In this document: piece after piece, positions 1 to 64,000 of the stretch
Layout of the letters: each line of letters starts with the position of its first letter
Position numbering within the stretch: the first letter of the stretch is position 1
Source of the DNA: Candidatus Brocadia sp.
GTDB taxonomy: Bacteria; Planctomycetota; Brocadiia; Brocadiales; Brocadiaceae
Assembly (NCBI GenBank): GCA_021646415.1
Contig: SOEU01000001.1
Location: 186,001 to 250,000 of the forward strand
Length of the DNA stretch: 64,000 nucleotides
Reading direction: 5' to 3'
Notes under the pieces: model-generated
What the model was told of the DNA's origin: nothing
The model's input: the letters and a program-made list of their open reading frames with translations, nothing else
The model's database searches: none
Program-made: the position numbers and the translations under genes

Positions 1-366
1 TTAGAAAAACTGACTTTCTCAATTTAACCGTCACTGAAATTGGTTGGTTCATACGAAAAGGCATTTTTTAGCGAAAAATTTACGGAAATGGGGATTTTTA
101 CAAGAAAATGATTTGAAAATTTTTCGCTTCTCATTAGCATAAGTTCGGTGAATTTATGCGCAAAAGAAAATTTACTGGTAGTATATTTCTCAGGAGGAAA
201 TTCTATTGGATTTTCATTAACTGTTCTTTTGTTTCTTCGAGGATAGAAAACAGGTAAAAGGACGGTTTGTTTATTACCAATGACAAACCTGATAACTCTT
301 ATCGGACATGAATGTGTGGGGCAAGGATCGGGAGATGGATGTATTAGGCTTAGTATCTTCAAGGCC

Positions 367-390
367 GGTTCAAATCGTGCAGAATGAACC
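367..390. repeat. 24-bp palindromic element, copy 1
   Basis: Inverted repeat with outer arms GGTTCA and TGAACC. It has the same length and arms as the elements at 456-479 and 6630-6653, but a more diverged centre. It may be a dispersed repeat or a regulator operator; the sequence does not decide. Confidence 0.5.
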
Positions 391-455
391 ATATATTTGA
401 ATGGTACTCTAAAGCCTGAACTTGTGCCATGAGACGGAATTATACCAAATATTCC

Positions 456-479
456 GGTTCAATCGGGGACGATTGAACC
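456..479. repeat. 24-bp palindromic element, copy 2
   Basis: Perfect 9-bp arms (GGTTCAATC / GATTGAACC) around a 6-nt centre. The same arms occur at 6630-6653, exactly where dinB is cut short. It is the best-conserved copy of the three in the window. Confidence 0.65.
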
Positions 480-628
480 ACCGAAGAAATGATTTTGTAT
501 TTTCAATTTTGATTTTACCCTTCTGATTCGTTCAGATTAGGATGGCAATTGATTCAAGATTCAAATCTTTGCCACAAGTCACAAAACAAATCATGTGACT
601 TGTGGCATGACCGTTTACTTTCTTACCA

Positions 629-835
629 TTAAGAAAGCAATACCTGATATTTTATGCACTGGGTCGGGCAGATATCAGCAGCTCGTTTTATATCCTCAGC
701 ATGGAGGGCAACATCGACACCGGATTTCACCTGAGGACCAAGTTCTTTCACAAAATCAAATGCCCCGGATGCCTCCTCAACGCACATGGAACATTTAATA
801 CAATCGCCCTCAAACCAGACTGTTTTCATTTTCAT
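629..835 (-). CDS. Small single-cluster ferredoxin
   Basis: A protein of about 68 residues carrying one [4Fe-4S]-type binding pattern: three cysteines in a Cx2Cx2C run near the N-terminus and a distal CP cysteine near the C-terminus (CPTQC). This is the layout of Fer4_15/monocluster ferredoxins, soluble one-electron carriers. The frame is open from a TTG at 841, but the ATG at 835 is preferred because AGGAGG lies about 9 nt upstream of it. The gene follows the protoglobin gene by about 50 bp on the same strand, so the two are probably co-transcribed and the ferredoxin may donate electrons to the haem protein (inference). Confidence 0.8.
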   Translation of the reverse strand: MKMKTVWFEGDCIKCSMCVEEASGAFDFVKELGPQVKSGVDVALHAEDIKRAADICPTQCIKYQVLLS

Positions 836-887
836 ACCCAAAAACCTCCTTCATGAAACTGTAAACTCACCTCAGAGCCCTGCATTG

Positions 888-1541
888 TTACATCCATGGC
901 CCAAAATAATCGATGTGATAAACATCTATAATTATCCAAAAAAGCTTTGTCCAGGCGGTTGTAATCCTGCGCAACTTCTCCGGATCATTTTTTAACTCAC
1001 TGGCAAAGAGATTAAACAAATATTGATGTATATACCCCCAAAGGGCGAGATTCAGCCTTATCGGTATATACAGGTCTTCAAAGCCAAAGATAGGTACATG
1101 CACCGCACCAACCCAACGGACAAAATTCCAGAACTCTTCATCCCATTTACATTCCAGAATTTTAACCAAAAATCTTTGCTGCCTTGCCCTGCGGATGTCG
1201 ACATATTCTTTAGCTATCTTCCCATTCTCATCCCTGAACCACCTGGATAGCCACGGATCATTTATCAGCTTTTCATAATAAATGTGATCAAGGATCGCTT
1301 TCAGATTTGCGACTATGATATCTTTTGATTCCTTAATAGCCTCAGTGTCCTTATCCGTAAAATTAACACACTGTGCCATATATTCATAACGTTTCATTAT
1401 GTCCAGGCTCGTGTCCCGGTAAAGATTCCATGCCCTGTTAAATTCAGGGACATCCAGAACGGGATTACGCTTGCCGGCCGAAACCTTCTTCTCCGCTTCC
1501 ATCGGAAACATTTTCATATAAGCATCTGACATAATTGACAT
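888..1541 (-). CDS. Stand-alone protoglobin-type haem protein
   Basis: A 217-residue all-helical protein with the hallmarks of the protoglobin / globin-coupled-sensor fold. A helix near residues 75-100 ends in DPWLSRWF. It is followed by RRARQQRF and then VGAVHVPIFG, where His148 sits in the position of the proximal haem ligand (compare the IGRVHVRIG pattern of the family). No signalling domain follows the globin, so this is the single-domain type, which binds O2, CO or NO. The start is secure: an AGGAGG lies 9 nt upstream of the ATG. It forms a probable two-gene unit with the downstream ferredoxin, with an NtrC-type two-component system just upstream. A role in NO or O2 sensing or scavenging is inference. 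Confidence 0.75.
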   Translation of the reverse strand: MSIMSDAYMKMFPMEAEKKVSAGKRNPVLDVPEFNRAWNLYRDTSLDIMKRYEYMAQCVNFTDKDTEAIKESKDIIVANLKAILDHIYYEKLINDPWLSRWFRDENGKIAKEYVDIRRARQQRFLVKILECKWDEEFWNFVRWVGAVHVPIFGFEDLYIPIRLNLALWGYIHQYLFNLFASELKNDPEKLRRITTAWTKLFWIIIDVYHIDYFGPWM

Positions 1542-1978
1542 ACTATTTTATCCTCCTCTAAAAACCAAAAATGTTTGTTTAAGATTATTGCGTTTATCTG
1601 TACATACAACGTAACAATACTATGTTGAACCGATATGGTGCTCAACACCACAAATACATTGAGCTACATCCGCACCTCCCCTCCCGTGAAAACTTTGACC
1701 TTATCCTTCCAAGGAAAAACACACAATACAAAGAACTTCAATGCATGTATCTTTACGGCTGATATTCATGTCGTATATTCCTAATAACAAAAGAGATGCC
1801 AACTAGAATATTTTGTTGGACAAAAGTCATAAGTGTCTTTTGGGAAGTACTTAAAACGTCTGTGTTCTTAGTATATGCGACGAAGGAAAAAGAAATGATT
1901 TTATGAAAAATGTGCGTTGTGTGAAAATTTTGCGGGGATCTTGAGGTGTGGACAAAATGATTTGAAAAAATTTCGCTT
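1542..1978. other. Intergenic region upstream of protoglobin
   Basis: 437 bp without a gene, presumably carrying the promoter of the protoglobin-ferredoxin unit. An imperfect inverted repeat GTTGA-N13-TCAAC lies near 1623-1645. I looked for a sigma-54 -24/-12 element reading leftward, because an NtrC-type activator is adjacent, and did not find a convincing one. Confidence 0.4.
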
Positions 1979-3325
1979 CTAACTCCACTCCTTTACTTTG
2001 TACTCAATTTTTCTACTTGATATACCCAGTATTTTGGCGGCTTCTTTCTTGCTTCCCTGTGCCATCTGGAGTGTCTTCTGTATAATTTCCTTTTCAGCTT
2101 CTTTTAACGAGGTTCCCAGGGGGATTTTGATAGTTGAAACATCTTCCTTATCGGGAATAATATTTTTCGGTAAATGATCTACAGAGATCATATTTTTTTT
2201 ACACAATACAATAGCCCTTTCTACAACGTTTTCCAGTTCCCTCACATTCCCGGGCCAGTGATACGCACAAAGCGCCTCCATTGCATCGGGGGTAAAACCG
2301 TCGATTTCTTTTTTATACTTTTTGGCATATTTAATAACAAAAAAATTGGAAAGGATGGGGATATCGTCTCTCCTCTCCCTCAATGGTGGCAAATGGATCG
2401 TAATGACATTTAACCGATAAAACAGGTCTTCGCGAAATCTCCCCTCCGCAACCTCTTTTTCAAGGTCCCGGTTCGTCGCTGCAATCAGCCGCACATCAAC
2501 CCTCAGGGTTTTTTCACCGCCGACACGCTCAAACTCACCTTTCTCCAGAACGCGAAGGAGTTTCACCTGTACTTTTAAACTCATTTCACCCACCTCGTCC
2601 AGGAAAAGTGTGCCTCCGTCTGCCATCTCGAACCGGCCTTTTCTGGACTGAACAGCGCCGGTAAATGCTCCTTTTTCGTGACCAAAAAGTTCACTTTCCA
2701 GTACGCCTTCTGATAATGCAGCACAATGTAAGGCAACAAAAGGCATGCTCGCCCTTTCGCTTCGGGAATAAATAGCATTGGCAATGAGTTCTTTCCCTGT
2801 CCCCGTTTCACCTAAAATCAGGATCGAAGCCGTGCTGGGGGCAACATCCTCTATCATGTGAAATATCTGCTGCATCTGCGGCGTACTTCCAACAAGTTCG
2901 AAAGATTTATACTTATCTTTGAGCTTCTCCCTTAATATGTGGTTTTGGGCAATCAGCTGCTGTCTCTCCCACAATTTTTCCAACACTAAATGTAATTCTT
3001 CCAGATTGATTGGTTTGGTCAGATAGTCATCGGCACCGCATTTTATCGCTTCCACAGCCGTTTTTACGGAGCTGTACGCGGTAATAACCACGATAGCCGC
3101 CGACACTTCTTTCTTTCGTATCTCATGGATTAGCGACAATCCCCCCATCCCCGGCAGCTTCATATCCGTGATAATGATATCAAAATTTTTCCGGGAGAGA
3201 AGATTTAAGGCCTCATAACCAGATAAAACGCCGGAAACAGGATACCCATCATGCGTTAAGATCTTCACCAATCCGTTCAGCGCATTTTTATCATCATCTA
3301 TAAGTAACAACCTTGGCTTTGTCAT
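1979..3325 (-). CDS. Sigma-54-dependent response regulator (NtrC/AtoC family)
   Basis: Three-domain enhancer-binding protein. The receiver domain (about residues 1-120) has the acidic pair near D11/D12, the phospho-acceptor Asp54 (IITDMKLPG) and the conserved Lys (LTKP). The AAA+ domain has Walker A GETGTGKE, the sigma-54-contacting GAFTGA loop, Walker B LFLDEVGEM and the arginine-rich FREDLFYRL segment. A Fis-type helix-turn-helix closes the protein (SKKEAAKILGISSRKIEYKVKEW). The frame is open from a TTG at 3352, but the ATG at 3325 is the natural start of the receiver domain. The cognate kinase ends 41 bp upstream, on the same strand. It should drive RpoN-dependent promoters; its targets are not visible here. 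Confidence 0.93.
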   Translation of the reverse strand: MTKPRLLLIDDDKNALNGLVKILTHDGYPVSGVLSGYEALNLLSRKNFDIIITDMKLPGMGGLSLIHEIRKKEVSAAIVVITAYSSVKTAVEAIKCGADDYLTKPINLEELHLVLEKLWERQQLIAQNHILREKLKDKYKSFELVGSTPQMQQIFHMIEDVAPSTASILILGETGTGKELIANAIYSRSERASMPFVALHCAALSEGVLESELFGHEKGAFTGAVQSRKGRFEMADGGTLFLDEVGEMSLKVQVKLLRVLEKGEFERVGGEKTLRVDVRLIAATNRDLEKEVAEGRFREDLFYRLNVITIHLPPLRERRDDIPILSNFFVIKYAKKYKKEIDGFTPDAMEALCAYHWPGNVRELENVVERAIVLCKKNMISVDHLPKNIIPDKEDVSTIKIPLGTSLKEAEKEIIQKTLQMAQGSKKEAAKILGISSRKIEYKVKEWS

Positions 3326-3366
3326 AAAAATCGTAAATACCTTGGATCTCAAAAATCAAAGATAAA

Positions 3367-4464
3367 CTAATTTATCGGAATCGCAATCACAAATTTGCTG
3401 CCTTTTTTCGATGGTTCCAGCCGTATCGCTCCTCCATGGGCCTGAACAACATTCTGGGCAAAAGAAAGCCCTATCCCGGTACCTCCATCCTTGGTGGTAT
3501 AAAACAAATCAAATATTTTGTCTTTCACCTCATCGGGAATGCCCGGGCCAGTATCCTGACAGAAAATCCGTATCTCATTTTCAACATGTTTCGCACTTAC
3601 CCGCAGCTTTCCGCCGTCGGGCATCGCCTCGACACCGTTAATCATGATATTCAGGATCGCCTGCTTGATCTTATCCCTATCCACCTTTATTTTTGGCAGT
3701 TCAGAAGCAACCTCTAATTCCACCTGAATACCGATCAATTGCGCCTGAGGCAAGAGTAAAGAAACAATTTCATCGAGTACCCCATGAATATCGACAGAGC
3801 GTTTGTTGAGTTCCCCTGTTTTTGAAAAATGCAGACACTCTTCGACAAATCCACTCAAACGGGTAAGTTCCTTTTGAACCACCGAAACCGTGTCAAGCAA
3901 TTCCTTTTTTGATTTTTCCTGTATTTTTGGAATATCCCGTATTTCCCGCTCCAGCACCATCATTTGGATGTGCATGGCATTTAAAGGATTTTTGATTTCG
4001 TGTGCCAATTCTGCAGTAAATGCACCCAGGGTGGACAAGGTTTTCGACCTGATGACTTCATCCGAGAACCTTTTTCTTTCACTAATATCCTCTATAACGG
4101 TAACAATATGTGTCACCTTCCCCTCGCTATCGGTGATAGCAGCAGCGCTCGTCTCCACCCAGGATTCACGGCCATCGCCCCGCCTGATCAATAGCTCTCT
4201 GGCGGCCTGAGAAATTCTGCCCTTGAAAATCTCCATACCAGGACAATATTTCTCCGTCAGGCACATACCAGTCGAGGTATGACATTGAAAAATAAAACCG
4301 CAATCCTTGCCAACGATCTCCTCTTTCGGCCATTTTGTGATCTCCTCACAGGCACGATTAAAAAACACCACCTTCCTGTTCGTATCCTGTATCATAATCC
4401 CCTTGCTGGCATAGTCCAGGGCATAATTCAAGATCTGAGTTATTGCATTACTATTGTTATCCAT
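3367..4464 (-). CDS. PAS-domain sensor histidine kinase (NtrB-like)
   Basis: A soluble kinase of 365 residues with no membrane segment. An N-terminal PAS domain (about 10-130) carries a four-cysteine insert (Cys55, 61, 68, 74), a spacing known from a subset of PAS domains. A HisKA domain follows with the phospho-acceptor His155 (LAHEIKNPLNAM). The HATPase_c domain has an N-box, DTGPGIP (G1), the TTKDGGTGIGLS lid and the G2 box. It phosphorylates the adjacent NtrC-type regulator, with which it forms an operon. The cysteine cluster suggests a redox, metal or Fe-S responsive input, which is inference from residue spacing only. Confidence 0.92.
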   Translation of the reverse strand: MDNNSNAITQILNYALDYASKGIMIQDTNRKVVFFNRACEEITKWPKEEIVGKDCGFIFQCHTSTGMCLTEKYCPGMEIFKGRISQAARELLIRRGDGRESWVETSAAAITDSEGKVTHIVTVIEDISERKRFSDEVIRSKTLSTLGAFTAELAHEIKNPLNAMHIQMMVLEREIRDIPKIQEKSKKELLDTVSVVQKELTRLSGFVEECLHFSKTGELNKRSVDIHGVLDEIVSLLLPQAQLIGIQVELEVASELPKIKVDRDKIKQAILNIMINGVEAMPDGGKLRVSAKHVENEIRIFCQDTGPGIPDEVKDKIFDLFYTTKDGGTGIGLSFAQNVVQAHGGAIRLEPSKKGSKFVIAIPIN

Positions 4465-4533
4465 ATATTTGCGTTTTATCCTAACCCGAACGAGTCGGAA
4501 AAGACAAAATCTAAAGCACGAAATTTGTGAGTC

Positions 4534-4566
4534 AACCCTGTCAGGGTTTTAAACCCTGATAGGGTT
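4534..4566. repeat. Tandem palindromes, terminator-like
   Basis: Two 15-nt palindromes (AACCCTG-T-CAGGGTT and AACCCTG-A-TAGGGTT) separated by TTA, forming strong hairpins singly or together. They lie just upstream of the histidine-kinase gene and beyond the 3' end of the exonuclease gene region. Sequences of this kind are common dispersed repeats; only this copy is in the window. Confidence 0.6.
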
Positions 4567-4749
4567 AGTTTTATTCATATTTTTGTTAAAAAATGCCAAA
4601 ACATTTTTATAAAGCCCCTAAGCAAATAACCCCATTCCCCTTAATAAGACTATCAAAATTTCAATAAAAGTAAATGCCAAAAACAGACGTATTGCTATTT
4701 TCCCACAGGCTGGCGGATGTATCACAAGATTATCTCGGGATTTGAAGAG

Positions 4750-5286
4750 CTACCAGGAATTCAAGTGCAGTCGCGACGCAATTACGATCCTGGCACAGGC
4801 CTCGGCATCAGACGCTGCATCATGGTGTTTCAGGGGAATGCCAAGATAAGTACAAACGCTGGGCAAATTTGCATGACGGAGATTCCATGTCTTGCGGGCA
4901 AGCCGTACCGTGCATTGAAACGGCAGTACCGGTGACGGCAGGGCAGCGGTCTGGCAGCATGCCATGAAGACTGAACGGTCGAAGGCTGCATTATGTGCTG
5001 CAATAAATTTAGCACCTGCAAGTTTCTCAGTTATATGCGGCCACAGTTCACCGAATGTAGGCTCATTGGCAACGTGTTTCCATGAAATTCCGTGGAGATA
5101 CGTAAACACAAACGTACGGCGCGGCGGGCGGATGAAGAAGTGCACCTTATCAACGATCTGGTTGTTCAACACCCTGACCAATGCAACTGAGCAGGCACTG
5201 TCGCGACCATAATCTGCAGTCTCAAAATCGATGGCAACAAAGCAGTCATTGGCATCCGGACTATTTACTACTTTTTTAATACTCAT
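4750..5286 (-). CDS. DEDDh 3'-5' exonuclease (DnaQ/Pol III epsilon-like)
   Basis: A single-domain exonuclease of 178 residues. Exo I is FVAIDFET (Asp and Glu metal ligands), Exo II is HNAAFDRSVF (Asp), and Exo III is HHDAASDAEACARI (the DEDDh-type His and the final Asp). Such free-standing DnaQ-fold enzymes remove 3' nucleotides from DNA or RNA. There is no polymerase-binding extension, so it is probably not the replicative epsilon subunit. It has no close operon partner. A good start is the ATG at 5286. Confidence 0.85.
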   Translation of the reverse strand: MSIKKVVNSPDANDCFVAIDFETADYGRDSACSVALVRVLNNQIVDKVHFFIRPPRRTFVFTYLHGISWKHVANEPTFGELWPHITEKLAGAKFIAAHNAAFDRSVFMACCQTAALPSPVLPFQCTVRLARKTWNLRHANLPSVCTYLGIPLKHHDAASDAEACARIVIASRLHLNSW

Positions 5287-5550
5287 AGATCGTCATATTA
5301 AACAATTTTCGTTATTCGTCTAACAATCATGCCAGGTATTAACCTCGCATACCAGAAAAGGCACAACGCCAATAATACGAATTATTACCACTATTATTGA
5401 ATACTTTATTCAGGAGAGTCAAGAATTATATAAAATGCGGAATCGGGGAATTAGTCGAACGATGAAGAAGAAATAAAAATTTTTCTAAAAAAGAGGTTTT
5501 TATGGGGCAATACACTCTATATCGTTTCATGAAAAGCCTTACACCCTTTT

Positions 5551-5631
5551 GTCATTGCGAGCGATAGCGAAGCAATCTCAAATCTTTTTAACTGCAAACA
5601 TTTGCCTCGTTGCGCTGCTCCTCGCAATGAC
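5551..5631. repeat. Dispersed inverted repeat (GTCATTGCGAG type)
   Basis: An 81-bp element beginning GTCATTGCGAG and ending CTCGCAATGAC, with AAGCAATC and GTTGCGCTGCTC in its arms. Elements with these ends are widespread interspersed repeats in several bacterial groups. It sits in a 610-bp gene-free gap (5287-5896), and short frames across it are not genes. Confidence 0.7.
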
Positions 5632-5696
5632 ATTTTTTGTGTGTTTACATTTTTATGAAACGGTATACTATATATTCTATATGCGTTCTTCTGCTC

Positions 5697-5775
5697 GCTC
5701 CCAAACTCCTGTTTGGGAGCGTAATGGACGAAAAACTTAGTTTCTCTGCAATTGTGTTCCCAAACAGGAGTTTGG
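5697..5775. repeat. Pair of CCCAAACTCCTGTTTGGG-type palindromes
   Basis: A 24-nt palindrome (arms GCTCCCAAAC / GTTTGGGAGC) at 5697-5720 is followed by a related half-element in inverted order at 5757-5775 (CCCAAACAGGAGTTTGG). It is part of the repeat-rich gap upstream of the truncated dinB. Confidence 0.6.
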
Positions 5776-5896
5776 TAACAAGTAGTGGTGGTTTATTTAA
5801 AGGCAATTTTTCAAACGGCTAAAATGTTACGATTTTCTGCTATTCACGCAGCGGATTAAAGGTACCACATTCTTGTGAGAAATAGATACTCATTCT

Positions 5897-6631
5897 ATGA
5901 GACGGATTCTTCATGCAGATATGGATGCGTTTTTTGCAGCGATTGAGCAGCAGAGACACCCTGAACTGAAGGGCAAACCCCTGGTCATTGGTAATAGCGG
6001 GGACCCCGCAAAGATGGATTTGGTATCAACTGCATCCTATGAGGCCAGAAAATTTGGGATCTATTTTAAGATGCCATTAAAGACGGCACGCGAGTTATGT
6101 CCCCATGCCATCTTTCTTCCCGCAGATCATAAGGAATACGAAAGGATCTCTGAAAGGATAAAAGATATCCTGGGAAAATTCTGTCCCATCATGGAAGATG
6201 CGGGCATTGATGAGGCATTTCTCGATATCTCACACATGGACAAACCGGTGGTGGAGATTGCAAAGGAGATAAAGAAGATGATTCTAAACGAAACAGGCCT
6301 TACCTGTTCTATTGGAATAGCCCCTAACAAACTCCTTGCAAAGATGGCCTCCGATATGCAAAAACCGGATGGGATCACAATCATTACCGAGGCCGATATT
6401 GAAAGCCATATCTGGCCATTACCAGTAGGAAAACTCCTAGGGGTTGGGCCGAAGACAGAGCAATCTTTAAAGGAGATGGGTATAGAAACTATCGGAGATC
6501 TTGCTGCAATACCTATGGATAAACTGGTTGAGAAATTTGGAAAATCTCAGGGGACATATCTCCACGGGGCGTCGAGGGGAATGGACGAGAGTCCTCTTAT
6601 GACCCACCGGGAAACAAATTCAAAATTCTAA
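5897..6631 (+). pseudogene. dinB: DNA polymerase IV, C-terminally truncated
   Basis: A Y-family translesion polymerase. The first 244 residues match DinB well: the catalytic N-terminal motif LHADMDAFFAAIEQ, the YEARKFGI region, the second catalytic pair in DAGIDEAFLDIS, CSIGIAPNKLLAKMAS, and the helix-hairpin-helix thumb (LLGVGPKTEQSLKEMGI). The frame stops after MTHRETNSKF, where the family continues for another ~100-170 residues with the little-finger (DNA- and clamp-binding) domain. The stop codon overlaps a 24-bp palindromic element (6630-6653), beyond which an unrelated KAP gene begins. It is therefore a 3'-truncated gene, probably without normal polymerase function. Confidence 0.85.
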
Positions 6632-6653
6632 TTCAATCTGGTACGATTGAACC
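6630..6653. repeat. 24-bp palindromic element, copy 3
   Basis: It shares the inner arms TTCAATC / GATTGAACC with the perfect palindrome at 456-479. It lies at the junction between truncated dinB and the KAP NTPase gene and supplies part of the dinB stop codon, suggesting that the junction was created by recombination or insertion at this element. Confidence 0.6.
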
Positions 6654-6691
6654 AGCTTTGAAAAGTTTTTAGATATAAAAAGAGGTTAAAA

Positions 6692-8869
6692 ATGTTTAAA
6701 CCAGATCAACCAATTCAATCCTATAAAGAAGATATCTTAGGCAGAAAAACATTCGCACAATCGATTGGCAATGCTATTCTTAATTACAAAGAAAAAGATA
6801 GTATTGTGATCGGGCTTTTCGGTGCATGGGGATCAGGAAAAACTTCAATAATCAATATGGCATTGGAACATATTAATTATGTTTGTAAAGATAAGAAAAG
6901 TGAGAGCGAACCTATCATTGTTAGATTTAATCCGTGGAACTATTCTGATCAAAATCAACTAATCAGTCAGTTCTTTAAACAATTATCTATTACCCTAACC
7001 AGAAAAGATTATTCTGTCACTATTAGGAAAGTAGGGAAAAAATTAGAAGCATATACAAAGTTTTTTGAGCCAGTAAAATTAATTCCGGTATTTGGTCAGC
7101 TTATGGGAATTGTAAAAGATATTGTTCAAACCACAGGCAAGACCTTAAAAGTTTTTGGTGAACACAGAGAAAATGATTTGAATAGCATACGTAGAGAATT
7201 AAACGATTTATTGGCTAAACAGTCCCATAAAATTATTGTTATCATTGATGACATTGATCGTCTTAGTAATATTGAAATTCGTCAGATTTTTCAATTAATA
7301 AAATCATTAGGTGATTTTCCCAATACAATATACTTGCTTGCTTTTGACAAAGATGTCGTTATAAAGGCGTTAGAAAGAGTACAGGAAGGTTCTGGTTTAG
7401 AATACTTAGAAAAAATTGTACAAGTACCTTTTGATATTCCTCTTATATCGAAACAAGAAGTAGAGCGTTTGTTATTCAACCAACTTGATGAATTAATTAA
7501 AGACATACCGGAAGATAGGTGGAATCAAACTTATTGGGATTACATTTTCCACTATAGTGGATTAAAATATGTCTTTAACAATATCAGAGATGTCACACGG
7601 TATATTAATTCGTTAAGATTTGGTTTTAACCTGGTAAAAGATGAGGTAAATGTGGTTGATTTCTTTGCTCTTACTGCAATTCAAGTTTTTATGCCAGAGG
7701 TCTACGACGGAATTAGAGATAATAAAGATATTTTTTTAGGGGTACATGATTCAAATTATGAAAAAGACAAGGCGGTGATAGAGCAAGCCAAAAAACATTG
7801 CGACGAAATAATCAGCAGAACCAATGAATTACAGCAAGAAAAACTAAAGGAAGTTTTGACAAACTTATTTCCAAAGCTTAAATCTATTTATGGGAGCCTT
7901 GGGTATCATTATGGAAGTATGGGAGGTTGGCGAAAAGATGGTCGAATATGCAGCCCCGATTTTTTTGAAACATTCTTTAATCTCTCAATTCCAAAAGGAG
8001 AATTTTCTCAAAAAGAAATCAGGACAATCTTATCACTGGCACATAGCTACGATACCTTTGCTGAAGCCTTACTAAAACTTAGTGAGGATGGAAGAATAGT
8101 AAGATTTCTGGAACGAATGGAGGATTATACACGAAAAGATATTCCTGAGGAGAATATAGAGAATATCATTACAGTTTTAATGGATATCGGAGATTTATTT
8201 CCCGAAGGAAATACTGGTTTTTTTGGTATAAATACTCCTATGAGAATATTTCGTTTATTTTACCAATTAAGTCATCGTTTTGATAGCAAGGAAAACCGTT
8301 TTATAATTTTTAAGAATGCAATTGAGAAGGCAGGAAGGAGTTTGTACACAATAATAAATGAGATTGCTGCCCAAGGCCAACAACATGGCAAATACGGTTC
8401 AGAAAAAAAATCGAAACCAGAAGAAGAATTAACCGTTAATGCAACTCAGCTTGAAGAATTAGAAAAGCTCGCTTGTGCTAAGATTGAAATTTGGGCAAAT
8501 GATGGCAGATTATCAAAACATCGTTATTTATTTCCAATACTTTGCGATTGGAAAAGATGGGGAAGCAAAGAGCAAATAGATAAATTTGTAAATAATATGA
8601 CAGAAAATGATGATGGGCTAATTGATTTCATTACGAGTTTTTTAAGTAAATCACAAAGTTGGGGAATGTCAGATTATGTTACAAGAACAAATTGGCAAAT
8701 TCCGCTTAAAAGGATAGAGGAATTTATAGACTTAAAACAGATAGAACCAGGAATAAGAAACTTCTTTTCTTCTCCCAAGTTTAAACAGTTGGATGATAAT
8801 GACAAAAGAAAATTGGCTATAAAGACTTTTTTAGATACCATTGATGGGAAAATAGAGGTTGATTCATAA
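6692..8869 (+). CDS. KAP-family P-loop NTPase
   Basis: A 725-residue protein with a KAP NTPase domain. It begins with the KAP signature (DxLGR near residues 14-18). Walker A is GLFGAWGSGKTS (residues 41-52), RFNPWNYSDQNQL follows at about 78-90, and Walker B is IIVIIDDIDRL (about 181-191), followed by LAFDKDVV. The family's usual transmembrane insert is only weakly represented (about 125-145). The C-terminal ~400 residues are helical and unassigned. KAP NTPases are STAND-related and occur in phage-exclusion and other conflict systems. The gene is AT-rich, sits between a broken dinB and a transposase, and stands alone. A defence role is inference from family and context. Confidence 0.8.
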   Translation: MFKPDQPIQSYKEDILGRKTFAQSIGNAILNYKEKDSIVIGLFGAWGSGKTSIINMALEHINYVCKDKKSESEPIIVRFNPWNYSDQNQLISQFFKQLSITLTRKDYSVTIRKVGKKLEAYTKFFEPVKLIPVFGQLMGIVKDIVQTTGKTLKVFGEHRENDLNSIRRELNDLLAKQSHKIIVIIDDIDRLSNIEIRQIFQLIKSLGDFPNTIYLLAFDKDVVIKALERVQEGSGLEYLEKIVQVPFDIPLISKQEVERLLFNQLDELIKDIPEDRWNQTYWDYIFHYSGLKYVFNNIRDVTRYINSLRFGFNLVKDEVNVVDFFALTAIQVFMPEVYDGIRDNKDIFLGVHDSNYEKDKAVIEQAKKHCDEIISRTNELQQEKLKEVLTNLFPKLKSIYGSLGYHYGSMGGWRKDGRICSPDFFETFFNLSIPKGEFSQKEIRTILSLAHSYDTFAEALLKLSEDGRIVRFLERMEDYTRKDIPEENIENIITVLMDIGDLFPEGNTGFFGINTPMRIFRLFYQLSHRFDSKENRFIIFKNAIEKAGRSLYTIINEIAAQGQQHGKYGSEKKSKPEEELTVNATQLEELEKLACAKIEIWANDGRLSKHRYLFPILCDWKRWGSKEQIDKFVNNMTENDDGLIDFITSFLSKSQSWGMSDYVTRTNWQIPLKRIEEFIDLKQIEPGIRNFFSSPKFKQLDDNDKRKLAIKTFLDTIDGKIEVDS

Positions 8870-8955
8870 GGACACAGCCAAAATATCTTATAGCAAAGGT
8901 ATATTGTTAAGAAAAACAGTTCACCCACTCCAATGATAAACGCAATTAAAAGAAA

Positions 8956-8983
8956 GTAGGGACACGGTGCTCCGTGTCCCTAC
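8956..8983. repeat. RAYT-associated palindrome, upstream copy
   Basis: Perfect hairpin with 12-bp arms GTAGGGACACGG / CCGTGTCCCTAC and loop TGCT, just upstream of the Y1 transposase. An exact reverse-complement copy lies inside the transposase reading frame (9295-9322). It is probably the REP-like substrate of this transposase family. Confidence 0.85.
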
Positions 8984-9020
8984 ATCGGTATATCGGCATA
9001 ACGGTATAATCGGAAAAAAA

Positions 9021-9566
9021 ATGACCTACGACCCGGACAAACACCATCGCAGATCAATCCGATTAAAGGAATACGATTATTCCAGGGCAGGCGCATATTT
9101 CATAACAATATGTACGTATAACAAGGAATGTATTTTTGGAAATGTGACGAACAGCGAGATGCAACTAAATGAATACGGGATGATTGTTGAAAATGAATGG
9201 GTAAAAACGGCGGAAATACGTTCAAATATTATCATAGATAAATACATTGTGATGCCAAATCATGTGCATGGAATAATCATAATTTTGGACAGAGGTAGGG
9301 ACACGGAGCACCGTGTCCCTACGTTTGAACAATTCGGCAGACCGACCTCCAATTCCATTCCAACGATAATTCGGTCGTTCAAGGCGGTAACAAAAAAACG
9401 GATCAACGAAATCCGAAAATCCTATGGCAAAACAGTATGGCAACCCCGATTTTATGAACATGTTATCCGAAATAAAGATGAACTAGACAAAATCAGGCAA
9501 TATATTATCGACAATCTCTTACAATGGGAACTTGATAAGGAAAATCCCGATAATACGAAATGGTAG
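9021..9566 (+). CDS. REP-associated tyrosine transposase (RAYT, IS200/Y1 family)
   Basis: Y1 transposases cut single-stranded hairpin DNA through a tyrosine. Present are the entry motif YFITICTYNKE, the HUH metal motif in MPNHVHGIIII, and the catalytic tyrosine region WQPRFYEHVIRN. The ATG at 9021 is preferred; the frame is open from a GTG at 8967, but that codon lies inside the upstream palindrome and would add sequence foreign to the family. A reverse-complement copy of that palindrome is embedded just after the HUH motif and is translated in frame as part of RGRDTEHRVPT. The frame nevertheless stays open to the normal end, so the protein may still be functional. Confidence 0.88.
   Translation: MTYDPDKHHRRSIRLKEYDYSRAGAYFITICTYNKECIFGNVTNSEMQLNEYGMIVENEWVKTAEIRSNIIIDKYIVMPNHVHGIIIILDRGRDTEHRVPTFEQFGRPTSNSIPTIIRSFKAVTKKRINEIRKSYGKTVWQPRFYEHVIRNKDELDKIRQYIIDNLLQWELDKENPDNTKW
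9295..9322. repeat. RAYT palindrome inside the transposase gene
   Basis: The 28-nt palindrome has arms identical to 8956-8983 and loop AGCA, the reverse complement of TGCT, so it is the exact reverse complement of the upstream copy. It encodes residues in the variable loop after the HUH motif without breaking the frame. Confidence 0.85.
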
Positions 9567-9576
9567 CAGAAGGAAA

Positions 9577-10497
9577 ATGGCAACTAAGACATTGCCTCAT
9601 GCCGATAAAAAGCACCTGAAACCACAGATTGCACAGATGACACAGATTTTCATACATGATAAAAAATTTGCAGCAATAATCCTCAGGGGAATTAGCCAAA
9701 TATTTTTACTCAATAATGTAACAACGGGCATCTTGTTTTTGGCAGGGATTTTCTGTAACTCCTGGACTATGGGTATTGGTGCGATCATAGGTGTTTTCGT
9801 TGGGACGTTTACTGCATTATTTCTTAAATACGACAGAAATGATATTGAACAGGGTCTCTACGGGTATAACGGCGCCCTGGTTGGTTTGGCGATTGTTTGT
9901 TTCTTTGGACTCAACATTCCATCTGTCATTGCCCTATTTTTCGGTTCTATCCTATCATCAATCATCAGGAAGGTAATGAGCACAGGGAAATTGCCTCCTT
10001 ATACCGCGCCGTTCATTGTCTCAACCTGGATCGCAATGTTCTTTCTCGTAACATTTAAGATTATCTCACTGCAAGCAGTACCATTTTCAAATGCAAGTAA
10101 CCTAAAAATTATTACCGCTGTGAGTAAGGGTATTGGGCAGGTAATGTTTCAGGAAAATATGATTTCCGGTATCATAGTATTTATTGGAATATTGGTAAGT
10201 TCAAGGATATCTGCGTTCTATGCACTCTTGGGGTCTTTGATTGGGGCTATTATAGCTTTTCTGTTTTCATTTCCCCTCACTATGATAAACGTAGGCTTGT
10301 TTGGTTTTAATGCAGTTTTATGCGCTATCGCATTTTCGGATAAAAGGTGGAATTATGTAATTTTGGCAACAGCATCCAGTATTGTTTCTGTTTTCATAAC
10401 CTATGGAATCATGAACCTTGGCATAATTACCTTGACCGCCCCATTCGTGATATCTACCTGGATAATTTTATTGATCGAGAAGAATTTACATTTATAA
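9577..10497 (+). CDS. Urea transporter (UT family)
   Basis: A polytopic membrane protein of about 306 residues with the two-fold internal repeat of the UT family. The first half carries LYGYNGALVGLAI and the second half LFGFNAVLCAIAF, each followed by PPYTAPFIVSTW or LTAPFVISTW. This is the channel-like fold that passes urea down its gradient. The ATG at 9577 with AAGGAAA upstream is preferred over the far-upstream frame opening at 9532, which overlaps the transposase. The N-terminal ~25 residues (LKPQIAQMTQIF) are encoded by a CACAGATTGCACAGATG-like repeat and look appended. No urease genes are adjacent. Confidence 0.88.
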   Translation: MATKTLPHADKKHLKPQIAQMTQIFIHDKKFAAIILRGISQIFLLNNVTTGILFLAGIFCNSWTMGIGAIIGVFVGTFTALFLKYDRNDIEQGLYGYNGALVGLAIVCFFGLNIPSVIALFFGSILSSIIRKVMSTGKLPPYTAPFIVSTWIAMFFLVTFKIISLQAVPFSNASNLKIITAVSKGIGQVMFQENMISGIIVFIGILVSSRISAFYALLGSLIGAIIAFLFSFPLTMINVGLFGFNAVLCAIAFSDKRWNYVILATASSIVSVFITYGIMNLGIITLTAPFVISTWIILLIEKNLHL

Positions 10498-10600
10498 CCA
10501 CCCCTCTTTCCCCTCCTTCGCAAGGAGGGGACTAAAGGGAGGTAAAGATAAACGTCTTCCTTGTTCCTCCTTCGCAAGGAGGGGAGAAAGGAGAGGTCTT
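10494..10600. repeat. Two CCTCCTTCGCAAGGAGG hairpin elements
   Basis: Two hairpins with core CCTCCTTCGCAAGGAGG stand in the gap after the urea transporter gene. The first shares 38 identical consecutive bases (10494-10531) with a copy located inside the PDZ/beta-repeat gene (61619-61656), linking intergenic and intragenic members of one repeat family. The rest of the gap to truD shows no gene. Confidence 0.8.
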
Positions 10601-10802
10601 CCATCGATTATTTAAGTAAATATGTACAACAGCTATTTATTTTGAAAATCCGTATAAATAAAACGAAATCCCTTAACGTAATTAGCGGCCTTCGGCGGGA
10701 CTCTTGAGAAAGGATTTACAATACCTTTTTCTTTGATATTTATCCTGTTTTCATCCTGTAAATCCTGTCGAATATAGCTAAACAAAATAATCAAAAGTGC
10801 CC

Positions 10803-12281
10803 ATGCTAAAGATAAAGGTTAAACCAGAAGATTTTATTGTGGAAGAGGTCGCAGGCCTTCCATTACAAAAAGACGGAAATTTCCGCGTCTATCTCCTCAA
10901 AAAAAGGGGATGGAATACCGTTGACATCTTAAAGATGCTTTCCAGGAAATTCAGCATACCGTACTCGTATTTTTCCTATGGCGGCAAAAAGGATAAATAT
11001 GCCTTTACATCGCAATATATAACAATCGCACGGCAGGGCGATAAAAAAACAACCCCTCCTTTATCCTCCCCTTCGCAAGGGGAGGATAGGGAGGGGAGAA
11101 AAAAATTCCGGATTAAGCCCCCGAATTCACGGTTTCATGCAAAAGATAAAGAAGTACGATCAAATTCCATATCACTGCATGAATATCCCGTCCCGACAAA
11201 GGTGGATGAGGAGAATTATTCCCTGAGTTTTGTGGGGTATATGGACAGGCCCATGGGACCCGACCTCATAACGGGAAACAAATTTCAAATTGTTGTGAGG
11301 AATCTTACAGAAAATGATTTGACGTCAGCATTACATGAGATTGACCGTGTAAAACAAGACGGATACCCTAACTATTTCGATGATCAGCGATTTGGCAGTT
11401 TTGATGCCCGGCAGGGATTTATCGCCGAAAAGATTCTTAAGAAACACTATAACGGGGCATTAAAGATATACTTTTCCAGTATCCATCCGGAGGACAGTAA
11501 AGAAGAAAAGGAACACAGAAAATTCTTCTATGAAAACTGGGGTAACTGGCAAGAGTGCCTGAAAGGAGCCACGAGCAAGTTTGAAAAAGAAACGTTCAGA
11601 TATCTGGAGAAGCATCCAAAGGGATTTATTCCGATTCTTCAAAGGATATCCCATGAAAAAATGGTCCTCTTTTTTTCTGCATATCAATCACACATTTGGA
11701 ATGAAGTTTTACGGAAGATTATTCGATCAGTCAGCAATGATAGCTTCATGTCAGGGAATTCCAAAACGATCAATTCCTCCCCCTCGACGGGGGAGATTAG
11801 GCGGGGGTGTAGGGAAAAGAATGATCACCCTCCCCTATCCCCTCGTTCGACTGAGCGCTCACGACGAAGTCCCATCAAAGGAGGGGAAATTATCAGCCGA
11901 AGGCCTGATTTAAAAATTTCTAAGGGGATTGCAGGGGATTATGTGTTTTATATGCAATTAGGCGACAGGAGTAAGGCGTATTTAGGCACGTTGGTCATTC
12001 CCATGCCCGCATCCAATATCAGGATGCCCGACGATTTTACAAAAAATCTTTATTCAGAGGTGTTAAAGGAAAACAACTTAAAGTCCCCCATGTTTAATAT
12101 ACGAAAATTAAGACAGGCCTTTTTCAAGGGTATCGAAAGGAAGGCAATAGTCACTCCTGAAGACCTTTCGGTTGATTCTGCGGAGGATGAGATTTACCAG
12201 GGCAAGAAAAAGTTGATCCTGAAATTCTTTCTTCCGAGGGGATGCTATGGCACCATGTTTATCAAGAGATTGTTCTGTTGA
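10803..12281 (+). CDS. truD: tRNA pseudouridine(13) synthase TruD with two insertions
   Basis: TruD isomerises U13 of tRNA(Glu). Family motifs are all present: KPEDFIVEEV, GGKKDKYAFTSQ (catalytic Asp in the KDK segment), NYFDDQRFG, FFSAYQSHIWN, FFKGIERKAIV and the terminal FFLPRGCYGTM. The ATG at 10803 fits the family better than the GTG at 10797. The protein is ~490 residues, against about 350 for E. coli TruD, partly because of two low-complexity inserts rich in Pro, Ser, Arg and Gly. These lie at about residues 82-103 and 322-372, encoded by palindromic repeats at 11053-11096 and 11776-11889. Both keep the frame and lie between conserved blocks, so the enzyme is probably active. Confidence 0.92.
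   Translation: MLKIKVKPEDFIVEEVAGLPLQKDGNFRVYLLKKRGWNTVDILKMLSRKFSIPYSYFSYGGKKDKYAFTSQYITIARQGDKKTTPPLSSPSQGEDREGRKKFRIKPPNSRFHAKDKEVRSNSISLHEYPVPTKVDEENYSLSFVGYMDRPMGPDLITGNKFQIVVRNLTENDLTSALHEIDRVKQDGYPNYFDDQRFGSFDARQGFIAEKILKKHYNGALKIYFSSIHPEDSKEEKEHRKFFYENWGNWQECLKGATSKFEKETFRYLEKHPKGFIPILQRISHEKMVLFFSAYQSHIWNEVLRKIIRSVSNDSFMSGNSKTINSSPSTGEIRRGCREKNDHPPLSPRSTERSRRSPIKGGEIISRRPDLKISKGIAGDYVFYMQLGDRSKAYLGTLVIPMPASNIRMPDDFTKNLYSEVLKENNLKSPMFNIRKLRQAFFKGIERKAIVTPEDLSVDSAEDEIYQGKKKLILKFFLPRGCYGTMFIKRLFC
11053..11096. repeat. Palindromic repeat inside truD, insertion 1
   Basis: A long hairpin centred on CCCCTTCGCAAGGGG, belonging to the same family as 10494-10600. It is translated in frame as TPPLSSPSQGEDREGR between two conserved TruD blocks. 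Confidence 0.85.
11776..11889. repeat. Composite repeat inside truD, insertion 2
   Basis: It contains a CCCCCTCGACGGGGG hairpin and a segment with TCGTTCGACTGAGCGCTCA and CGACGAAGTCCC, which recurs in intergenic DNA at about 14237-14270, 50680-50740 and 58385-58415. It is translated in frame as a Ser/Arg/Pro-rich peptide. Confidence 0.8.
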
Positions 12282-12398
12282 TTATCGAATAGCTTTTGGT
12301 TTTTTATTGCGGTGGAATCAAAGCAGTTGAATTGGCCATAACTAACTCTCTCATAGAGCAATCAAAAGCATTCGCACCCATATTCTCTGTTCCCTAAT

Positions 12399-12456
12399 GT
12401 CTAACGTTCCGGTTGAGTGCCCGGAGTAACAGGCGCGCTCTAATCGGTAGTTAGGT
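12399..12456 (-). other. attC-like integron recombination site
   Basis: Read on the minus strand, the 58-bp segment opens with ACCTAAC (RYYYAAC consensus) and closes with GTTAGAC (GTTRRRY consensus). The inner arms CCGATTAGAGCG and its partner (CCGGTTGAGTG on the opposite strand) pair with one unpaired base, the architecture of attC sites. It overlaps the stop codon of the DUF5677-like gene, as cassette attC sites typically do. No integrase gene is in the window. Confidence 0.6.
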
Positions 12457-13180
12457 GAAAATTAGCCCAATTTTTGACCAACTTATCCAATTCTTCGAGC
12501 TGAGAGATAACCGGCGAATTTAAGACCTTGTGGAGCCTAATCGCGGAGTCAATCAACAAACAGCAAGCATAATAGATATCTGGCTCATATTCATCTGTAG
12601 GCTGCCCTTTATAAAGCACTACGCTGAAATCTCCGTCAGACATTTCTATATGGCGTTCAATTAGAGCCCGGATGTTAGGATGGTCGTGGTTACAAAGCAT
12701 GTTATATAGTGACCTGTACTCGGCCTCCATTCCACAACGCAAAAATCGTTTATGTACAGACAGCGGCAAATACTTCTTAATCTTTAACTTATTCAGTTTT
12801 TCTTCGTCCGTTTGAATCGCCTCATCTAAATTCAAAGCCTTAGCAATTTCTGAAAGATGTGGATTTCCTTTCTTCGCCTCTTTCAACAACTTTAGCCATT
12901 GGTCTAGATAGCTCGCCTCCATGTGATAGCCATAATAGCGATCATCAAGCAGATTCTTGAACTCGACATAGGTTTCAAGAAGCGTACGAAAGATAGATGG
13001 AACACCAGTATTACCATTCCCATCCAAAAGCGTAACCATACAACCAACAAGTTCTATTATCGAGCAATGGAGGGCAACAAGATTTCTATGCCATGGATGG
13101 CTCTTGTCAAAGCGTAACGACTCTATGGAATCAACAGTTTTGTCGTGGCATGTCTTTAGGATATCAAAGATGGAAGGCAC
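12440..13180 (-). CDS. DUF5677-like protein, cassette-borne
   Basis: A soluble helical protein of about 246 residues resembling the DUF5677 family: RTLLETYVEFKNLL in the first half and EYRSLYNMLCNHDHPN in the second, the conserved helix-Asn/His pattern. Its biochemical function is unknown. An AGGAG lies 8 nt upstream of the GTG at 13180 (a TTG at 13186 is the alternative). The gene is bounded like an integron cassette: a GTTAGGT core-site sequence (minus strand, 13204-13198) just before the start and an attC-like site at its stop. Members of this family are often found in accessory DNA. Confidence 0.7.
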   Translation of the reverse strand: MPSIFDILKTCHDKTVDSIESLRFDKSHPWHRNLVALHCSIIELVGCMVTLLDGNGNTGVPSIFRTLLETYVEFKNLLDDRYYGYHMEASYLDQWLKLLKEAKKGNPHLSEIAKALNLDEAIQTDEEKLNKLKIKKYLPLSVHKRFLRCGMEAEYRSLYNMLCNHDHPNIRALIERHIEMSDGDFSVVLYKGQPTDEYEPDIYYACCLLIDSAIRLHKVLNSPVISQLEELDKLVKNWANFHLTTD

Positions 13181-13186
13181 AACCAA

Positions 13187-13488
13187 TTCTCCTGTTCACC
13201 TAACATTAAGTATTCTATCTGTGGCTGAGCCGAATAATAATGCCGTACCGGTTTTATCTGAATCTGCGAAAAAAGAAACAACCTTATGATTCTCTCTTCG
13301 TAAGCTCAACGATGGATAAAATACCGTTGAACGAAGCCGATGTTCCCCACACTATGGGGATTCAATCATACGGTTTCCGTCAGAAATCCAGTTTGTGTAC
13401 AACTTCACATTCGTTAGTTTTCAATAACACTTTATAGGACAGCATGTTTGCGCGGAATAGCAGTCAGGTGGAGCACCTCGTTAGGCGC
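13187..13488. other. Gap between cassette-like units
   Basis: No gene is seen. It holds copy 1 of a 66-bp direct repeat (13258-13323). It also holds core-site-like sequences at its two ends: GTTAGGT on the minus strand at 13204-13198 and GCCTAAC at 13486-13480. The two core sites are about 280 bp apart, too far for one normal attC, so the arrangement is degenerate or composite. Confidence 0.5.
13258..13323. repeat. 66-bp direct repeat, copy 1
   Basis: It matches 13905-13970 over 66 bp with about seven substitutions and no gap, both copies beginning CTGAATCTGCGAAAAAAG. The two copies bracket the hicBA module. Confidence 0.85.
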
Positions 13489-13665
13489 TTAGTTTTCAAG
13501 CATTTTTATTATATGTTTGGCTAAATATTCTTTAATTTCATTGTGTCTTGGTACAGGTTGTGACACTTTTGTTTTAGGATTCTGGTACCAATCGTGTTTT
13601 CCACCGTGACGGATTAAAATACACCCCATCTTTTCAATTTGCTTTATTAAATCTCTTCTTTTCAT
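13489..13665 (-). CDS. hicA: HicA-family toxin (mRNA interferase)
   Basis: A 58-residue protein with the classical HicA dsRBD-like fold: MKRRDLIKQIEKMGC, then the catalytic histidine in IRHGGKHDWY, and the PRHNEIKEYLAKHIIKML end. HicA cleaves mRNA when freed from HicB. The ATG overlaps the hicB stop by 4 bp (ATGA), so the pair is translationally coupled with the antitoxin first. Directly after the stop lies GCCTAAC, an attC-type core sequence. Confidence 0.92.
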   Translation of the reverse strand: MKRRDLIKQIEKMGCILIRHGGKHDWYQNPKTKVSQPVPRHNEIKEYLAKHIIKMLEN

Positions 13666-13853
13666 GCAACTTCAAGCTCAGCGACCTTACGTATGCATGG
13701 AATGTTACCGCTAGTTAATTCTTGATAAATATCTTTCAAATTCTCTTTTAATTCTTCAAGTGATTCTCCTTGAGTCTGATAATCTGGATATTCTTCAAGG
13801 TAACCCAGCCACGTATCACCATCTTGCCAATATACATATTTTTTTCTTTCCAT
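13662..13853 (-). CDS. hicB: HicB-family antitoxin
   Basis: A 63-residue partial-RNase-H-fold protein: YVYWQDGDTWLGYLEEYPDY, then GESLEELKENLKDIYQEL, the standard HicB N-terminal domain. No C-terminal DNA-binding domain is present (short form). The ATG at 13853 is preceded by a GGAGAAAT-type ribosome site; the frame is open further upstream but only through the flanking repeat. It neutralises HicA encoded immediately downstream. Confidence 0.9.
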   Translation of the reverse strand: MERKKYVYWQDGDTWLGYLEEYPDYQTQGESLEELKENLKDIYQELTSGNIPCIRKVAELEVA

Positions 13854-13904
13854 GTTATTTCTCCTATATTTACACCCACCGAACGACTTGACTAAGCTGC
13901 TTTG

Positions 13905-13970
13905 CTGAATCTGCGAAAAAAGAAACAATCTTATAATTCCCTCTTCGCAAGCTCAATTACGGATAAAATA
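13905..13970. repeat. 66-bp direct repeat, copy 2
   Basis: Second copy of the 66-bp repeat (see 13258-13323), located just upstream of hicB. It supports the view that the hicBA segment is a discrete mobile unit or arose by repeat-mediated duplication. Confidence 0.85.
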
Positions 13971-14355
13971 TGAAATTAGCCGTACTAATAGCCGTCTTAT
14001 TATACGGCTATTTGGGTATATAATAAAGCTCAAGAATATTTTTCTCAATTTTATACCATAATTACAAAATATTTCACTATATTTTATTTGTTCAGAGCGA
14101 AAAGTAACTATAATATTACCTTATAAAAACATCTTTTCCCCATTCTCCGCTTTCGCGAGGACGAGTTTCATGAAGGCATGTCCCCGTTTTCACGAGGACA
14201 AGTTTAGAAAGTTTTTACAACCCCCTTCGTCCCCCTTTTCGTTCGACTGAATGCTCACGACGAAGTTTAAAGGGGATTTATAACCCACTGTGTCAGGCGA
14301 AAATGTGGATAAAGATAAGTTTTTAAAGGGCAGTTGGTTGCGGCTTTGCTATGGT
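13971..14355. other. Intergenic, repeat-bearing
   Basis: No gene is supported. It contains a small hairpin (AGCCGT / ACGGCT, about 13989-14008) and a near-tandem repeat at about 14150-14205 (TCGCGAGGACGAGTTT and TCACGAGGACAAGTTT). It also contains a CGTTCGACTGAATGCTCACG segment (about 14239-14270) of the same family as insertion 2 in truD. Confidence 0.5.
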
Positions 14356-15501
14356 ATGATATTCTCTAAAAACAGAGATACGAAAATACTGGTACATATA
14401 CTTCTTCTATTGGCTCTTATTCTCTTAAACGGCTGTGCCTTCACATTTTTTGGCGAGAAACTTGAAGACCGTTCCACACAGCCTCTTTTTTCTGCCGAAA
14501 AAGACTTAGAAATATATGCTGAACTGGATTACCCACCCGGAAACATAGCAGTCTCTCCCGATGGAAGGGTCTTTTTTAGTTTTCACCCTGCCGGAAAACC
14601 GTCCATTCATATAGCCGAACTGGTATTGAATCAGGTAGTACCCTATCCTGATAAGGACGCTCAGGAGGAAAAGTTTACTTCGCCTCTTTCTCTGCGGATT
14701 GACAGGCAGAACCGTTTGTGGGTATTGGATTATGGTGCTCATGGGTTTCGCAAGGTCAAGCTTTATGCCTTTGATTTACATTCGAATCAATTGGTACACG
14801 AATTTCAATTTCCCAGAAATATTGCTGGTTTTGGCTCAATGCTCAATGATTTCCAGGTTGATGCCGAGGGGAAGAAGATATACATTGCCGATACCAGCGC
14901 CCTGGCACAAAACCAAGCCATTATTGTGTATGATGTTGAGAAGAAAGAAGCCCGACGTTTATTAAAAAAACATCCTTCGGTAAGAAATGGGCCTTATGCG
15001 GTTCACATTCATGGTAAGCCCTTGAAAATGTTTGGTATTTTTAAACCGAAATTTGGTGTGGATTCCATCGCCTTAAGCCGGGATGGCCGGTGGCTTTATT
15101 ATGCACCTTTGAATGGCGGTGTTCTTTATCGTATCGGGGTATCGGCATTAAATGAGGAAATACTAACAGAAAAAGAATTGGGAGAACGGGTAGAGAAGTT
15201 TGCAGAGATCACAATGAGTGATGGCATTACCACTGATGACGCAGGAAACATCTATATTACCGACATGGAGAATGCTGCCATCCATAGGATTGATCAGGCA
15301 GGCAAACTCCAGACATTATTTAAGGATCCCGGAATACTTCGCTGGCCTGATGGTTTTAGTTTCGGGCCTGGTGGAGTTCTCTATCTAACCGATAGTGCCC
15401 TTCAAGATGTTATGATGAAATCTGCAAAGCAGATTAAGATGAGCCGACCGTATTATATCTATCGATTCCATCCCGGCTTTTCAGCAGCCCCCGGTCATTA
15501 G
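14356..15501 (+). CDS. Exported Yellow/MRJP-like beta-propeller lipoprotein
   Basis: About 381 residues from the ATG at 14356. A GTG at 14290 would extend it, but the later start places a proper lipoprotein signal at the N-terminus, a hydrophobic run ending in LLNGC, whose Cys would be lipidated. The mature part shows repeated beta-propeller strands (NIAVSPDGRVFFSF, LRIDRQNRLWVLDYG, FQVDAEGKKIYIADTS, ITTDDAGNIYITD, FSFGPGGVLYLTDS). This is the pattern of the major-royal-jelly/Yellow (dopachrome-conversion-related) and SMP-30-like sugar-lactonase families. The substrate is unknown. It is probably anchored to a membrane facing the periplasm. Confidence 0.75.
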   Translation: MIFSKNRDTKILVHILLLLALILLNGCAFTFFGEKLEDRSTQPLFSAEKDLEIYAELDYPPGNIAVSPDGRVFFSFHPAGKPSIHIAELVLNQVVPYPDKDAQEEKFTSPLSLRIDRQNRLWVLDYGAHGFRKVKLYAFDLHSNQLVHEFQFPRNIAGFGSMLNDFQVDAEGKKIYIADTSALAQNQAIIVYDVEKKEARRLLKKHPSVRNGPYAVHIHGKPLKMFGIFKPKFGVDSIALSRDGRWLYYAPLNGGVLYRIGVSALNEEILTEKELGERVEKFAEITMSDGITTDDAGNIYITDMENAAIHRIDQAGKLQTLFKDPGILRWPDGFSFGPGGVLYLTDSALQDVMMKSAKQIKMSRPYYIYRFHPGFSAAPGH

Positions 15502-15608
15502 TCAGAAGGCCTGAGTCCGAAGGAGAAGCGCAATTATTTCTCTGAACGAAGTTTTGCAGTGTGAACACATCCCTTAATCCCCTAGTTTGGAGGGGAAATA
15601 CGCATGTC

Positions 15609-15626
15609 TTTTCCTGTACAGGAAAA
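15609..15626. promoter_or_regulatory. Perfect 18-bp palindrome, operator-like
   Basis: TTTTCCTGTACAGGAAAA is a perfect palindrome immediately upstream of the likely promoter of the ModE-like regulator gene. Its size and symmetry suit a dimeric regulator. The identity of the regulator is unknown. Confidence 0.45.
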
Positions 15627-15632
15627 TTTTTC

Positions 15633-15662
15633 TTGACAGCGTTATATCATATAAGGCATACT
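15633..15662 (+). promoter_or_regulatory. Putative promoter with ModE-like operator
   Basis: TTGACA (15633-15638) and CATACT (15657-15662) are spaced 18 bp. The spacer holds a TTATAT-C-ATATAA palindrome inside CGTTATATCATATAAGG, resembling a half-to-full ModE box. It could mediate autoregulation of the ModE-like gene starting at 15674. Confidence 0.45.
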
Positions 15663-15673
15663 GCATTGCAAAT

Positions 15674-16018
15674 ATGAACGTGAAATTTAAGATATGGTTT
15701 GAAGAAAACGGGGGTGTGGCCTTTGCTGAGGGGCGCAGGATGTTGCTGGAAGCTGTAGACCGTTTAGGCTCCCTGAATGCTGCGGCAAAGGAACTGGGCA
15801 TGTCGTATCGGGCTGCCTGGGGAAAGATCAAGGCCACAGAAAAAGCATTAGGCATAAGATTGTTGGAGGTTACCACCGGGGGAAAGGGTGGAGGTGGGGC
15901 AACCCTGACACCGGATGCAAAGGTACTGCTCCTGAAATACCAAAAGTACACAGATAGGATGACCTCATTGATGGAAAAGGAATTCAAACGTATGTTTGGA
16001 AGCAAGAAATCCTCATAA
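15674..16018 (+). CDS. ModE-like winged-HTH molybdate regulator
   Basis: About 114 residues from the ATG at 15674; the frame opens earlier at 15587, but that segment runs through the promoter. It matches the N-terminal DNA-binding domain of ModE: WFEENGGVAFAEGR, LLEAVDRLGSLNAAAKELGMSYRAAW, and the GGKGGGGATLT wing. It lacks the C-terminal di-Mop sensor domain of E. coli ModE. A separate di-Mop protein encoded just downstream (16179-16586) could supply that function in trans (inference). It heads the molybdate locus and probably binds the ModE-type operator at 16703-16726. Confidence 0.85.
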   Translation: MNVKFKIWFEENGGVAFAEGRRMLLEAVDRLGSLNAAAKELGMSYRAAWGKIKATEKALGIRLLEVTTGGKGGGGATLTPDAKVLLLKYQKYTDRMTSLMEKEFKRMFGSKKSS

Positions 16019-16178
16019 AACTTGCCGTTTTTCTTGTCTGTATTTTATTGTAAAATTCGTATCAATTCATCCACCTCCCCCTTTTACCCCCTCGCGGAGG
16101 GGACAAAAAGAGGAAACGTTTTTCCCCACCGCTGGAAAGAGGGGATGAACTGATATTAAAATTCTCTGGTAATGGTGG

Positions 16179-16586
16179 ATGGCGAATAGACTTTGCGGGA
16201 CAATCGTTAGTATAACACAGGGGCAGATCCATACCCACGTGCAGATCTTATGGAAGGACATACCCCTGAGTGTCATCATTACCAGGGCCTCATGTGAAGA
16301 TATGCATCTATCGGTGGGTGATGCTATATCTGTGCTCATCAAGGGTACGGATATCATGCTTGCAAAATCCTTTTCGGGGATGCTGAGTGCAAGGAATAGG
16401 GCCAGAGGGGTTATAAGGCAGATCATTCAGGGAGACGTGTTGTCAAAGATTTTTGTGGAATCCCAGGGTGATATGCTCCATGCCATTATTACCAATACCT
16501 CTCTTAAAGAAATGAACCTTCAGGAAGGAAATGAAGTAACGGCCATTGTAAAATCAACGGAATTGATATTATCAAAGGAAATTTAG
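16179..16586 (+). CDS. Di-Mop molbindin-like protein
   Basis: 135 residues made of two tandem Mop (TOBE-like) domains. The first runs from NRLCGTIVSITQG to LIKGTDIMLAKS (about 3-65). The second runs from NRARGVIRQIIQG to IVKSTELILSKE (about 72-134). Molbindins (ModG type) store or sense molybdate or tungstate at subunit interfaces in the cytoplasm. It sits between the ModE-like regulator and the porin/modA genes. Together with the upstream truncated regulator it looks like ModE split into two polypeptides (inference). Confidence 0.85.
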   Translation: MANRLCGTIVSITQGQIHTHVQILWKDIPLSVIITRASCEDMHLSVGDAISVLIKGTDIMLAKSFSGMLSARNRARGVIRQIIQGDVLSKIFVESQGDMLHAIITNTSLKEMNLQEGNEVTAIVKSTELILSKEI

Positions 16587-16702
16587 CATGAAGAGATTGA
16601 AAGGATGTGTACGATCGAAAATAAGTTGTTTTCGGATATATCATTTGAAATACCTTATAGGGCTGGCTACGTTAGAATCTGATGCCCATTTTTATATATA
16701 TG

Positions 16703-16726
16703 CGTTATGTCACAAATGATATAACA
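16703..16726 (+). promoter_or_regulatory. ModE-type operator upstream of porin-modA
   Basis: CGTTAT-N12-ATAACA. The E. coli ModE operator at modA, from memory, is CGTTAT-N12-ATAACG, the same arms and spacing. It lies 19 bp before the start codon of the porin gene and just upstream of its AAGGAGG ribosome site, so bound repressor would block transcription of the porin-modA unit when molybdate is plentiful. Confidence 0.65.
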
Positions 16727-16745
16727 ACAACGAAAAGGAGGATAC

Positions 16746-18218
16746 ATGCGAAATAGGTGGTTTCAATATGGTATATCGTTAGTTATGGTATTTTGTGTTA
16801 TATGTTCTGCAGGCGAAGCACAGAATGTAATTGCCCAGGATGTTGTTCAAAATAAGAAAGCATCTGAAAGTGAGATAGAGGATTTAAAAAAACAATTAAA
16901 TCAGATGGAAGAGGCGTTTCTCGTACAGCAAAAAATGATGAAACAGATGGAGACGTTAGCATTAAGCCAACAGGAGCAAATCAAGGAATTGAGAAACCGT
17001 ATTGAGTCCCAGAGTGAAAAACCTGTGACAATTGCAAAAGAAGAGATTAAAGAAGAGGTAAAGCAGGAAATGAAACAAGAGGTACAACAAGAAGTGGAAA
17101 ACTACCTCGCATCGAATGAGACGCGGGAAAAACTGGGATTAGGCTTACCAGGCAAATATGAATCGGTTAACGGCTACTATACGCCAGATAAGGAAAAGGC
17201 CTCGATAGGCTTTAAAACAAGTGATGGAAATTATTCTTTAAACATGGGCTTCAGATTCCAATCACGTTTTACCTACAAGGACAAAGATGCGGACTTTAAT
17301 GAAGTTGATACAACTGATATTGATGTGCGCAGGGCAAGGCTGTGCTTTGGCGGTAATATTTACAGTAAGGATATAAATTACTATGTGGAAATTGATGCAG
17401 ACAGTTTTGAAGTAAACTTGAGGGATTATTATCTCTACTGGACGCCACTCTCCGAGATCAATATAAAGACAGGGTATTTTAAAGTGCCAGCCAATCGCCA
17501 GTGGATTTCATCAGGTTTTAAGCTCCTGCTCCAGGACAGGTCTATTGCCAGCGATAACTTTAAACAGGACCGTGATTATGGTCTGGACATCTATGGGTTG
17601 CCATTTGACAGTCACGTGGAATACCATGCAGCCGTTTTCCGCGGCGCCGGCCAGAATACCTCAAAGGCGTTTGGCAGGGATGAAAACATCGACAATGAAC
17701 TTATGTATGTCTTGAGCGCGCGGTATAATCCTTTTGGAATCTATGATTATTATGATGAAACCGATCTGAAATACACAGAAACATTTAAGGCTACAATCGG
17801 AGCATCGGTAGTCTATAATGCAAAGGAAAAAGACAAAAAGCTGGAGGATACCGATTCTGCAATCGGCAACGTTGACCTGGGTGTGAGATACAGGGGGTTC
17901 ACCTGGGATAGTGAATATTATATACGTGAGAATGACCCGGAAGGTGACGGCGATTCAATAACTTCTGACGGTTTCTATACCCAGGCGGGGTATTTTGTGC
18001 TGCCCAAAAAACTGGAAGTTGCCGCCCGTTATTCCATGCTTGATCCGAATGAGGATGTACGGGATGATGTTCAGACGGAGTATACGGTCGGTATCAATTA
18101 TTACTTCCGTGGGCATCGCCAACAGATACAGGCTGATGTGGGTCACTTCGTAACAGAGACTAACGATGAAGACAAAGATGAAAACAGGATCAGATTACAA
18201 TATCAAATGATATTTTAG
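16746..18218 (+). CDS. OprP/OprO-like outer-membrane porin of the molybdate operon
   Basis: 490 residues: a signal peptide (about 1-30), a coiled-coil periplasmic segment (about 38-130, heptads and an E/K/Q-rich run), then a beta-barrel of the phosphate-selective porin O/P family. Typical barrel features are SLNMGFRFQSRF, DIDVRRARLCFGG, VEIDADSFEVNLRDYYLYW and a C-terminal aromatic (QMIF). AAGGAGG precedes the ATG. It is 11 bp from modA and behind a ModE-type operator, so an outer-membrane channel for molybdate or related oxyanions is the simplest reading. The coiled coil may span the periplasm or trimerise. Specificity is inferred from context. Confidence 0.85.
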   Translation: MRNRWFQYGISLVMVFCVICSAGEAQNVIAQDVVQNKKASESEIEDLKKQLNQMEEAFLVQQKMMKQMETLALSQQEQIKELRNRIESQSEKPVTIAKEEIKEEVKQEMKQEVQQEVENYLASNETREKLGLGLPGKYESVNGYYTPDKEKASIGFKTSDGNYSLNMGFRFQSRFTYKDKDADFNEVDTTDIDVRRARLCFGGNIYSKDINYYVEIDADSFEVNLRDYYLYWTPLSEINIKTGYFKVPANRQWISSGFKLLLQDRSIASDNFKQDRDYGLDIYGLPFDSHVEYHAAVFRGAGQNTSKAFGRDENIDNELMYVLSARYNPFGIYDYYDETDLKYTETFKATIGASVVYNAKEKDKKLEDTDSAIGNVDLGVRYRGFTWDSEYYIRENDPEGDGDSITSDGFYTQAGYFVLPKKLEVAARYSMLDPNEDVRDDVQTEYTVGINYYFRGHRQQIQADVGHFVTETNDEDKDENRIRLQYQMIF

Positions 18219-18229
18219 AGGAGGACACG

Positions 18230-19036
18230 ATGATTTTGAGAAGGTCTAAAAGACGGGTTACACAATTTATTTCGATTGCATGTGCAACATGGTTACTATT
18301 TTTCTTAATAGCTTTGCACAATACTGTCCGGGCAGATGAAAAAATCCTTATTGCAGCCGCTGCCAACCTGAACCCTGCTATGGATGAGATCTGCAAAGGC
18401 TTCGAGAAGGCATACCCCACCATCGATGCGGAGGTGTCGTACGGTTCTTCCGGCAATTTTTTTGCCCAGATCAAACAGGGGGCGCCTTTCGATATTTTTT
18501 TCTCAGCCGATACAACCTATCCCGCGCGTCTCGAAGAGGAAGGTCTGGCGGTAAAAGGTGGGAGTACGATTTACGCTTTTGGAAGTATTGTGCTCTGGAT
18601 ACCGAAGAATTCTGCATTCAATCCACGAAAGGGATTGCATATCGTTTTAGACCCAAAAGTAAAAAAAATTGCCATTGCAAACCAAAAACTTGCTCCTTAT
18701 GGCATGGCAGCAGAGGAGGCGCTTCGGCACTATGGATTGTGGGACAAGGTGCAGGATAAACTGGTCTTCGGGGAAAATATTTCTCAAACGGCACAATTTG
18801 TCCAGTCAGGCGCAGCCGACGTGGGAATTCTTGCCCTGTCTCAGGCAAGTTCTCCAAAAATGGAAAGTGATGGAGATTATTGGGTCATCCCTGCCGAGGC
18901 ATATAACAAGCTGGGACAAGCCTATGTTGTCCTGCAAAGGGGTAAGGATAAGCCTGTCGTCAGAAAATTCCTGGAATTTGTGCAAGGGAAAAAAGGAGAA
19001 AAAATATTTTCTCAATACGGCTATTCACTTCCATAA
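18230..19036 (+). CDS. modA: Molybdate ABC transporter substrate-binding protein
   Basis: A periplasmic type II binding protein with a signal peptide (about 1-35) followed by LIAAAANLNPAMDEICKGFEK. SYGSSGNFFAQIKQGAPFDIFFSAD holds the Ser residues that bind the oxyanion, and IANQKLAPYGMAAEEALRHYGLWD and GAADVGILALS are typical of ModA. GGAGGA precedes the ATG. It follows the porin gene by 11 bp in one operon and delivers molybdate (or tungstate) to ModBC. Confidence 0.95.
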   Translation: MILRRSKRRVTQFISIACATWLLFFLIALHNTVRADEKILIAAAANLNPAMDEICKGFEKAYPTIDAEVSYGSSGNFFAQIKQGAPFDIFFSADTTYPARLEEEGLAVKGGSTIYAFGSIVLWIPKNSAFNPRKGLHIVLDPKVKKIAIANQKLAPYGMAAEEALRHYGLWDKVQDKLVFGENISQTAQFVQSGAADVGILALSQASSPKMESDGDYWVIPAEAYNKLGQAYVVLQRGKDKPVVRKFLEFVQGKKGEKIFSQYGYSLP

Positions 19037-19172
19037 TAGGTTAACAACAACTATTGTGTAAATATTCAACTTACTTATAAATGGGGAATGGCTTCCCTTG
19101 AGGACCCAGACATCCTAATTTTATCATGGAGATTGGTGATCTGGAACCGTCTCCGCAAGAAAGGAGCAAGGC

Positions 19173-19382
19173 ATGAAAATCAGTGCTCGTAATATTTTGA
19201 AAGGCACGGTCAAAGAAGTGAAGCATGGTATGGTGGACACGGAAGTGGATATAGAATTGCCGGGAGGGGCTGAGATTTGTTCGATAATTACCAAACATTC
19301 CGCAGAAATGCTGAAACTGGCAAAAGGCAAAGATGTTTATGCAGTTATCAAGGCCTCCAACGTAATGATCATGGTAGACTAA
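19173..19382 (+). CDS. Mop-domain molybdate-binding protein
   Basis: A 69-residue single Mop domain: SARNILKGTVKEVKHGMVDTEV, then CSIITKHSAEMLKLAKGKDVYAVIKASNVMI. These small molbindins assemble into hexamers that bind several molybdates in the cytoplasm. The ribosome site AAAGGAGC precedes the ATG. It lies between modA and modB and is followed by a strong terminator-like hairpin. Confidence 0.92.
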   Translation: MKISARNILKGTVKEVKHGMVDTEVDIELPGGAEICSIITKHSAEMLKLAKGKDVYAVIKASNVMIMVD

Positions 19383-19431
19383 CCAGGAAAAGGTAAGATG
19401 TTATATTGAACAGAGGCAAAGGTAACAATTC

Positions 19432-19468
19432 AAATACAGCCACCATACAGGGTACGGTGGCTGTATTT
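19432..19468. terminator. Strong hairpin after mop, terminator-like
   Basis: 13-bp perfect arms AAATACAGCCACC / GGTGGCTGTATTT around an 11-nt loop, with A- and T-rich ends on both sides. It suits a bidirectional intrinsic terminator closing the porin-modA-mop unit. Confidence 0.7.
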
Positions 19469-19470
19469 GA

Positions 19471-19575
19471 TAACAGTTCAGCTTCTTTCCTAACCTTCTC
19501 CCAAATTCCTCCTTCAAGAGGCGGAGAAACATTTCCTCCCTAATATTAAGGTTAGGTTGGAGGCTGAACTATTAC
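19471..19575. repeat. Long imperfect inverted repeat
   Basis: The arms 19471-19498 and 19549-19575 are near reverse complements (shared blocks AGTTCAGC and CCTAACCTT). They enclose about 50 nt with CTCC/GGAG tracts. It lies in the 517-bp gap between mop and modB, which holds no gene. It could be a MITE-like element or a structured leader RNA. Confidence 0.6.
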
Positions 19576-19899
19576 AGTCCCTAAAATTTCAGGGAAAATA
19601 ATGCACAATACTTTTATAATACTGGGAAAACGGCAATCCTAAGATAAAACTGGATGACACTTTTTGGCCAGCATGAAGTGGTTTATATTTAAGCGGGTAA
19701 GCACGATCTATGAAAAAATTTTGGCATCTTGAAGTTGTTTCATTTCAGCAATTAAAATGGCCATAAGAAAAAACAGTGGTTTTGACGCATGGCAGAATAC
19801 ATTATGTTGGCTACTTGCATATTAACTGTCATTATATAATATACCAGCATGTACAGATGCATAGAGGCTAAATACTTTTAAACTACAGGATTATTTTTC

Positions 19900-20571
19900 A
19901 TGAATTTTACGGCTCCTTTCCTCTTAACCTTAAAGCTTTCTACTATTACAACACTTTTATTATTTGTCCTGGGTATCCCTTTTGCCTACTGGCTTGCTTT
20001 TTCAAGATTTCGTGGGAAGTTCTTCGTTGAGTCTGTAGTTGCCTTACCCATTGTTCTTCCACCGACTGTCCTGGGTTTTTATCTCCTCATGGCTATTGGG
20101 GGAAACAGTTTTGTCGGACGCTGGTACGAAGGTATTTTCCATAAGACGCTTGCCTTCTCCTTTCAAGGGCTTGTTGTGGGTTCATTCATCTATAATCTGC
20201 CATTTGCAATACGTCCCTTTCAATTGGCTTTTACCGGGGTGGATAAAAAATTGCTTGAGGCATCGTGGAGCCTTGGCAGATCCAGATTACATACCTTCCT
20301 TTTCATTATTTTCCCACTTTCCCGACAAGGTATTATAACAGGCTGCATACTCACCTTTGCACACTGCATGGGTGAATTTGGGGTTGTCCTGATGATCGGA
20401 GGAAATATTCCGGGTGTTACCAGGGTTGCATCGGTGGCTATCTATGACGAGGTGCAGGCGCTGAATTACGGGACTGCGAATATCTATGCGGCCATTTTAC
20501 TGGCATTTTCATTTGTCATACTCACGGTAGTTTATTTTATAAATAGGCGTTTTTTTATGCGCATGCTCTAA
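19900..20571 (+). CDS. modB: Molybdate ABC transporter permease
   Basis: A 223-residue inner-membrane permease with about five or six membrane segments. It carries the binding-protein-dependent-transport (EAA) motif EASWSLGRSRLHTFLFIIFPLSRQG, which contacts ModC. ALPIVLPPTVLGFYLL and GEFGVVLMIGGNIPG are ModB signatures. modC begins 21 bp downstream. The gap before it carries an AT-rich palindrome-like stretch (about 19828-19845) that may be a weak regulator site. Confidence 0.94.
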   Translation: MNFTAPFLLTLKLSTITTLLLFVLGIPFAYWLAFSRFRGKFFVESVVALPIVLPPTVLGFYLLMAIGGNSFVGRWYEGIFHKTLAFSFQGLVVGSFIYNLPFAIRPFQLAFTGVDKKLLEASWSLGRSRLHTFLFIIFPLSRQGIITGCILTFAHCMGEFGVVLMIGGNIPGVTRVASVAIYDEVQALNYGTANIYAAILLAFSFVILTVVYFINRRFFMRML

Positions 20572-20592
20572 TGGAAATATGGAGGTCTTACC

Positions 20593-21471
20593 TTGATAAA
20601 AGTCCGTATTAAAAAAACATGGAGAGAATTCGGACTGGATGTAAACATTGAGATTCCTCATGAAAAAGTAACAGCCTTATTTGGTCCTTCAGGGGCGGGA
20701 AAGTCGAGTATATTGCGCCTGATTTCCGGTCTGGAAAGGGCAGACGGAGGAATGATCCATAAGGGAGAAGAAGTGTGGTATGATGAGTCAAAGGCAATAA
20801 ACCTCCTCCCCCAGCAACGTTCCGTGGGGTTCGTATTCCAGGACTTTGCCTTATTTCCCCATTTAACGGTGGAAAGAAACGTAGCGTATGGAATAAAAGA
20901 AAAAAAGAGATTGAAAGAAGCAAAAGACCTTTTATCCCTGGTAGGGTTATCCGGCTACGAACGTTACTATCCCGCTCAATTATCCGGGGGGCAAAAGCAA
21001 AGGGTTGCCCTGATCCGTGCCCTGGCCAGGAAACCAGATATCTTGCTCCTGGATGAACCGCTTTCAGCGTTGGACTGGGAAACACGCAGACAATTACAGG
21101 AGGATTTAAAACGGATCCTAAAACAGCTTCGCATAACCACGCTCTATGTAACCCATGATGTGACGGAGGTGTACAAACTGGCTGACTATGTAGTCGTGCT
21201 GGAGTCAGGCAAAGTAATCAAACAGGGGACACCGGAAGAAATATTTATGGGAAAGAGACTAAGCACCCGCATCCAGATCGTAGGTAAGATCGTTGGCATA
21301 GAATCCGACCCTATCATGGCCGCTGTTACCGTTATGCACGAAGACCAGTATTTTAAGACGCTCATCGACACCGAAGAAGTACACCGGCTGAATTTAATGG
21401 TGGGGGATGATGTGGTGATCGGCGCCAAATCATCCGATGTCATCTTATTTAAAATCTTAACGAAATCTTAA
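20593..21471 (+). CDS. modC: Molybdate ABC transporter ATPase
   Basis: 292 residues. Walker A is FGPSGAGKSS, the Q-loop VFQDFALFPHL, the signature LSGGQKQRVALIRAL, Walker B ILLLDEPLSALD and the H-loop YVTHD. The C-terminal ~65 residues form a single Mop/TOBE regulatory domain (STRIQIVGKIVGIESD to IGAKSSDVILFK). The start is a TTG at 20593, with GGAGG 7 nt upstream. It energises the ModAB importer. The last codons overlap the first half of a Pho box serving the next operon. Confidence 0.94.
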   Translation: MIKVRIKKTWREFGLDVNIEIPHEKVTALFGPSGAGKSSILRLISGLERADGGMIHKGEEVWYDESKAINLLPQQRSVGFVFQDFALFPHLTVERNVAYGIKEKKRLKEAKDLLSLVGLSGYERYYPAQLSGGQKQRVALIRALARKPDILLLDEPLSALDWETRRQLQEDLKRILKQLRITTLYVTHDVTEVYKLADYVVVLESGKVIKQGTPEEIFMGKRLSTRIQIVGKIVGIESDPIMAAVTVMHEDQYFKTLIDTEEVHRLNLMVGDDVVIGAKSSDVILFKILTKS

Positions 21472-21495
21472 CACAATCTTAACAATATTTTAACA
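21456..21495 (+). promoter_or_regulatory. Pho box upstream of pstB-phoU
   Basis: Four direct repeats with 11-bp period: CTTAACG, CTTAACA, CTTAACA, TTTAACA. This is the PhoB/PhoP recognition pattern. The first repeats overlap the 3' end of modC, and the array lies 85 bp upstream of the earliest pstB start. It predicts phosphate-starvation control of pstB-phoU. Confidence 0.75.
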
Positions 21496-21579
21496 ATTAA
21501 AAGGTATAAAATTTTATTCTTCATGAAGTTTTTTTGTGACTTGGTGACTTGATATCTTCGTGGCATAACAAGCCGACAA

Positions 21580-22395
21580 ATGTCTGATTTAAATCCGAGG
21601 TCTTTTATCATGGAAGTTGAACACAGCACAAAAGGACAACAAAAGGCAAAAATAAAGATAGAGGAATTTACCTTTTATTATGGGGATTGCAAGGTCATAA
21701 ACGATGTATCAATGGATTTTTTTGAATGCAATGTTACGGCAATCATAGGGCCTTCAGGTTGCGGAAAATCGACACTGATCAAATCGATCAATCGTATCTC
21801 TGAAATCACCAATGAAGTACAAATTAAGGGAAAGGTATTGCTGGATAACAAAAATGTATATGACCGCGATGTTGATCTGGTCGACCTCCGGCGGCGCGTC
21901 GGCATGGTATTCCAGAGACCGAATCCGTTTCCCAAAACTATTTACGATAATGTGTCCTTTGGACCCCGGTTATCCGGAATTAAAGACAGAAAACGATTAG
22001 ATGAAATTGTGGAGGATAGCTTGACCAAATCCGCCCTATGGAATGAAGTTAAGGATCGGTTGGACCAGAGTGCAATGGGACTCTCCGGCGGACAGCAGCA
22101 ACGACTCTGCATTGCACGGGCGCTGGCAGTCGACCCTGAAGTCCTGTTAATGGATGAACCGTGTTCCGCACTGGACCCAACGGCAACAGCCAGAATCGAA
22201 GAACTCATTGAGGATCTAAAAAAATACTACACGATCGTGATTGTCACACATAATATGCAACAGGCGGCACGAATTTCCGATTATACGGGATTTTTATTGC
22301 ATGGGCAGTTAATAGAGTATAATATAACTCCTGAAATTTTTACGAACCCTGACAAAAAGGTTACAGAAGAATATATTACGGGGAGATTCGGATAA
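21580..22395 (+). CDS. pstB: Phosphate ABC transporter ATPase
   Basis: 271 residues. Walker A is [10 protein letters not shown], the Q-loop [16 protein letters not shown] (the NPFP run typical of PstB), the signature [15 protein letters not shown], Walker [14 protein letters not shown] and the H-loop [13 protein letters not shown]. An internal ATG at 21610 has a better ribosome site (GAGG) and would give a 261-residue protein of typical PstB length. It energises phosphate uptake with PstSCA, whose genes are not in this window. phoU follows after 6 bp. Confidence 0.95.
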
Positions 22396-22401
22396 TATTC
22401 T

Positions 22402-23073
22402 ATGGAACGGCATTTTGACCAGCAATTAGGAGCACTCAGAAAAAATCTCATTCAAATGGCCTCCATGGTGGAGGCTGCCATTGCCGATGCCGTGAAATCC
22501 CTTATTGAGAGGAATAGTGAATTGGCCCGCCACGTTGTGGAAAACGACGAACAGGTGGATACCCTGGAATTGGAGATTGATAAACAATGCGTTGATCTGT
22601 TGGCATTACGACAGCCCATGGCCATCGACCTCCGGTTTATCACATCGGCGATCAAAATCACAAACAATCTCGAACGCATGGGTGACCTTGCTGTGAATAT
22701 TGCAGAACGTGTGATCCCTCTCAATCAGGAACCACAACTAAAGCCACTCATTGATATCCCAAGGATGGCGGTGATTACTCAAACCATGGTGAAAGACAGC
22801 ATTGATGCATTTGTAAACAGGGATACTGCACTAGCCCGTTCGGTATACGAGCGGGATTCCACGGTTGATTCCCTGAATGACCAGATATTCAGGGAACTGC
22901 TGACTTATATGATGCAAGACCCGGCAAATATAACACGCGCCGTCCACCTGCTTCTCATTTCCCGTCATCTGGAAAGGATTGCTGACCACTCCACCAACAT
23001 TGCCGAAGAAGTTGTATACATTGTCAAGGCCAAGGTCGTCAAACACCGCAGTTATAGTCTGGAAGAACCCTAA
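22402..23073 (+). CDS. phoU: Phosphate signalling protein PhoU
   Basis: A 223-residue tandem three-helix-bundle protein. Each half carries the conserved metal-binding pattern: ALRQPMAIDLRFITSAIKITNNLERMGDLAVNIAE, repeated as PANITRAVHLLLISRHLERIADHSTNIAEE. It restrains PhoR/PhoB signalling and Pst activity when phosphate is sufficient. It is cotranscribed with pstB (6-bp gap). Confidence 0.95.
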   Translation: MERHFDQQLGALRKNLIQMASMVEAAIADAVKSLIERNSELARHVVENDEQVDTLELEIDKQCVDLLALRQPMAIDLRFITSAIKITNNLERMGDLAVNIAERVIPLNQEPQLKPLIDIPRMAVITQTMVKDSIDAFVNRDTALARSVYERDSTVDSLNDQIFRELLTYMMQDPANITRAVHLLLISRHLERIADHSTNIAEEVVYIVKAKVVKHRSYSLEEP

Positions 23074-23127
23074 GCCGAACGAGCCGGGACATGTAGCGTG
23101 ACATTTATGCCGCTGACCGGAGAACTG

Positions 23128-23152
23128 TAGGGGCGGGGTTACCCCGCCCCTA
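23128..23152. terminator. GC-rich palindrome after phoU
   Basis: 12-bp arms TAGGGGCGGGGT / ACCCCGCCCCTA with a single-base centre. It can end the pstB-phoU transcript, although there is no T-tract, so it may simply be a dispersed repeat. It is preceded by a GTAGCG-N-GACATTTATG segment related to the repeat near 28150. Confidence 0.5.
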
Positions 23153-23185
23153 TCATAAGGGCCGTTCTGGTTTATCCATTTTAAG

Positions 23186-25558
23186 ATGTTTGTGAATGAT
23201 AAATACTTATATCATCGTAAAAAACCCGCTTCAGTGGTAATACAAAATTCCAAACTTCCATATATACTGCTAGTACTTGTATCCGTATGTGCTTTTCTTA
23301 ATTCACTCCATGGTGGTTTTGTTTACGACGATATCGGTGTGATTGAGGATAATTATTTTATACGATCACTCCATAATGTTTCCAAAATTTTCAACAGAGA
23401 TTATTTTCATCTTTCCAACGAATTAAGCTATCGTCCCGTTGTTACCCTCAGCTATTTTCTGGATTACGCAGTCTGGGGCATCAATCCTTTCGGATATCAT
23501 CTGACCAATGTCATTCTTCATGCAATAAATAGTGTCCTCCTGTACTCTCTCTTACTATGGCTTATAAGGATGCGATCCATTGCATTGCTCTCGGCCGTTC
23601 TCTTTTCAATCCACCCATGCGTAACGGAAGCTGTAAATGCCATTAGCTACCGGGAAGATATCTTTGTTGCACTGTTTTCCCTATTGTCGTGTCTTTGTCT
23701 GATTAAATCCGGCCAGAGATATCTTATTTCATACCCGGGCACACATCTTCTCTCGCTTTCGCAGCAAGGAAAAACATGGACAAACAACCGGCAACCACAC
23801 CAAGTTGCGCCACAATGGCGCATGAGGGCTTATTATGTACTGGGTCTCATAACCTACCTGATAGGACTTTTTTCCAAAGAGACGGCTATCGTTATGCCAT
23901 TATTTATCCTTTTTTTCTGGTTTTTCTGTAAACAGGAAAACCCAGTTTCAGTTCCTTCCATTGGGGCGGGAATTACAAACTCGGTTTCTCCCTTAAAAAA
24001 CAATGAAGCCGCCAGACATGCAAAGTCGGGGTGGGCTAAAGATTTTATAATTTATTATGGTGGATATATCCTGATAAGTCTTTTTTATGTGTTGATTCGC
24101 TTTGTCATCTTAAAAAACCCTTTAGAAATATCCCCTGGTTATGTACAGGGAAGCATCGCGATAAATTTTATGACAATGATCAAGATCCTGGCTACGTATA
24201 TAAAACTGATGTTTTTCCCGTTTCATCTAAGCGCTGATTATACGATTGCCCCGGTCTTATCCGTCTTCAATCTATCCTTTATTACAAGTATTTTTCTCCT
24301 TGCCGCTGTGGGTATTGTCATTTTCAAGACTATAAAGAGGGGGCAGGGGGCAGGGGTCAGGGATCGGGTATCGGGAGTCAAAAGACCGACCACCGATCCC
24401 CGCTCCCTGACCTCTCTCAAAGGGCTTGTGGGGAAAAAACCGTTTTTGCAGGAAAATACGGTACAGGCACCCCGGATATATAGTCTGTTTATGCTTTGCT
24501 TTTTTATCGCGTTACTGCCCGTTTTAAACATTATCCCCATTGGGCATATCATGGCAGAACGGTATCTTTATTTTCCGGTTGCTGGATTTTGCACCGTTTT
24601 AGGTGGACTTTTGTTAGGCAAGCTGACAACCCGATTACCTGGTAATACGGTATTGAATAAGTTTATCGTTATACCCCTCCTGATAATATTATGCAGTTCT
24701 TTCACCGTAAGGACTATTTTAAGAAATAGAGATTGGCAGAACGAGTATACTTTTTGGACAACTATTTTGAAAGAACAGCCCCAAAATTACGATGCGCATA
24801 ATAATCTGGGAAATTATTTTTACAAGCAAGGAAAATTGGATAGGGCTATTCACGAATTAGAAGAAGCCGTTCGTTTAAAGAAGAATTATCCCGAAGGGCA
24901 TAACAGCCTGGGAACGATGTACATAGACAAGGGACTCATCGACAAGGCAATTGCCGAGTATGCTGAGGCAATAAAATGTAAACCTGTATTTCCCCAGGCT
25001 TACTATAATCTCGGAAATGCCTGTATAAAAAAAGGCTTGCTGGATAACGGCATCACGTATTTTCAGAAAGCGGTCAGTATGGGCATGCATAATCCCCAGG
25101 TCTTTAACAACCTCGGCAGCGCGTATATTAAAAAAGGCATGTTAGACGACGCCATAGCTCAGTATAAAAAGGCATTAGCAGTCTATAATGATTATCCTGA
25201 AGTACACAGCAACTTGGGATATGTATATACCGAAAAAGGCGATTTCGGTAAGGCGATATCTGAACTCAAAGAGGCCCTGGAATTGCAACCCAACCATGCC
25301 AATGCCCACAACAACCTTGGGGTAGTCTATTGCCAAAAAGGGTTATTCGATAAAGCGCACCAGGAGTTTCTGAAGGCCATAAAGTATGATCCCAAAAATG
25401 CCAGCGCTCACAAAAATATCGGTATGATTTACTTTACAAAAGGGGATAGGCAAAAGGCCAGGGAACACTTCCTCCAAATGCTGCAATATGATCCGGGTTA
25501 TATAAATGATCCCAATATATTCGCGATAGTTTCACGACTTGGCTTGATAAAGGAATAA
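23186..25558 (+). CDS. Membrane TPR protein, TMTC/O-glycosyltransferase-like
   Basis: 790 residues. About ten membrane segments form the N-terminal half, beginning GGFVYDDIGVIEDNYF; the DD after the first membrane segment is typical of GT-C glycosyltransferases. SYRPVVTLSYFLDYAVWG, HPCVTEAVNAISYRED and MAERYLYFP follow. The C-terminal half (about 520-790) is at least seven TPR units (YNLGNACIKKGLLDNGI and so on). This is the architecture of TMTC-like proteins. A paralogue lies at 43140-45581. A dispersed GGGATCGGGTATCGGGAGTC-type repeat (about 24335-24418) is embedded in frame in a loop before the last membrane segments. Glycosyl transfer is inferred. Confidence 0.8.
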   Translation: MFVNDKYLYHRKKPASVVIQNSKLPYILLVLVSVCAFLNSLHGGFVYDDIGVIEDNYFIRSLHNVSKIFNRDYFHLSNELSYRPVVTLSYFLDYAVWGINPFGYHLTNVILHAINSVLLYSLLLWLIRMRSIALLSAVLFSIHPCVTEAVNAISYREDIFVALFSLLSCLCLIKSGQRYLISYPGTHLLSLSQQGKTWTNNRQPHQVAPQWRMRAYYVLGLITYLIGLFSKETAIVMPLFILFFWFFCKQENPVSVPSIGAGITNSVSPLKNNEAARHAKSGWAKDFIIYYGGYILISLFYVLIRFVILKNPLEISPGYVQGSIAINFMTMIKILATYIKLMFFPFHLSADYTIAPVLSVFNLSFITSIFLLAAVGIVIFKTIKRGQGAGVRDRVSGVKRPTTDPRSLTSLKGLVGKKPFLQENTVQAPRIYSLFMLCFFIALLPVLNIIPIGHIMAERYLYFPVAGFCTVLGGLLLGKLTTRLPGNTVLNKFIVIPLLIILCSSFTVRTILRNRDWQNEYTFWTTILKEQPQNYDAHNNLGNYFYKQGKLDRAIHELEEAVRLKKNYPEGHNSLGTMYIDKGLIDKAIAEYAEAIKCKPVFPQAYYNLGNACIKKGLLDNGITYFQKAVSMGMHNPQVFNNLGSAYIKKGMLDDAIAQYKKALAVYNDYPEVHSNLGYVYTEKGDFGKAISELKEALELQPNHANAHNNLGVVYCQKGLFDKAHQEFLKAIKYDPKNASAHKNIGMIYFTKGDRQKAREHFLQMLQYDPGYINDPNIFAIVSRLGLIKE

Positions 25559-25629
25559 GCAATTCTTTTATTTTATTCGTGTCAATCTGTGCCAGTTTGT
25601 GTCCTATTGCAGAATGAAGCATAAAACAA

Positions 25630-27183
25630 TCACTTGTCTGCTTGTCGCCGGGTTGGGGTATTTGATTCTTTTTCGATTTTTCGCGTTCGTTCGGTGATGT
25701 CCGTAGATATGCCGCATACTCCATAAAGACCTTCAACGAAGTCATACATGGGAAATTTTAAGGAAATATAGGTGTGCATCCCGTCATCTTGAGGGACAAC
25801 CTCCTCAATCACAAGAGAATTTTTTGTTTCGAGTACTTTGCAGTCATTTATTCGAAAGGCATCTGCAAACGCCTTTGGGAAAATATCATAGTCGGTTTTC
25901 CCTATAACCTGATCCTTCGTTACATGGAAGAGCCTTTCGAATTGATGATTTATAAGCAGGTAGCGCCCCTCAGTGTCTTTGAGATAGACGATGGCTGTGG
26001 TGTTATCAAGAATCGTCTGTGTCTGTTCTTTGCTCTTACGCAGTTCTGTCTCAGCCCGTTTGTGTTCCTTAATTTCCAGAGAAAGTTTATCAGCCATGGC
26101 ATTAAAACCATTCATCAGGGCGCCAATTTCATCCGTGCGGGTTACCTTTACTCTGTAATCCAGGTCGCCACCTGCAAGTCTTTCTGCTGCATCCGTTAAA
26201 TCTTTGATGGTCCTTGAGGTTGAAACGGCAAAGATAATTCCCACGCTGGTAACCGACGCAACGCCGACTATACCGAAAATCAATGCCACAATACTCAGCG
26301 TCTTTAATGGCTGAAATGCCTCTTTTTTATCTATCTCTGACAAAAGTATCCAGCCATATTCAGGTATATCCAGTGATGAACCAACGACAGGCACGCCTCG
26401 GTAGTCCGGATAAATGCCAACCATCTCTTTATCATCTTCAATAATCTTGAGAACGGGCTCCGTATCTACTACCTGTTTGAGAGATGCACCGGTTATAAAC
26501 CTTGACTCAGTGACCATTATCCTGCCTCTGTTCACGAGATATACCTCGCCAGTCTTTCCCATTCCGACACGGTTTGTTGTAATTTCACTCAGAAATGCGA
26601 GGCTATGGGCATTGATAATAACCCCGAGGGGCTTTGTATCCTGCCCGGAGATAATTGGCGCGGAGCTTAGGATGCAGGTTGCACCAAAGTATGGAAAGTA
26701 GCGTGGTGTAATATAGGCTTCACCGTAGCCCCGGTTTATCCCTTGTACAAATATATCCTGATCAGAAACATCCTTTCCAATCAACTTTTCATTGGTAGAC
26801 GAGACAACCTTGCCGTGCCTGTCCGCAATGGCTATAGCTATAAGATGATTGTCCAGCGGCAGCTTCTTCTTTGATAAGTACTCATTCAAGTCAATTACTG
26901 CATCCCGTTTGAGAACCCCACCGCGAACGACTCTTTCAATTCTGTCTCTTATGAACCTATCGGAGCTGAAATCTATGGTTCGCCCCTTTTTTGTCTCCAT
27001 AAACGATCGGATGTGGAGCCTTTTTGACTCCGCAACTGCCTTCATCTGTTCAAGTATCTGATGCTTTAGCGCGCCCTTGGCATGAAAACAGTAGACCATT
27101 GTGATTGCAGCAATGGGTATGAGTGAGATGCAAAGGGTTAATGTAAGTAATCTTCCCTTAAACGATGGAAACAGGTTCGCCAT
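25630..27183 (-). CDS. dCache-HAMP-PAS sensor without output domain
   Basis: 517 residues. A membrane segment (about 8-30) is followed by a periplasmic double-Cache domain (about 35-285, with VVSSTNEKLIGKDVSDQDIF and YGWILLSEIDKKEAF). A second membrane segment (about 292-318), a HAMP (TIKDLTDAAERLAGGDLDYRVKV) and a cytoplasmic PAS domain (about 390-500, GKTDYDIFPKAFADAFR) follow. The protein ends right after the PAS with ITERTRKIEKE and a basic tail. No kinase, cyclase or phosphodiesterase follows, so it is either truncated by a lost 3' part or works through a partner. The ligand is unknown. Confidence 0.85.
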   Translation of the reverse strand: MANLFPSFKGRLLTLTLCISLIPIAAITMVYCFHAKGALKHQILEQMKAVAESKRLHIRSFMETKKGRTIDFSSDRFIRDRIERVVRGGVLKRDAVIDLNEYLSKKKLPLDNHLIAIAIADRHGKVVSSTNEKLIGKDVSDQDIFVQGINRGYGEAYITPRYFPYFGATCILSSAPIISGQDTKPLGVIINAHSLAFLSEITTNRVGMGKTGEVYLVNRGRIMVTESRFITGASLKQVVDTEPVLKIIEDDKEMVGIYPDYRGVPVVGSSLDIPEYGWILLSEIDKKEAFQPLKTLSIVALIFGIVGVASVTSVGIIFAVSTSRTIKDLTDAAERLAGGDLDYRVKVTRTDEIGALMNGFNAMADKLSLEIKEHKRAETELRKSKEQTQTILDNTTAIVYLKDTEGRYLLINHQFERLFHVTKDQVIGKTDYDIFPKAFADAFRINDCKVLETKNSLVIEEVVPQDDGMHTYISLKFPMYDFVEGLYGVCGISTDITERTRKIEKESNTPTRRQADK

Positions 27184-27232
27184 GCAAGATTCCTCATGAT
27201 TGTGGACGAATAATTATTTGTGATATGACACC

Positions 27233-27275
27233 TTTAAATTAGGCCTTCCGGCTACTTTTTGGAATTCCTTCGAAT
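27233..27275. repeat. Dispersed repeat TTAAATTAGGCCTTC type, copy 1
   Basis: It shares TTAAATTAGGCCTTC and a following GG/CTAC/CTTTTT segment with copies at 30953-30992 and 58430-58466, and holds GGAATTCC at its end. It is a short dispersed element of unknown origin. Confidence 0.55.
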
Positions 27276-27348
27276 AAATTTATTGCGATTCATATCGTCT
27301 TTGTTTATACAGAAGCATTTAAATTTCAAATTGTTATGGAGCACTTTC

Positions 27349-28071
27349 TTATCTTTTTATTTTTTTTTCTTTGCATCTTGATGTCTGAATAGTCACCGAC
27401 TGTTTTGATATTATTTTCACCAGATTTTCCGCTATATCTTGTCTGGTCTCACATCTTGATTCAACCTTTTTATGTGAATTAATTAAATAAGCCCGGTGCT
27501 TCTCTCCTATAATTTCATCCTGATTGTTGGCAACAACTAAATCAGCACCGTTTTCTATCAGGGATGCATATGCCCTTTCAATAAGCGCATCTCGTGATAT
27601 CCCCACCTCTAATTTAAACCCTATTAAAAAGGCATGTGGCCATAACTGTCTTATCACCTTTATAACCTTGGGTGTTCTTAAAAAGGTAACTACCAGTTTG
27701 TCTTTATTCGAAGGTATCTTGCCGCTGCTCTGCGTTTCCGGGGTATAATCAAGCACTGCCATAGCATGTACAATGGCATCGAATGACTTATCTTTTAGCT
27801 CTTCCCGGATCGTGGTTAATAAGTCATCTATTGTCTCTACTTCAATAAGTGTAAGTCGGCTGGCACAATCTTTCTCTAATAAAGCGATATCCGGAAAGCA
27901 ACTGCCCATCCCGTAAACAAACGTCACGTAAGCGCCGTTTTTCAGGAGTTCGGTCGCAATCACGGTACCCAACTTACCCGTTGATTTATTGCTAATGTAT
28001 CTTACGGTATCTATATAACCTCTTGTTGGGCCGGAGGTTATCATAACACTCACCCCTTCTAAACTCTCCAT
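27349..28071 (-). CDS. Phosphopantothenate-cysteine ligase-like protein (CoaB domain)
   Basis: 240 residues matching the CoaB half of Dfp: VMITSGPTRGYIDTVRYISNKSTGKLG (nucleotide/phosphopantothenate site), HAMAVLDYTP, IGFKLEVG and ADLVVANNQDEI. CoaB joins cysteine to phosphopantothenate in coenzyme A synthesis. The usual bacterial enzyme is fused to the CoaC decarboxylase; here it stands alone. The conserved KxxK region is altered to KIPSNKDKLVV. A C-terminal basic tail (RCKEKKIKR) is unusual. It may be a genuine monofunctional CoaB or a relative with another role. Confidence 0.75.
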   Translation of the reverse strand: MESLEGVSVMITSGPTRGYIDTVRYISNKSTGKLGTVIATELLKNGAYVTFVYGMGSCFPDIALLEKDCASRLTLIEVETIDDLLTTIREELKDKSFDAIVHAMAVLDYTPETQSSGKIPSNKDKLVVTFLRTPKVIKVIRQLWPHAFLIGFKLEVGISRDALIERAYASLIENGADLVVANNQDEIIGEKHRAYLINSHKKVESRCETRQDIAENLVKIISKQSVTIQTSRCKEKKIKR

Positions 28072-28407
28072 ATTTTATGGCCTTTCTGGAAAGAGAATTG
28101 AGTCCGGGAATAAATCAGGCCCTCGGCGACTGCGTTGTGTTCTATCATAGTGCGACATTTATGTCGCTTATGCGGGATAAATCCCGCGCTACATTTTCAT
28201 GCATCAAATTATAATGTTTCTGACAATGTATTACAACACTAAGAATTAAAGCCGAAAAAACATGCTGGTGAATGTAAACGTAACACTCGCCACAAATTGG
28301 AACACAATTCGCATCAGTCTTTTTGTCTCCTTGCTAAGGAGAAATTTTAGTCATTTGATGTACCAGAAAAATACCATAGTGTTACAAATATGTACGAAAA
28401 ATGAATT
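28072..28407. other. Intergenic with GCGGGATAAATCCCGC repeat
   Basis: 336 bp with divergent genes on both sides. At about 28148-28195 lies a repeat with two palindromes: GCGACATTTATGTCGC and GCGGGATAAATCCCGC. A related fragment is near 23095. Promoters for comEC and the CoaB-like gene presumably lie here. A 133-codon frame from 28262 overlaps comEC out of frame and is not supported. Confidence 0.55.
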
Positions 28408-30966
28408 ATGCAGCGACCTGTTGTTTTTATCACCCTTTTGCTTATATGTGGCATTTACGCGGGGTCACTCACAAAGATTCCAATTTATTTTACCATTGGG
28501 ACGGGTCTCCTCTTATGGGTGTTTTGCTTTATATTTATCTATTCATACAAATTTAGAATATTTTTTCCCCCGTGCTTGTCTATCTTTTTTACTGTGGTAT
28601 CAACAGCATACTACGATTCCAGAACTGATTTTCTTCCCACCAACCATGTTGAATACGTTCTAACCACACGGAAATCTTTACAACGCATTACGGGAGTAAT
28701 TATAAATCCGCCTGTTCTCTTAGATAAAAACACATTGAATAAACGATTGCTTCAGGTCAAATCAGGGCAAATTTCGAGAAAATCTCATTACAAAATCTCT
28801 TTTACAATCCGTGCTGAAGGAATAGAAACGGCATCAGGTTGGAAAGAGATATCCGGCATTATGAAAGTAAATTTGTATCCATCGGAAGAGGAAATTTTAA
28901 AGGCGGACAATACGTCGCCTATTATAAATAAGTTAGTCTACGGCCAAAGAGTGACACTTTTCGGGTATGCATTCCTGCCAAACCCTCCCGATAATCCATA
29001 TGAATTTGATTATAAAAGCTACTTGCAAAGGCAGATGCCGTCAGTTCGCTGCTTAATGACGGTAGTAAATATGAATAATATACAGATCAAAGATTCGTAT
29101 CGCAATAACTGGGTATACGGTTTTATCTACGCATTAAATAATTCACTGAACAACACGATCTACACATATACTTTTAGCAACAGTGCCCCGTTGATCAGCA
29201 GCATGTTACTGGGTAACAGGGTTGATCTCCCGAACGAAACGATTGATAATTTTATGAAAACGGGCATCATCCACTTCATTGCCATTAGTGGTTTTAACGT
29301 GGGAATCGTCATCTTTACCGTACTGTTACCGCTGCGCTTCTTGGGAATAAATCAAACCTTGTCAACGCTAATTATCCTGTTTATTGTTGCCTTATACACG
29401 TTTTTAACAGGACTGAATCCACCTGTACTTCGCGCCAGTATAATGGCAGTTGTTTTCTTCTGCAGTTTTTTAGTGCACAGGCAATGGGATATTACATGCA
29501 GTATCTTTACGGCCATATTTTTTATCCTTATCAGAAATCCATCCGATCTTTTCAATATTGGGTTTCAACTATCGGTGCTGGCAACGATGGGTATCGTCTA
29601 CGGATCGTCAAAGATTGAAGGTACCTTGTTTAAAACTGCTTTGTTCATAGAAACGTTACAGGTAAAAGCTGAACGGGGACGATTGTTTTTCTTAAAAAAA
29701 TATCTGCGGAAATCCTTCTGCGTTTCCCTTGCCGCATGGCTGGCAACCCTTCCCCTTACAGCGTATTATTTCCATCTTTTCACACCTTTCATCTCCATCA
29801 CCAATATTATTGTGTTTCCGCTATTCTGGATTATCATAGTCTGCGGCATCGTATTATTAACACTGGGAATGGTATGCCCTCCCCTGGCATCTGTTTCGGC
29901 CTGGTTGGCATCAAACGCAGATATGGTACTAGAATCACTGGTGTCAAACCTTGCATCCTTACCGTATTCCTATTTCTATGTCAGCGGGCCTTCACCAGCA
30001 GAGACCATTGCATATTACCTGTTCATTATTCTGCTGCTCTATCGTAACTTTTTATCCATAGATCTTGTGAAAATCGCAATATTTGGACTGCTGAGCGCTA
30101 ATATTTTGATTTTCTCAGGTATGCTTAAATTCGCAAATCGCTCTTTGAAGATCACATGCTTGGATGTGGGACATGGGAGTGCCATAGTTATTCAATTTCC
30201 CACCGGGAAAAATATTCTGTATGATGTAGGCTCATGGCAGAATTACGATATCGGGAAAAATATCGTAGCTCCATTTTTATGGGGTCAGCATATAAAAAAG
30301 ATTGATCTGGTAATCATCTCCCATGAACACGAAGACCACTTTAGCGGTTTGTCGTCTATCATCGAAAGATTCCAGGTAAAATCCGTCTATTCACAGCAGC
30401 ATCTGTTTTCGTCCGAAGAGGGGCAAAGAATACTCACTTTTCTCAGGAAAAAACGTATCCGTACCGCAGCCCTTTCTTCCGGAGAAGTCTTAAAGGGATT
30501 TGAACCCGCCGTAGTAAAGATAATACATCCGCCATTTGTCTCTGGCATTACCCCAACGAACGACAATTCTTGTGTTATCAAGATTGAATACCACGGTTAC
30601 TCCGTACTTCTCTGTGCAGACATAGAAGAACGAGGGATTGGATCAATCCTATCAAAATCTTCGGAAATCAGGGCGGATATCATTCAAGTGCCTCATCATG
30701 GTTCCTCAATAAATAACATGGAAGAGTTTCTGAATACTGTACAACCTGCATACGCCTTTATCAATTCAAGCGATGGCATAACCTCCCTCAAGACGCTAGA
30801 TATCCTGCAAAAACATCACATCATGGTTTTACAGACGCACCGGGAAGGGGCGATAACGTTCAACCTGGATAAAAACGGGATAACATACTCTTCTTTTTTG
30901 AATAAGGCTTTACATATAGAGCGAAGAAACCCTTCGATTTACAATTACAACTTTGAAATTCCTTAA
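28408..30966 (+). CDS. comEC: DNA-uptake channel protein ComEC/Rec2
   Basis: 852 residues with the three standard parts. An N-terminal DUF4131 region with membrane helices and an OB-like domain covers about 1-220. The Competence domain with many membrane segments (about 230-560) includes SSMLLGNRVDLP, FIAISGFNVGIVIF and LTGLNPPVLRASIMA. A C-terminal metallo-beta-lactamase-like domain (about 580-850) has LDVGHGSAIVIQFPTG, the zinc motif HEHEDHFSGL and VPHHGSS. It conducts single-stranded DNA across the inner membrane during transformation. A ComEA-like DNA-receptor candidate lies at 62959. The last codons overlap a dispersed repeat. Confidence 0.95.
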   Translation: MQRPVVFITLLLICGIYAGSLTKIPIYFTIGTGLLLWVFCFIFIYSYKFRIFFPPCLSIFFTVVSTAYYDSRTDFLPTNHVEYVLTTRKSLQRITGVIINPPVLLDKNTLNKRLLQVKSGQISRKSHYKISFTIRAEGIETASGWKEISGIMKVNLYPSEEEILKADNTSPIINKLVYGQRVTLFGYAFLPNPPDNPYEFDYKSYLQRQMPSVRCLMTVVNMNNIQIKDSYRNNWVYGFIYALNNSLNNTIYTYTFSNSAPLISSMLLGNRVDLPNETIDNFMKTGIIHFIAISGFNVGIVIFTVLLPLRFLGINQTLSTLIILFIVALYTFLTGLNPPVLRASIMAVVFFCSFLVHRQWDITCSIFTAIFFILIRNPSDLFNIGFQLSVLATMGIVYGSSKIEGTLFKTALFIETLQVKAERGRLFFLKKYLRKSFCVSLAAWLATLPLTAYYFHLFTPFISITNIIVFPLFWIIIVCGIVLLTLGMVCPPLASVSAWLASNADMVLESLVSNLASLPYSYFYVSGPSPAETIAYYLFIILLLYRNFLSIDLVKIAIFGLLSANILIFSGMLKFANRSLKITCLDVGHGSAIVIQFPTGKNILYDVGSWQNYDIGKNIVAPFLWGQHIKKIDLVIISHEHEDHFSGLSSIIERFQVKSVYSQQHLFSSEEGQRILTFLRKKRIRTAALSSGEVLKGFEPAVVKIIHPPFVSGITPTNDNSCVIKIEYHGYSVLLCADIEERGIGSILSKSSEIRADIIQVPHHGSSINNMEEFLNTVQPAYAFINSSDGITSLKTLDILQKHHIMVLQTHREGAITFNLDKNGITYSSFLNKALHIERRNPSIYNYNFEIP

Positions 30967-30992
30967 CATTAAATTAGGCCTTCGGCGACTTT
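30953..30992. repeat. Dispersed repeat GAAATTCCT...TTCGGCGACTT, copy 2
   Basis: GAAATTCCT, ATTAAATTAGG and TTCGGCGACTT occur in the same order here and at 58430-58466. This copy overlaps the comEC stop codon, so the repeat supplies the final Glu-Ile-Pro codons. Confidence 0.65.
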
Positions 30993-31184
30993 TTCAGAAA
31001 GCCAGTATAAAGCTAAGTACCACTTCGCTTTACACTGAAATTCTTAATATTAAAATAGGTATTTCTATAAAATGCGTTTATTTTGCTTCTTGCAAATTAT
31101 CTTGTATAATCAAAATTTGTTAATTTTCTTATAAATTCGTGGCGTAAAAATAAACATTTTACTCAATTATATTCAAAACATATC

Positions 31185-32126
31185 ATGCCTCTACCAATTT
31201 GGATACTTACCGGTCCCACAGCAAGCGGAAAGACAGACATTGGCTTAAAAATTGCCGAAAATATCGATGCAGAAATAGTCTCGGCTGATTCGATGCTTGT
31301 ATATAGGGGTATGGACATCGGAACAGAAAAACCTTCCCTTGCCGTAAGAGATAAAATTCCTCATCATCTCATAGATATTATAGAACCCTGGGAAGAATAT
31401 AGTGTAGGTCAGTATGTGAAAGATTTTGAAGTCGTTACACAACGTCTTTATCAACAAGGCAAGCAATTCATCGTTGTGGGCGGGACTGCCCTTTATTTAA
31501 AGGCTATTATGGATGGTTTATTTGAAGGTCCGCCCGCGGACTGGGAATATCGCAATTCCTTAAAGGCTGTTGCCATGGAAAAAGGCCCAAACTACCTGCA
31601 TAAGATGCTTGCTGACATTGATCCCGAAACAGCCAGCAAGTTACATTTCAATGACCAGAAGAGGATTATCCGGGCGCTAGAGGTCTTTAAAAAGACGGGA
31701 CAGCGCATCTCTTCTTTTCAAACCCAGTTCGGTCATAAAAATCCAAAATATGACTGTATAATGGTTGCGATCGAATACAATCGCGATATTTTATACAAGC
31801 GCATAGAAACACGCGTGGACCGCATGTTTGAGCGTGGTCTTGTGAATGAGGTTCGGACATTATTAAACAACCCTTTAGGATTAAGTAAACAGGCATCCCA
31901 GGCGCTTGGATATAAAGAAATTATTGACTTTTTCAATGGAAAGCACACCCTTTCAGAGGTTTCTGACGAGATCAAACAAAGAACACGTCGATTTGCGAAA
32001 AGACAGATGACTTGGTTTAGAAGCTTCCCGAATATCCACTGGATTAACGCAAGAACAGAAAATGACATTGTTGGGCTTTCTGAACAATTCCTTACTTGGT
32101 ATTTTACCCGAAAAACGGGATTTTGA
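31185..32126 (+). CDS. miaA: tRNA dimethylallyltransferase
   Basis: 313 residues. The P-loop is GPTASGKTDIG; EIVSADSMLVYRGMDIGTEKPS and PHHLIDIIEPWEEYSVGQY bind tRNA A37 and substrate; VVGGTALYLKAIMDGL, ALGYKEI and the QRTRRFAKRQMTWFR end are all diagnostic. It prenylates A37 of tRNAs reading UNN codons. It is not clearly part of an operon. Confidence 0.97.
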   Translation: MPLPIWILTGPTASGKTDIGLKIAENIDAEIVSADSMLVYRGMDIGTEKPSLAVRDKIPHHLIDIIEPWEEYSVGQYVKDFEVVTQRLYQQGKQFIVVGGTALYLKAIMDGLFEGPPADWEYRNSLKAVAMEKGPNYLHKMLADIDPETASKLHFNDQKRIIRALEVFKKTGQRISSFQTQFGHKNPKYDCIMVAIEYNRDILYKRIETRVDRMFERGLVNEVRTLLNNPLGLSKQASQALGYKEIIDFFNGKHTLSEVSDEIKQRTRRFAKRQMTWFRSFPNIHWINARTENDIVGLSEQFLTWYFTRKTGF

Positions 32127-32467
32127 GACGTCATAAAAAATATTTTTACTGAGAATGCAAAAAACCCTTCTTAGGTACAATGTTAGGAGTCAAATACATA
32201 CGCATTTAATGAAATATAAATATTCTAAACTTTTTTACATTTATTCCGATAAATTTAGAAACAGGAAAACATTTTTTAGAATCATTCGTACATTGTATGA
32301 TGCCAAAAACGCCTTTTTAGGAAGAACAATGATATTAAAAGTGGACATGCTTATGAATCACCAATAATAAAAATCGATACATCAGAAATCTGAAAAGGGC
32401 AAACCATTTGTGTTATCGAAACACAAATCAACTGGACATCATCCGAAATATATAGATTGGGAAAATT
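32127..32467. other. Intergenic upstream of the pilus operon
   Basis: 341 bp, AT-rich. A 70-codon frame (32155-32367) has no family features and is not supported. Presumably this region holds the promoter of the operon that starts at 32468; no clear motif was recognised. Confidence 0.4.
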
Positions 32468-32947
32468 ATGGAAAAGTTATGTATTGTAAGGAGAAGGAAA
32501 AAGAGTCTTCAGGAAGTGGGAAAAGAGGTAATCCATGAGTTAATGGATAATGGTAGCATGTGCAGAGAAAAAGAGTCTTCATTAGAAAATTTGTCCGGAG
32601 AAAATGATAATGTCCTTTCCTTTCCTTTAACGCCTGAACAGTGCGGGTTTGTCAGATCAAACAATCATATTAAGTCTATAATAAATGGCACATCACATGG
32701 CTTTCATTTAGATATGCAAGATTATGAAAATGGTCATATTATCTTTAAATTTTGTTTTGACAAAGTAGATATAGAAAAAATGCTTAAGACGGAACATGTA
32801 TGTCAAATGCTACAAGTCAGCAAAAGTTTTTTGATGAAGCTTGTAAAAGAAAAAGAGATTAGGAGTTATAAAATGGGCAGGCTGAGGCGTTTTTCACTGA
32901 AGGATATCCTTGAGTATCTCACGGAAAAGATAGACCACACGGCGTAA
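32468..32947 (+). CDS. Excisionase-type helix-turn-helix protein
   Basis: 159 residues. The C-terminal ~55 residues form a MerR/excisionase-like winged helix (HTH_17): VCQMLQVSKSFLMKLVKEKEIRSYKMGRLRRFSLKDILEYL. The N-terminal ~100 residues are unassigned, with a basic start (RRRKKS). It lies 35 bp upstream of the ExeA-like ATPase gene, same strand, and is probably a local transcription factor for the pilus/secretion operon, although a role elsewhere is possible. Confidence 0.75.
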   Translation: MEKLCIVRRRKKSLQEVGKEVIHELMDNGSMCREKESSLENLSGENDNVLSFPLTPEQCGFVRSNNHIKSIINGTSHGFHLDMQDYENGHIIFKFCFDKVDIEKMLKTEHVCQMLQVSKSFLMKLVKEKEIRSYKMGRLRRFSLKDILEYLTEKIDHTA

Positions 32948-32982
32948 AGTATAAAGCTTTATTTCGACGGAGGTAATGTCTT

Positions 32983-34341
32983 ATGTATTATGAATATTGG
33001 GGACTTTCAAAACCGCCATTTGATAATGTTCCTGACCCAACAATGTATGCAGAATGTCATGCTTCTATGGAGAGTGCTATTGCGGAAACCATGTTTGCCA
33101 TAGAAGAAGGGGAAGACTGTGTTGCTGTTATCATTGGAGATGTGGGTTTGGGTAAAACTACGTCTCTGAGAATTATTATTGATTCCTTGCAACAAGGGAA
33201 ATATAAAATTGCATTAATTACTAATCCGAGTACTACTTTTGTTCAGATTATGAGAGAAACCATTGGCCAGCTAACTGGAAAGCAATGTGAAGAAAAGAGA
33301 AAAGTTGATTTGTTGGAAATCTTTAATAAGCTTTTATTTGACACGATTGATGAGGGGAAAAAAGTTCTCATATTTATTGATGAAGCAAATGCCATTTCAT
33401 CTGCAAACCTTGAAAATCTGAGACTTCTTACCAATATGCAGGATGACCGGAGAAATTTATTTACGTTGGTTCTTGCGGGGCAGATTGAACTAGCCCGTCG
33501 ATTAGAACATCCAAAACTAACCAACCTATTTCAGAGGATTGGGACGTACAACAGAATCAATAAGTTACAATCGGAGGATTTGATAAGGACATACGTGGAA
33601 ACAAGGTTGAAACTTGCAGGAGGAACAAGGGAAATTTTTAAAGAAAATTCATTTAAATTCCTATGGGAATATTCAGAACACGGAGTACCCCGTCTTATCA
33701 ATAAAATTTGTAAATTATCTTTAAAGGCGGGAGAAACAAATAAATTTAATGAAATCGACGCAGAAGTTGTTCGTCAGATTGGAGAACGTTTCCAGAAAAT
33801 GCATAGTCCTGCGACCCAAAAGAGAATAACTAAGAAAAGTTCCAAAGAAAAAATATTTTCGGACATAACTGAAGAAGTCACATGTATTTCTGATGCTAAT
33901 TTTATAGATCGAGGAAACGGAAAACCTGTATCAGTTCCTGAGGAAGATAACCATACAAAACCGGTATTATCTTTTAAAGAGAAAGAATGCAACATAACTG
34001 AGAATTCAAAAGACGGCGGAGAAAAAGAGTTAAAACCAGATATAGAACCGTTGGATACAAGAAAGTTAGCGACGGTCCCTACGGAAAATAATTCGAGGAT
34101 ACAAGAAAGTTCATCGGAAATAGAGATAGAAGGATCTCTGGTAAAAATAGATTTTCCCTCTCACATTATTCAGCAAGCTCAGTTTTCTACTCAGGAAAAC
34201 CGTACGAAACTAGCCGGTGTTATGGCTGCACAAACTCTTAAAGAAAATCCACAATTAATAAAATCCCCTTCAGCGGATCCTGTTTCTGTATGGTGCACTA
34301 TCAGAGATTTTGTATTGAGCAGGATAACACAGGAAAATTGA
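32983..34341 (+). CDS. ExeA/GspA-like AAA ATPase
   Basis: 452 residues. It opens with YYEYWGLSKPPFDNVPDP, the family entry motif. Walker A is GDVGLGKTTSLR, Walker B VLIFIDEANAIS, then RLLTNMQDD, and the arginine finger area is LFQRIGTYNRI. The AAA domain spans about 1-270. The C-terminal ~180 residues are low-complexity and charged, and lack the peptidoglycan-binding domain of ExeA; no membrane segment is obvious. ExeA-type ATPases help insert secretins through the cell wall. A secretin gene ends this operon, which supports that role. Confidence 0.85.
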   Translation: MYYEYWGLSKPPFDNVPDPTMYAECHASMESAIAETMFAIEEGEDCVAVIIGDVGLGKTTSLRIIIDSLQQGKYKIALITNPSTTFVQIMRETIGQLTGKQCEEKRKVDLLEIFNKLLFDTIDEGKKVLIFIDEANAISSANLENLRLLTNMQDDRRNLFTLVLAGQIELARRLEHPKLTNLFQRIGTYNRINKLQSEDLIRTYVETRLKLAGGTREIFKENSFKFLWEYSEHGVPRLINKICKLSLKAGETNKFNEIDAEVVRQIGERFQKMHSPATQKRITKKSSKEKIFSDITEEVTCISDANFIDRGNGKPVSVPEEDNHTKPVLSFKEKECNITENSKDGGEKELKPDIEPLDTRKLATVPTENNSRIQESSSEIEIEGSLVKIDFPSHIIQQAQFSTQENRTKLAGVMAAQTLKENPQLIKSPSADPVSVWCTIRDFVLSRITQEN

Positions 34342-34402
34342 GTTATTCAAAAGGTTCCTCGTGCTATACCTTTGTTTTTATTAAATTACAGAATAAGCGC
34401 TC

Positions 34403-35335
34403 ATGGACAGAAAAACTTTAACTGAAAAAAGATTTAAAGAAAGATATCAACACAATCATAGTAAACCAGGTTCAGGTGGGATTATAAAGACTTACGAAAA
34501 AAACAAAAAGCAGAACAACAACATTTCGGATGTTTATGCAAACCTTGGTTTTGCTTGTCTGACAAATGAAAATTATGCTGAAGCACTACCGTATTTTCAA
34601 AAAGTAATTGATTTAGAACCAAATAATCAGGAAGCACTTCATAATCTCGGCTACATTTATGAAAAAATGAACAGATACGGCAGTGCGAAACAAATGTATG
34701 AACAAGCAATAAAATTGGACCCGGGAAATATTGAGTTGATTATTAATATCGCTCATAATCTAGAACTGGAAGGTAACTATCATGGGGCAGTTGCATATTA
34801 TAAAAAAGCCATTGAACGAAAACCGGACGCTATTGTCCCACGTTTTTGTTTAGCTGTTCTTTATGATATGCACGATATGTTTGATGAGGCATTAGAAGAA
34901 TATAACGGTGTCTTAGAAAGAGAACCTGATTCCATAAAGGTCTTATTCAATATGGTGAATCTTTATCTCCAACTTGGTGATTATAAAAAATCTATTAATT
35001 CCTTAAAAAAAATATTGGAACTGGATCCAAATAACATTGAAGCATGGAATAATTTGGGTTCTCTTTATCTTGATTTAAAAAATTACCGGGAGGCAACTAT
35101 TGCTTTCCAGCGAGCCCTTTTGCTTAATCCCTTTCACGAAGAAACTCATTTGAATCTTGCCAGAATACAGTATTTTCAATATTGTTCAAATCCAAAAAGT
35201 TTAAAGAAGGAAGAGATTACACAAAGACTCAACTTTGTTATGTCCATGAATCCAAAAAACAAGAAAGGGCAAAAGCTCTTAAACGTCGTAATGAAAAATG
35301 GTAAAAAAATTCAAAGAAACAAGTTGTTTGACTGA
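34403..35335 (+). CDS. TPR-repeat protein of the pilus operon
   Basis: 310 residues. After a basic N-terminal ~35 residues there are about seven TPRs (YANLGFACLTNENYAEALPYFQKVIDLEPN and its repeats) covering about 45-280. No signal peptide is seen, so it is probably cytoplasmic or carried by partners. TPR proteins at this position in type IV pilus and type II secretion loci (PilF/PilW-like) help secretin assembly; the lack of a lipobox differs from PilF. It follows the ATPase gene by about 60 bp. Confidence 0.75.
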   Translation: MDRKTLTEKRFKERYQHNHSKPGSGGIIKTYEKNKKQNNNISDVYANLGFACLTNENYAEALPYFQKVIDLEPNNQEALHNLGYIYEKMNRYGSAKQMYEQAIKLDPGNIELIINIAHNLELEGNYHGAVAYYKKAIERKPDAIVPRFCLAVLYDMHDMFDEALEEYNGVLEREPDSIKVLFNMVNLYLQLGDYKKSINSLKKILELDPNNIEAWNNLGSLYLDLKNYREATIAFQRALLLNPFHEETHLNLARIQYFQYCSNPKSLKKEEITQRLNFVMSMNPKNKKGQKLLNVVMKNGKKIQRNKLFD

Positions 35336-35818
35336 AAAAATATGGGATCAATTCTGGCGCTGTACAATAAAGTATTCATTAAAATTGCTAGCGTAAATTA
35401 CCCCTTAATTAAATAGTAATACACAATTACACTTTATGCCCCTGGTTGTGCCATAGACCTCTCTGAGGTAAACTCCACAGTTTGTTTTTCTTTAGACAAT
35501 TTCCAACAAAGCCTTTAATCAAGGCACAGTAATATTTATCTCACGTTTAACATTAACAACTATAAAGATTTGATTTTTATATGTAATTTCTGAACATATT
35601 TGTTAATTTTAAAGAATATGACTAAAAATTAAATAGTTTTCTATGATTGCGATAAATTAACAAACAACAGCTAACTTAAAGAAGTAATAACTTTAATTAT
35701 TTAGGATATTTTAATATTTAGATAAAGATATTTTGTTGTTTTGGTATCTGATTTGTGAATTATTAACTTATAAATTAATTTCTTAAGAAAAATCAGTAAA
35801 ACCTAAGAAATAATACTT
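35336..35818. other. AT-rich intergenic region upstream of pilMN
   Basis: 483 bp, very AT-rich and without a supported gene. It probably holds a second promoter for the pilMN-to-secretin block. TTTAACATTAACAACT and TTAACAAACAAC-like tracts occur but no clean regulator site was recognised. Confidence 0.4.
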
Positions 35819-37573
35819 ATGAAATTAAAATATCTGAATATTAAACCTAAAATTCCAAACTTACATACCCGTAAGCTTTCCCAAATATTTAAACACGCAA
35901 GAAAAAAATCTGCCTGGGGACTTGATATAAATGAATGCTTTTTAAGGGTGGCAAAAATCACTCAGGTATCTAATGAATTATTGATTGACGATCTCAGTAT
36001 AATTGAAATTCCTCCGCTTCAATCCGAAGCAAATATTTCACAATCTGTTCATATCAAAGAGGCTATTCAAACTTTTCTTACTAGGCACCGCATACTAAAT
36101 GACGATAAAGTAGTAGTGTCTATTTCTGGACAATCTGTGTTGCCAAGGTTCATTAGCATCCCCCCCGTAGACAAAAAGCAGTTAAAAGGTATCGTAAGTT
36201 ATGAGGCAATACAACAAATTCCCTTTGATCTTAAAGACATTGTATGGGATTACCAACAATTAACAGAAAAGGTTGCCGACATAAACAGTATCGAGGTTGG
36301 TTTATTTGCATCTAAGCGAGTAACACTCGATCAGTTGTTGGCCAATATCTCACATCTTAAACCTAAGCTAAATGCAATACAGGCTGCACCGCTGGCAATT
36401 TACAATCTAATTTCTTTTGATCAGCAAATCGATGGCCTGACAATTATCATAAACTCGGAAGCAGAAAATACGGATCTCATTATTGTTGACAATCTCTATT
36501 TTTGGCTCAGAAGCATACCAATTTCCACGGTAGATACCGATCTCATAAAAGAAATCCAGAGGTCTATGGAATATTACAAATCTTTAATGAAGGAGGCAGC
36601 GAATTTTCAGACTATTTTACTCGTGGGAAATAAATTTAAAGAACCCCAAAACGTAAAATTCGTTACCGATAATTTCGCCTATGAGGTAAAGGTCTTGAAG
36701 ACTTTGAACAATTTAAAATTATCAAACAATATAAATCTTACCTATTTCAACGAAAACATACTACATTTGGGTGTTGCTTTAGGGCTTGCACTTCAGGGAA
36801 TCGGGTTCGGCAGAATAAAAATTAACTTATTACCGCAGGAACTCATTAAATCAGCAGAAATATCAAAGAAAAAACCTTATGCCATAGCTACCATTGGTTG
36901 TTTGGCCCTGTCACTCATTATCCAATATTCTGGATTCCATATGCGGATATCTCACCTTCATGATTCTGGCAACCATTATCAAAAAATATTGCAAGATACA
37001 AGGGAACTCGAAAGGACATACAAAAATGCTGAAAGCCTTGCGCAAGCAAAAAAATCTGAACTCGACCTAATTTCCTCCGTCGATTCTTCCCGGTTTATCT
37101 GGATGGAAACGCTGGATAAATTACTATCCTTGATACCCGACAACGTATCTATAACCAGTATCCAGTCTTCATGGATAGATGCAGATACCATGAAAACTGA
37201 AGACACAACGAAACAAGCGCTTTCAGTGTCTTCTCAGGCAAAAAAGCCTGCTACTCCTGCAAAATCTGGTACTTCAAAAAAACTGCTCCTGATGGGAATC
37301 AAAGGAGAAAGCAAAGAACCGAGTATGCGCTTTATAGAAGAACACATACTGAAACCTATTCAAGATATAACCCTTTTTGATCACAGAGTCCCGGCATTCA
37401 AAAATGCAGAAATTGTCCCGGGTTCATCCCGGCAAGTAAACTATAAACACAGCGAAGATAGTTATATCAGTTTTGAGATACGATGGATTGTAAAGTCCAA
37501 AGAGGAACTTCAACTTGAGGAAAATTCAGTATCATTAATCAACGGATCTTCAACAATATTTAAAAAATCATGA
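35819..37573 (+). CDS. PilM-PilN fusion protein
   Basis: 584 residues. The first ~340 are a PilM/FtsA-like actin-fold domain: WGLDINECFLRVAKI, VVVSISGQSVLPRFISIPPV, IQQIPFDLKDIVWDYQ, and ALGLALQGIGFG near the end. This runs directly into the PilN start motif KINLLPQELIKSAEISKKK, then a single membrane segment (about 358-378), a periplasmic coiled coil (about 385-425) and a PilN-like ferredoxin-fold domain (SVDSSRFIWMETLDKLLSLIPDNVSITSI). In most pili PilM and PilN are separate proteins that dock through the PilN N-terminal INLLP peptide; here they are covalently joined. It anchors the inner-membrane platform. Confidence 0.85.
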   Translation: MKLKYLNIKPKIPNLHTRKLSQIFKHARKKSAWGLDINECFLRVAKITQVSNELLIDDLSIIEIPPLQSEANISQSVHIKEAIQTFLTRHRILNDDKVVVSISGQSVLPRFISIPPVDKKQLKGIVSYEAIQQIPFDLKDIVWDYQQLTEKVADINSIEVGLFASKRVTLDQLLANISHLKPKLNAIQAAPLAIYNLISFDQQIDGLTIIINSEAENTDLIIVDNLYFWLRSIPISTVDTDLIKEIQRSMEYYKSLMKEAANFQTILLVGNKFKEPQNVKFVTDNFAYEVKVLKTLNNLKLSNNINLTYFNENILHLGVALGLALQGIGFGRIKINLLPQELIKSAEISKKKPYAIATIGCLALSLIIQYSGFHMRISHLHDSGNHYQKILQDTRELERTYKNAESLAQAKKSELDLISSVDSSRFIWMETLDKLLSLIPDNVSITSIQSSWIDADTMKTEDTTKQALSVSSQAKKPATPAKSGTSKKLLLMGIKGESKEPSMRFIEEHILKPIQDITLFDHRVPAFKNAEIVPGSSRQVNYKHSEDSYISFEIRWIVKSKEELQLEENSVSLINGSSTIFKKS

Positions 37574-37596
37574 TTGAAAATGAAGGTATATAAGGT

Positions 37597-38505
37597 ATGA
37601 ACATCGGTCGAGATATAAACTTCCTGCGACTCAGGAAAATCTTTCCACGAATTTTCACGGAGGTGTTTGGTTTTTGGATTTCCATAGGTATTGCTTTTTT
37701 CATTCTGCTGATCCTCTTGTTTGTACTTATATTTCCGCTGTCAAATCAGCATGTCAGGGTTTATAAAGACAACGAAGACCTATCAATGGCGCTGGAGAAA
37801 TACGCGATAAAAAAGGACCTCTATAATGACGCATGGATTGAATCGGCAAAACAAGAATCAGAGATTTACAATATAGAAATTGAGAGATGCAGGTCATTTC
37901 TGAAAAAAAGAGATGATCGGTTGGAAGCAATTTTTTCAAGAGAAGGTCATGAAAAAGGTCTGATCAAAATTGAAGATGAAGCACTCTGGAAAAATGAATA
38001 TATAAAAAGGGTTTCTCTATTATTAACAAAACTAGAGACAAACAATATCGCTGTGTGTGAAGGTGCCTTACCATTCCAAAATTGGGGGCCGGACATTCCA
38101 ACATGGGATACTATCTTACCTGCACAAAAAAGGTTCTGGATTCTGGATGCAATTATCAACGTTGCTCTGAACGATACCGGAGTTACAAAACTTGAAAAAA
38201 TTACATTCCGTGAATCATCCCCTACATACGATCCTTCTTTTGGGCGGTTTTATACTATTATACCCATTACTCTCAAGGTTGAATTGCAGGCGGATCGTAT
38301 CCAATTTTTCCTGCATGATATTTTAAAATCAGATATTTCATTTGTTATTGAGGGTATCACGATTTTGAGTACTGATAAAGTCTCGAATCCTGACGCATTA
38401 ATGGGAAACGAAGATGCTTTGAGTAAGAAAGGTACGAACAACCATATATCCAATCCGATTGTCGATGTTACTATTGATGCGTATGTTATCGATTACAAGG
38501 CATAA
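37597..38505 (+). CDS. PilO-position / Amuc_1100-like protein
   Basis: 302 residues: one N-terminal membrane segment (about 25-52), a coiled coil (about 60-105), then a periplasmic alpha/beta region with PAQKRFWILDAIINVALND, matching the Amuc_1100-type pilus-associated family of the PVC superphylum. It occupies the PilO position, directly after the PilM-PilN fusion (23-bp gap) and before the next membrane protein (8-bp gap). It probably pairs with the PilN part in the inner-membrane alignment complex. Confidence 0.7.
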   Translation: MNIGRDINFLRLRKIFPRIFTEVFGFWISIGIAFFILLILLFVLIFPLSNQHVRVYKDNEDLSMALEKYAIKKDLYNDAWIESAKQESEIYNIEIERCRSFLKKRDDRLEAIFSREGHEKGLIKIEDEALWKNEYIKRVSLLLTKLETNNIAVCEGALPFQNWGPDIPTWDTILPAQKRFWILDAIINVALNDTGVTKLEKITFRESSPTYDPSFGRFYTIIPITLKVELQADRIQFFLHDILKSDISFVIEGITILSTDKVSNPDALMGNEDALSKKGTNNHISNPIVDVTIDAYVIDYKA

Positions 38506-38513
38506 ATTTAAAA

Positions 38514-39314
38514 ATGGATATTAAAAATTTTACCTTCAAACACGTTGAAAAATTTGTCCTTGGCATTACCATAGCTTACCTTGTTTATGCAATGGTTCAT
38601 ACCTTTATTACATTAAATTTGAGGACACGTGAAATTGATACAAAATTGCTTTCACTATCAAATGTAATTAACAGAAAACTCAAAACAAGTATGCCTCCAA
38701 CTTTGGATAAGGAACTTAAAAATGCTGTACGGTTGGAATCACGTTTTACAACTCCACCCCCAGCTACCTCTGTACAGCAATCCCATCTCTTCGGTAAATT
38801 CACAAAAGGGGAAACAGTATCGGGCATTACAACCAAAGATTTATTAAAAAAACCAGAATTACAAGCCCTTCCACATTCAGAGGCTCCTGCTCCGGGAAGT
38901 ATAGAATTTACCCTGAAAGGCGGGACTGCAGAACTGGCATTGATTCAGGTCAGGAAGCTACATAACGATATATGGTTGACAGAAAGTTTTACCGTGGAAA
39001 ATGGGAAACCAATTGGAGATAAAAGAGTAATAAACAGAAAAGCGGTGGATTTCAATACACACTGTAGATTAATAAAAATTATTCCTTTTGCACAAAAACC
39101 ACTTATCCTAAAAAAATCTACACTTCTTCGGAATGAAAAGGGTGAATTTATAGGTACCTCTCTTGCGGAAGAAAAGCACATGATTTCAACTTCGAAGATC
39201 GTGTTTGAAGATAAAAAGGGAGAGTCCCACGATTTATGGATAGGAGAATTAGTAAATTTGGGGACAGAAACTGTTACTGTTTACTCATCAGTAAATATCC
39301 CTTCGACCAACTAA
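38514..39314 (+). CDS. PilP-position membrane-anchored protein
   Basis: 266 residues. One membrane segment (about 12-32) is followed by a Pro/Thr-rich periplasmic linker (about 75-125) and a beta-rich domain (about 125-262, SIEFTLKGGTAELALIQV to TVTVYSSVNIPS). No clear family match from memory. Position and layout are those of PilP, the lipoprotein linking PilNO to the secretin; here an uncleaved helix replaces the lipid anchor. Function is inferred from operon order. Confidence 0.6.
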   Translation: MDIKNFTFKHVEKFVLGITIAYLVYAMVHTFITLNLRTREIDTKLLSLSNVINRKLKTSMPPTLDKELKNAVRLESRFTTPPPATSVQQSHLFGKFTKGETVSGITTKDLLKKPELQALPHSEAPAPGSIEFTLKGGTAELALIQVRKLHNDIWLTESFTVENGKPIGDKRVINRKAVDFNTHCRLIKIIPFAQKPLILKKSTLLRNEKGEFIGTSLAEEKHMISTSKIVFEDKKGESHDLWIGELVNLGTETVTVYSSVNIPSTN

Positions 39315-39340
39315 CAATACCTTTTTAAAAAGGGGCTTTT

Positions 39341-41590
39341 ATGAAAAGTATCTTCACTCTCATCTCAATTGTTATCTTGAATATATGTTTATCATTCTTT
39401 GCACCAAATCGATCTCTGTTACAAGGTAAAGATGCTTCAGAAACGAAATCTCCTCCTACGAATAATTATTACCTTAAGACCGCCAAAATGTACATCGGAC
39501 TTGAAGATTACGCGAGGGCCTTTGACTCACTCGAATTGGCTATCCTGTTGGAACCTGATAATGCTGAAGCACACACATTACGCAAAGAATCCCAACGGCT
39601 TCTGGAAGAGAAAAAAGATTCACGCGAGATACAGGATAAAACCAGCGCACCTAAAGAAATGGCAACCTCGCTTACTCCGGACCATGATCCGGTATCTTTA
39701 CTGCAAAATGTATATATTGCCATTGAGGACGAACGATACGACGATGCTATAGAAATAACTCATGCAATACTAGCTACTGACCCGACTAACGAAGAGGCGC
39801 TGTACCTTAAAGAAAAGATAAATGATATAAGACACCGACGTATCACCGGGGGCCTGAAAGTCACCGACAAACAAGAAAACTTAAAAAGCCAGGAATACCT
39901 CAGAGAGGCATCTATTCCCTACCAGGACACCTTACAATTTCCTGTAAAGGAACAATGGAGAGATATTTCAAAGCGTACACTTCCGGAACTGGATAAAATT
40001 GTAAAGGAAAACAAGAGAAAAACAGAGCAACTCAGGCTCATTCCAAATCCTGTTCTTGAGTCATCGCCAAAGGTTATTGAAGATGCCCTGAATACGATCA
40101 TTTCATTTGAGTTTTTAGACACGCCATTAAAAGACGTTGTCATTTTTATAAGAGAAAAAACAAATATTAATATGATCATTGATCCGGAAGCGGGAAATGT
40201 CTCGGTTTCATTAAAGCTGAAGGATGTACCATTAAGAACCGCCTTGAAATATATCTTACCGAAAAGCCATGAATATGTAATTGAAGGAGACATCATCCAT
40301 ATTTATAAACAAAAAATGGAAATGCGTGTCTATGATGTGAGAGATATTTTAATTAATATGGATGATAGGGAACCCCTTGAATTTGATATTACAGCGGCAG
40401 CAAGCGCTCAAACTGGAGGTATGGGTAGAGGTATGGGGATAAGAAGAGGGGAGGCCGTTAAAGTAAAAGACTCCTCAGAACGAGTATTCGATTTGATTGA
40501 ATTGATTGTTGCCACCGTTGAACCTTCGTCATGGTCATCCCGTATCAGTGTTATCGGCGCTTCTGCAACTGGGATGCAAAGGCAGATTACTATGGCCGGA
40601 CAAGGTGAAGGAAGCATTATTGCCAGGGTGGGTCAACCCGGAGATCTTGTAGTGGTCAATAGTAAATATGTCCATAAACAAATTGAAGATTTATTGGCTT
40701 CTTTAAGATCGTCACAAAATATCCAGGTAAATATTGAAGCCCGTTTCATTACCGTCTCAGATACATTCTTTGAAGAACTTGGAAGCGAGTTTAGCGAATT
40801 CTTTAGTGAAGATTCATCTATTGATACAGGTGCCGATACAGATATTAGTGACCTTGTATCCGGTAATGGTCTCCAGGTAAACTATTCCATCTTAAGCGAC
40901 TCTATGCTAAAAGGGTTCTTGCGCGCCGTCCAGGAAAGTAAAGATTCTGAAATACTCACTTCTCCCAGAATAACACTCTCCAATACACAACGTGGAAATA
41001 TTGCCGTCGTTAGAACCATTAATTTTGTTCAAAGCACTTCGGTCTCCGAGGGTGTCGTAACCCCTGTTATTGGAACAATACCACAGGGAACTACTTTTGA
41101 CGTAAGACCTGTTGTGACTGCAGACAGAAAGTACATCTACCTGGAAGTGACTCCTTCTGTGTTTCAAGTTGAAGAGATACAGGAGTTTACTTTTAGCAGA
41201 TTATCTACGACTGTAGAAACAATTGGTGGAGGCGTTGGGACTGCCAATATACCTCCAGAACAAATAGTCCAATTACCCCAAATAAATGTTTCTCAGGTAT
41301 CTGTAACGGTCAGTGTTCCCGACAAAGGCACGCTGATGATTGGTGGATTGGGTTCTATCACAAAAGATAATCTTACTACCGGTATTCCAATACTGTCCAA
41401 GATACCCGTATTAAAAAGGTTATTTACCCGTGATCAAAAAAATAACAAAAAATCAAACCTCGTTATCCTTTTAAAACCGACAATCCTCATCAGGGAAGAG
41501 CAAGAGGCAAATTTCCTTAGCCTATCGAATAAAAAATTCAATACAACAGATTCAAACAATAAAAAAATTAGCGGGCTTGCTTTAGACTGA
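39341..41590 (+). CDS. Secretin (PilQ/GspD family) with N-terminal TPRs
   Basis: 749 residues. A signal peptide (about 1-28) is followed by two TPR-like stretches (about 45-90 and 120-165) and an N0/STN-like domain (FEFLDTPLKDVVIFIREKTNINM...IDPEAGNVSVSLKLKDVPLRTALKYIL, about 255-325). The secretin core follows (about 460-725), with VNIEARFITVSD, ILTSPRITLSNTQRGNIAVV, RPVVTADRKYIYLEVTPS, VSVPDKGTLMIGGL and IPVLKRLFTRD. It forms the outer-membrane channel for pilus or substrate exit. The N-terminal TPRs are unusual for PilQ and may replace a pilotin. It closes the pilMN-O-P block. Confidence 0.93.
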   Translation: MKSIFTLISIVILNICLSFFAPNRSLLQGKDASETKSPPTNNYYLKTAKMYIGLEDYARAFDSLELAILLEPDNAEAHTLRKESQRLLEEKKDSREIQDKTSAPKEMATSLTPDHDPVSLLQNVYIAIEDERYDDAIEITHAILATDPTNEEALYLKEKINDIRHRRITGGLKVTDKQENLKSQEYLREASIPYQDTLQFPVKEQWRDISKRTLPELDKIVKENKRKTEQLRLIPNPVLESSPKVIEDALNTIISFEFLDTPLKDVVIFIREKTNINMIIDPEAGNVSVSLKLKDVPLRTALKYILPKSHEYVIEGDIIHIYKQKMEMRVYDVRDILINMDDREPLEFDITAAASAQTGGMGRGMGIRRGEAVKVKDSSERVFDLIELIVATVEPSSWSSRISVIGASATGMQRQITMAGQGEGSIIARVGQPGDLVVVNSKYVHKQIEDLLASLRSSQNIQVNIEARFITVSDTFFEELGSEFSEFFSEDSSIDTGADTDISDLVSGNGLQVNYSILSDSMLKGFLRAVQESKDSEILTSPRITLSNTQRGNIAVVRTINFVQSTSVSEGVVTPVIGTIPQGTTFDVRPVVTADRKYIYLEVTPSVFQVEEIQEFTFSRLSTTVETIGGGVGTANIPPEQIVQLPQINVSQVSVTVSVPDKGTLMIGGLGSITKDNLTTGIPILSKIPVLKRLFTRDQKNNKKSNLVILLKPTILIREEQEANFLSLSNKKFNTTDSNNKKISGLALD

Positions 41591-41621
41591 TAAATGCTGA
41601 ATTGTTTTTGGAGGTATCATA

Positions 41622-41969
41622 ATGCACAGAATATATAGCGTAAATACACTTTTACTCGTTATTATTGCCTTACTACTCATGATGCTTGTGTTTAAGAATA
41701 CGACAAATTATGTCGTTGCACAAGGAGACGGGAATGCACGGCATGTCTTCGGCGTCGTGGGAGAAAAGCAAGGTAACAGACAGCCATTTTACCTTGTAGA
41801 TACCGAAGAACAGGCCATTATGGTATATGAATATTTTCAGGGAGGCGGATTAGGATTTGTAGCTGCTCGAAATTATAAATATGATAAAAAACTGCAAGAG
41901 TATGGAAGACCTTATGGCCTTTCCATTGAAGATGTAAAGGCAGAACTCTTAAAGACACAATCAAAATAA
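41622..41969 (+). CDS. Small exported protein of the pilus operon
   Basis: 115 residues with a signal peptide or membrane anchor (about 8-28) and a compact domain of about 75 residues: ARHVFGVVGEKQGNRQPFYLVDTEEQAIMVYEY, then GFVAARNYKYDKKLQEYG. No function is known to me. GGAGG precedes the ATG and the gene follows the secretin gene by 31 bp, so it is probably cotranscribed. Confidence 0.65.
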   Translation: MHRIYSVNTLLLVIIALLLMMLVFKNTTNYVVAQGDGNARHVFGVVGEKQGNRQPFYLVDTEEQAIMVYEYFQGGGLGFVAARNYKYDKKLQEYGRPYGLSIEDVKAELLKTQSK

Positions 41970-42075
41970 CCCAAGACAATAGCAACCAAAAAGAGTTACA
42001 CGATGCAATAATAAATACTGAACAAAAACTTCCTGAAAAGAACTTTTTTCACCGTAAAACCACAAAAGCCTACTA

Positions 42076-42789
42076 TTATAATTCCTGGATATGATTGTTT
42101 CCTTTTGACGCGATTTGCAGCAATCTTGTCTTAATCTCTGCAAATGGGAAATTTTTACCAGGGCAGGCGGTACATTTCTGATGCACCTGCTTATGTTGTA
42201 ATATATCGGATGAGGCGATGTTGTATTTTCTGGAAAGATACTGAATAAGTCTGACGAGCGAATCGAGTTGGTTTTCAGTTGGGGCTCCACCATTTTCAAA
42301 GTCACCAACCAGGCAAATCCCAATTGCTACACGGTTGCAATCCATATTCGCTGTATGCGCACCGTGAATTTGTTTTTCCCACCGCCCGCCAACCTCAATC
42401 TCGCCATCTCCCGAAAAAGAACCGTTCCCAATTACAAAATGATAAGCGAGGCCATGCTGCCATTTTCTGTCTTTCCGGTGGTAGTGATCAAATCTGGCAG
42501 CATTACCCTTTGCGGTGGCACTATGATGTATGACGATATATTTCCACGGACGTCCATTTACAGCGATGTGACAGAGTTTTTCAAGGTCTTGTAAATAGGG
42601 ACTAGAAGGCCGTTTCGCCAGCTCAATCTTTGCACAGGTAAAAAAGGGGGTAGAAATACACAAACCCGATGCAACCACGATCATAACGAGCGAAAGGCAT
42701 TGAACCATCCTCTCGCCCTGATGCATGATTCTATTCCTAAAATACATCTTCGAGTTTCGCGACAATACGGATACTATTTTTCTATACAT
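42076..42789 (-). CDS. N-acetylmuramoyl-L-alanine amidase (Amidase_2/PGRP type)
   Basis: About 237 residues from the ATG at 42789. The frame is open from 42861, but that part is the riboswitch terminator hairpin. A hydrophobic segment (MVQCLSLVMIVVASGLCIS) targets it to the envelope. The zinc amidase domain has YIVIHHSAT (zinc His), GLAYHFVIGNGS, QIHGAHTANMDCNRVAIGICLVGDF, and HKQVHQKCTACPGKNFPF (second zinc His and the final Cys ligand). It cleaves the peptide-sugar bond of peptidoglycan. It is a monocistronic gene preceded by a c-di-GMP-type riboswitch and an intrinsic terminator, which predicts second-messenger control of wall remodelling. Confidence 0.9.
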   Translation of the reverse strand: MYRKIVSVLSRNSKMYFRNRIMHQGERMVQCLSLVMIVVASGLCISTPFFTCAKIELAKRPSSPYLQDLEKLCHIAVNGRPWKYIVIHHSATAKGNAARFDHYHRKDRKWQHGLAYHFVIGNGSFSGDGEIEVGGRWEKQIHGAHTANMDCNRVAIGICLVGDFENGGAPTENQLDSLVRLIQYLSRKYNIASSDILQHKQVHQKCTACPGKNFPFAEIKTRLLQIASKGNNHIQEL

Positions 42790-42821
42790 AGACTGCCGCC
42801 TTAACTTAAAGTTTTTAGAAA

Positions 42822-42877
42822 TAAAAAAAGCCCTACTGTGAAAATATTCACTCCTGAACATCTTCGGCAGTAAGGCT
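42822..42877 (-). terminator. Intrinsic terminator, riboswitch expression platform
   Basis: On the minus strand AGCCTTACTG (42877-42868) pairs fully, with one G-U, to CAGTAGGGCT (42838-42829). Seven T residues follow. It lies between the riboswitch aptamer and the amidase start codon, the place of an attenuator. Confidence 0.8.
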
Positions 42878-42919
42878 ATCTTTAAAAGTTAAAGCTTCCT
42901 CTATGGTACGCGTCTCTTT

Positions 42920-43010
42920 TGTTATCTCAGGTGAATCCCGCATGAAACCTATTAAAGACCCTTTCCTTTGCGTCCCCCGATCACTCGGGGTTTGCCTTTA
43001 TCGTTTTTAC
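42920..43010 (-). promoter_or_regulatory. Cyclic di-GMP-I (GEMM) riboswitch candidate
   Basis: Read on the minus strand the region shows the GEMM signature: AAAGGCAAACC, a hairpin CCCCGAGTGATCGGGG, then GGGACGCAAAGG, AAAGGGTCT, and a distal ATGCGGGATTCACC. GGCAAACC and GACGCAAAG are the most conserved GEMM-I blocks and occur here in the right order and spacing. A terminator and then the amidase gene follow. Whether the ligand is c-di-GMP or the GEMM-Ib ligand cAMP-GMP cannot be decided by eye. Confidence 0.8.
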
Positions 43011-43139
43011 ATTATAAATGTAATTTTTTCATTGTCAATAAATAATTTCTGGTTTCCAATCTCCGGGTTGGGAACTCACGTAACAAAGAAACCCATCTCA
43101 TAAAAATCTCATGAAAGAACACAGAGAACCATTGGCTAC

Positions 43140-45581
43140 TTATTTTTTCAGCTTGCTGATGAATTCTTTTATTTCTTTTGCCATGGATTGCCGAGGGTCT
43201 AATCTTAGCGTCTCGTTCAGGTGGAATAATGCCCCGGAAGGGTTGTTTAAGTAATTTGCATAAATAACGCCGAGCATTTTATGTGTTAATGGATTATTTG
43301 GTTGATAGTGAACCGATCGGCGAAGAGAATCTACCGATTCACTGTATTGTCCTTTCCGGTAAAAGGCGTTTCCAAGATAATAGTATATCTCTCCATCGTC
43401 AGGATGGTACTTGACGGCCTCTTTAAACTCAGAAATAGCTTCATCCACAAGATTTTTTGACATATACGCATTTCCCAGGTTACAGTGGGCGTTGCTATCT
43501 GCCGGATTATATTTTAAGGCCATCTTAAGTTCCGCAATCGCGTTATCTGTCGATCCCTTCGTCAAATATATCCCCGCTAAATTATTATGTACATCCGCAT
43601 TGTCAAATCCCCGTGCAACTGCTTCATTCAGTTCGTTAACAGCCCTATCGAGATAACCTTTCTGCGCATAGGCAATGCCAAGGTTATTATGCACATTTGC
43701 CAATTTTGGATCGATTTGAATTGCAGTATCAAATTCATTGATAGCCTTATCAAATTGTTCCGTGCCTATATAAACAACTCCCAGGTTGTTATGGGTATCA
43801 GCGTTAGCTGGGTCCAGCTTCAGCGCTGTTTTGAACTCAGTCAATGCCTCCCCGAAGTTCCCCATTTCCTTGTAAGTATTTCCCAAATTGTTATGAGTGG
43901 TAGAAATCCCGGAGTCTATTTGTAATGTCCTTCGAAACTCTGTAATAGCCTCTTTGTAAAGTTTATTTTCATGGTATGCAAGTCCAAGATTATTATAATA
44001 GTAAGGATTGAAAGGGTTACATTGGATTGCTTTTTTATAGAATTCGATAGCCCTGCCGAAAAACCGTTTATTTTTATATATACCACCAAGATTATTATAG
44101 GCATCGGCATAAACCGGATTATACCGCAATGCCTCTTGATATTCTTTGATAGCAGTATCGGGCATACCTTTCCTCTCGTAGGCATTTCCCAAGTTATAGT
44201 GTGACTCTACATCCCTGGGATTAATTTCCAGCGTCTTTTTATATTTAAATTCGGCATAGTCATAGAAACCTTTCAAACTATGCACGACACCGAGATTGTG
44301 ATGCGCACGGGTGCTGTTAGGTTCACGATTGACTGTTGAATGCCATAAGGTGAGTTCATCCCGCCATATTCCGTTCCGGTGGACACTGGTACCGCTGAAA
44401 ATAACAATAACGGTTCCCAGGCATATTGTTGTAAAATTTTTTTTCAGAGTACAATTTTTGATAAGAATTCCTATAGCCCCACAGAAACCCATAATGGGAA
44501 TATAGAGATATCGTTCTGCCATGATATTCCCTATGGGAATTATATTTAACACCGGCAAAAGCGTGACAAAGAACCACGACAGAAAAAACCCATGTTCTTT
44601 ATTATTTTGGCACAATCGTATCAGAAGGATGACGGTTGTAATTACGAAAAGCACTGAAATTATAAAAGAGGGTATTCCTGCTGTTACCGACGGAACTACA
44701 TAGTCTGCATTAAGATTGAATGGAAAAAACAAGAGCTTGATATATGATGCGATAACCTTAACCATGACAAATAGACCCTGCTGAGTTTGATCCAATCGAA
44801 TGTACGCGTGCCGAAACAGAACAAACCGGATAAACAGATAAAAACCGGTGATTAAAAAATAGCCAATGTAAACACCTTTCGCCCTTTTTATCATTGAACG
44901 AAGGGGGCTGGCGGGAGTTGCAGAAAAGACGTTAAACAGCATAAGCATGATAGGGAATGTAACCGCCATCTCTTTTGAAAAGAGCGACAAGAGGCAGGAA
45001 AATAAAGAGCCTGCATAGTACGTAAAAAATTTACCCCGGGTTAAAGATTTTTCGTCAATTTTCAGGAATAAGACGAAGGCGATTAAAAAAAAGAGCGCGG
45101 CAAGGATGTCTTCCCGATAACTAATGGAGTTTACCGTCTCGGTGAGGATTGGATGCGTGATAAACAATAAGGTTGAGACGAAGGCTACTGTTTCTACCTT
45201 TGTAACCTTTTTCAGAAAGACGTAAAACAATACGGTATTTGCTGTTTGAATGAGGATGTTTGTAAGATGAAAACCAGCAGGGTTTAAACCCCAAAGGAAA
45301 TAATCGATAAAATACGATAGCGTAACAACGGGACGATAGCTAAGTTCTCCGGAGAGGATAAAGTAATGAAAGGAGAAGATTGAGTGGAGGTTTTTCCAGT
45401 TCTTAATCAGATTATTGTTTACGATGGTTGCTGAGTCATCGTAAACAAAGGTATTGCTCAGGGTGTTAATAAAGACGGCGACCGATATTACCGCCAGAAT
45501 ACCATAAGGAGCAATGTTTTTCAGATACTTGTTCAATTTTGTGGGGAAGTAACAGGGCGCAGGAGAACGAACAGTGCTCAT
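43140..45581 (-). CDS. Membrane TPR protein, TMTC-like (paralogue)
   Basis: About 813 residues from the ATG at 45581 (a TTG at 45599 also opens the frame). The N-terminal half has about ten membrane segments with FVYDDSATIVNNNLI (GT-C-type DD), LSYRPVVTLSYFIDYFLWGLNP, HPILTETVNSISYREDILAALF and MAERYLYIPIMGF. The C-terminal half (about 430-790) contains at least ten TPRs, several starting HNNLG. It is a clear paralogue of 23186-25558: the membrane halves share long motifs, while this one has more TPRs and lacks the repeat-derived loop. A glycosyltransferase or protein-modification role is inferred. Confidence 0.8.
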   Translation of the reverse strand: MSTVRSPAPCYFPTKLNKYLKNIAPYGILAVISVAVFINTLSNTFVYDDSATIVNNNLIKNWKNLHSIFSFHYFILSGELSYRPVVTLSYFIDYFLWGLNPAGFHLTNILIQTANTVLFYVFLKKVTKVETVAFVSTLLFITHPILTETVNSISYREDILAALFFLIAFVLFLKIDEKSLTRGKFFTYYAGSLFSCLLSLFSKEMAVTFPIMLMLFNVFSATPASPLRSMIKRAKGVYIGYFLITGFYLFIRFVLFRHAYIRLDQTQQGLFVMVKVIASYIKLLFFPFNLNADYVVPSVTAGIPSFIISVLFVITTVILLIRLCQNNKEHGFFLSWFFVTLLPVLNIIPIGNIMAERYLYIPIMGFCGAIGILIKNCTLKKNFTTICLGTVIVIFSGTSVHRNGIWRDELTLWHSTVNREPNSTRAHHNLGVVHSLKGFYDYAEFKYKKTLEINPRDVESHYNLGNAYERKGMPDTAIKEYQEALRYNPVYADAYNNLGGIYKNKRFFGRAIEFYKKAIQCNPFNPYYYNNLGLAYHENKLYKEAITEFRRTLQIDSGISTTHNNLGNTYKEMGNFGEALTEFKTALKLDPANADTHNNLGVVYIGTEQFDKAINEFDTAIQIDPKLANVHNNLGIAYAQKGYLDRAVNELNEAVARGFDNADVHNNLAGIYLTKGSTDNAIAELKMALKYNPADSNAHCNLGNAYMSKNLVDEAISEFKEAVKYHPDDGEIYYYLGNAFYRKGQYSESVDSLRRSVHYQPNNPLTHKMLGVIYANYLNNPSGALFHLNETLRLDPRQSMAKEIKEFISKLKK

Positions 45582-45765
45582 AAAAACATTATCATTCAAC
45601 CATATTAAAAAATAAAAGCCCCCCCTTTCTCAGGATAGCAACCTGTAGTTTGGTTGCTGATTCGTAAGAAACGAGCTGCAGGTGAAAAGAGTTTAACACA
45701 TACCCAGTGGGAATGCAAATATCATACGCATTATATTCCTGCCTTTGATAAGAGGCCTTGTACTA

Positions 45766-46482
45766 TCATACCTGACCACTTTTACCTTTCGTTTTCTGTA
45801 TCTCCTGTTTAATGGTATTGATGTATTTTGTAACCGGGATCTCTTTTGGACAAACACGTGTACACTCGTAGTGGTTGACACATCCCCATGCTCCATCAGG
45901 ATAATCCAGTTGCCTGAGCCGTTCCAGATACTTATCATCCCGCGAATCAAAAATGTACCTGAATGCCCATACCAGGGGGGCAGGACCTATAAACCGCTCG
46001 TTTTTGTTAACCACCGGGCAGGCACCCATGCAACAGGCACACAAAATGCATCTGATAGCAGTGTCCAGTTGTTTGCTGTTCTCTGGTGATTGCGAACGCT
46101 CTTTTTCCGGAGGGACGGTTTCAGAGATTAAATAAGGACGAACAAGTCTTACTTTCTCGAAGAATGGCTCCAGGTCCACAACCAGGTCTTTGAGAACCTT
46201 ATAAGAGGGGAGTGGTTCCAGAACTACCTCCTGCCCTTCATATTCTTTTACCAGCTTCTGGCAAGCCAGGGCGCAGCGGCCATTGATTTTCATGGCATCA
46301 GAACCGCACACACCATGGCCGCAGGACATCCGGTAACTGAGTGTTCCATCCTGCTCCCATTTAATCCGGTTGAGGCAATCCAGTATACGATCCGAAGGAT
46401 CGGCGGAAATCTGATAATTCTGGTAATAAGGTTCTTTATTTGCCTCCGGATCAAAACGGTATATCTTGAATTTCATTTCCAT
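45766..46482 (-). CDS. sdhB: Succinate dehydrogenase/fumarate reductase iron-sulfur subunit
   Basis: About 238 residues. An N-terminal [2Fe-2S] domain has CGHGVCGSDAM and GRCALAC. A C-terminal double-cluster domain has CILCACCMGACP and CVNHYECTRVCPKEIP, serving the [4Fe-4S] and [3Fe-4S] clusters. The ATG at 46482 follows the sdhA stop by one base (TGA-T-ATG), so translation is coupled. It passes electrons between the flavin in SdhA and the quinone site. No membrane-anchor gene (sdhC/D) follows or precedes. Confidence 0.93.
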   Translation of the reverse strand: MEMKFKIYRFDPEANKEPYYQNYQISADPSDRILDCLNRIKWEQDGTLSYRMSCGHGVCGSDAMKINGRCALACQKLVKEYEGQEVVLEPLPSYKVLKDLVVDLEPFFEKVRLVRPYLISETVPPEKERSQSPENSKQLDTAIRCILCACCMGACPVVNKNERFIGPAPLVWAFRYIFDSRDDKYLERLRQLDYPDGAWGCVNHYECTRVCPKEIPVTKYINTIKQEIQKTKGKSGQV

Positions 46483-46483
46483 A

Positions 46484-48205
46484 TCAGTAAACCCTCGGTT
46501 TTGGTTCAAATCGCGTAATAGTCACCGGCTTGTAGAAGAGGTTATAACCGTCATTAGTTTTCCGGATCATGGTATGTTTGAGCCAGTTTTGATCATCTCT
46601 TTCGGGATAATCTTCCCTGAAATGAGCACCCCGGCTTTCTTCCCTTGCCAATGCAGAAACCAGGATTATATATGACAGGTTGAGTAAGGATTCTAATTCA
46701 AGGGCTTCCGTAAGGTCTGTGTTAAATCTGAGTCCGCGATTATCTATTGCAACTCCCTCATATCGTTCCATTAAAGACTGGATAGTTGCAAGGGCTTTAT
46801 TCAGGTCTTTCTTGTTACGGAATACGGAGCAATACGCCATCATGGCCTCTTGCATCTCATTCCTCAATACCCCGGCCTTTTCTCCATCCTGTCGCATCTT
46901 TAAACGATCGATCTTTGCAAGAGTATCCATTTCTGGATGGTCGGGCAACGAGACCCATGCAAGGCTTTCCAGTACCTGGAGTATCTTTTTCCCCGCCCTG
47001 CGCCCAAACACCACAAGGTCAAGTAGCGAATTACAACCCAACCGGTTAGCACCGTGCACCGATACACAGGCGCATTCTCCGGCTGCATAAAGGCCTTGTA
47101 TCACCTGTTGGTTTTCACCAAGAACCTGGCCATCCAGGTTTGTGGGAATCCCTCCCATCATATAGTGGCAGGTGGGCTGCACGGGGATAAGATCCCTGGC
47201 CGGGTCAATTCCCAGATAGATCCGGACAAAGGAGGAAATATCAGAAAGCTTCGCTGCAAGATGTTCTTTCCCCAGATGGGTAAGATCAAGGTGAATGTAA
47301 TCCCGACCATCAATTCCCCTGCCCTCACGAATTTCGTCATAAATTGCACGACTAATGACGTCCCGTGGAGCAAGATCTTTTAAACCAGGGGCATACCTTT
47401 CCATAAACCGATCCCCTTTCCCATTCCGAAGCATACCCCCTTCGCCGCGGGCTGCTTCACTAATGAGTACACCCAGGCCATAAATACCGGTGGGATGAAA
47501 TTGAACAAACTCCATATCCTCAAGAGGCATCCCTGCCCTATAGGCAAGATACACCCCATCCCCGGTATTCGCGAAACAGTTGGAGGTAGTTTTGTACACC
47601 TTGCCGAAACCACCCGTTGCTAACACGACTACCCTCGAATGAAAGACGTGAACAGCACCCGTTGCAAGCTCGTATACCACGAGACCTGCAACCGTGTTCT
47701 CCTGCATAATCAGATCCAGCAGATAAAATTCTTCATAGACCTTAATCCCCTTCCGGAGTGATTCGAAGTACAAGGTATCCATAATTACCCTGCCAGTACG
47801 GTCGGCTGCATGACATGCCCTTTTAACCGGCGCCTTGCCGAAATCGCGGGTATGGCCACCAAATGCCCGCTGAGCAATGGTACCAGCCGGGGTCCTGTTG
47901 AAGGGAACCCCCATATGTTCCAGCTCATAAATAGCCCGGAGGGCATCTTGCGCCAGAACTTCAGCTGCATCCTGGTCAGTGAGAAAATCCCCCCCTTTGA
48001 CCGTGTCGTACATGTGCCATTCCCATGAATCGGGCTCTTCATTGCCCAGTGCTCCGGCAATACCCCCCTGGGCAGCACCGGAATGAGAGCGGGTGGAAAA
48101 CACCTTACTGATCAGGGCAACATCCGCAACTCCCGCCACCTCTACTGCGGCCCGCAAACCGGCAAGCCCGGCGCCCACTATGAGAACATCGTGTTTGAAT
48201 TCCAT
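46484..48205 (-). CDS. sdhA: Succinate dehydrogenase/fumarate reductase flavoprotein subunit
   Basis: 573 residues. The FAD-binding Rossmann motif is DVLIVGAGLAGLRAAVE, the covalent-flavin histidine segment is STRSHSGAAQGGIAGALGN, FGGHTRDFGKAPVKRACHAADRTG and QFHPTGIYG lie at the active site, the catalytic Arg region is GEGGMLRNGKGDRFM, and HGANRLGCNSLLDLVVFGR is near the end. It interconverts succinate and fumarate. It is paired with sdhB. Physiological direction cannot be read from sequence. Confidence 0.95.
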   Translation of the reverse strand: MEFKHDVLIVGAGLAGLRAAVEVAGVADVALISKVFSTRSHSGAAQGGIAGALGNEEPDSWEWHMYDTVKGGDFLTDQDAAEVLAQDALRAIYELEHMGVPFNRTPAGTIAQRAFGGHTRDFGKAPVKRACHAADRTGRVIMDTLYFESLRKGIKVYEEFYLLDLIMQENTVAGLVVYELATGAVHVFHSRVVVLATGGFGKVYKTTSNCFANTGDGVYLAYRAGMPLEDMEFVQFHPTGIYGLGVLISEAARGEGGMLRNGKGDRFMERYAPGLKDLAPRDVISRAIYDEIREGRGIDGRDYIHLDLTHLGKEHLAAKLSDISSFVRIYLGIDPARDLIPVQPTCHYMMGGIPTNLDGQVLGENQQVIQGLYAAGECACVSVHGANRLGCNSLLDLVVFGRRAGKKILQVLESLAWVSLPDHPEMDTLAKIDRLKMRQDGEKAGVLRNEMQEAMMAYCSVFRNKKDLNKALATIQSLMERYEGVAIDNRGLRFNTDLTEALELESLLNLSYIILVSALAREESRGAHFREDYPERDDQNWLKHTMIRKTNDGYNLFYKPVTITRFEPKPRVY

Positions 48206-48335
48206 GATATATCAGGTTTGTTTCTTGTTTTTAATTTAATTTTTTATAACAGATATCTGTTAGCATACCAAGAAAAATATGGACGGCGTTCCCAATTATC
48301 CACAGTTATCAAGTTGGATAAAGAACGAATCCCTT

Positions 48336-48806
48336 TTAATTGAAATTCTGACCGGTTTTTTCTATGATCGTTATACCTACTTTTGCAATCCCGCTCTCTA
48401 TCAAATCTAATTCTAGACCGGCCCTATGTGAAACATTCACAATCCTGTTCGCCGTGCGAGGAAAACGGTCTATGACAATTACTTCAACTTTTCTTTTATT
48501 CATCAGGTTGGTAATTAATATTTTTGTTCCAAAGGGCAGCGACGGATGTGCAGCTGTCAATTTGTTTTTATCATAACGGACACCACTCGCGGTCATTTTG
48601 CCATCGTAATCATCAGAAATGAATGAAGCAATGCCTTTTTCCTCATAAAGATCAGATTGCTTGTTGCTGTTGTTTTTGGCGTCGGTTTTTTTAATGTCAA
48701 TTGATTTAATATCAGTTTTTCTGACGTCAGTATTTCCACAGCCAATAACACATGCAATGCCAATGAATAGAAATGAATAGTTCTTTATTTTTAAGTTTTT
48801 ATACAT
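48336..48806 (-). CDS. RlpA-like double-psi beta-barrel lipoprotein
   Basis: 156 residues. The lipoprotein signal peptide ends in CVIGC. A low-complexity Lys/Asp/Ser linker (about 25-50) carries repeated KTDIK-like units. The RlpA-type DPBB domain has KGIASFISDDYDGKMTASGVRYD, LPFGTKILITNL and VIDRFPRTANRIVNVSHRAGLELDL. RlpA proteins are septal lytic transglycosylases in some bacteria. The SPOR domain is absent, and the catalytic Asp is present (VIDRFP). Confidence 0.85.
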   Translation of the reverse strand: MYKNLKIKNYSFLFIGIACVIGCGNTDVRKTDIKSIDIKKTDAKNNSNKQSDLYEEKGIASFISDDYDGKMTASGVRYDKNKLTAAHPSLPFGTKILITNLMNKRKVEVIVIDRFPRTANRIVNVSHRAGLELDLIESGIAKVGITIIEKTGQNFN

Positions 48807-48892
48807 GATTATCCCCTATTATTTTTGCAAATCCCAAAACGTTCTAATCTCTTTATTTAAAAAGCGAATATATATCACAGGGTGCTGAAGAA

Positions 48893-49873
48893 CTAATTTA
48901 TTTCATGAATGAACTGAATTATATCCTTTATAATGCTTTTTGCAAAAAAAACCATGCTTGCATGTGCGCAGGGATACCACCTTATCTTCGGCCTTCCCAA
49001 TGCCTCCCACAGTTCCGTTGTAAATTTCACGGGCACGGCCTCATCATAAAGTCCATTTATCATGAGTAGATTCTTTGTTTTATTGTGTTTTGCCATGAGG
49101 GTAGGGTTAACAATCTGGTAAATATGGTTGGCTTGTTCACGGCTAATGCCAGCCTTTATATGGGCATCTCTTACACTGTTTGTTGCTATTCCCTCCCAGA
49201 TAATACCCGCATTATTACCACCCCCCAACAGTGTGATCCCAGCATCAAACGCCTCCACAGCCATTGCCAGATGTGCCATCATGCCGCCCAGGCTAATTCC
49301 TACGATACCAACTTTTTCCCCCTGTTTCCTGAGCCAGGATGAAACCACCCTGACTTCTATGATATGCTGACGCGTCCCTTCAACTGTCCTGGATATATCT
49401 CCCGTAAGGACATACTCACCACTAAAAGTACCCTTCGGTGCCCTTTCAAAATGGAAAGGAAGCTTAAGGATGAAGCAATTCACATTATGTCTGGCTAATA
49501 TCCGGGCAAATTTTTTCTCTGGCCAAAGATTTCTTCTCCCCCATCCGTGAAGAAGAATTACCGACACGGAATCTTTTTTCCCGGAAGTCTTAAAATAAAT
49601 TCCGTAAGCAGCGTTATTTTCTCTATATCTGGTCTGAACAGGACTAGGAAAGCTAACATCAAAGATTTTTACGCAATGGACATCAGCAACCCTGGTTATT
49701 GAAAAATCTGGTATCCTCTCTGGCTTCATATAAAATAATTCGGGATTTTCCAGGTACTCTTTTCGGGTGAAGGAACTGAAATCGTATATATCAGGTCTTT
49801 GTGGTACACGGATTTTGAAGGGAAAGGCACGAAAATATAATCTATCAACAGCTTGCATAAAATACTGAATCAT
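48893..49873 (-). CDS. Alpha/beta hydrolase
   Basis: 326 residues. The oxyanion-hole segment is VILLHGWGRRN, the nucleophile elbow GISLGG (Ser), then an acid in NGLYDEAVP and the catalytic His in PCAHASMVF. The N-terminal ~90 residues form a family-specific lead-in. The substrate is unknown; no secretion signal is seen. It precedes sir2 by 21 bp on the same strand (sir2 is upstream), so the two may be cotranscribed. Confidence 0.8.
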   Translation of the reverse strand: MIQYFMQAVDRLYFRAFPFKIRVPQRPDIYDFSSFTRKEYLENPELFYMKPERIPDFSITRVADVHCVKIFDVSFPSPVQTRYRENNAAYGIYFKTSGKKDSVSVILLHGWGRRNLWPEKKFARILARHNVNCFILKLPFHFERAPKGTFSGEYVLTGDISRTVEGTRQHIIEVRVVSSWLRKQGEKVGIVGISLGGMMAHLAMAVEAFDAGITLLGGGNNAGIIWEGIATNSVRDAHIKAGISREQANHIYQIVNPTLMAKHNKTKNLLMINGLYDEAVPVKFTTELWEALGRPKIRWYPCAHASMVFFAKSIIKDIIQFIHEIN

Positions 49874-49893
49874 GGCTTACTTTCATAAAAGAT

Positions 49894-50676
49894 TCAAATC
49901 TTTTTTATCTCCTCAACGATCCTGGGAAGGGCCGTTCCTGCCTTTTCCATAACAAAATAATCTGCATCGGGAAAGGCCTTCTCAATATTGATTTCAATAA
50001 TCTGAGCCCCGTTCTGTTTTGCCAGAAAAGGCAAAGATGCCGCCGGTTGGACAACGGCAGATGTACCGACGAGGAGCATTATCTTGCACCTTGCAGATTC
50101 TTCCTGTGCCTTCATGAGCGCATCCCGTGGTAACTGCTCTCCAAACAAAACGGTATTTGGTTTCAGGACGCCTCCGCACGAACAATAGGGTGGTGTTCCA
50201 CCGGGAATATGTGGTGCCCTATATTCCTTGCCGCATGTCAGACAGTAGATCTCTCTGAGGCTTCCGTGAACCTCAATAACATGTTTACTACCGGCCTTTT
50301 TGTGCAGACCATCGATATTCTGTGTTATCACGCATCGTACGATTCCCAATTGCTCAAGTTCTGCCAGGGCTAGGTGGGCCTTATTTGGCTGATAACTGTC
50401 GTAGTTCCTGATAAAATCCCCCCGCAATGTCCAGTATTTTGAAGGATCTTTCCTGAAAACTTCAATTGAGGCATACACTGCCGGATCGTACTTTTCCCAG
50501 AGCCCGCCCTGTGATCTGAAGGTAGGTATTCCACTTTCTGCCGATATGCCGGCACCCGTCAGCGCCACACACTGCTTGAGATCAACCAGTAATTTCGCAA
50601 CTTCTTTATAGAAAACCTTAATATGATCTTTCCCTTGAGACAGCAACATTTTGTTTACTGCAAGTAAATACCCCAT
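49894..50676 (-). CDS. Sir2-family NAD-dependent protein deacylase
   Basis: 260 residues. The NAD-binding motif is ALTGAGISAESGIPTFR, then TQNIDGLHKKAG and the catalytic His in VIEVHGSLR. A zinc ribbon is CLTCGKEY...YCSCGGVLKPN, and VGTSAVVQPAASLP ends the Rossmann fold. It removes acyl groups from lysines (CobB-type). The first ~25 residues are uncertain; an inner ATG at 50649 is possible. A decayed second copy lies 2 kb upstream (52773-53531) across the SWIM gene. Confidence 0.93.
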   Translation of the reverse strand: MGYLLAVNKMLLSQGKDHIKVFYKEVAKLLVDLKQCVALTGAGISAESGIPTFRSQGGLWEKYDPAVYASIEVFRKDPSKYWTLRGDFIRNYDSYQPNKAHLALAELEQLGIVRCVITQNIDGLHKKAGSKHVIEVHGSLREIYCLTCGKEYRAPHIPGGTPPYCSCGGVLKPNTVLFGEQLPRDALMKAQEESARCKIMLLVGTSAVVQPAASLPFLAKQNGAQIIEINIEKAFPDADYFVMEKAGTALPRIVEEIKKI

Positions 50677-50803
50677 TGTGTTCGACTGAGCTCACACCGA
50701 AGGCTTGTCGAACCATCACGCCGAAGGCTCACAACAAAGTCCTCTTCTTGCAAAGGGAAGGAGGTAAAAAACTTACAAAAAAGGAAGTTTTTATACAGGG
50801 ATA

Positions 50804-52738
50804 CTATATAATCCTTTCTCCGGTAAGGGTACGTAAACTTTGTATAAATCGTATCTTCTTTTTATTGATTTCTCTTAAAACGGCTACATAAGATTCCCAC
50901 TCCTTCGTCCGATGGGTCTTTCGATAAATGTCACGCACCTGTTTCAGATAGCCCACTGCTATTTCGTACGCTGATGGCTTCGTTAACGCAATTTGATTTT
51001 CTGCCAATGCGCACCATATCTTTAGCGCCTCGTCAGGGTACTTTCCTGCGATAGCATGGGCAACCTGGACATGTTTTTCGGAAAACCAACGATCCTTAGC
51101 GTAAGACTGTCTGTACCAATGCAATACCTTATCAGCGTCTTTCTCCTTTTCCGCTATATCAATTAATACATCATATGCAGGGAAACTTTTGGAATACCTT
51201 TCTTTGATTTTTTGTGGGGCCTTTATATCTCCTCGGGTAAGCACGTTTCCCGTTTCTAAAAACTGTAGTGCCCAGTCCCTGATCGTTGTTTCGCTTTTCG
51301 TGTTGACCGCTGCTTCTATGAGTTTATTGTAATTTTTCAGGCAAGGATACTCTAAAAATTCTTCCTGTCGTAGGAATAAGATTGAATGATAGTCGCCGCT
51401 TTTTTCTGCAAGTTTTGCAATATGTTCCCTCAGGGTACTCCCAATTCCCGGGTACTTTTGGCCAACCTGCTTTATGCCCTCTTCCGCAGCTTCCCTGGCC
51501 TCATCATATTTTTTTGCCCCGATCAACCTCTCAACATACCGTAACCAGCTGCCGGTGATTTTTGCCTCTTTCTTGCATAAGGGAAGTACCTCTTCGTTCC
51601 TGCCCGATTTTTCTAAGGCAGAGATAAGAAAATTGGAAATGCGGTCTCTCCGGTAATTACTGCTAAACTCGTTGTTAGAATTCTTTGAGGATGGCAAATG
51701 GGCAAGCCTGTCTGATAAATCGTCTGCCACTGCAGACCATGCCGATGTGTCACGTATTGATTCTAAGATCCCGTGGGTACCACCGCACAGATCATATTCG
51801 TCCTGTAATTCCGCTTCTATGATGAACATAATCTTCCTGACGTTTGGCCATTCACACTTTTTAACCGCTTGAAATCCGATTTCCAGGCATTCAGAAATTT
51901 GCAAAGCTGAATCACCTTCGTCATCACAAGTTTCAACGTAAGCATTACCTTTTTCCAGCAATTCCCCGGCAATAGTAATAACGGCATCATAATAACCCTG
52001 GTCAAAAAGATGCAATATCATAGACTTCACCCTGCTAAAATCTGCCGGGTTTCCTTCGCCTGACCAATGATTGTGCCATGCCGGTTCTGATGTGATATTG
52101 TCTATCTCGCTTCGTATACTGGAAATGAGTTTTTCCACCTTGCCACCGGCTAACCGTGCACTGTCTAAAAGTTCTGTATAAACCTCCGGATACTTGTTTG
52201 CAAGCATTATCACTAATTTCTTCAGGAACTCCTTGTCGTGCTGGTCAAGAAACTCTGCGATATCGTTGTCCGGGTTTGATTTAGCGGAAGACTTTTTTGA
52301 TCGGGTTTGGGTATCTCCGGGATCATCGTAGTCATCTTCTTCGTACTCACCGTCGTCAAGTCCTTTCATCTTCATGATGTCCGGGTCCTTCGATTGAGCC
52401 ATTGGTACTTTTCTCTTGTCTTTAATTGCCTGGGAAAATGCCAGGAGCGTGGCGACGGCATGCTTGCAACCGCTGCCGTAGGGACAGGTACAATCAGAGA
52501 CAACTTCCTTCTGCCGACCTTGCCCATGTATCGCAACGAGGGTTGTATATTCATTGGTACCGGAAACATTGGCAAGAATTCCACCCGGTGTAATTCTCAA
52601 GTTCGTAACCCTGCCGCGCTTGAAATAATCTTCTCCTCTTTTTAAGGTACGGCTGCCAGCCCAATTCAGCAAATCATTCCAGGTTAATTCTTTAAAGTTC
52701 TCTTCCAGGTTTTTCAATGACAATCTTGCCTCCTTCAT
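50804..52738 (-). CDS. SWIM zinc-finger protein
   Basis: 644 residues. An N-terminal SWIM domain has VVSDCTCPYGSGCKHAVATLLAF (CxCx6CxH). The remaining ~500 residues are helical with an acidic linker (about 128-150) and TPR/HEAT-like repeats (for example EEVLPLCKKEAKITGSWLRYVERLIGAKKYDEAREAAEEG). SWIM domains bind DNA or protein partners; the long helical form is common in bacteria but of unknown role. It lies between the intact and decayed sir2 copies. Confidence 0.8.
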   Translation of the reverse strand: MKEARLSLKNLEENFKELTWNDLLNWAGSRTLKRGEDYFKRGRVTNLRITPGGILANVSGTNEYTTLVAIHGQGRQKEVVSDCTCPYGSGCKHAVATLLAFSQAIKDKRKVPMAQSKDPDIMKMKGLDDGEYEEDDYDDPGDTQTRSKKSSAKSNPDNDIAEFLDQHDKEFLKKLVIMLANKYPEVYTELLDSARLAGGKVEKLISSIRSEIDNITSEPAWHNHWSGEGNPADFSRVKSMILHLFDQGYYDAVITIAGELLEKGNAYVETCDDEGDSALQISECLEIGFQAVKKCEWPNVRKIMFIIEAELQDEYDLCGGTHGILESIRDTSAWSAVADDLSDRLAHLPSSKNSNNEFSSNYRRDRISNFLISALEKSGRNEEVLPLCKKEAKITGSWLRYVERLIGAKKYDEAREAAEEGIKQVGQKYPGIGSTLREHIAKLAEKSGDYHSILFLRQEEFLEYPCLKNYNKLIEAAVNTKSETTIRDWALQFLETGNVLTRGDIKAPQKIKERYSKSFPAYDVLIDIAEKEKDADKVLHWYRQSYAKDRWFSEKHVQVAHAIAGKYPDEALKIWCALAENQIALTKPSAYEIAVGYLKQVRDIYRKTHRTKEWESYVAVLREINKKKIRFIQSLRTLTGERII

Positions 52739-52772
52739 TCTCCAAAAATCTTCATTATATGAAATCAGCTTT

Positions 52773-53531
52773 TTACAGAATAGGTATCTTTTTTATCTCT
52801 TCAACGATCCTGGGAAGGGACGTCCCCTGCCTTTTCCATAACAAAATAATCTGCATCGGGGAAGGCCTTCTCAATGTTGATTTCGATTATCTGCGCCCCG
52901 TTTTGTTTTGCCAGAAAAGGCAAGGAAGCAGCGGGCTGGACAACGGCAGATGTGCCAACAAGGAGCATATCTTGCACCTTACGGATGCTTCCTGTGCCTT
53001 CGAGAGGGCGTCCAGGGGCAACTACTCTCCAAACAAGACGGTGTTTGGCTTCAGGACGCCTCCACACGAACAATACGGTGGAGTCCCATCGGGAACGTGT
53101 GGCGCTCTATATTCCTTGCCGCATGTAAGACAGTAGATTTCCCTGAGACTTCCGTGGATCTCAATGACATTTTTACAATCGGCCTTTTTGTGCAGACCAT
53201 CGATATTCTGTGTTATCACGCATCGTACGATTCCCAATTGCTCAAGTTCTGCCAGGGCTAGGTGGGCCTTATTTGGCTGATAACTGTCGTAGTTCCTGAT
53301 AAAATCCCCCCGCAATGTCCAATATTTTGAAGGGTCTTTCCGAAAAACCTCAATTGAGGCATACACTGCCGGATCATACTTTTCCCAGAGCCCGCCCTGC
53401 GATCTGAAGGTAGGTATTCCGCTTTCAGCTGATATGCCGGCGCCTGTCAGTGCCACACACTGCTTAAGGTCAACCATCAATCCTGCAACTTCTTTATATA
53501 AAGCTTCACTATCAACGGTTCTTTCAGCCAA
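52773..53531 (-). pseudogene. Second sir2 copy, disrupted
   Basis: Nearly the same protein as the intact sir2 at 49894-50676, but broken. The glutamine codon after NTVLFGE has become TAG (near 53022). A single base is missing at the position matching IMLLVGTS (about 52970), and a further indel lies near 52828 after FVMEKAG. The two remaining open pieces are 53022-53531 and 52801-53073. It probably starts at a TTG near 53531. It marks a duplication of the sir2 region with the SWIM gene in between; function is most likely lost. Confidence 0.88.
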
Positions 53532-53623
53532 TAATATTTTCCCGGTTTTTAACTATATTTTATTCTCGTTACTATAATTTTCAAAAAAATCCGACCGCCT
53601 TCGGCGATAAAAGGGTAAAAGAG

Positions 53624-56014
53624 TTAAAGTTTAAGAGTCCTGGCGCAACGAAATCCGATAAAGTAGTCCCGGTAGACCGGAACGTCCAAGTCGCGGTAGG
53701 CGCACCGGCAGCTGTAACCCTCAACGCCCCACGAGCCACCGCGCACAACAGGAATTTCACGCTCTCTTTCTTGTAACTTCGAAACATATTTGTCAACGTC
53801 TCCGCTATCAAATAATTTATTTACATCTTCATCAAACCGATAATCATGTAATATTTTTCGAGAATGATAATCAGATAATGTCCACTCCCACACGTTACCG
53901 CTTAAATCTGAAATTCCATTCGGTGTATTCCCACTTTTGAAGATTCCTACAGGTGAGGTTTTTCCTATTTTGATTTCATAATTATTGCATCTATTCTTAT
54001 CCCACTTGTTGCCCCATGAATATTTCCTCTTTTCATGGCCAGATGCCGCTGCCTCCCATTCGTTTTCGTCCGGTAGTCGGTATTCATATCCATCGTTTAA
54101 CGTATGAGTTAACCACCTGGTAAACGCATAAGCTTCATACCATGTTACTCCAACTACAGGAGCATTAGGACATTTCCATTTACGATCATTCCAGAGCGCT
54201 GGCTGTTCCGCCTTCGTATATTCAAGCCACTTCTTTCCCTCTTCGCTCCAATAGTCTTTGTTTTTATATCCTCCCGCCTTAATAAATTCTTCAAACCAAC
54301 TGTTGGTAACAAGATACTTCCCTATTTCAAAGGCTTTTATCGCAACTGTTCCCTGGCTTAATGTATATTCCCCATCAGCAACCGGTATAAATTCCTTCAT
54401 ATTTCTGGTATCCCCAAGCCAGCCAAGTATTTCTCCTGCTTCTACGCGGATTCCAGGTCCAACATCAGCATCGATTATTTCCAACAAACGTCCCTTTGCC
54501 TTGTCAAGAACCTCCTCATATCTTCTTTCCTTATGGATATCAATCATGGATTTTGAAGCCAGCAACCACCTCTTAAAAGGTGTTTTATCTTTGCCCTTTA
54601 CAACATCTTCAACAATCTCATTTGCTACCCCTTTACTATTGATACTCAAGTATCCCACGTATAGCTCAATAACTTCCTTATACCAATCGTTACCCCAGTA
54701 ACTCCTTATACCCTGGATATGGTTTTTACTGGTATCGGCAACAAAACGGGCAGCCAGGAATTCTTGAAACGTGAGATGCCAGAAAGAATATTGTCCATGT
54801 TCACGTTTTAATAAACCGCATTTTGGCTCAATATCATAGAATTGTTCTTTGAGATATATTCTGTATTCCTCATCGCTTGCAGTATTAATGTTTTTGTAAA
54901 TCTTTTCCATCGTATTAATGCAAGATATTTCGTCTGCTCCTTTTTTCCCTTTGGAATGCATCTCAAAAGCCAGCGTATTTAAAAACGAATGAACCTTTTC
55001 GGAATTATTTTTAAATCTCTTGTAGAGAAGGTTATCTATAAATCTCTTGTAAAGTTCTGCACGCTGGCCGGGAAGTTCTTTTCCATCATGATAGAGAATA
55101 CATATCGCCGTGAGCATGAGGGGATTGTCTTTCAGGAAATCTATGCCAGGATTGTCTTGCATTTCGTGTATCATGCCGTCAGCGCTCTTTGTCCCAATCC
55201 CTGAATCACCTGAATATACAGAAGAAAACCACTTCTTAATAAACGAGTTTACCTGCTCCATATTCAGAGACAATATTTTTATATGTCTATCTCCAAATTT
55301 ATGAATAGCTGCTTCTTCTAATCCATGCGGTCTTCCTGAAAAAACTAATTTATTTCCCATATATTTGATCCTGAAATCAGCAAAGGAGTTTACAACAATT
55401 TCTCTCTGCCCCGGACTTATCTCATCGAGTCCATCGAGAAGGAATAGTGCCTTTTTTGCCTGACAAAATGCCTTTATTGTCTCCAGAATGTTTTCTATAC
55501 TGCCAAAATAATGTGATACCATTTTTTCCGCGGTCTCAGCGTCTGGCTTTATTCCTTCGTTTTGTTCAAAAAAATACTTCGTATCCCTGAGGAATATCAA
55601 CACGGGCAGAAAATCATCCAGCCCTTTCACACGAATGCTATGAGTCAAATTATACGCCAGATGCTTCAAAAGCGTTGTCTTTCCCGAACCAGGATGCCCT
55701 TCTATCAGGAGATATTCATTTTTACCAATTAACTCCTCTATATCTACAGGCTTTTCTCTTAAATCTCGATTGCTTTCACCCTTTTTTACAGGTTTTTCAG
55801 CGTAGAGTGGGATAAATATCTCGGGCAACCTTACCTGAATTGCTTCACCTTTTTCGCATAACTTTTCAATATCCATACAAGAGCAATGATTACGTATCCA
55901 TAGACGGTATCCTTCGGGTATTTCAGGGATTGTTACAGAAACATTTCTTCCCCCATCCTCAGCGCCAAACATTTTAAAGATCTTTGTTCCGTCCTTCCCT
56001 TTTTCTGATTCCAC
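53624..56014 (-). CDS. NACHT NTPase with C-terminal FGE-sulfatase (DGR target) domain
   Basis: 796 residues from the GTG at 56014. The NACHT domain has P-loop LLIEGHPGSGKTTLL (about 102-116), Walker B ALFLLDGLDEISPGQ (189-203), the VFSGRPHG sensor, and the winged-helix region FWHLTFQEFLAARFV (411-425). An FGE-sulfatase/C-lectin-like domain (about 540-796) has PVADGEYTLSQ, RLPDENEWEAAA, SGNVWEWTLSDY, VVRGGSW and IGFRCAR. Residues 757-792 are encoded by the variable repeat 53635-53750. The frame is the same as that of the metallophosphoesterase gene upstream, with one TAG and 20 sense codons between, and no ribosome site for the GTG. The native gene is probably a single MPE-NACHT-FGE protein of ~1,100 residues. 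Likely a conflict-system sensor. Confidence 0.88.
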   Translation of the reverse strand: MESEKGKDGTKIFKMFGAEDGGRNVSVTIPEIPEGYRLWIRNHCSCMDIEKLCEKGEAIQVRLPEIFIPLYAEKPVKKGESNRDLREKPVDIEELIGKNEYLLIEGHPGSGKTTLLKHLAYNLTHSIRVKGLDDFLPVLIFLRDTKYFFEQNEGIKPDAETAEKMVSHYFGSIENILETIKAFCQAKKALFLLDGLDEISPGQREIVVNSFADFRIKYMGNKLVFSGRPHGLEEAAIHKFGDRHIKILSLNMEQVNSFIKKWFSSVYSGDSGIGTKSADGMIHEMQDNPGIDFLKDNPLMLTAICILYHDGKELPGQRAELYKRFIDNLLYKRFKNNSEKVHSFLNTLAFEMHSKGKKGADEISCINTMEKIYKNINTASDEEYRIYLKEQFYDIEPKCGLLKREHGQYSFWHLTFQEFLAARFVADTSKNHIQGIRSYWGNDWYKEVIELYVGYLSINSKGVANEIVEDVVKGKDKTPFKRWLLASKSMIDIHKERRYEEVLDKAKGRLLEIIDADVGPGIRVEAGEILGWLGDTRNMKEFIPVADGEYTLSQGTVAIKAFEIGKYLVTNSWFEEFIKAGGYKNKDYWSEEGKKWLEYTKAEQPALWNDRKWKCPNAPVVGVTWYEAYAFTRWLTHTLNDGYEYRLPDENEWEAAASGHEKRKYSWGNKWDKNRCNNYEIKIGKTSPVGIFKSGNTPNGISDLSGNVWEWTLSDYHSRKILHDYRFDEDVNKLFDSGDVDKYVSKLQEREREIPVVRGGSWGVEGYSCRCAYRDLDVPVYRDYFIGFRCARTLKL
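53635..53750 (-). repeat. DGR variable repeat (VR)
   Basis: It matches the template-like repeat 57151-57266 over 116 bp without gaps. There are 22 mismatches; 19 lie at positions where the template's coding strand has A. VR residues at template Asn codons are Gly, Val, Tyr, Tyr, Asp, Asp, Val, Tyr, Asp, Tyr and Phe, the outcome expected of A-to-N mutagenesis at AAY codons. The 3' end (IGFRCA) is unchanged, as expected for the homing-initiation end. Confidence 0.88.
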
Positions 56015-56074
56015 ACACCATTTTCTTTCTTCTTTAGCAAACTTCCGGAAATTAAGCCGTATCTCATTTTTCTC

Positions 56075-56917
56075 CTAGTCAAAGGTAATATACTGAAACC
56101 GGTTGGGATAGGACGACTCACTTCCGATATAAGTCCCACCAGCTTGAAATTGGTACATGCGTCCATCTAAATCATCATAATATCCGCCTTCTGCATCATG
56201 GAGGTGACCAGAAAGTAGTATTGAATTGTTGAAATGTTTTTTATTTATTCTACTATCCACAGGCCATAGCCAGGTCAGCGGATGGTGAAAGACATTTATT
56301 ACTAAATCAGCTCCCCCTGTTTCTTTGAGTTCCTCCATAGCCTTTTTTACCTGATATTCACCGATGGCAATCTTCCTTTCATCAGGAGATTTTCTGCACA
56401 TCCATGCCGAATTTAATCCCACAATCCCTACCCTTTTCCCACATGCGGCATTATAGGAAATAACACATGGGATGAGCCTACCATGTTTACTCTTGAGATG
56501 CGTATAATTTGTCTCGATAAAATCAAAATAATCTTCCATGCCCTTAATCAAGTCTTTCCTATACTCTTCATTTCCAAGTTCGACATCCAGTTCTTTCATG
56601 TTTTCATAAGATGGCACATCTTTTGGTCTATATTTTTTTCGATTTACATCGTGGTTGCCTGGCACAATAAATAGTTTCTGAGAAGTAAGATTCAATGCAC
56701 TAAGTAAATCATCGAAAAAGTTTTTTGCCAGAGCATATTCTGTCTTTAGGCCAGCATAGGCAATATCACCAGTTACGACTACTATTTCAGGCTTTAAATG
56801 AGACTGGAGGTCTTCTTTTGCACGTTCAATGAGTGGATCGAGGACAACAGACCTGTCGAAATTTTCTTCAGATTTTATATGCAGGTCAGAAATATGAAGG
56901 ATTTGAAATGTATGCAT
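56075..56917 (-). CDS. Calcineurin-like metallophosphoesterase, N-terminal part of NACHT protein
   Basis: 280 residues with all metal-site motifs of the superfamily: ISDLHIKS (D11, H13), VVTGDIAYAG (D51), FIVPGNHDVN (N88, H89), VFHHPLTW and LSGHLHDAEGG. AGGAG precedes the ATG. It ends FQYITFD-TAG, and the next codons (EKNEIRLNFRKFAKEERKW) continue in frame into the NACHT protein; a TGG-to-TAG change would explain the break. As a free enzyme it would hydrolyse phosphodiesters, perhaps nucleotides or nucleic acid. As a fusion it is the probable effector of the NACHT sensor (inference). Confidence 0.88.
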   Translation of the reverse strand: MHTFQILHISDLHIKSEENFDRSVVLDPLIERAKEDLQSHLKPEIVVVTGDIAYAGLKTEYALAKNFFDDLLSALNLTSQKLFIVPGNHDVNRKKYRPKDVPSYENMKELDVELGNEEYRKDLIKGMEDYFDFIETNYTHLKSKHGRLIPCVISYNAACGKRVGIVGLNSAWMCRKSPDERKIAIGEYQVKKAMEELKETGGADLVINVFHHPLTWLWPVDSRINKKHFNNSILLSGHLHDAEGGYYDDLDGRMYQFQAGGTYIGSESSYPNRFQYITFD

Positions 56918-57005
56918 AAATTATCTCCTTTATGCTGTAACTTCCGGTAAGCGACTTGTGCATTTTAACAGAAAATGCAGCCCCGGAGCTTTCAGTCTCC
57001 TTACT

Positions 57006-57025
57006 AACCCCGGGGCAGCGGGGTT
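57006..57025 (-). other. GC hairpin downstream of TR
   Basis: AACCCCG / CGGGGTT arms around a 6-nt loop, 125 bp beyond the 3' end of the template-like repeat. It could be the terminator of the template RNA, or part of the structured region that often follows DGR templates. Confidence 0.4.
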
Positions 57026-57150
57026 ATAATTTGTTCGGCTTCATTCAGTCAGCCGACACGGGAGCAGGGTCTGGACTCAATAAACGCACACTCCCTTGCT
57101 CCTTGAAGAAAGGGACTCCGGCTTCCTGCGGGGATGTCCCCGCAAAATTT

Positions 57151-57266
57151 GAGTACTGGCGCAACGAAATCCGATATTGTTGTTCCGGTTGTCCGGATTG
57201 TTCCTGTTGCGGTTGGCGCACCGGCATCTGTTACCTTCATTGTTCCACGAGCCGCCGCGCACAACA
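57151..57266 (-). ncRNA. DGR template-like repeat (TR)
   Basis: Same orientation as the target gene, 3.5 kb upstream of its VR. The coding strand is rich in AAC/AAT: the translated repeat reads WNNEGNRCRCANRNRNNPD and then NRNNNIGFRCA. This Asn-rich appearance is typical of DGR templates, whose RNA is copied by an error-prone reverse transcriptase. A 95-codon frame (57077-57364) runs through it but is probably not a real protein. The surrounding 56918-57544 holds no other supported gene. No reverse transcriptase is encoded nearby. Confidence 0.82.
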
Positions 57267-57424
57267 CATTCGACCCCACCCCACAAATTATAACGAATAC
57301 CTTGTAGCTCTCCTAAGTTTTGCATGGATACATTTTCAGTACCGTTATTTTTCAGGAGCGACATAAATAAGATTTTCAGGGTAAAAGAGAGTTCTAAAAG
57401 TAATCACGCGCATGTTCTGTTTCT

Positions 57425-57463
57425 CCACCCCCCTGCCTCCGCCAGCGGGGGTGCAGGGGGTGG
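57425..57463. repeat. GC-rich palindrome CCACCCCCCTGC
   Basis: Arms CCACCCCCCTGC / GCAGGGGGTGG with CCGCCAGCGGGGG between. A partial relative (CCACCCCCTTACCCCTGCC) lies near 58490. It is a dispersed repeat between the template repeat and the SLATT-like gene. Confidence 0.6.
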
Positions 57464-57544
57464 ACACCTGTCAGGGAGATTTGTATTTACTATTCACTGA
57501 ATGCATGAATTAACTATGTCACAATATGGGCAAAGCGCAATTGT

Positions 57545-58138
57545 TTATTGATTTCTAGTCTGATTTGTAGCTCCGGCGGCTTTTTCTATCTCTTTCAACA
57601 CCGTTTGAAACTCACTCGCCCACAGTTGCGTCTCATTCTTTACCATTTCCCGTATTTTCAAGATAAATTCTTTGCATAACAAAAGGGCCTCTTTTGCCTG
57701 TTCCGGAGTGGAAACACTACCTGAATATGCAAGCCTGTTCTTCTCCCAGTCGAAACAAAAGGTTTCCAGTAGCCGGTCCAGTTCCATTCGGGTAAGCATG
57801 TATCTCACCCAACCACTGGTCAACCCTGCAAACCGATCCAGTGCAACAAGAATGGCGGCAACTGCTATTGCTATGGTAGCCCAAAGAGGATTGAGTTTGT
57901 CTGTAAGAAGGATCTGACTCAACACGGGAATAATGCCTGATGCACCGGTTACAATAATGGCGCCCACACGCAAACTATATCCCCATACCCTTTTACTCTG
58001 GCGCTTTTTGTCGTACCAGGTTATTGCTTTCTTGGCTTCCTGTATAACGTACTCATATAGTTTTTTCAAAGAAACGTCGAATTCGCCTGAGTTCCAGGAC
58101 AACACAGGAAATGATTTTTCATTTTTGTCATTTGACAT
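57545..58138 (-). CDS. SLATT/DUF4231-like two-transmembrane protein
   Basis: 197 residues. An N-terminal helix with AITWYDKKRQSKRVWGYSLR leads into membrane segment 1 (about 55-77) and membrane segment 2 (about 84-103). A long C-terminal helical hairpin follows (YMLTRMELDRLLETFCFDWEKNRLAY...LLLCKEFILKIREMVKNETQLW). This is the layout of SLATT/DUF4231 proteins, proposed pore-forming effectors in nucleotide-activated conflict systems. GGAAGGA precedes the ATG. It is upstream of the template repeat and the MPE-NACHT-FGE gene on the same strand, consistent with one defence-type module (inference). Confidence 0.7.
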   Translation of the reverse strand: MSNDKNEKSFPVLSWNSGEFDVSLKKLYEYVIQEAKKAITWYDKKRQSKRVWGYSLRVGAIIVTGASGIIPVLSQILLTDKLNPLWATIAIAVAAILVALDRFAGLTSGWVRYMLTRMELDRLLETFCFDWEKNRLAYSGSVSTPEQAKEALLLCKEFILKIREMVKNETQLWASEFQTVLKEIEKAAGATNQTRNQ

Positions 58139-58584
58139 GGAAAGAATCCTTCCTTTCTATATTGAGGTTTAATCGATACAGCAAGTAAGATAGAGAGAAG
58201 AAAGCACTGATACTAATAATAAAATATCAGATACGGCTGAAAGTCAAATGGTATCTTCTTCCGGATTATCGCTGAGGATTTTTATTTCTTTCATTTTTCT
58301 CTTCCTGATTTCACAGGGATGGACAAGATAAAACATTCTGTTCATTCCTGTTTAACTGGACTCGGGTATTTTTAATCCTGATAATCGTTCCACTGTTCGC
58401 TTACGACGAAGTCCGTGCCACCCTTTGAAATTCCTGAATATTAAATTAGGATTTCGGCGACTTGCACTACACCTTTTTACAACAAAATTCCACCCCCTTA
58501 CCCCTGCCAGCGGGGGACAGTTTGTTGTCTCCCTCAGTTAGGGAATTACGGGGAGGAGAAAAGTTTGAGATTCCTTACATTAAA
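58139..58584. other. Intergenic, repeat-bearing
   Basis: 446 bp without a supported gene. It contains a CGTTCCACTGTTCGCTTACG segment (near 58386) of the same family as truD insertion 2. It also contains the dispersed repeat GAAATTCCT...TTCGGCGACTT (58430-58466) and GC-rich palindrome fragments near 58490-58520. Confidence 0.5.
58430..58466. repeat. Dispersed repeat GAAATTCCT...TTCGGCGACTT, copy 3
   Basis: Same ordered blocks as at 30953-30992: GAAATTCCT, ATTAAATTAGG, TTCGGCGACTT. A shorter relative (GAGATTCCTTACATTAAATT) follows at about 58567-58586, at the 3' end of the radical SAM gene. Confidence 0.6.
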
Positions 58585-59544
58585 TTATCCACCGGTTTTG
58601 AACAGGCGCTTTTGCACCAAAATCTTTTCGAAACGCTGACCCCAGTTCATGCCGCACAACGGCTCTTCAGTGATATCCGGATTTTTACAGCCGCATACAT
58701 AGGCATGAATCCCATATTCCCTGGCCCAGCGTGAAATCTGTTCGTAGGCCCGTCTCCTATATTCCAAATCCAGGGCAAGCACGCGAGACTGCTCTGCAAG
58801 TAAATTCATGGACTTACTGTTTTGGTAATACCCCATTATCTTTGGCAGAAAAGACGTATTCCCCAATGCTTTATACAAGTTTTTCTTTATCTGCGGTCTC
58901 AGGAATAGGTAATTAATACCCGTAGAATCCACATTAAGTCCCTGAAGTGTCCGAAACAAGGCCGTTAAGTTTGTTTCAGTATCCGTAACACCAGGAATCA
59001 AAGGGTCTAATTTTACTTCAGGCACAATACCTATCGTACACAGTTTTTCTATATTCTGAATTCTTTCCTGTGGCGTTGCGGCATACGGTTCTATCTTCTT
59101 TTGAATATCCCGGTTTAATGTGGTAATACCAATTTGAACATGCACCAATTTTTTATATTGACTAAATAACTGCAGGAATTTTGTGGGAATCCGGCCTTTG
59201 GTAAGCAGATTTATACCAATACCATATTCAAGCAAAACTTTCATCAACGCATAAGTTACCTTGAGCACTTGAGGGATGGGTTGCAGGACATCACAGGTTG
59301 GACTAAAAAATACATAGGCGGGTAACTTTCGGCGTATGGGCAATTCTTTTTTTAATTTTTCGGGCATATTCCCGTAAACAAGTACCTTGCCGTCACCCGG
59401 ATAAATCGAGTAACCCCTTGCATAGCAATAAGCGCATTGATGAACACAACCCAGGGACGGATTAATCGAAGCCACTTGGCTGAGACATTTTAAGGTGGAT
59501 CTGGTAAGGACGTATCCTTTACGCTCAATAAAATCTATCTGCAT
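58585..59544 (-). CDS. Radical SAM protein (SPL/DNA-repair-lyase-like family)
   Basis: 319 residues. The radical SAM cluster motif is SLGCVHQCAYCYARG (Cx3Cx2C); FFSPTCDVLQPIP, INLLTKGRIPTKF, QIGITTLNRDIQKKIEP and VKLDPLIPGVTD follow the TIM barrel. This is the pattern of the spore-photoproduct-lyase-related SplB-like family. The C-terminus has a further cysteine cluster (YVCGCKNPDI...PLCGMNWG) that may hold an extra Fe-S site. The substrate is unknown. Its start overlaps the end of the four-helix-bundle gene by 10 bp. Confidence 0.82.
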   Translation of the reverse strand: MQIDFIERKGYVLTRSTLKCLSQVASINPSLGCVHQCAYCYARGYSIYPGDGKVLVYGNMPEKLKKELPIRRKLPAYVFFSPTCDVLQPIPQVLKVTYALMKVLLEYGIGINLLTKGRIPTKFLQLFSQYKKLVHVQIGITTLNRDIQKKIEPYAATPQERIQNIEKLCTIGIVPEVKLDPLIPGVTDTETNLTALFRTLQGLNVDSTGINYLFLRPQIKKNLYKALGNTSFLPKIMGYYQNSKSMNLLAEQSRVLALDLEYRRRAYEQISRWAREYGIHAYVCGCKNPDITEEPLCGMNWGQRFEKILVQKRLFKTGG

Positions 59545-59936
59545 GAGATTGATTTCGGATTGCGGAATTCGGATTTCGGATTTTGAACTAACTTTTTATT
59601 GTTCCTTGCAGTTTTGATGGATGAAACGATGATGGCTATTATTTCATCATTTTCCTGCATTAATGAATTAAGAAAAGTTTTATCGATAATTTCCATTTCG
59701 TTTATTAACTCAAGCCAAAACAAGGTTTCATCTGCCTCTTCTTCCACAATGGATAGCTTTGAAATAAAATCAGCTGTCGACCTTGCGCGACATGAGGCTC
59801 TGTAGTTAGCAGCAGTTGAAGTTCCTGAACGAAATATCTGGTTACCGATTAATTTCCCTTCCATGTTATTTGGAAACATTCGGCAAAGTTTAATGATACT
59901 TTTGGCAAATTCTTTTGTTCTCTTTTTCATATTCAT
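59535..59936 (-). CDS. Four-helix-bundle protein (S23/IVP family, Avd-related fold)
   Basis: 133 residues. The family pattern is clear: FAKSIIKLCRMFP, GNQIFRSGTSTAANYRASCRARSTADFISKLSIVEEEADETLFWLELI. Members are encoded in 23S rRNA intervening sequences or stand alone; function is unknown. The same fold is used by the Avd accessory protein of DGRs, noteworthy 2.3 kb from the template repeat, but this subgroup is common outside DGRs. The last ~17 residues (PKSEFRNPKS...) are encoded by one of two inverted 27-bp repeats that flank the gene. Confidence 0.8.
   Translation of the reverse strand: MNMKKRTKEFAKSIIKLCRMFPNNMEGKLIGNQIFRSGTSTAANYRASCRARSTADFISKLSIVEEEADETLFWLELINEMEIIDKTFLNSLMQENDEIIAIIVSSIKTARNNKKLVQNPKSEFRNPKSISCR
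59551..59584. repeat. Inverted repeat flanking four-helix-bundle gene, left
   Basis: It begins GATTTCGGATTGCGGAATTC. Its first 27 nt are the exact reverse complement of 59984-60010. It overlaps the 3' end of the gene and encodes the protein's tail. Confidence 0.85.
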
Positions 59937-59983
59937 TGCGGTCCATTCTTTTCTCCTTTTTATGTATTAATATTTTTAGATCC

Positions 59984-60010
59984 AAAATCCGAATTCCGCA
60001 ATCCGAAATC
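59984..60010. repeat. Inverted repeat flanking four-helix-bundle gene, right
   Basis: It begins AAAATCCGAATTCCGCAATC, the reverse complement of 59551-59577. Together the two copies bracket a ~460-bp unit containing the four-helix-bundle gene, as in a small mobile cassette. Confidence 0.85.
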
Positions 60011-60018
60011 GTATACGT

Positions 60019-62703
60019 TCATCTATTTAACACCAGCCCCCAATCGCTTCGATATAACAACAGATTTTCCGCAATGGTATCATGAAAGATATCGTGGTCT
60101 CCCTGATTGTCAATTAATATCCCAACGCCGCTAATTTCTTCGGTTTTTGATGGAGATGAAACGCCCTGGCTGTTACCATTTGCCTGATAAACATCATTCC
60201 CGTAAAAATCTGCCAATACTCCGATGCCCTTTTCCAGGCCAACACCCTGTGAACTTGTTTCGCTCCGATAAGTATCATTCCCACAATCATCCACCAGAAA
60301 TCCAATGCCGGTGTCATGTCCACACCCCTGTGAAACACCATAAGTACATTCGTATGTATCGTCTCCAGATGTATCTTTCAACAGTCCGATGGCTGAATGT
60401 ATACCCGCGCCCTGGGCATAGCGCCCGGCGTAATATGTATCATTACCCTCTTTGTCACACAATAATCCCAAGGAATAATAGTATCCACTGCCTTGTGAGA
60501 AATAGTCCCCACGATACTGATCAGTGCCTTTTTGGTCAATCAGCATACCAATTCCGCCTGATGCGCCAACAATGGACTCCTCTGGTCTGATACCCATCCC
60601 CATCCCCTGAGACATGGATTGAAAAGATTTTTCCGGATCACGAAAATCCGGATATTCTCCCCCGGCAAAGTAGAAATCGTTTCCGCAAGAATCCACCAGG
60701 ACGCCAAATCCTTTGGTAAATCCCACTCCCTGAGCGAATTGCCGGCTAAAATAGACATCATTTCCGCTAAGGTCATTCAGCAGTCCCGCCCCGAAGAAGC
60801 CCATTCCCTGATTTGCAACGTGACCGCTGTAAAAATCGTTACCGTCATTATCTCTTAACACTCCGATTCCAAACAGGCAAGACCCTTGAGAAAAATCCTG
60901 GCTCACGTATTTGTCATTTCCCCTAAAATCTGCCAGGAGACCAATTCCAAACCTTCCGGTACCCTGAGAAAATGGGCCGGATGCATTGTACACATCATCC
61001 CCTGATAAATCGATGCAGATAGCGACAGGGATATCCTTGCTGGATGAGCCTGCATTATTAAAGTAATAATCATTACCTCCAAGGTCGATAATTACTGCCG
61101 CATCGGCATAATAATACGATGTACCTTCCCCACCCACAATGATTTTACCAATGGTTGTGTCCTGGACAAACAAAATATCACCGGCAAAATCCTGCAACAG
61201 TTCAGTACCCCCTCCCCCGAACCCCCTCCCGCCAGGGGAGGGGATTCTATCTATTGATAATAAATCACCGGGATGTGTCTTTTTTAGAGCGTCTATTCCC
61301 TGTTCACTGTGCCCAGGGACAAGTTTACCCAGCAGCACTGATGCGGCCTCGAACAACTTTGACAGATTCACCTTTTGAGATAGCGCCAGTAACCTGGCAA
61401 GGTCTTGTGTCTCAATCTTCTCGTCAGGCAGCCAAATTTTATGGGCGTTTTGATATAGGAATTCAAGCTCCTCCTGAGGCAAGTTACCGAATGCTTCTTT
61501 TATAAGAGAAACGGAGGGTGCCAAGCTATCGATGATAAGCTGGAGTTGTCCTTGCAAAGGATCGGTAGCTTCCCTTTTTTGTGTTTGATCAATATCTGGA
61601 GAAACCTTTGGGGATTTCATAACCACCCCTCTTTCCCCTCCTTCGCAAGGAGGGGAAAGAGGGGTGGTGAAATGAAAATCTTTCACATTGTCTCCTTCGC
61701 AAGGAAGGGATGAAGAGGAGGTAGAAGAAAAATCTTTCAAATTGTTCCCTGTGGAAAGGGGGGGTGAAGAGGTAATTTCCGACGTGATGTTGAGATTATT
61801 TGACGTAACATCTAACAGCCCTGCCACATACTCTATTTGAGCGCAAATGTCTTTGCTACAAAACGTATCGACAATGACCTGTCCAATTTTTGATGTATCA
61901 AACGGGTGCAACATGAAATAATTTACCATGGACAAACGAAACGGATTGGTCTCTTCATTGGATTGAAATCCTTCTCGAACGTATGCCTCTTCACCAATCC
62001 TTTGCAAGGTTGCGCCAAGCACGTCCTTGTATCTTTCGTTTTTGATGGCAAATTCAATAAAACTTGTCCCCGTGTGTTTTGAATTGGAAGGCGTTTTTAG
62101 TTCTTCATTCGGAGATAGATTTTCCATCCTCCCATCCCCCCCTTCGCAAGGGGGGGATAAAAAGGGGGTGTTTTTATCCACTTTTGTAAGCTCGTGACCT
62201 ACCTTTGAGATAAAAGAAGTAACTGGTTCATGTACGTTCTTGAGTAGTTTTCCGAAAAGCCTCGGCTTAAACACCATTTCAGCGTTATCTCTGCAAACGG
62301 TAAGTACCGGTACACCTCCTGTACCAATGGCTTCTATGGTCTTCTTGAATTGGATGAGATTGAATTCATCCTTACCTATGGTAGATTCGTCATTAATCTT
62401 CGTAATAATATCACCTGCCTTTAAACCAGCCTCAGCGGCGGGTGATCCCTGTGTAACCTCTTTGACCAGAATACCCTGTCCTTCTGCATTTTCCATAAAG
62501 ATACCCAGCCACCCCTTATTGAAGTTGACCTTATCCTTCCTGAATCCCATTTCTTCGAGGGCAAAGAAGTTTTTGGTGTCAAAATCCTGGCCATACACAG
62601 AAACCTGTATAGTTTCATCCGCTAAAATATCCGGGCACATAGCGGATACTATGAAGACACAAAAAAAATAAAAAGATATGGAATAGAAGATTTTGTTGAA
62701 CAT
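60019..62703 (-). CDS. Exported PDZ protein with GND-type beta repeats
   Basis: 894 residues. A signal peptide (about 1-28) is followed by a PDZ domain (about 63-150: GWLGIFMENAEGQGILV, GSPAAEAGLKAGDIITKIND). A helical middle region comes next, then about 11-12 tandem units (about 520-880) of the type GIGxLxDxxGNDxYxxxxxSQG. These would fold as a beta-solenoid or propeller facing the periplasm or cell surface. Three low-complexity inserts (SPPCEGG- and SPGGRG-type) are encoded by palindromic repeats at 62130-62170, 61619-61775 and 61204-61245 and keep the frame. No enzymatic residues are recognised. Function unknown, perhaps binding or scaffold. Confidence 0.8.
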   Translation of the reverse strand: MFNKIFYSISFYFFCVFIVSAMCPDILADETIQVSVYGQDFDTKNFFALEEMGFRKDKVNFNKGWLGIFMENAEGQGILVKEVTQGSPAAEAGLKAGDIITKINDESTIGKDEFNLIQFKKTIEAIGTGGVPVLTVCRDNAEMVFKPRLFGKLLKNVHEPVTSFISKVGHELTKVDKNTPFLSPPCEGGDGRMENLSPNEELKTPSNSKHTGTSFIEFAIKNERYKDVLGATLQRIGEEAYVREGFQSNEETNPFRLSMVNYFMLHPFDTSKIGQVIVDTFCSKDICAQIEYVAGLLDVTSNNLNITSEITSSPPLSTGNNLKDFSSTSSSSLPCEGDNVKDFHFTTPLSPPCEGGERGVVMKSPKVSPDIDQTQKREATDPLQGQLQLIIDSLAPSVSLIKEAFGNLPQEELEFLYQNAHKIWLPDEKIETQDLARLLALSQKVNLSKLFEAASVLLGKLVPGHSEQGIDALKKTHPGDLLSIDRIPSPGGRGFGGGGTELLQDFAGDILFVQDTTIGKIIVGGEGTSYYYADAAVIIDLGGNDYYFNNAGSSSKDIPVAICIDLSGDDVYNASGPFSQGTGRFGIGLLADFRGNDKYVSQDFSQGSCLFGIGVLRDNDGNDFYSGHVANQGMGFFGAGLLNDLSGNDVYFSRQFAQGVGFTKGFGVLVDSCGNDFYFAGGEYPDFRDPEKSFQSMSQGMGMGIRPEESIVGASGGIGMLIDQKGTDQYRGDYFSQGSGYYYSLGLLCDKEGNDTYYAGRYAQGAGIHSAIGLLKDTSGDDTYECTYGVSQGCGHDTGIGFLVDDCGNDTYRSETSSQGVGLEKGIGVLADFYGNDVYQANGNSQGVSSPSKTEEISGVGILIDNQGDHDIFHDTIAENLLLYRSDWGLVLNR
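61204..61245. repeat. Palindromic repeat inside PDZ gene, insertion 3
   Basis: A CCCCTCCC-type palindrome with CCGCCAGGGGAGGGG, translated as IPSPGGRGFGGGG between two conserved parts of the protein. Confidence 0.75.
61619..61775. repeat. Cluster of CTTCGCAAGGAG repeats inside PDZ gene, insertion 2
   Basis: Three successive hairpin units (CCTCCTTCGCAAGGAGG, CTCCTTCGCAAGGAAGG, and a diverged CCCTGTGGAAAGG), each about 60 bp apart. They are joined by near-identical AAATCTTTCA spacers and translated in frame as repeated LPCEGDNVKDF-like peptides. The first 38 nt are identical to 10494-10531. Confidence 0.85.
62130..62170. repeat. Palindromic repeat inside PDZ gene, insertion 1
   Basis: A hairpin centred on CCCCCCTTCGCAAGGGGGG, translated in frame as TPFLSPPCEGGDGR after the PDZ domain. 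Confidence 0.85.
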
Positions 62704-62958
62704 GATCAGGCTAGTTTTGTACTATTGTAAACGCTATAAATGCAATGACAAGCCATCATGAGAGTGTCGTTCCCCTGAAAGTGGGAATCAAGGAAATAGC
62801 AATCGGAAATTCAGAATAATAGAAGCAACTTCCAAAAGCAAAGGGAAAATTTTATAAGACTACAACATTGTCTTGAATCCTTTGAAATTACTGTTAAAAT
62901 AAATAGAATTTGAGAATGTGACCATTCATAAGGATGCCTGAAAAGTCTTGTGATTGTT

Positions 62959-63366
62959 ATGCCCATATCACAGAAGCCGTCCGATAATTTCTCGCCCACA
63001 AAAAAACAACTTATTGTCATTTATTTTTTGGCAACAACGTTGTTTATCGGTACCATAATTAAAATTGGCATGGACAGGCATTGGTGGCTACCGGAAACTG
63101 AAGTTGTCAGTAATCTTAAACCCGAAGATATAAAAGTCAAACTTGATGTCAACAATGCCCCCTGGTATGAATTGGTCTTATTGCCAAAATTGGGAGAGGT
63201 AAAAGCAAAGGCCATCGTTGCCTACCGCGAAAAACACGGCAATTTTAAGACATTGGATGAGTTGTCCAATGTCAAAGGCATAGGGACGTCCATTATAGAA
63301 GCCATAAGAGATCACATAAAGATCGGATCAGACACGACCGGTGTCGTTTTCAATAACCAGGAATAA
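62959..63366 (+). CDS. ComEA-like helix-hairpin-helix protein
   Basis: About 135 residues. One N-terminal membrane segment (about 18-38) is followed by a periplasmic domain with two HhH motifs: KLDVNNAPWYELVLLPKLGEVKAKAIVAYREKHGNF, then LDELSNVKGIGTSIIEAIRDHI. This matches ComEA, which binds double-stranded DNA outside the inner membrane for hand-over to ComEC (encoded at 28408). The ATG at 62959 is preferred to the frame opening at 62950. It is not linked to comEC but is functionally consistent. Confidence 0.85.
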   Translation: MPISQKPSDNFSPTKKQLIVIYFLATTLFIGTIIKIGMDRHWWLPETEVVSNLKPEDIKVKLDVNNAPWYELVLLPKLGEVKAKAIVAYREKHGNFKTLDELSNVKGIGTSIIEAIRDHIKIGSDTTGVVFNNQE

Positions 63367-63491
63367 AATTTATGTGATTACCCAACATTTGATGGAATCT
63401 TTAAGGATCTTATAACCTCCCCTTTTCCCCCTCCTTCACAAGAAAGGGACGAATGGGAAATCTTTACTAGATATTAAACAAATTCGAATTT

Positions 63492-64000
63492 ATGGGAAAC
63501 GAGCGACAAAAAATATTAGATAATCCATGTGCCCGTGTAATACTCATTGGGTTTTCAATTATTGTTTTTTTCGCGTTTTGTTATTTTCTGAGAGGGACGC
63601 TTATCTCCCTTCTGCTGGCGTTTATCATTGCTTATATTTTTAATCCTGTAGTCAGTTTTCTTGAACAGAAACACATACACCGGGTATTTGGGATTGTTAT
63701 TCTTGTAAGTGCTGTCCTCCTGTCAACTGCAGGATTTCTGGCGTATGCAATCCCGAAAACAGCTCATGGAATTTATCAAGTAGGCAGCATTGTTAAAGAC
63801 CGCTACCCAAAATATCAGGCTACCATTGAAGCATGGATTAAAAAATATGAGGACACAGAATTTGTTCAATCAATTAAGTCTTTACTAAAAGAGCGCATGG
63901 AACCCGTCCTCGACCACGATCGGGGAAAGATTGAACCAACAGACAGAAAAGAATCCGGCAGGAAAGAAAGTCCCATTGTTCTGGAGAAGGATGCCGATGA
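63492..64000 (+). CDS. AI-2E family permease, partial
   Basis: 169 codons to the window edge; the 3' part is missing. Two membrane segments with FCYFLRGTLISLLLAFIIAY, then IFNPVVSFLEQKHIHR and VFGIVILVSAVLLSTAGF, match the N-terminus of PerM/AI-2E-transporter proteins. An amphipathic segment (YPKYQATIEAWIKKYED) follows, as usual. After residue ~135 there is a charged linker (DRGKIEPTDRKESGRKESP) that is longer than typical. Transport role unknown. A CTCCTTCACAAG hairpin fragment lies in the gap upstream (63415-63460). Confidence 0.8.
   Translation, partial: MGNERQKILDNPCARVILIGFSIIVFFAFCYFLRGTLISLLLAFIIAYIFNPVVSFLEQKHIHRVFGIVILVSAVLLSTAGFLAYAIPKTAHGIYQVGSIVKDRYPKYQATIEAWIKKYEDTEFVQSIKSLLKERMEPVLDHDRGKIEPTDRKESGRKESPIVLEKDAD

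Follow-up and report, generated by a model that had tools for sequence, protein, structure and literature searches.

Support for a c-di-GMP-I riboswitch with an overlapping terminator in front of an amidase gene of Candidatus Brocadia

The amidase gene and its leader

The window, i.e. the whole 64,000-nucleotide stretch of Candidatus Brocadia DNA analysed here, contains on its minus strand a gene for an N-acetylmuramoyl-L-alanine amidase, preceded by a leader with a promoter, an aptamer and a terminator (Table 1). Relatives of the amidase are present in all 59 genomes searched, the nearest proteins being those of Candidatus Brocadia (roughly 73–91% identity), which places the organism in this genus of anammox planctomycetes, and its PF01510 domain match bears out an earlier note on this DNA, which had placed a cell-wall amidase downstream of the leader. 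As that note had also pointed out, the in-frame ATG of the longest open reading frame, at 42861, sits within the terminator hairpin; the true start is most likely the ATG at 42789. The promoter lies just upstream of the aptamer, and transcription is therefore expected to start directly at it. The exact arrangement TTGACA-N16/17-TATAAT is found at the same place in nine of the eleven Brocadia amidase leaders and also in other Brocadiaceae, while the two remaining Brocadia orthologs (L064 and L069) have a weaker −10 element.

When the whole window is searched against Rfam, a single match lies above threshold, that to the c-di-GMP-I family (RF01051); it covers the full length of the model (E 9e-9). 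The earlier note had proposed a GEMM-type riboswitch and named a covariance-model search as a check; the score of 58.1 bits is clearly above the gathering cutoff of 35 bits. The related class c-di-GMP-I-GGC (RF03167) was considered and rejected, as a scan of positions 42925-43015 alone gave a 3′-truncated match of 39.2 bits against a cutoff of 59 bits, and on the whole window RF01051 is the better match of its clan. The predicted fold of the complete leader beats 200 of 200 shuffled sequences (z = −5.7, i.e. 5.7 s.d. below the shuffles). The assignment of the amidase mRNA leader as a GEMM-I (c-di-GMP-I) riboswitch with an intrinsic terminator is supported.

Table 1. Features of the amidase locus (window coordinates, except for the window itself)
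Feature	Position	Strand	Basis or remark
Window	bases 186001-250000 of contig 1		genome 3.8 Mb, 42 contigs
N-acetylmuramoyl-L-alanine amidase (Amidase_2), 237 aa	42076..42789	(−)	PF01510, E 4e-23
Possible ribosome-binding site AAGG	about 10 nt upstream of ATG 42789	(−)	
T7 tract of terminator	42823..42829	(−)	sequence
Terminator hairpin	42829..42877	(−)	90.4% of cells paired; about −27 kcal/mol on its own
c-di-GMP-I (GEMM-I) aptamer, 63-nt insert in P3 loop	42863..43006	(−)	RF01051, 58.1 bits
True 3′ half of aptamer: P3 3′ strand and GCCGAA	42863..42885	(−)	Rfam alignment; invariant columns
Variable apical P3 insert	42886..42951	(−)	unconserved in orthologs; holds 42943-42930; without CANGGANGU
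P3 5′ strand AGGAAAGGGUCUUUAA	42952..42967	(−)	pairs with 42885-42869; 94.9% of cells paired
Conserved pocket strands GGCAAACC and GACGCAAAG	42966..42996	(−)	invariant or nearly invariant alignment columns
First hairpin CCCCGA-GUGA-UCGGGG, GNRA tetraloop, part of P2	42975..42990	(−)	98.7% of cells paired, 13 orthologs
Sigma-70-type promoter	43011..43038	(−)	sequence; −35 TTGACA 43038-43033, 16-bp spacer, −10 TATAAT 43016-43011

Aptamer architecture and ligand pocket

The architecture of the aptamer was examined in an alignment of the amidase leaders of 11 Brocadia genomes and two relatives (L080 and L086; n = 13). On the minus strand, GGCAAACC at 42996-42989 is followed by the first hairpin and then by GACGCAAAG, which ends at 42966. 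This hairpin consists of six pairs capped by the GUGA tetraloop, and two pairs are changed on both sides among the 13 orthologs. The order of these elements agrees with the earlier note, but its placement of the 3′ half does not hold: the proposed sequence ATGCGGG-N-TCACC, at 42943-42930, lies in the P3 insert, is unconserved in the orthologs and makes a poor partner for the P3 5′ strand. In the window copy, the latter can pair at only two of seven positions there, versus six of seven at the distal site, which ends at 42869. An aptamer that uses this proximal strand, with an independent terminator downstream, would still account for the shorter RF01051 alignment (43006-42936), which at 39.6 bits exceeds the cutoff. 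Since this alignment reaches such a score without the distal strand, most of the RF01051 score lies in the 5′ half. The distal alignment, however, scores 18 bits higher, the distal strand is nearly invariant in the 11 Brocadia genomes and two relatives whereas the proximal strand is variable, and all other copies in the genome use the distal counterpart, which makes a proximal 3′ half highly improbable. With the distal strand as partner, 96.3% of the cells are paired in the 13 orthologs, compared with 35–56% when the partner strand is slid, and six cells, in the first hairpin and in P3, are changed on both sides. With the 3′ half misplaced, the earlier note missed the sharing of one strand by the terminator stem and the aptamer.

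P3 of the window copy contains one G·A mismatch. When the aptamer stretch is folded alone, P3 is not preferred (−38.5 kcal/mol for the free fold versus −27.9 kcal/mol with P3 forced), in calculations that leave the ligand and the tetraloop-receptor contact unscored. A search for a tandem repeat in the P3 insert of the window copy found none.

The ligand pocket of c-di-GMP-I aptamers is defined by the Vc2 contacts G20, A47 and C92 together with a universal interhelical C-G pair (PMC4744006). According to our own position mapping, G20 and A47 correspond to G13 (42996) and A40 (42969) of the leader, and C92 maps to the GCC at 42868-42866, of which both C's are invariant; the equivalents of all three contacts and of the interhelical pair are invariant in the 13 orthologs. 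A G20A change allows a GEMM-I aptamer to bind cGAMP (PMC7288161). The 3′,3′-cGAMP (cAMP-GMP) variants of GEMM-I from Geobacter have the same fold, but this variant class, which needs an A at the G20 position, was rejected for the Brocadia element, as the equivalent nucleotide is a G in 13 of 13 orthologs. Because the pocket keeps G20, c-di-GMP rather than cAMP-GMP is the ligand expected from the sequence.

In overall organization the element resembles Vc2 of Vibrio cholerae (RF01051), with which it shares the pocket strands, the GNRA-capped P2 hairpin, P3, the equivalents of the contact nucleotides and the position in a 5′ leader. It differs from Vc2 by the 63-nt insert in the P3 loop, by a GUGA tetraloop that faces a continuous CUUUAA/UUAAAG helix instead of the consensus UAAG/UAU receptor, and by a P3 3′ strand that doubles as a terminator arm.

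The leaders of more distant orthologs bear on whether the aptamer in front of the amidase could be a decaying or altered relic. The Jettenia orthologs L081, L082 and L083 have GGCAGCC and GACAAAAG in place of the conserved pocket strands, with promoter, P3 and terminator retained, and L078, L085 and L088 keep the terminator without the 5′ half. Against this, pocket and P3 are retained in every one of the 11 Brocadia orthologs as well as in L080 and L086 and, on visual inspection, also in two Kuenenia-like leaders (L084 and L087), so that a relic at the amidase gene is very improbable. The changed pocket strands of the three Jettenia leaders themselves may represent either a relic or an aptamer with an altered ligand.

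Terminator and sense of the switch

The terminator comprises a 10-bp stem and a T7 tract, which ends 33 nt upstream of the start codon at 42789, just as the earlier note had described. Its pairing in the ortholog alignment drops to 43–50% of cells when the strands are slid, and its double changes include A-U to C-G and G-C to A-U. The 5′ arm of the hairpin, AGCCUUACUG (42877-42868), includes the interhelical G and the greater part of the P3 3′ strand. As one RNA segment thus serves both helices, aptamer and terminator are mutually exclusive, and strand sharing is likely the switching mechanism. In the unliganded full leader the terminator fold (−60.6 kcal/mol) is calculated to be lower than the forced aptamer fold (−40.8 kcal/mol) by 20 kcal/mol, which suggests that termination is likely the default without ligand.

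RNA polymerase would start at about 43004. Without ligand, AGCCUUACUG would pair with CAGUAGGGCU, and the resulting hairpin and T7 tract would stop transcription at about 42823, giving a leader of roughly 180 nt as the only product. With c-di-GMP bound, the aptamer would keep AGCCUUACU in helix P3, making the terminator 5′ arm unavailable and allowing read-through into the amidase gene. The genome of the window encodes 12 GGDEF domains. The leader is thus very probably a transcriptional c-di-GMP-I riboswitch that prevents termination upon ligand binding and turns the amidase on, in which we infer the ligand, the direction and the physiological role. Switches of the c-di-GMP-I class are known in both senses, and an alternative GGCA-UGCC pairing seen in the free folds could in principle let the ligand favour termination. 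Such an OFF switch is unlikely, as the terminator 5′ arm takes up the interhelical G and most other nucleotides of the P3 3′ strand, which makes the ligand-bound fold and the terminator incompatible. The element shares with Bc1 of Bacillus thuringiensis a class I aptamer followed by a rho-independent terminator; Bc1 is reported to have a long platform and two terminators 28 bp apart, whereas the Brocadia leader has a single terminator that overlaps the aptamer (PMC11218506).

Sibling copies and CsrA-like hairpins

As a single element the amidase leader is ordinary, but it belongs to an unusually large riboswitch family. The genome of the window contains 45 RF01051 matches, 43 of them over the cutoff, and ten other Brocadia genomes contain 19–56, with the maximum of 56 in the relative G005. 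The copies in the window's genome are cassettes of nearly uniform make-up: GATAAAGGCAAACCCTGAGNRATCAGGGGACGCAAAGTAAAGGGTCTT, then a variable P3 insert, followed by AAGACAGCCTTACTGCCGAAGAT and GCAGTAAGGCTTTTTT. A strict test finds the overlap of aptamer and terminator strands at 43 of the 44 other copies, and at the exception, L179, eight of ten positions are still paired. Products of genes downstream of the copies include a molybdopterin oxidoreductase similar to nitrate/nitrite oxidoreductase, proteases of the subtilase and M48 types, a cytochrome c′, a STAS-PilZ protein, sigma-54 activators, a caspase-like protein and surface proteins. The copy in front of the oxidoreductase (L013, G000 C18:4771-4880) precedes a protein resembling the alpha subunit of nitrite/nitrate oxidoreductase, a core anammox enzyme. 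The P3 loop seems to be a tolerated insertion site. Dispersed palindromes (GCAGAGACGCA..TGCGTCTCT) or GTTTAAACG-type repeats occur in the inserts of L001, L006, L012, L013, L017, L027, L170, L175, L177 and others. A search of one literature library for c-di-GMP riboswitches of anammox bacteria, Brocadia or planctomycetes found nothing relevant.

About a third of the inserts sampled contain a sequence resembling the binding site of CsrA/RsmA. The SELEX consensus of CsrA is RUACARGGAUGU with the GGA in a loop (PMC7652899), and that of RsmA has the form A/U-CANGGANG-U/A (PMC4768041). The consensus CANGGANGU is present in 37 of 114 P3 inserts from four Brocadia genomes, a sample that outside the window's genome comprises the better-scoring copies only; the copies are related by descent, so that the motif counts are non-independent events, and 14–15 of the motif-bearing inserts are clearly different. 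The GGA lies in a predicted hairpin loop in 36 of the 37, versus 46% with the flanks shuffled, and the stricter YACANGGAWGTR occurs in 34 inserts versus 0.005 expected in shuffled sets. None of the 114 inserts contains CANGGANGU when reversed or complemented as a control. Of 28 motif matches throughout the window's genome, 12 fall in P3 inserts (L003, L011, L016, L018, L019, L023, L171-L174, L178 and L181), and such hairpins are also found in copies from three other Brocadia genomes. These sibling copies have the features of predicted CsrA hairpins, i.e. CANGGANGU or RUACARGGAUGU with the GGA in the loop. In the inserts of L018, L011, L016, L174, L203 and L265 the hairpin is followed by an apparent degenerate second aptamer 3′ strand (e.g. 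AAGACAGACTTAGTCCAGAA). A CsrA site in the P3 insert of the window copy was considered and rejected: a scan found no motif there, and its GGA triplets are unconserved in the orthologs.

CsrA is encoded in every Brocadia genome searched, and in the window's genome its gene adjoins FliW. Three Jettenia genomes are without CsrA, and the motif is absent from 19 of the 20 Jettenia stretches examined; the one that has it (L282) is a copy of Brocadia type. The Kuenenia-like genomes encode CsrA and show no motif in the copies examined; thus the presence of CsrA alone fails to predict the motif. The E. coli moaA Moco element, a riboswitch aptamer bound by CsrA (PMC7652899), offers a precedent for one leader that answers both a small molecule and CsrA, relevant solely to those siblings that carry CANGGANGU hairpins; the literature searched yielded no example of a c-di-GMP-I riboswitch bound by CsrA. 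On the strength of these motifs, a second protein input, predicted to be CsrA, is probable in sibling copies elsewhere. It is somewhat more tentatively suggested, with the balance slightly in favour, that the Brocadia c-di-GMP-I family is a two-input one, in which CsrA would bind a hairpin in about one third of the sampled copies, stabilise or block P3 and thereby alter the response to c-di-GMP. Terminated leaders may then act as a CsrA sponge, and the window copy would be without CsrA input.

Anammox bacteria matter for the treatment of wastewater and for the nitrogen cycle. In a genome with about 45 near-uniform terminators under c-di-GMP control, placed before genes for a cell-wall amidase, a molybdopterin oxidoreductase, proteases, regulators and surface proteins, c-di-GMP would be a main lifestyle switch. 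In other bacteria both c-di-GMP and CsrA control the change between a motile and an attached way of life and, if the hairpins work, the two signals would converge on individual RNA molecules in many separate leaders.
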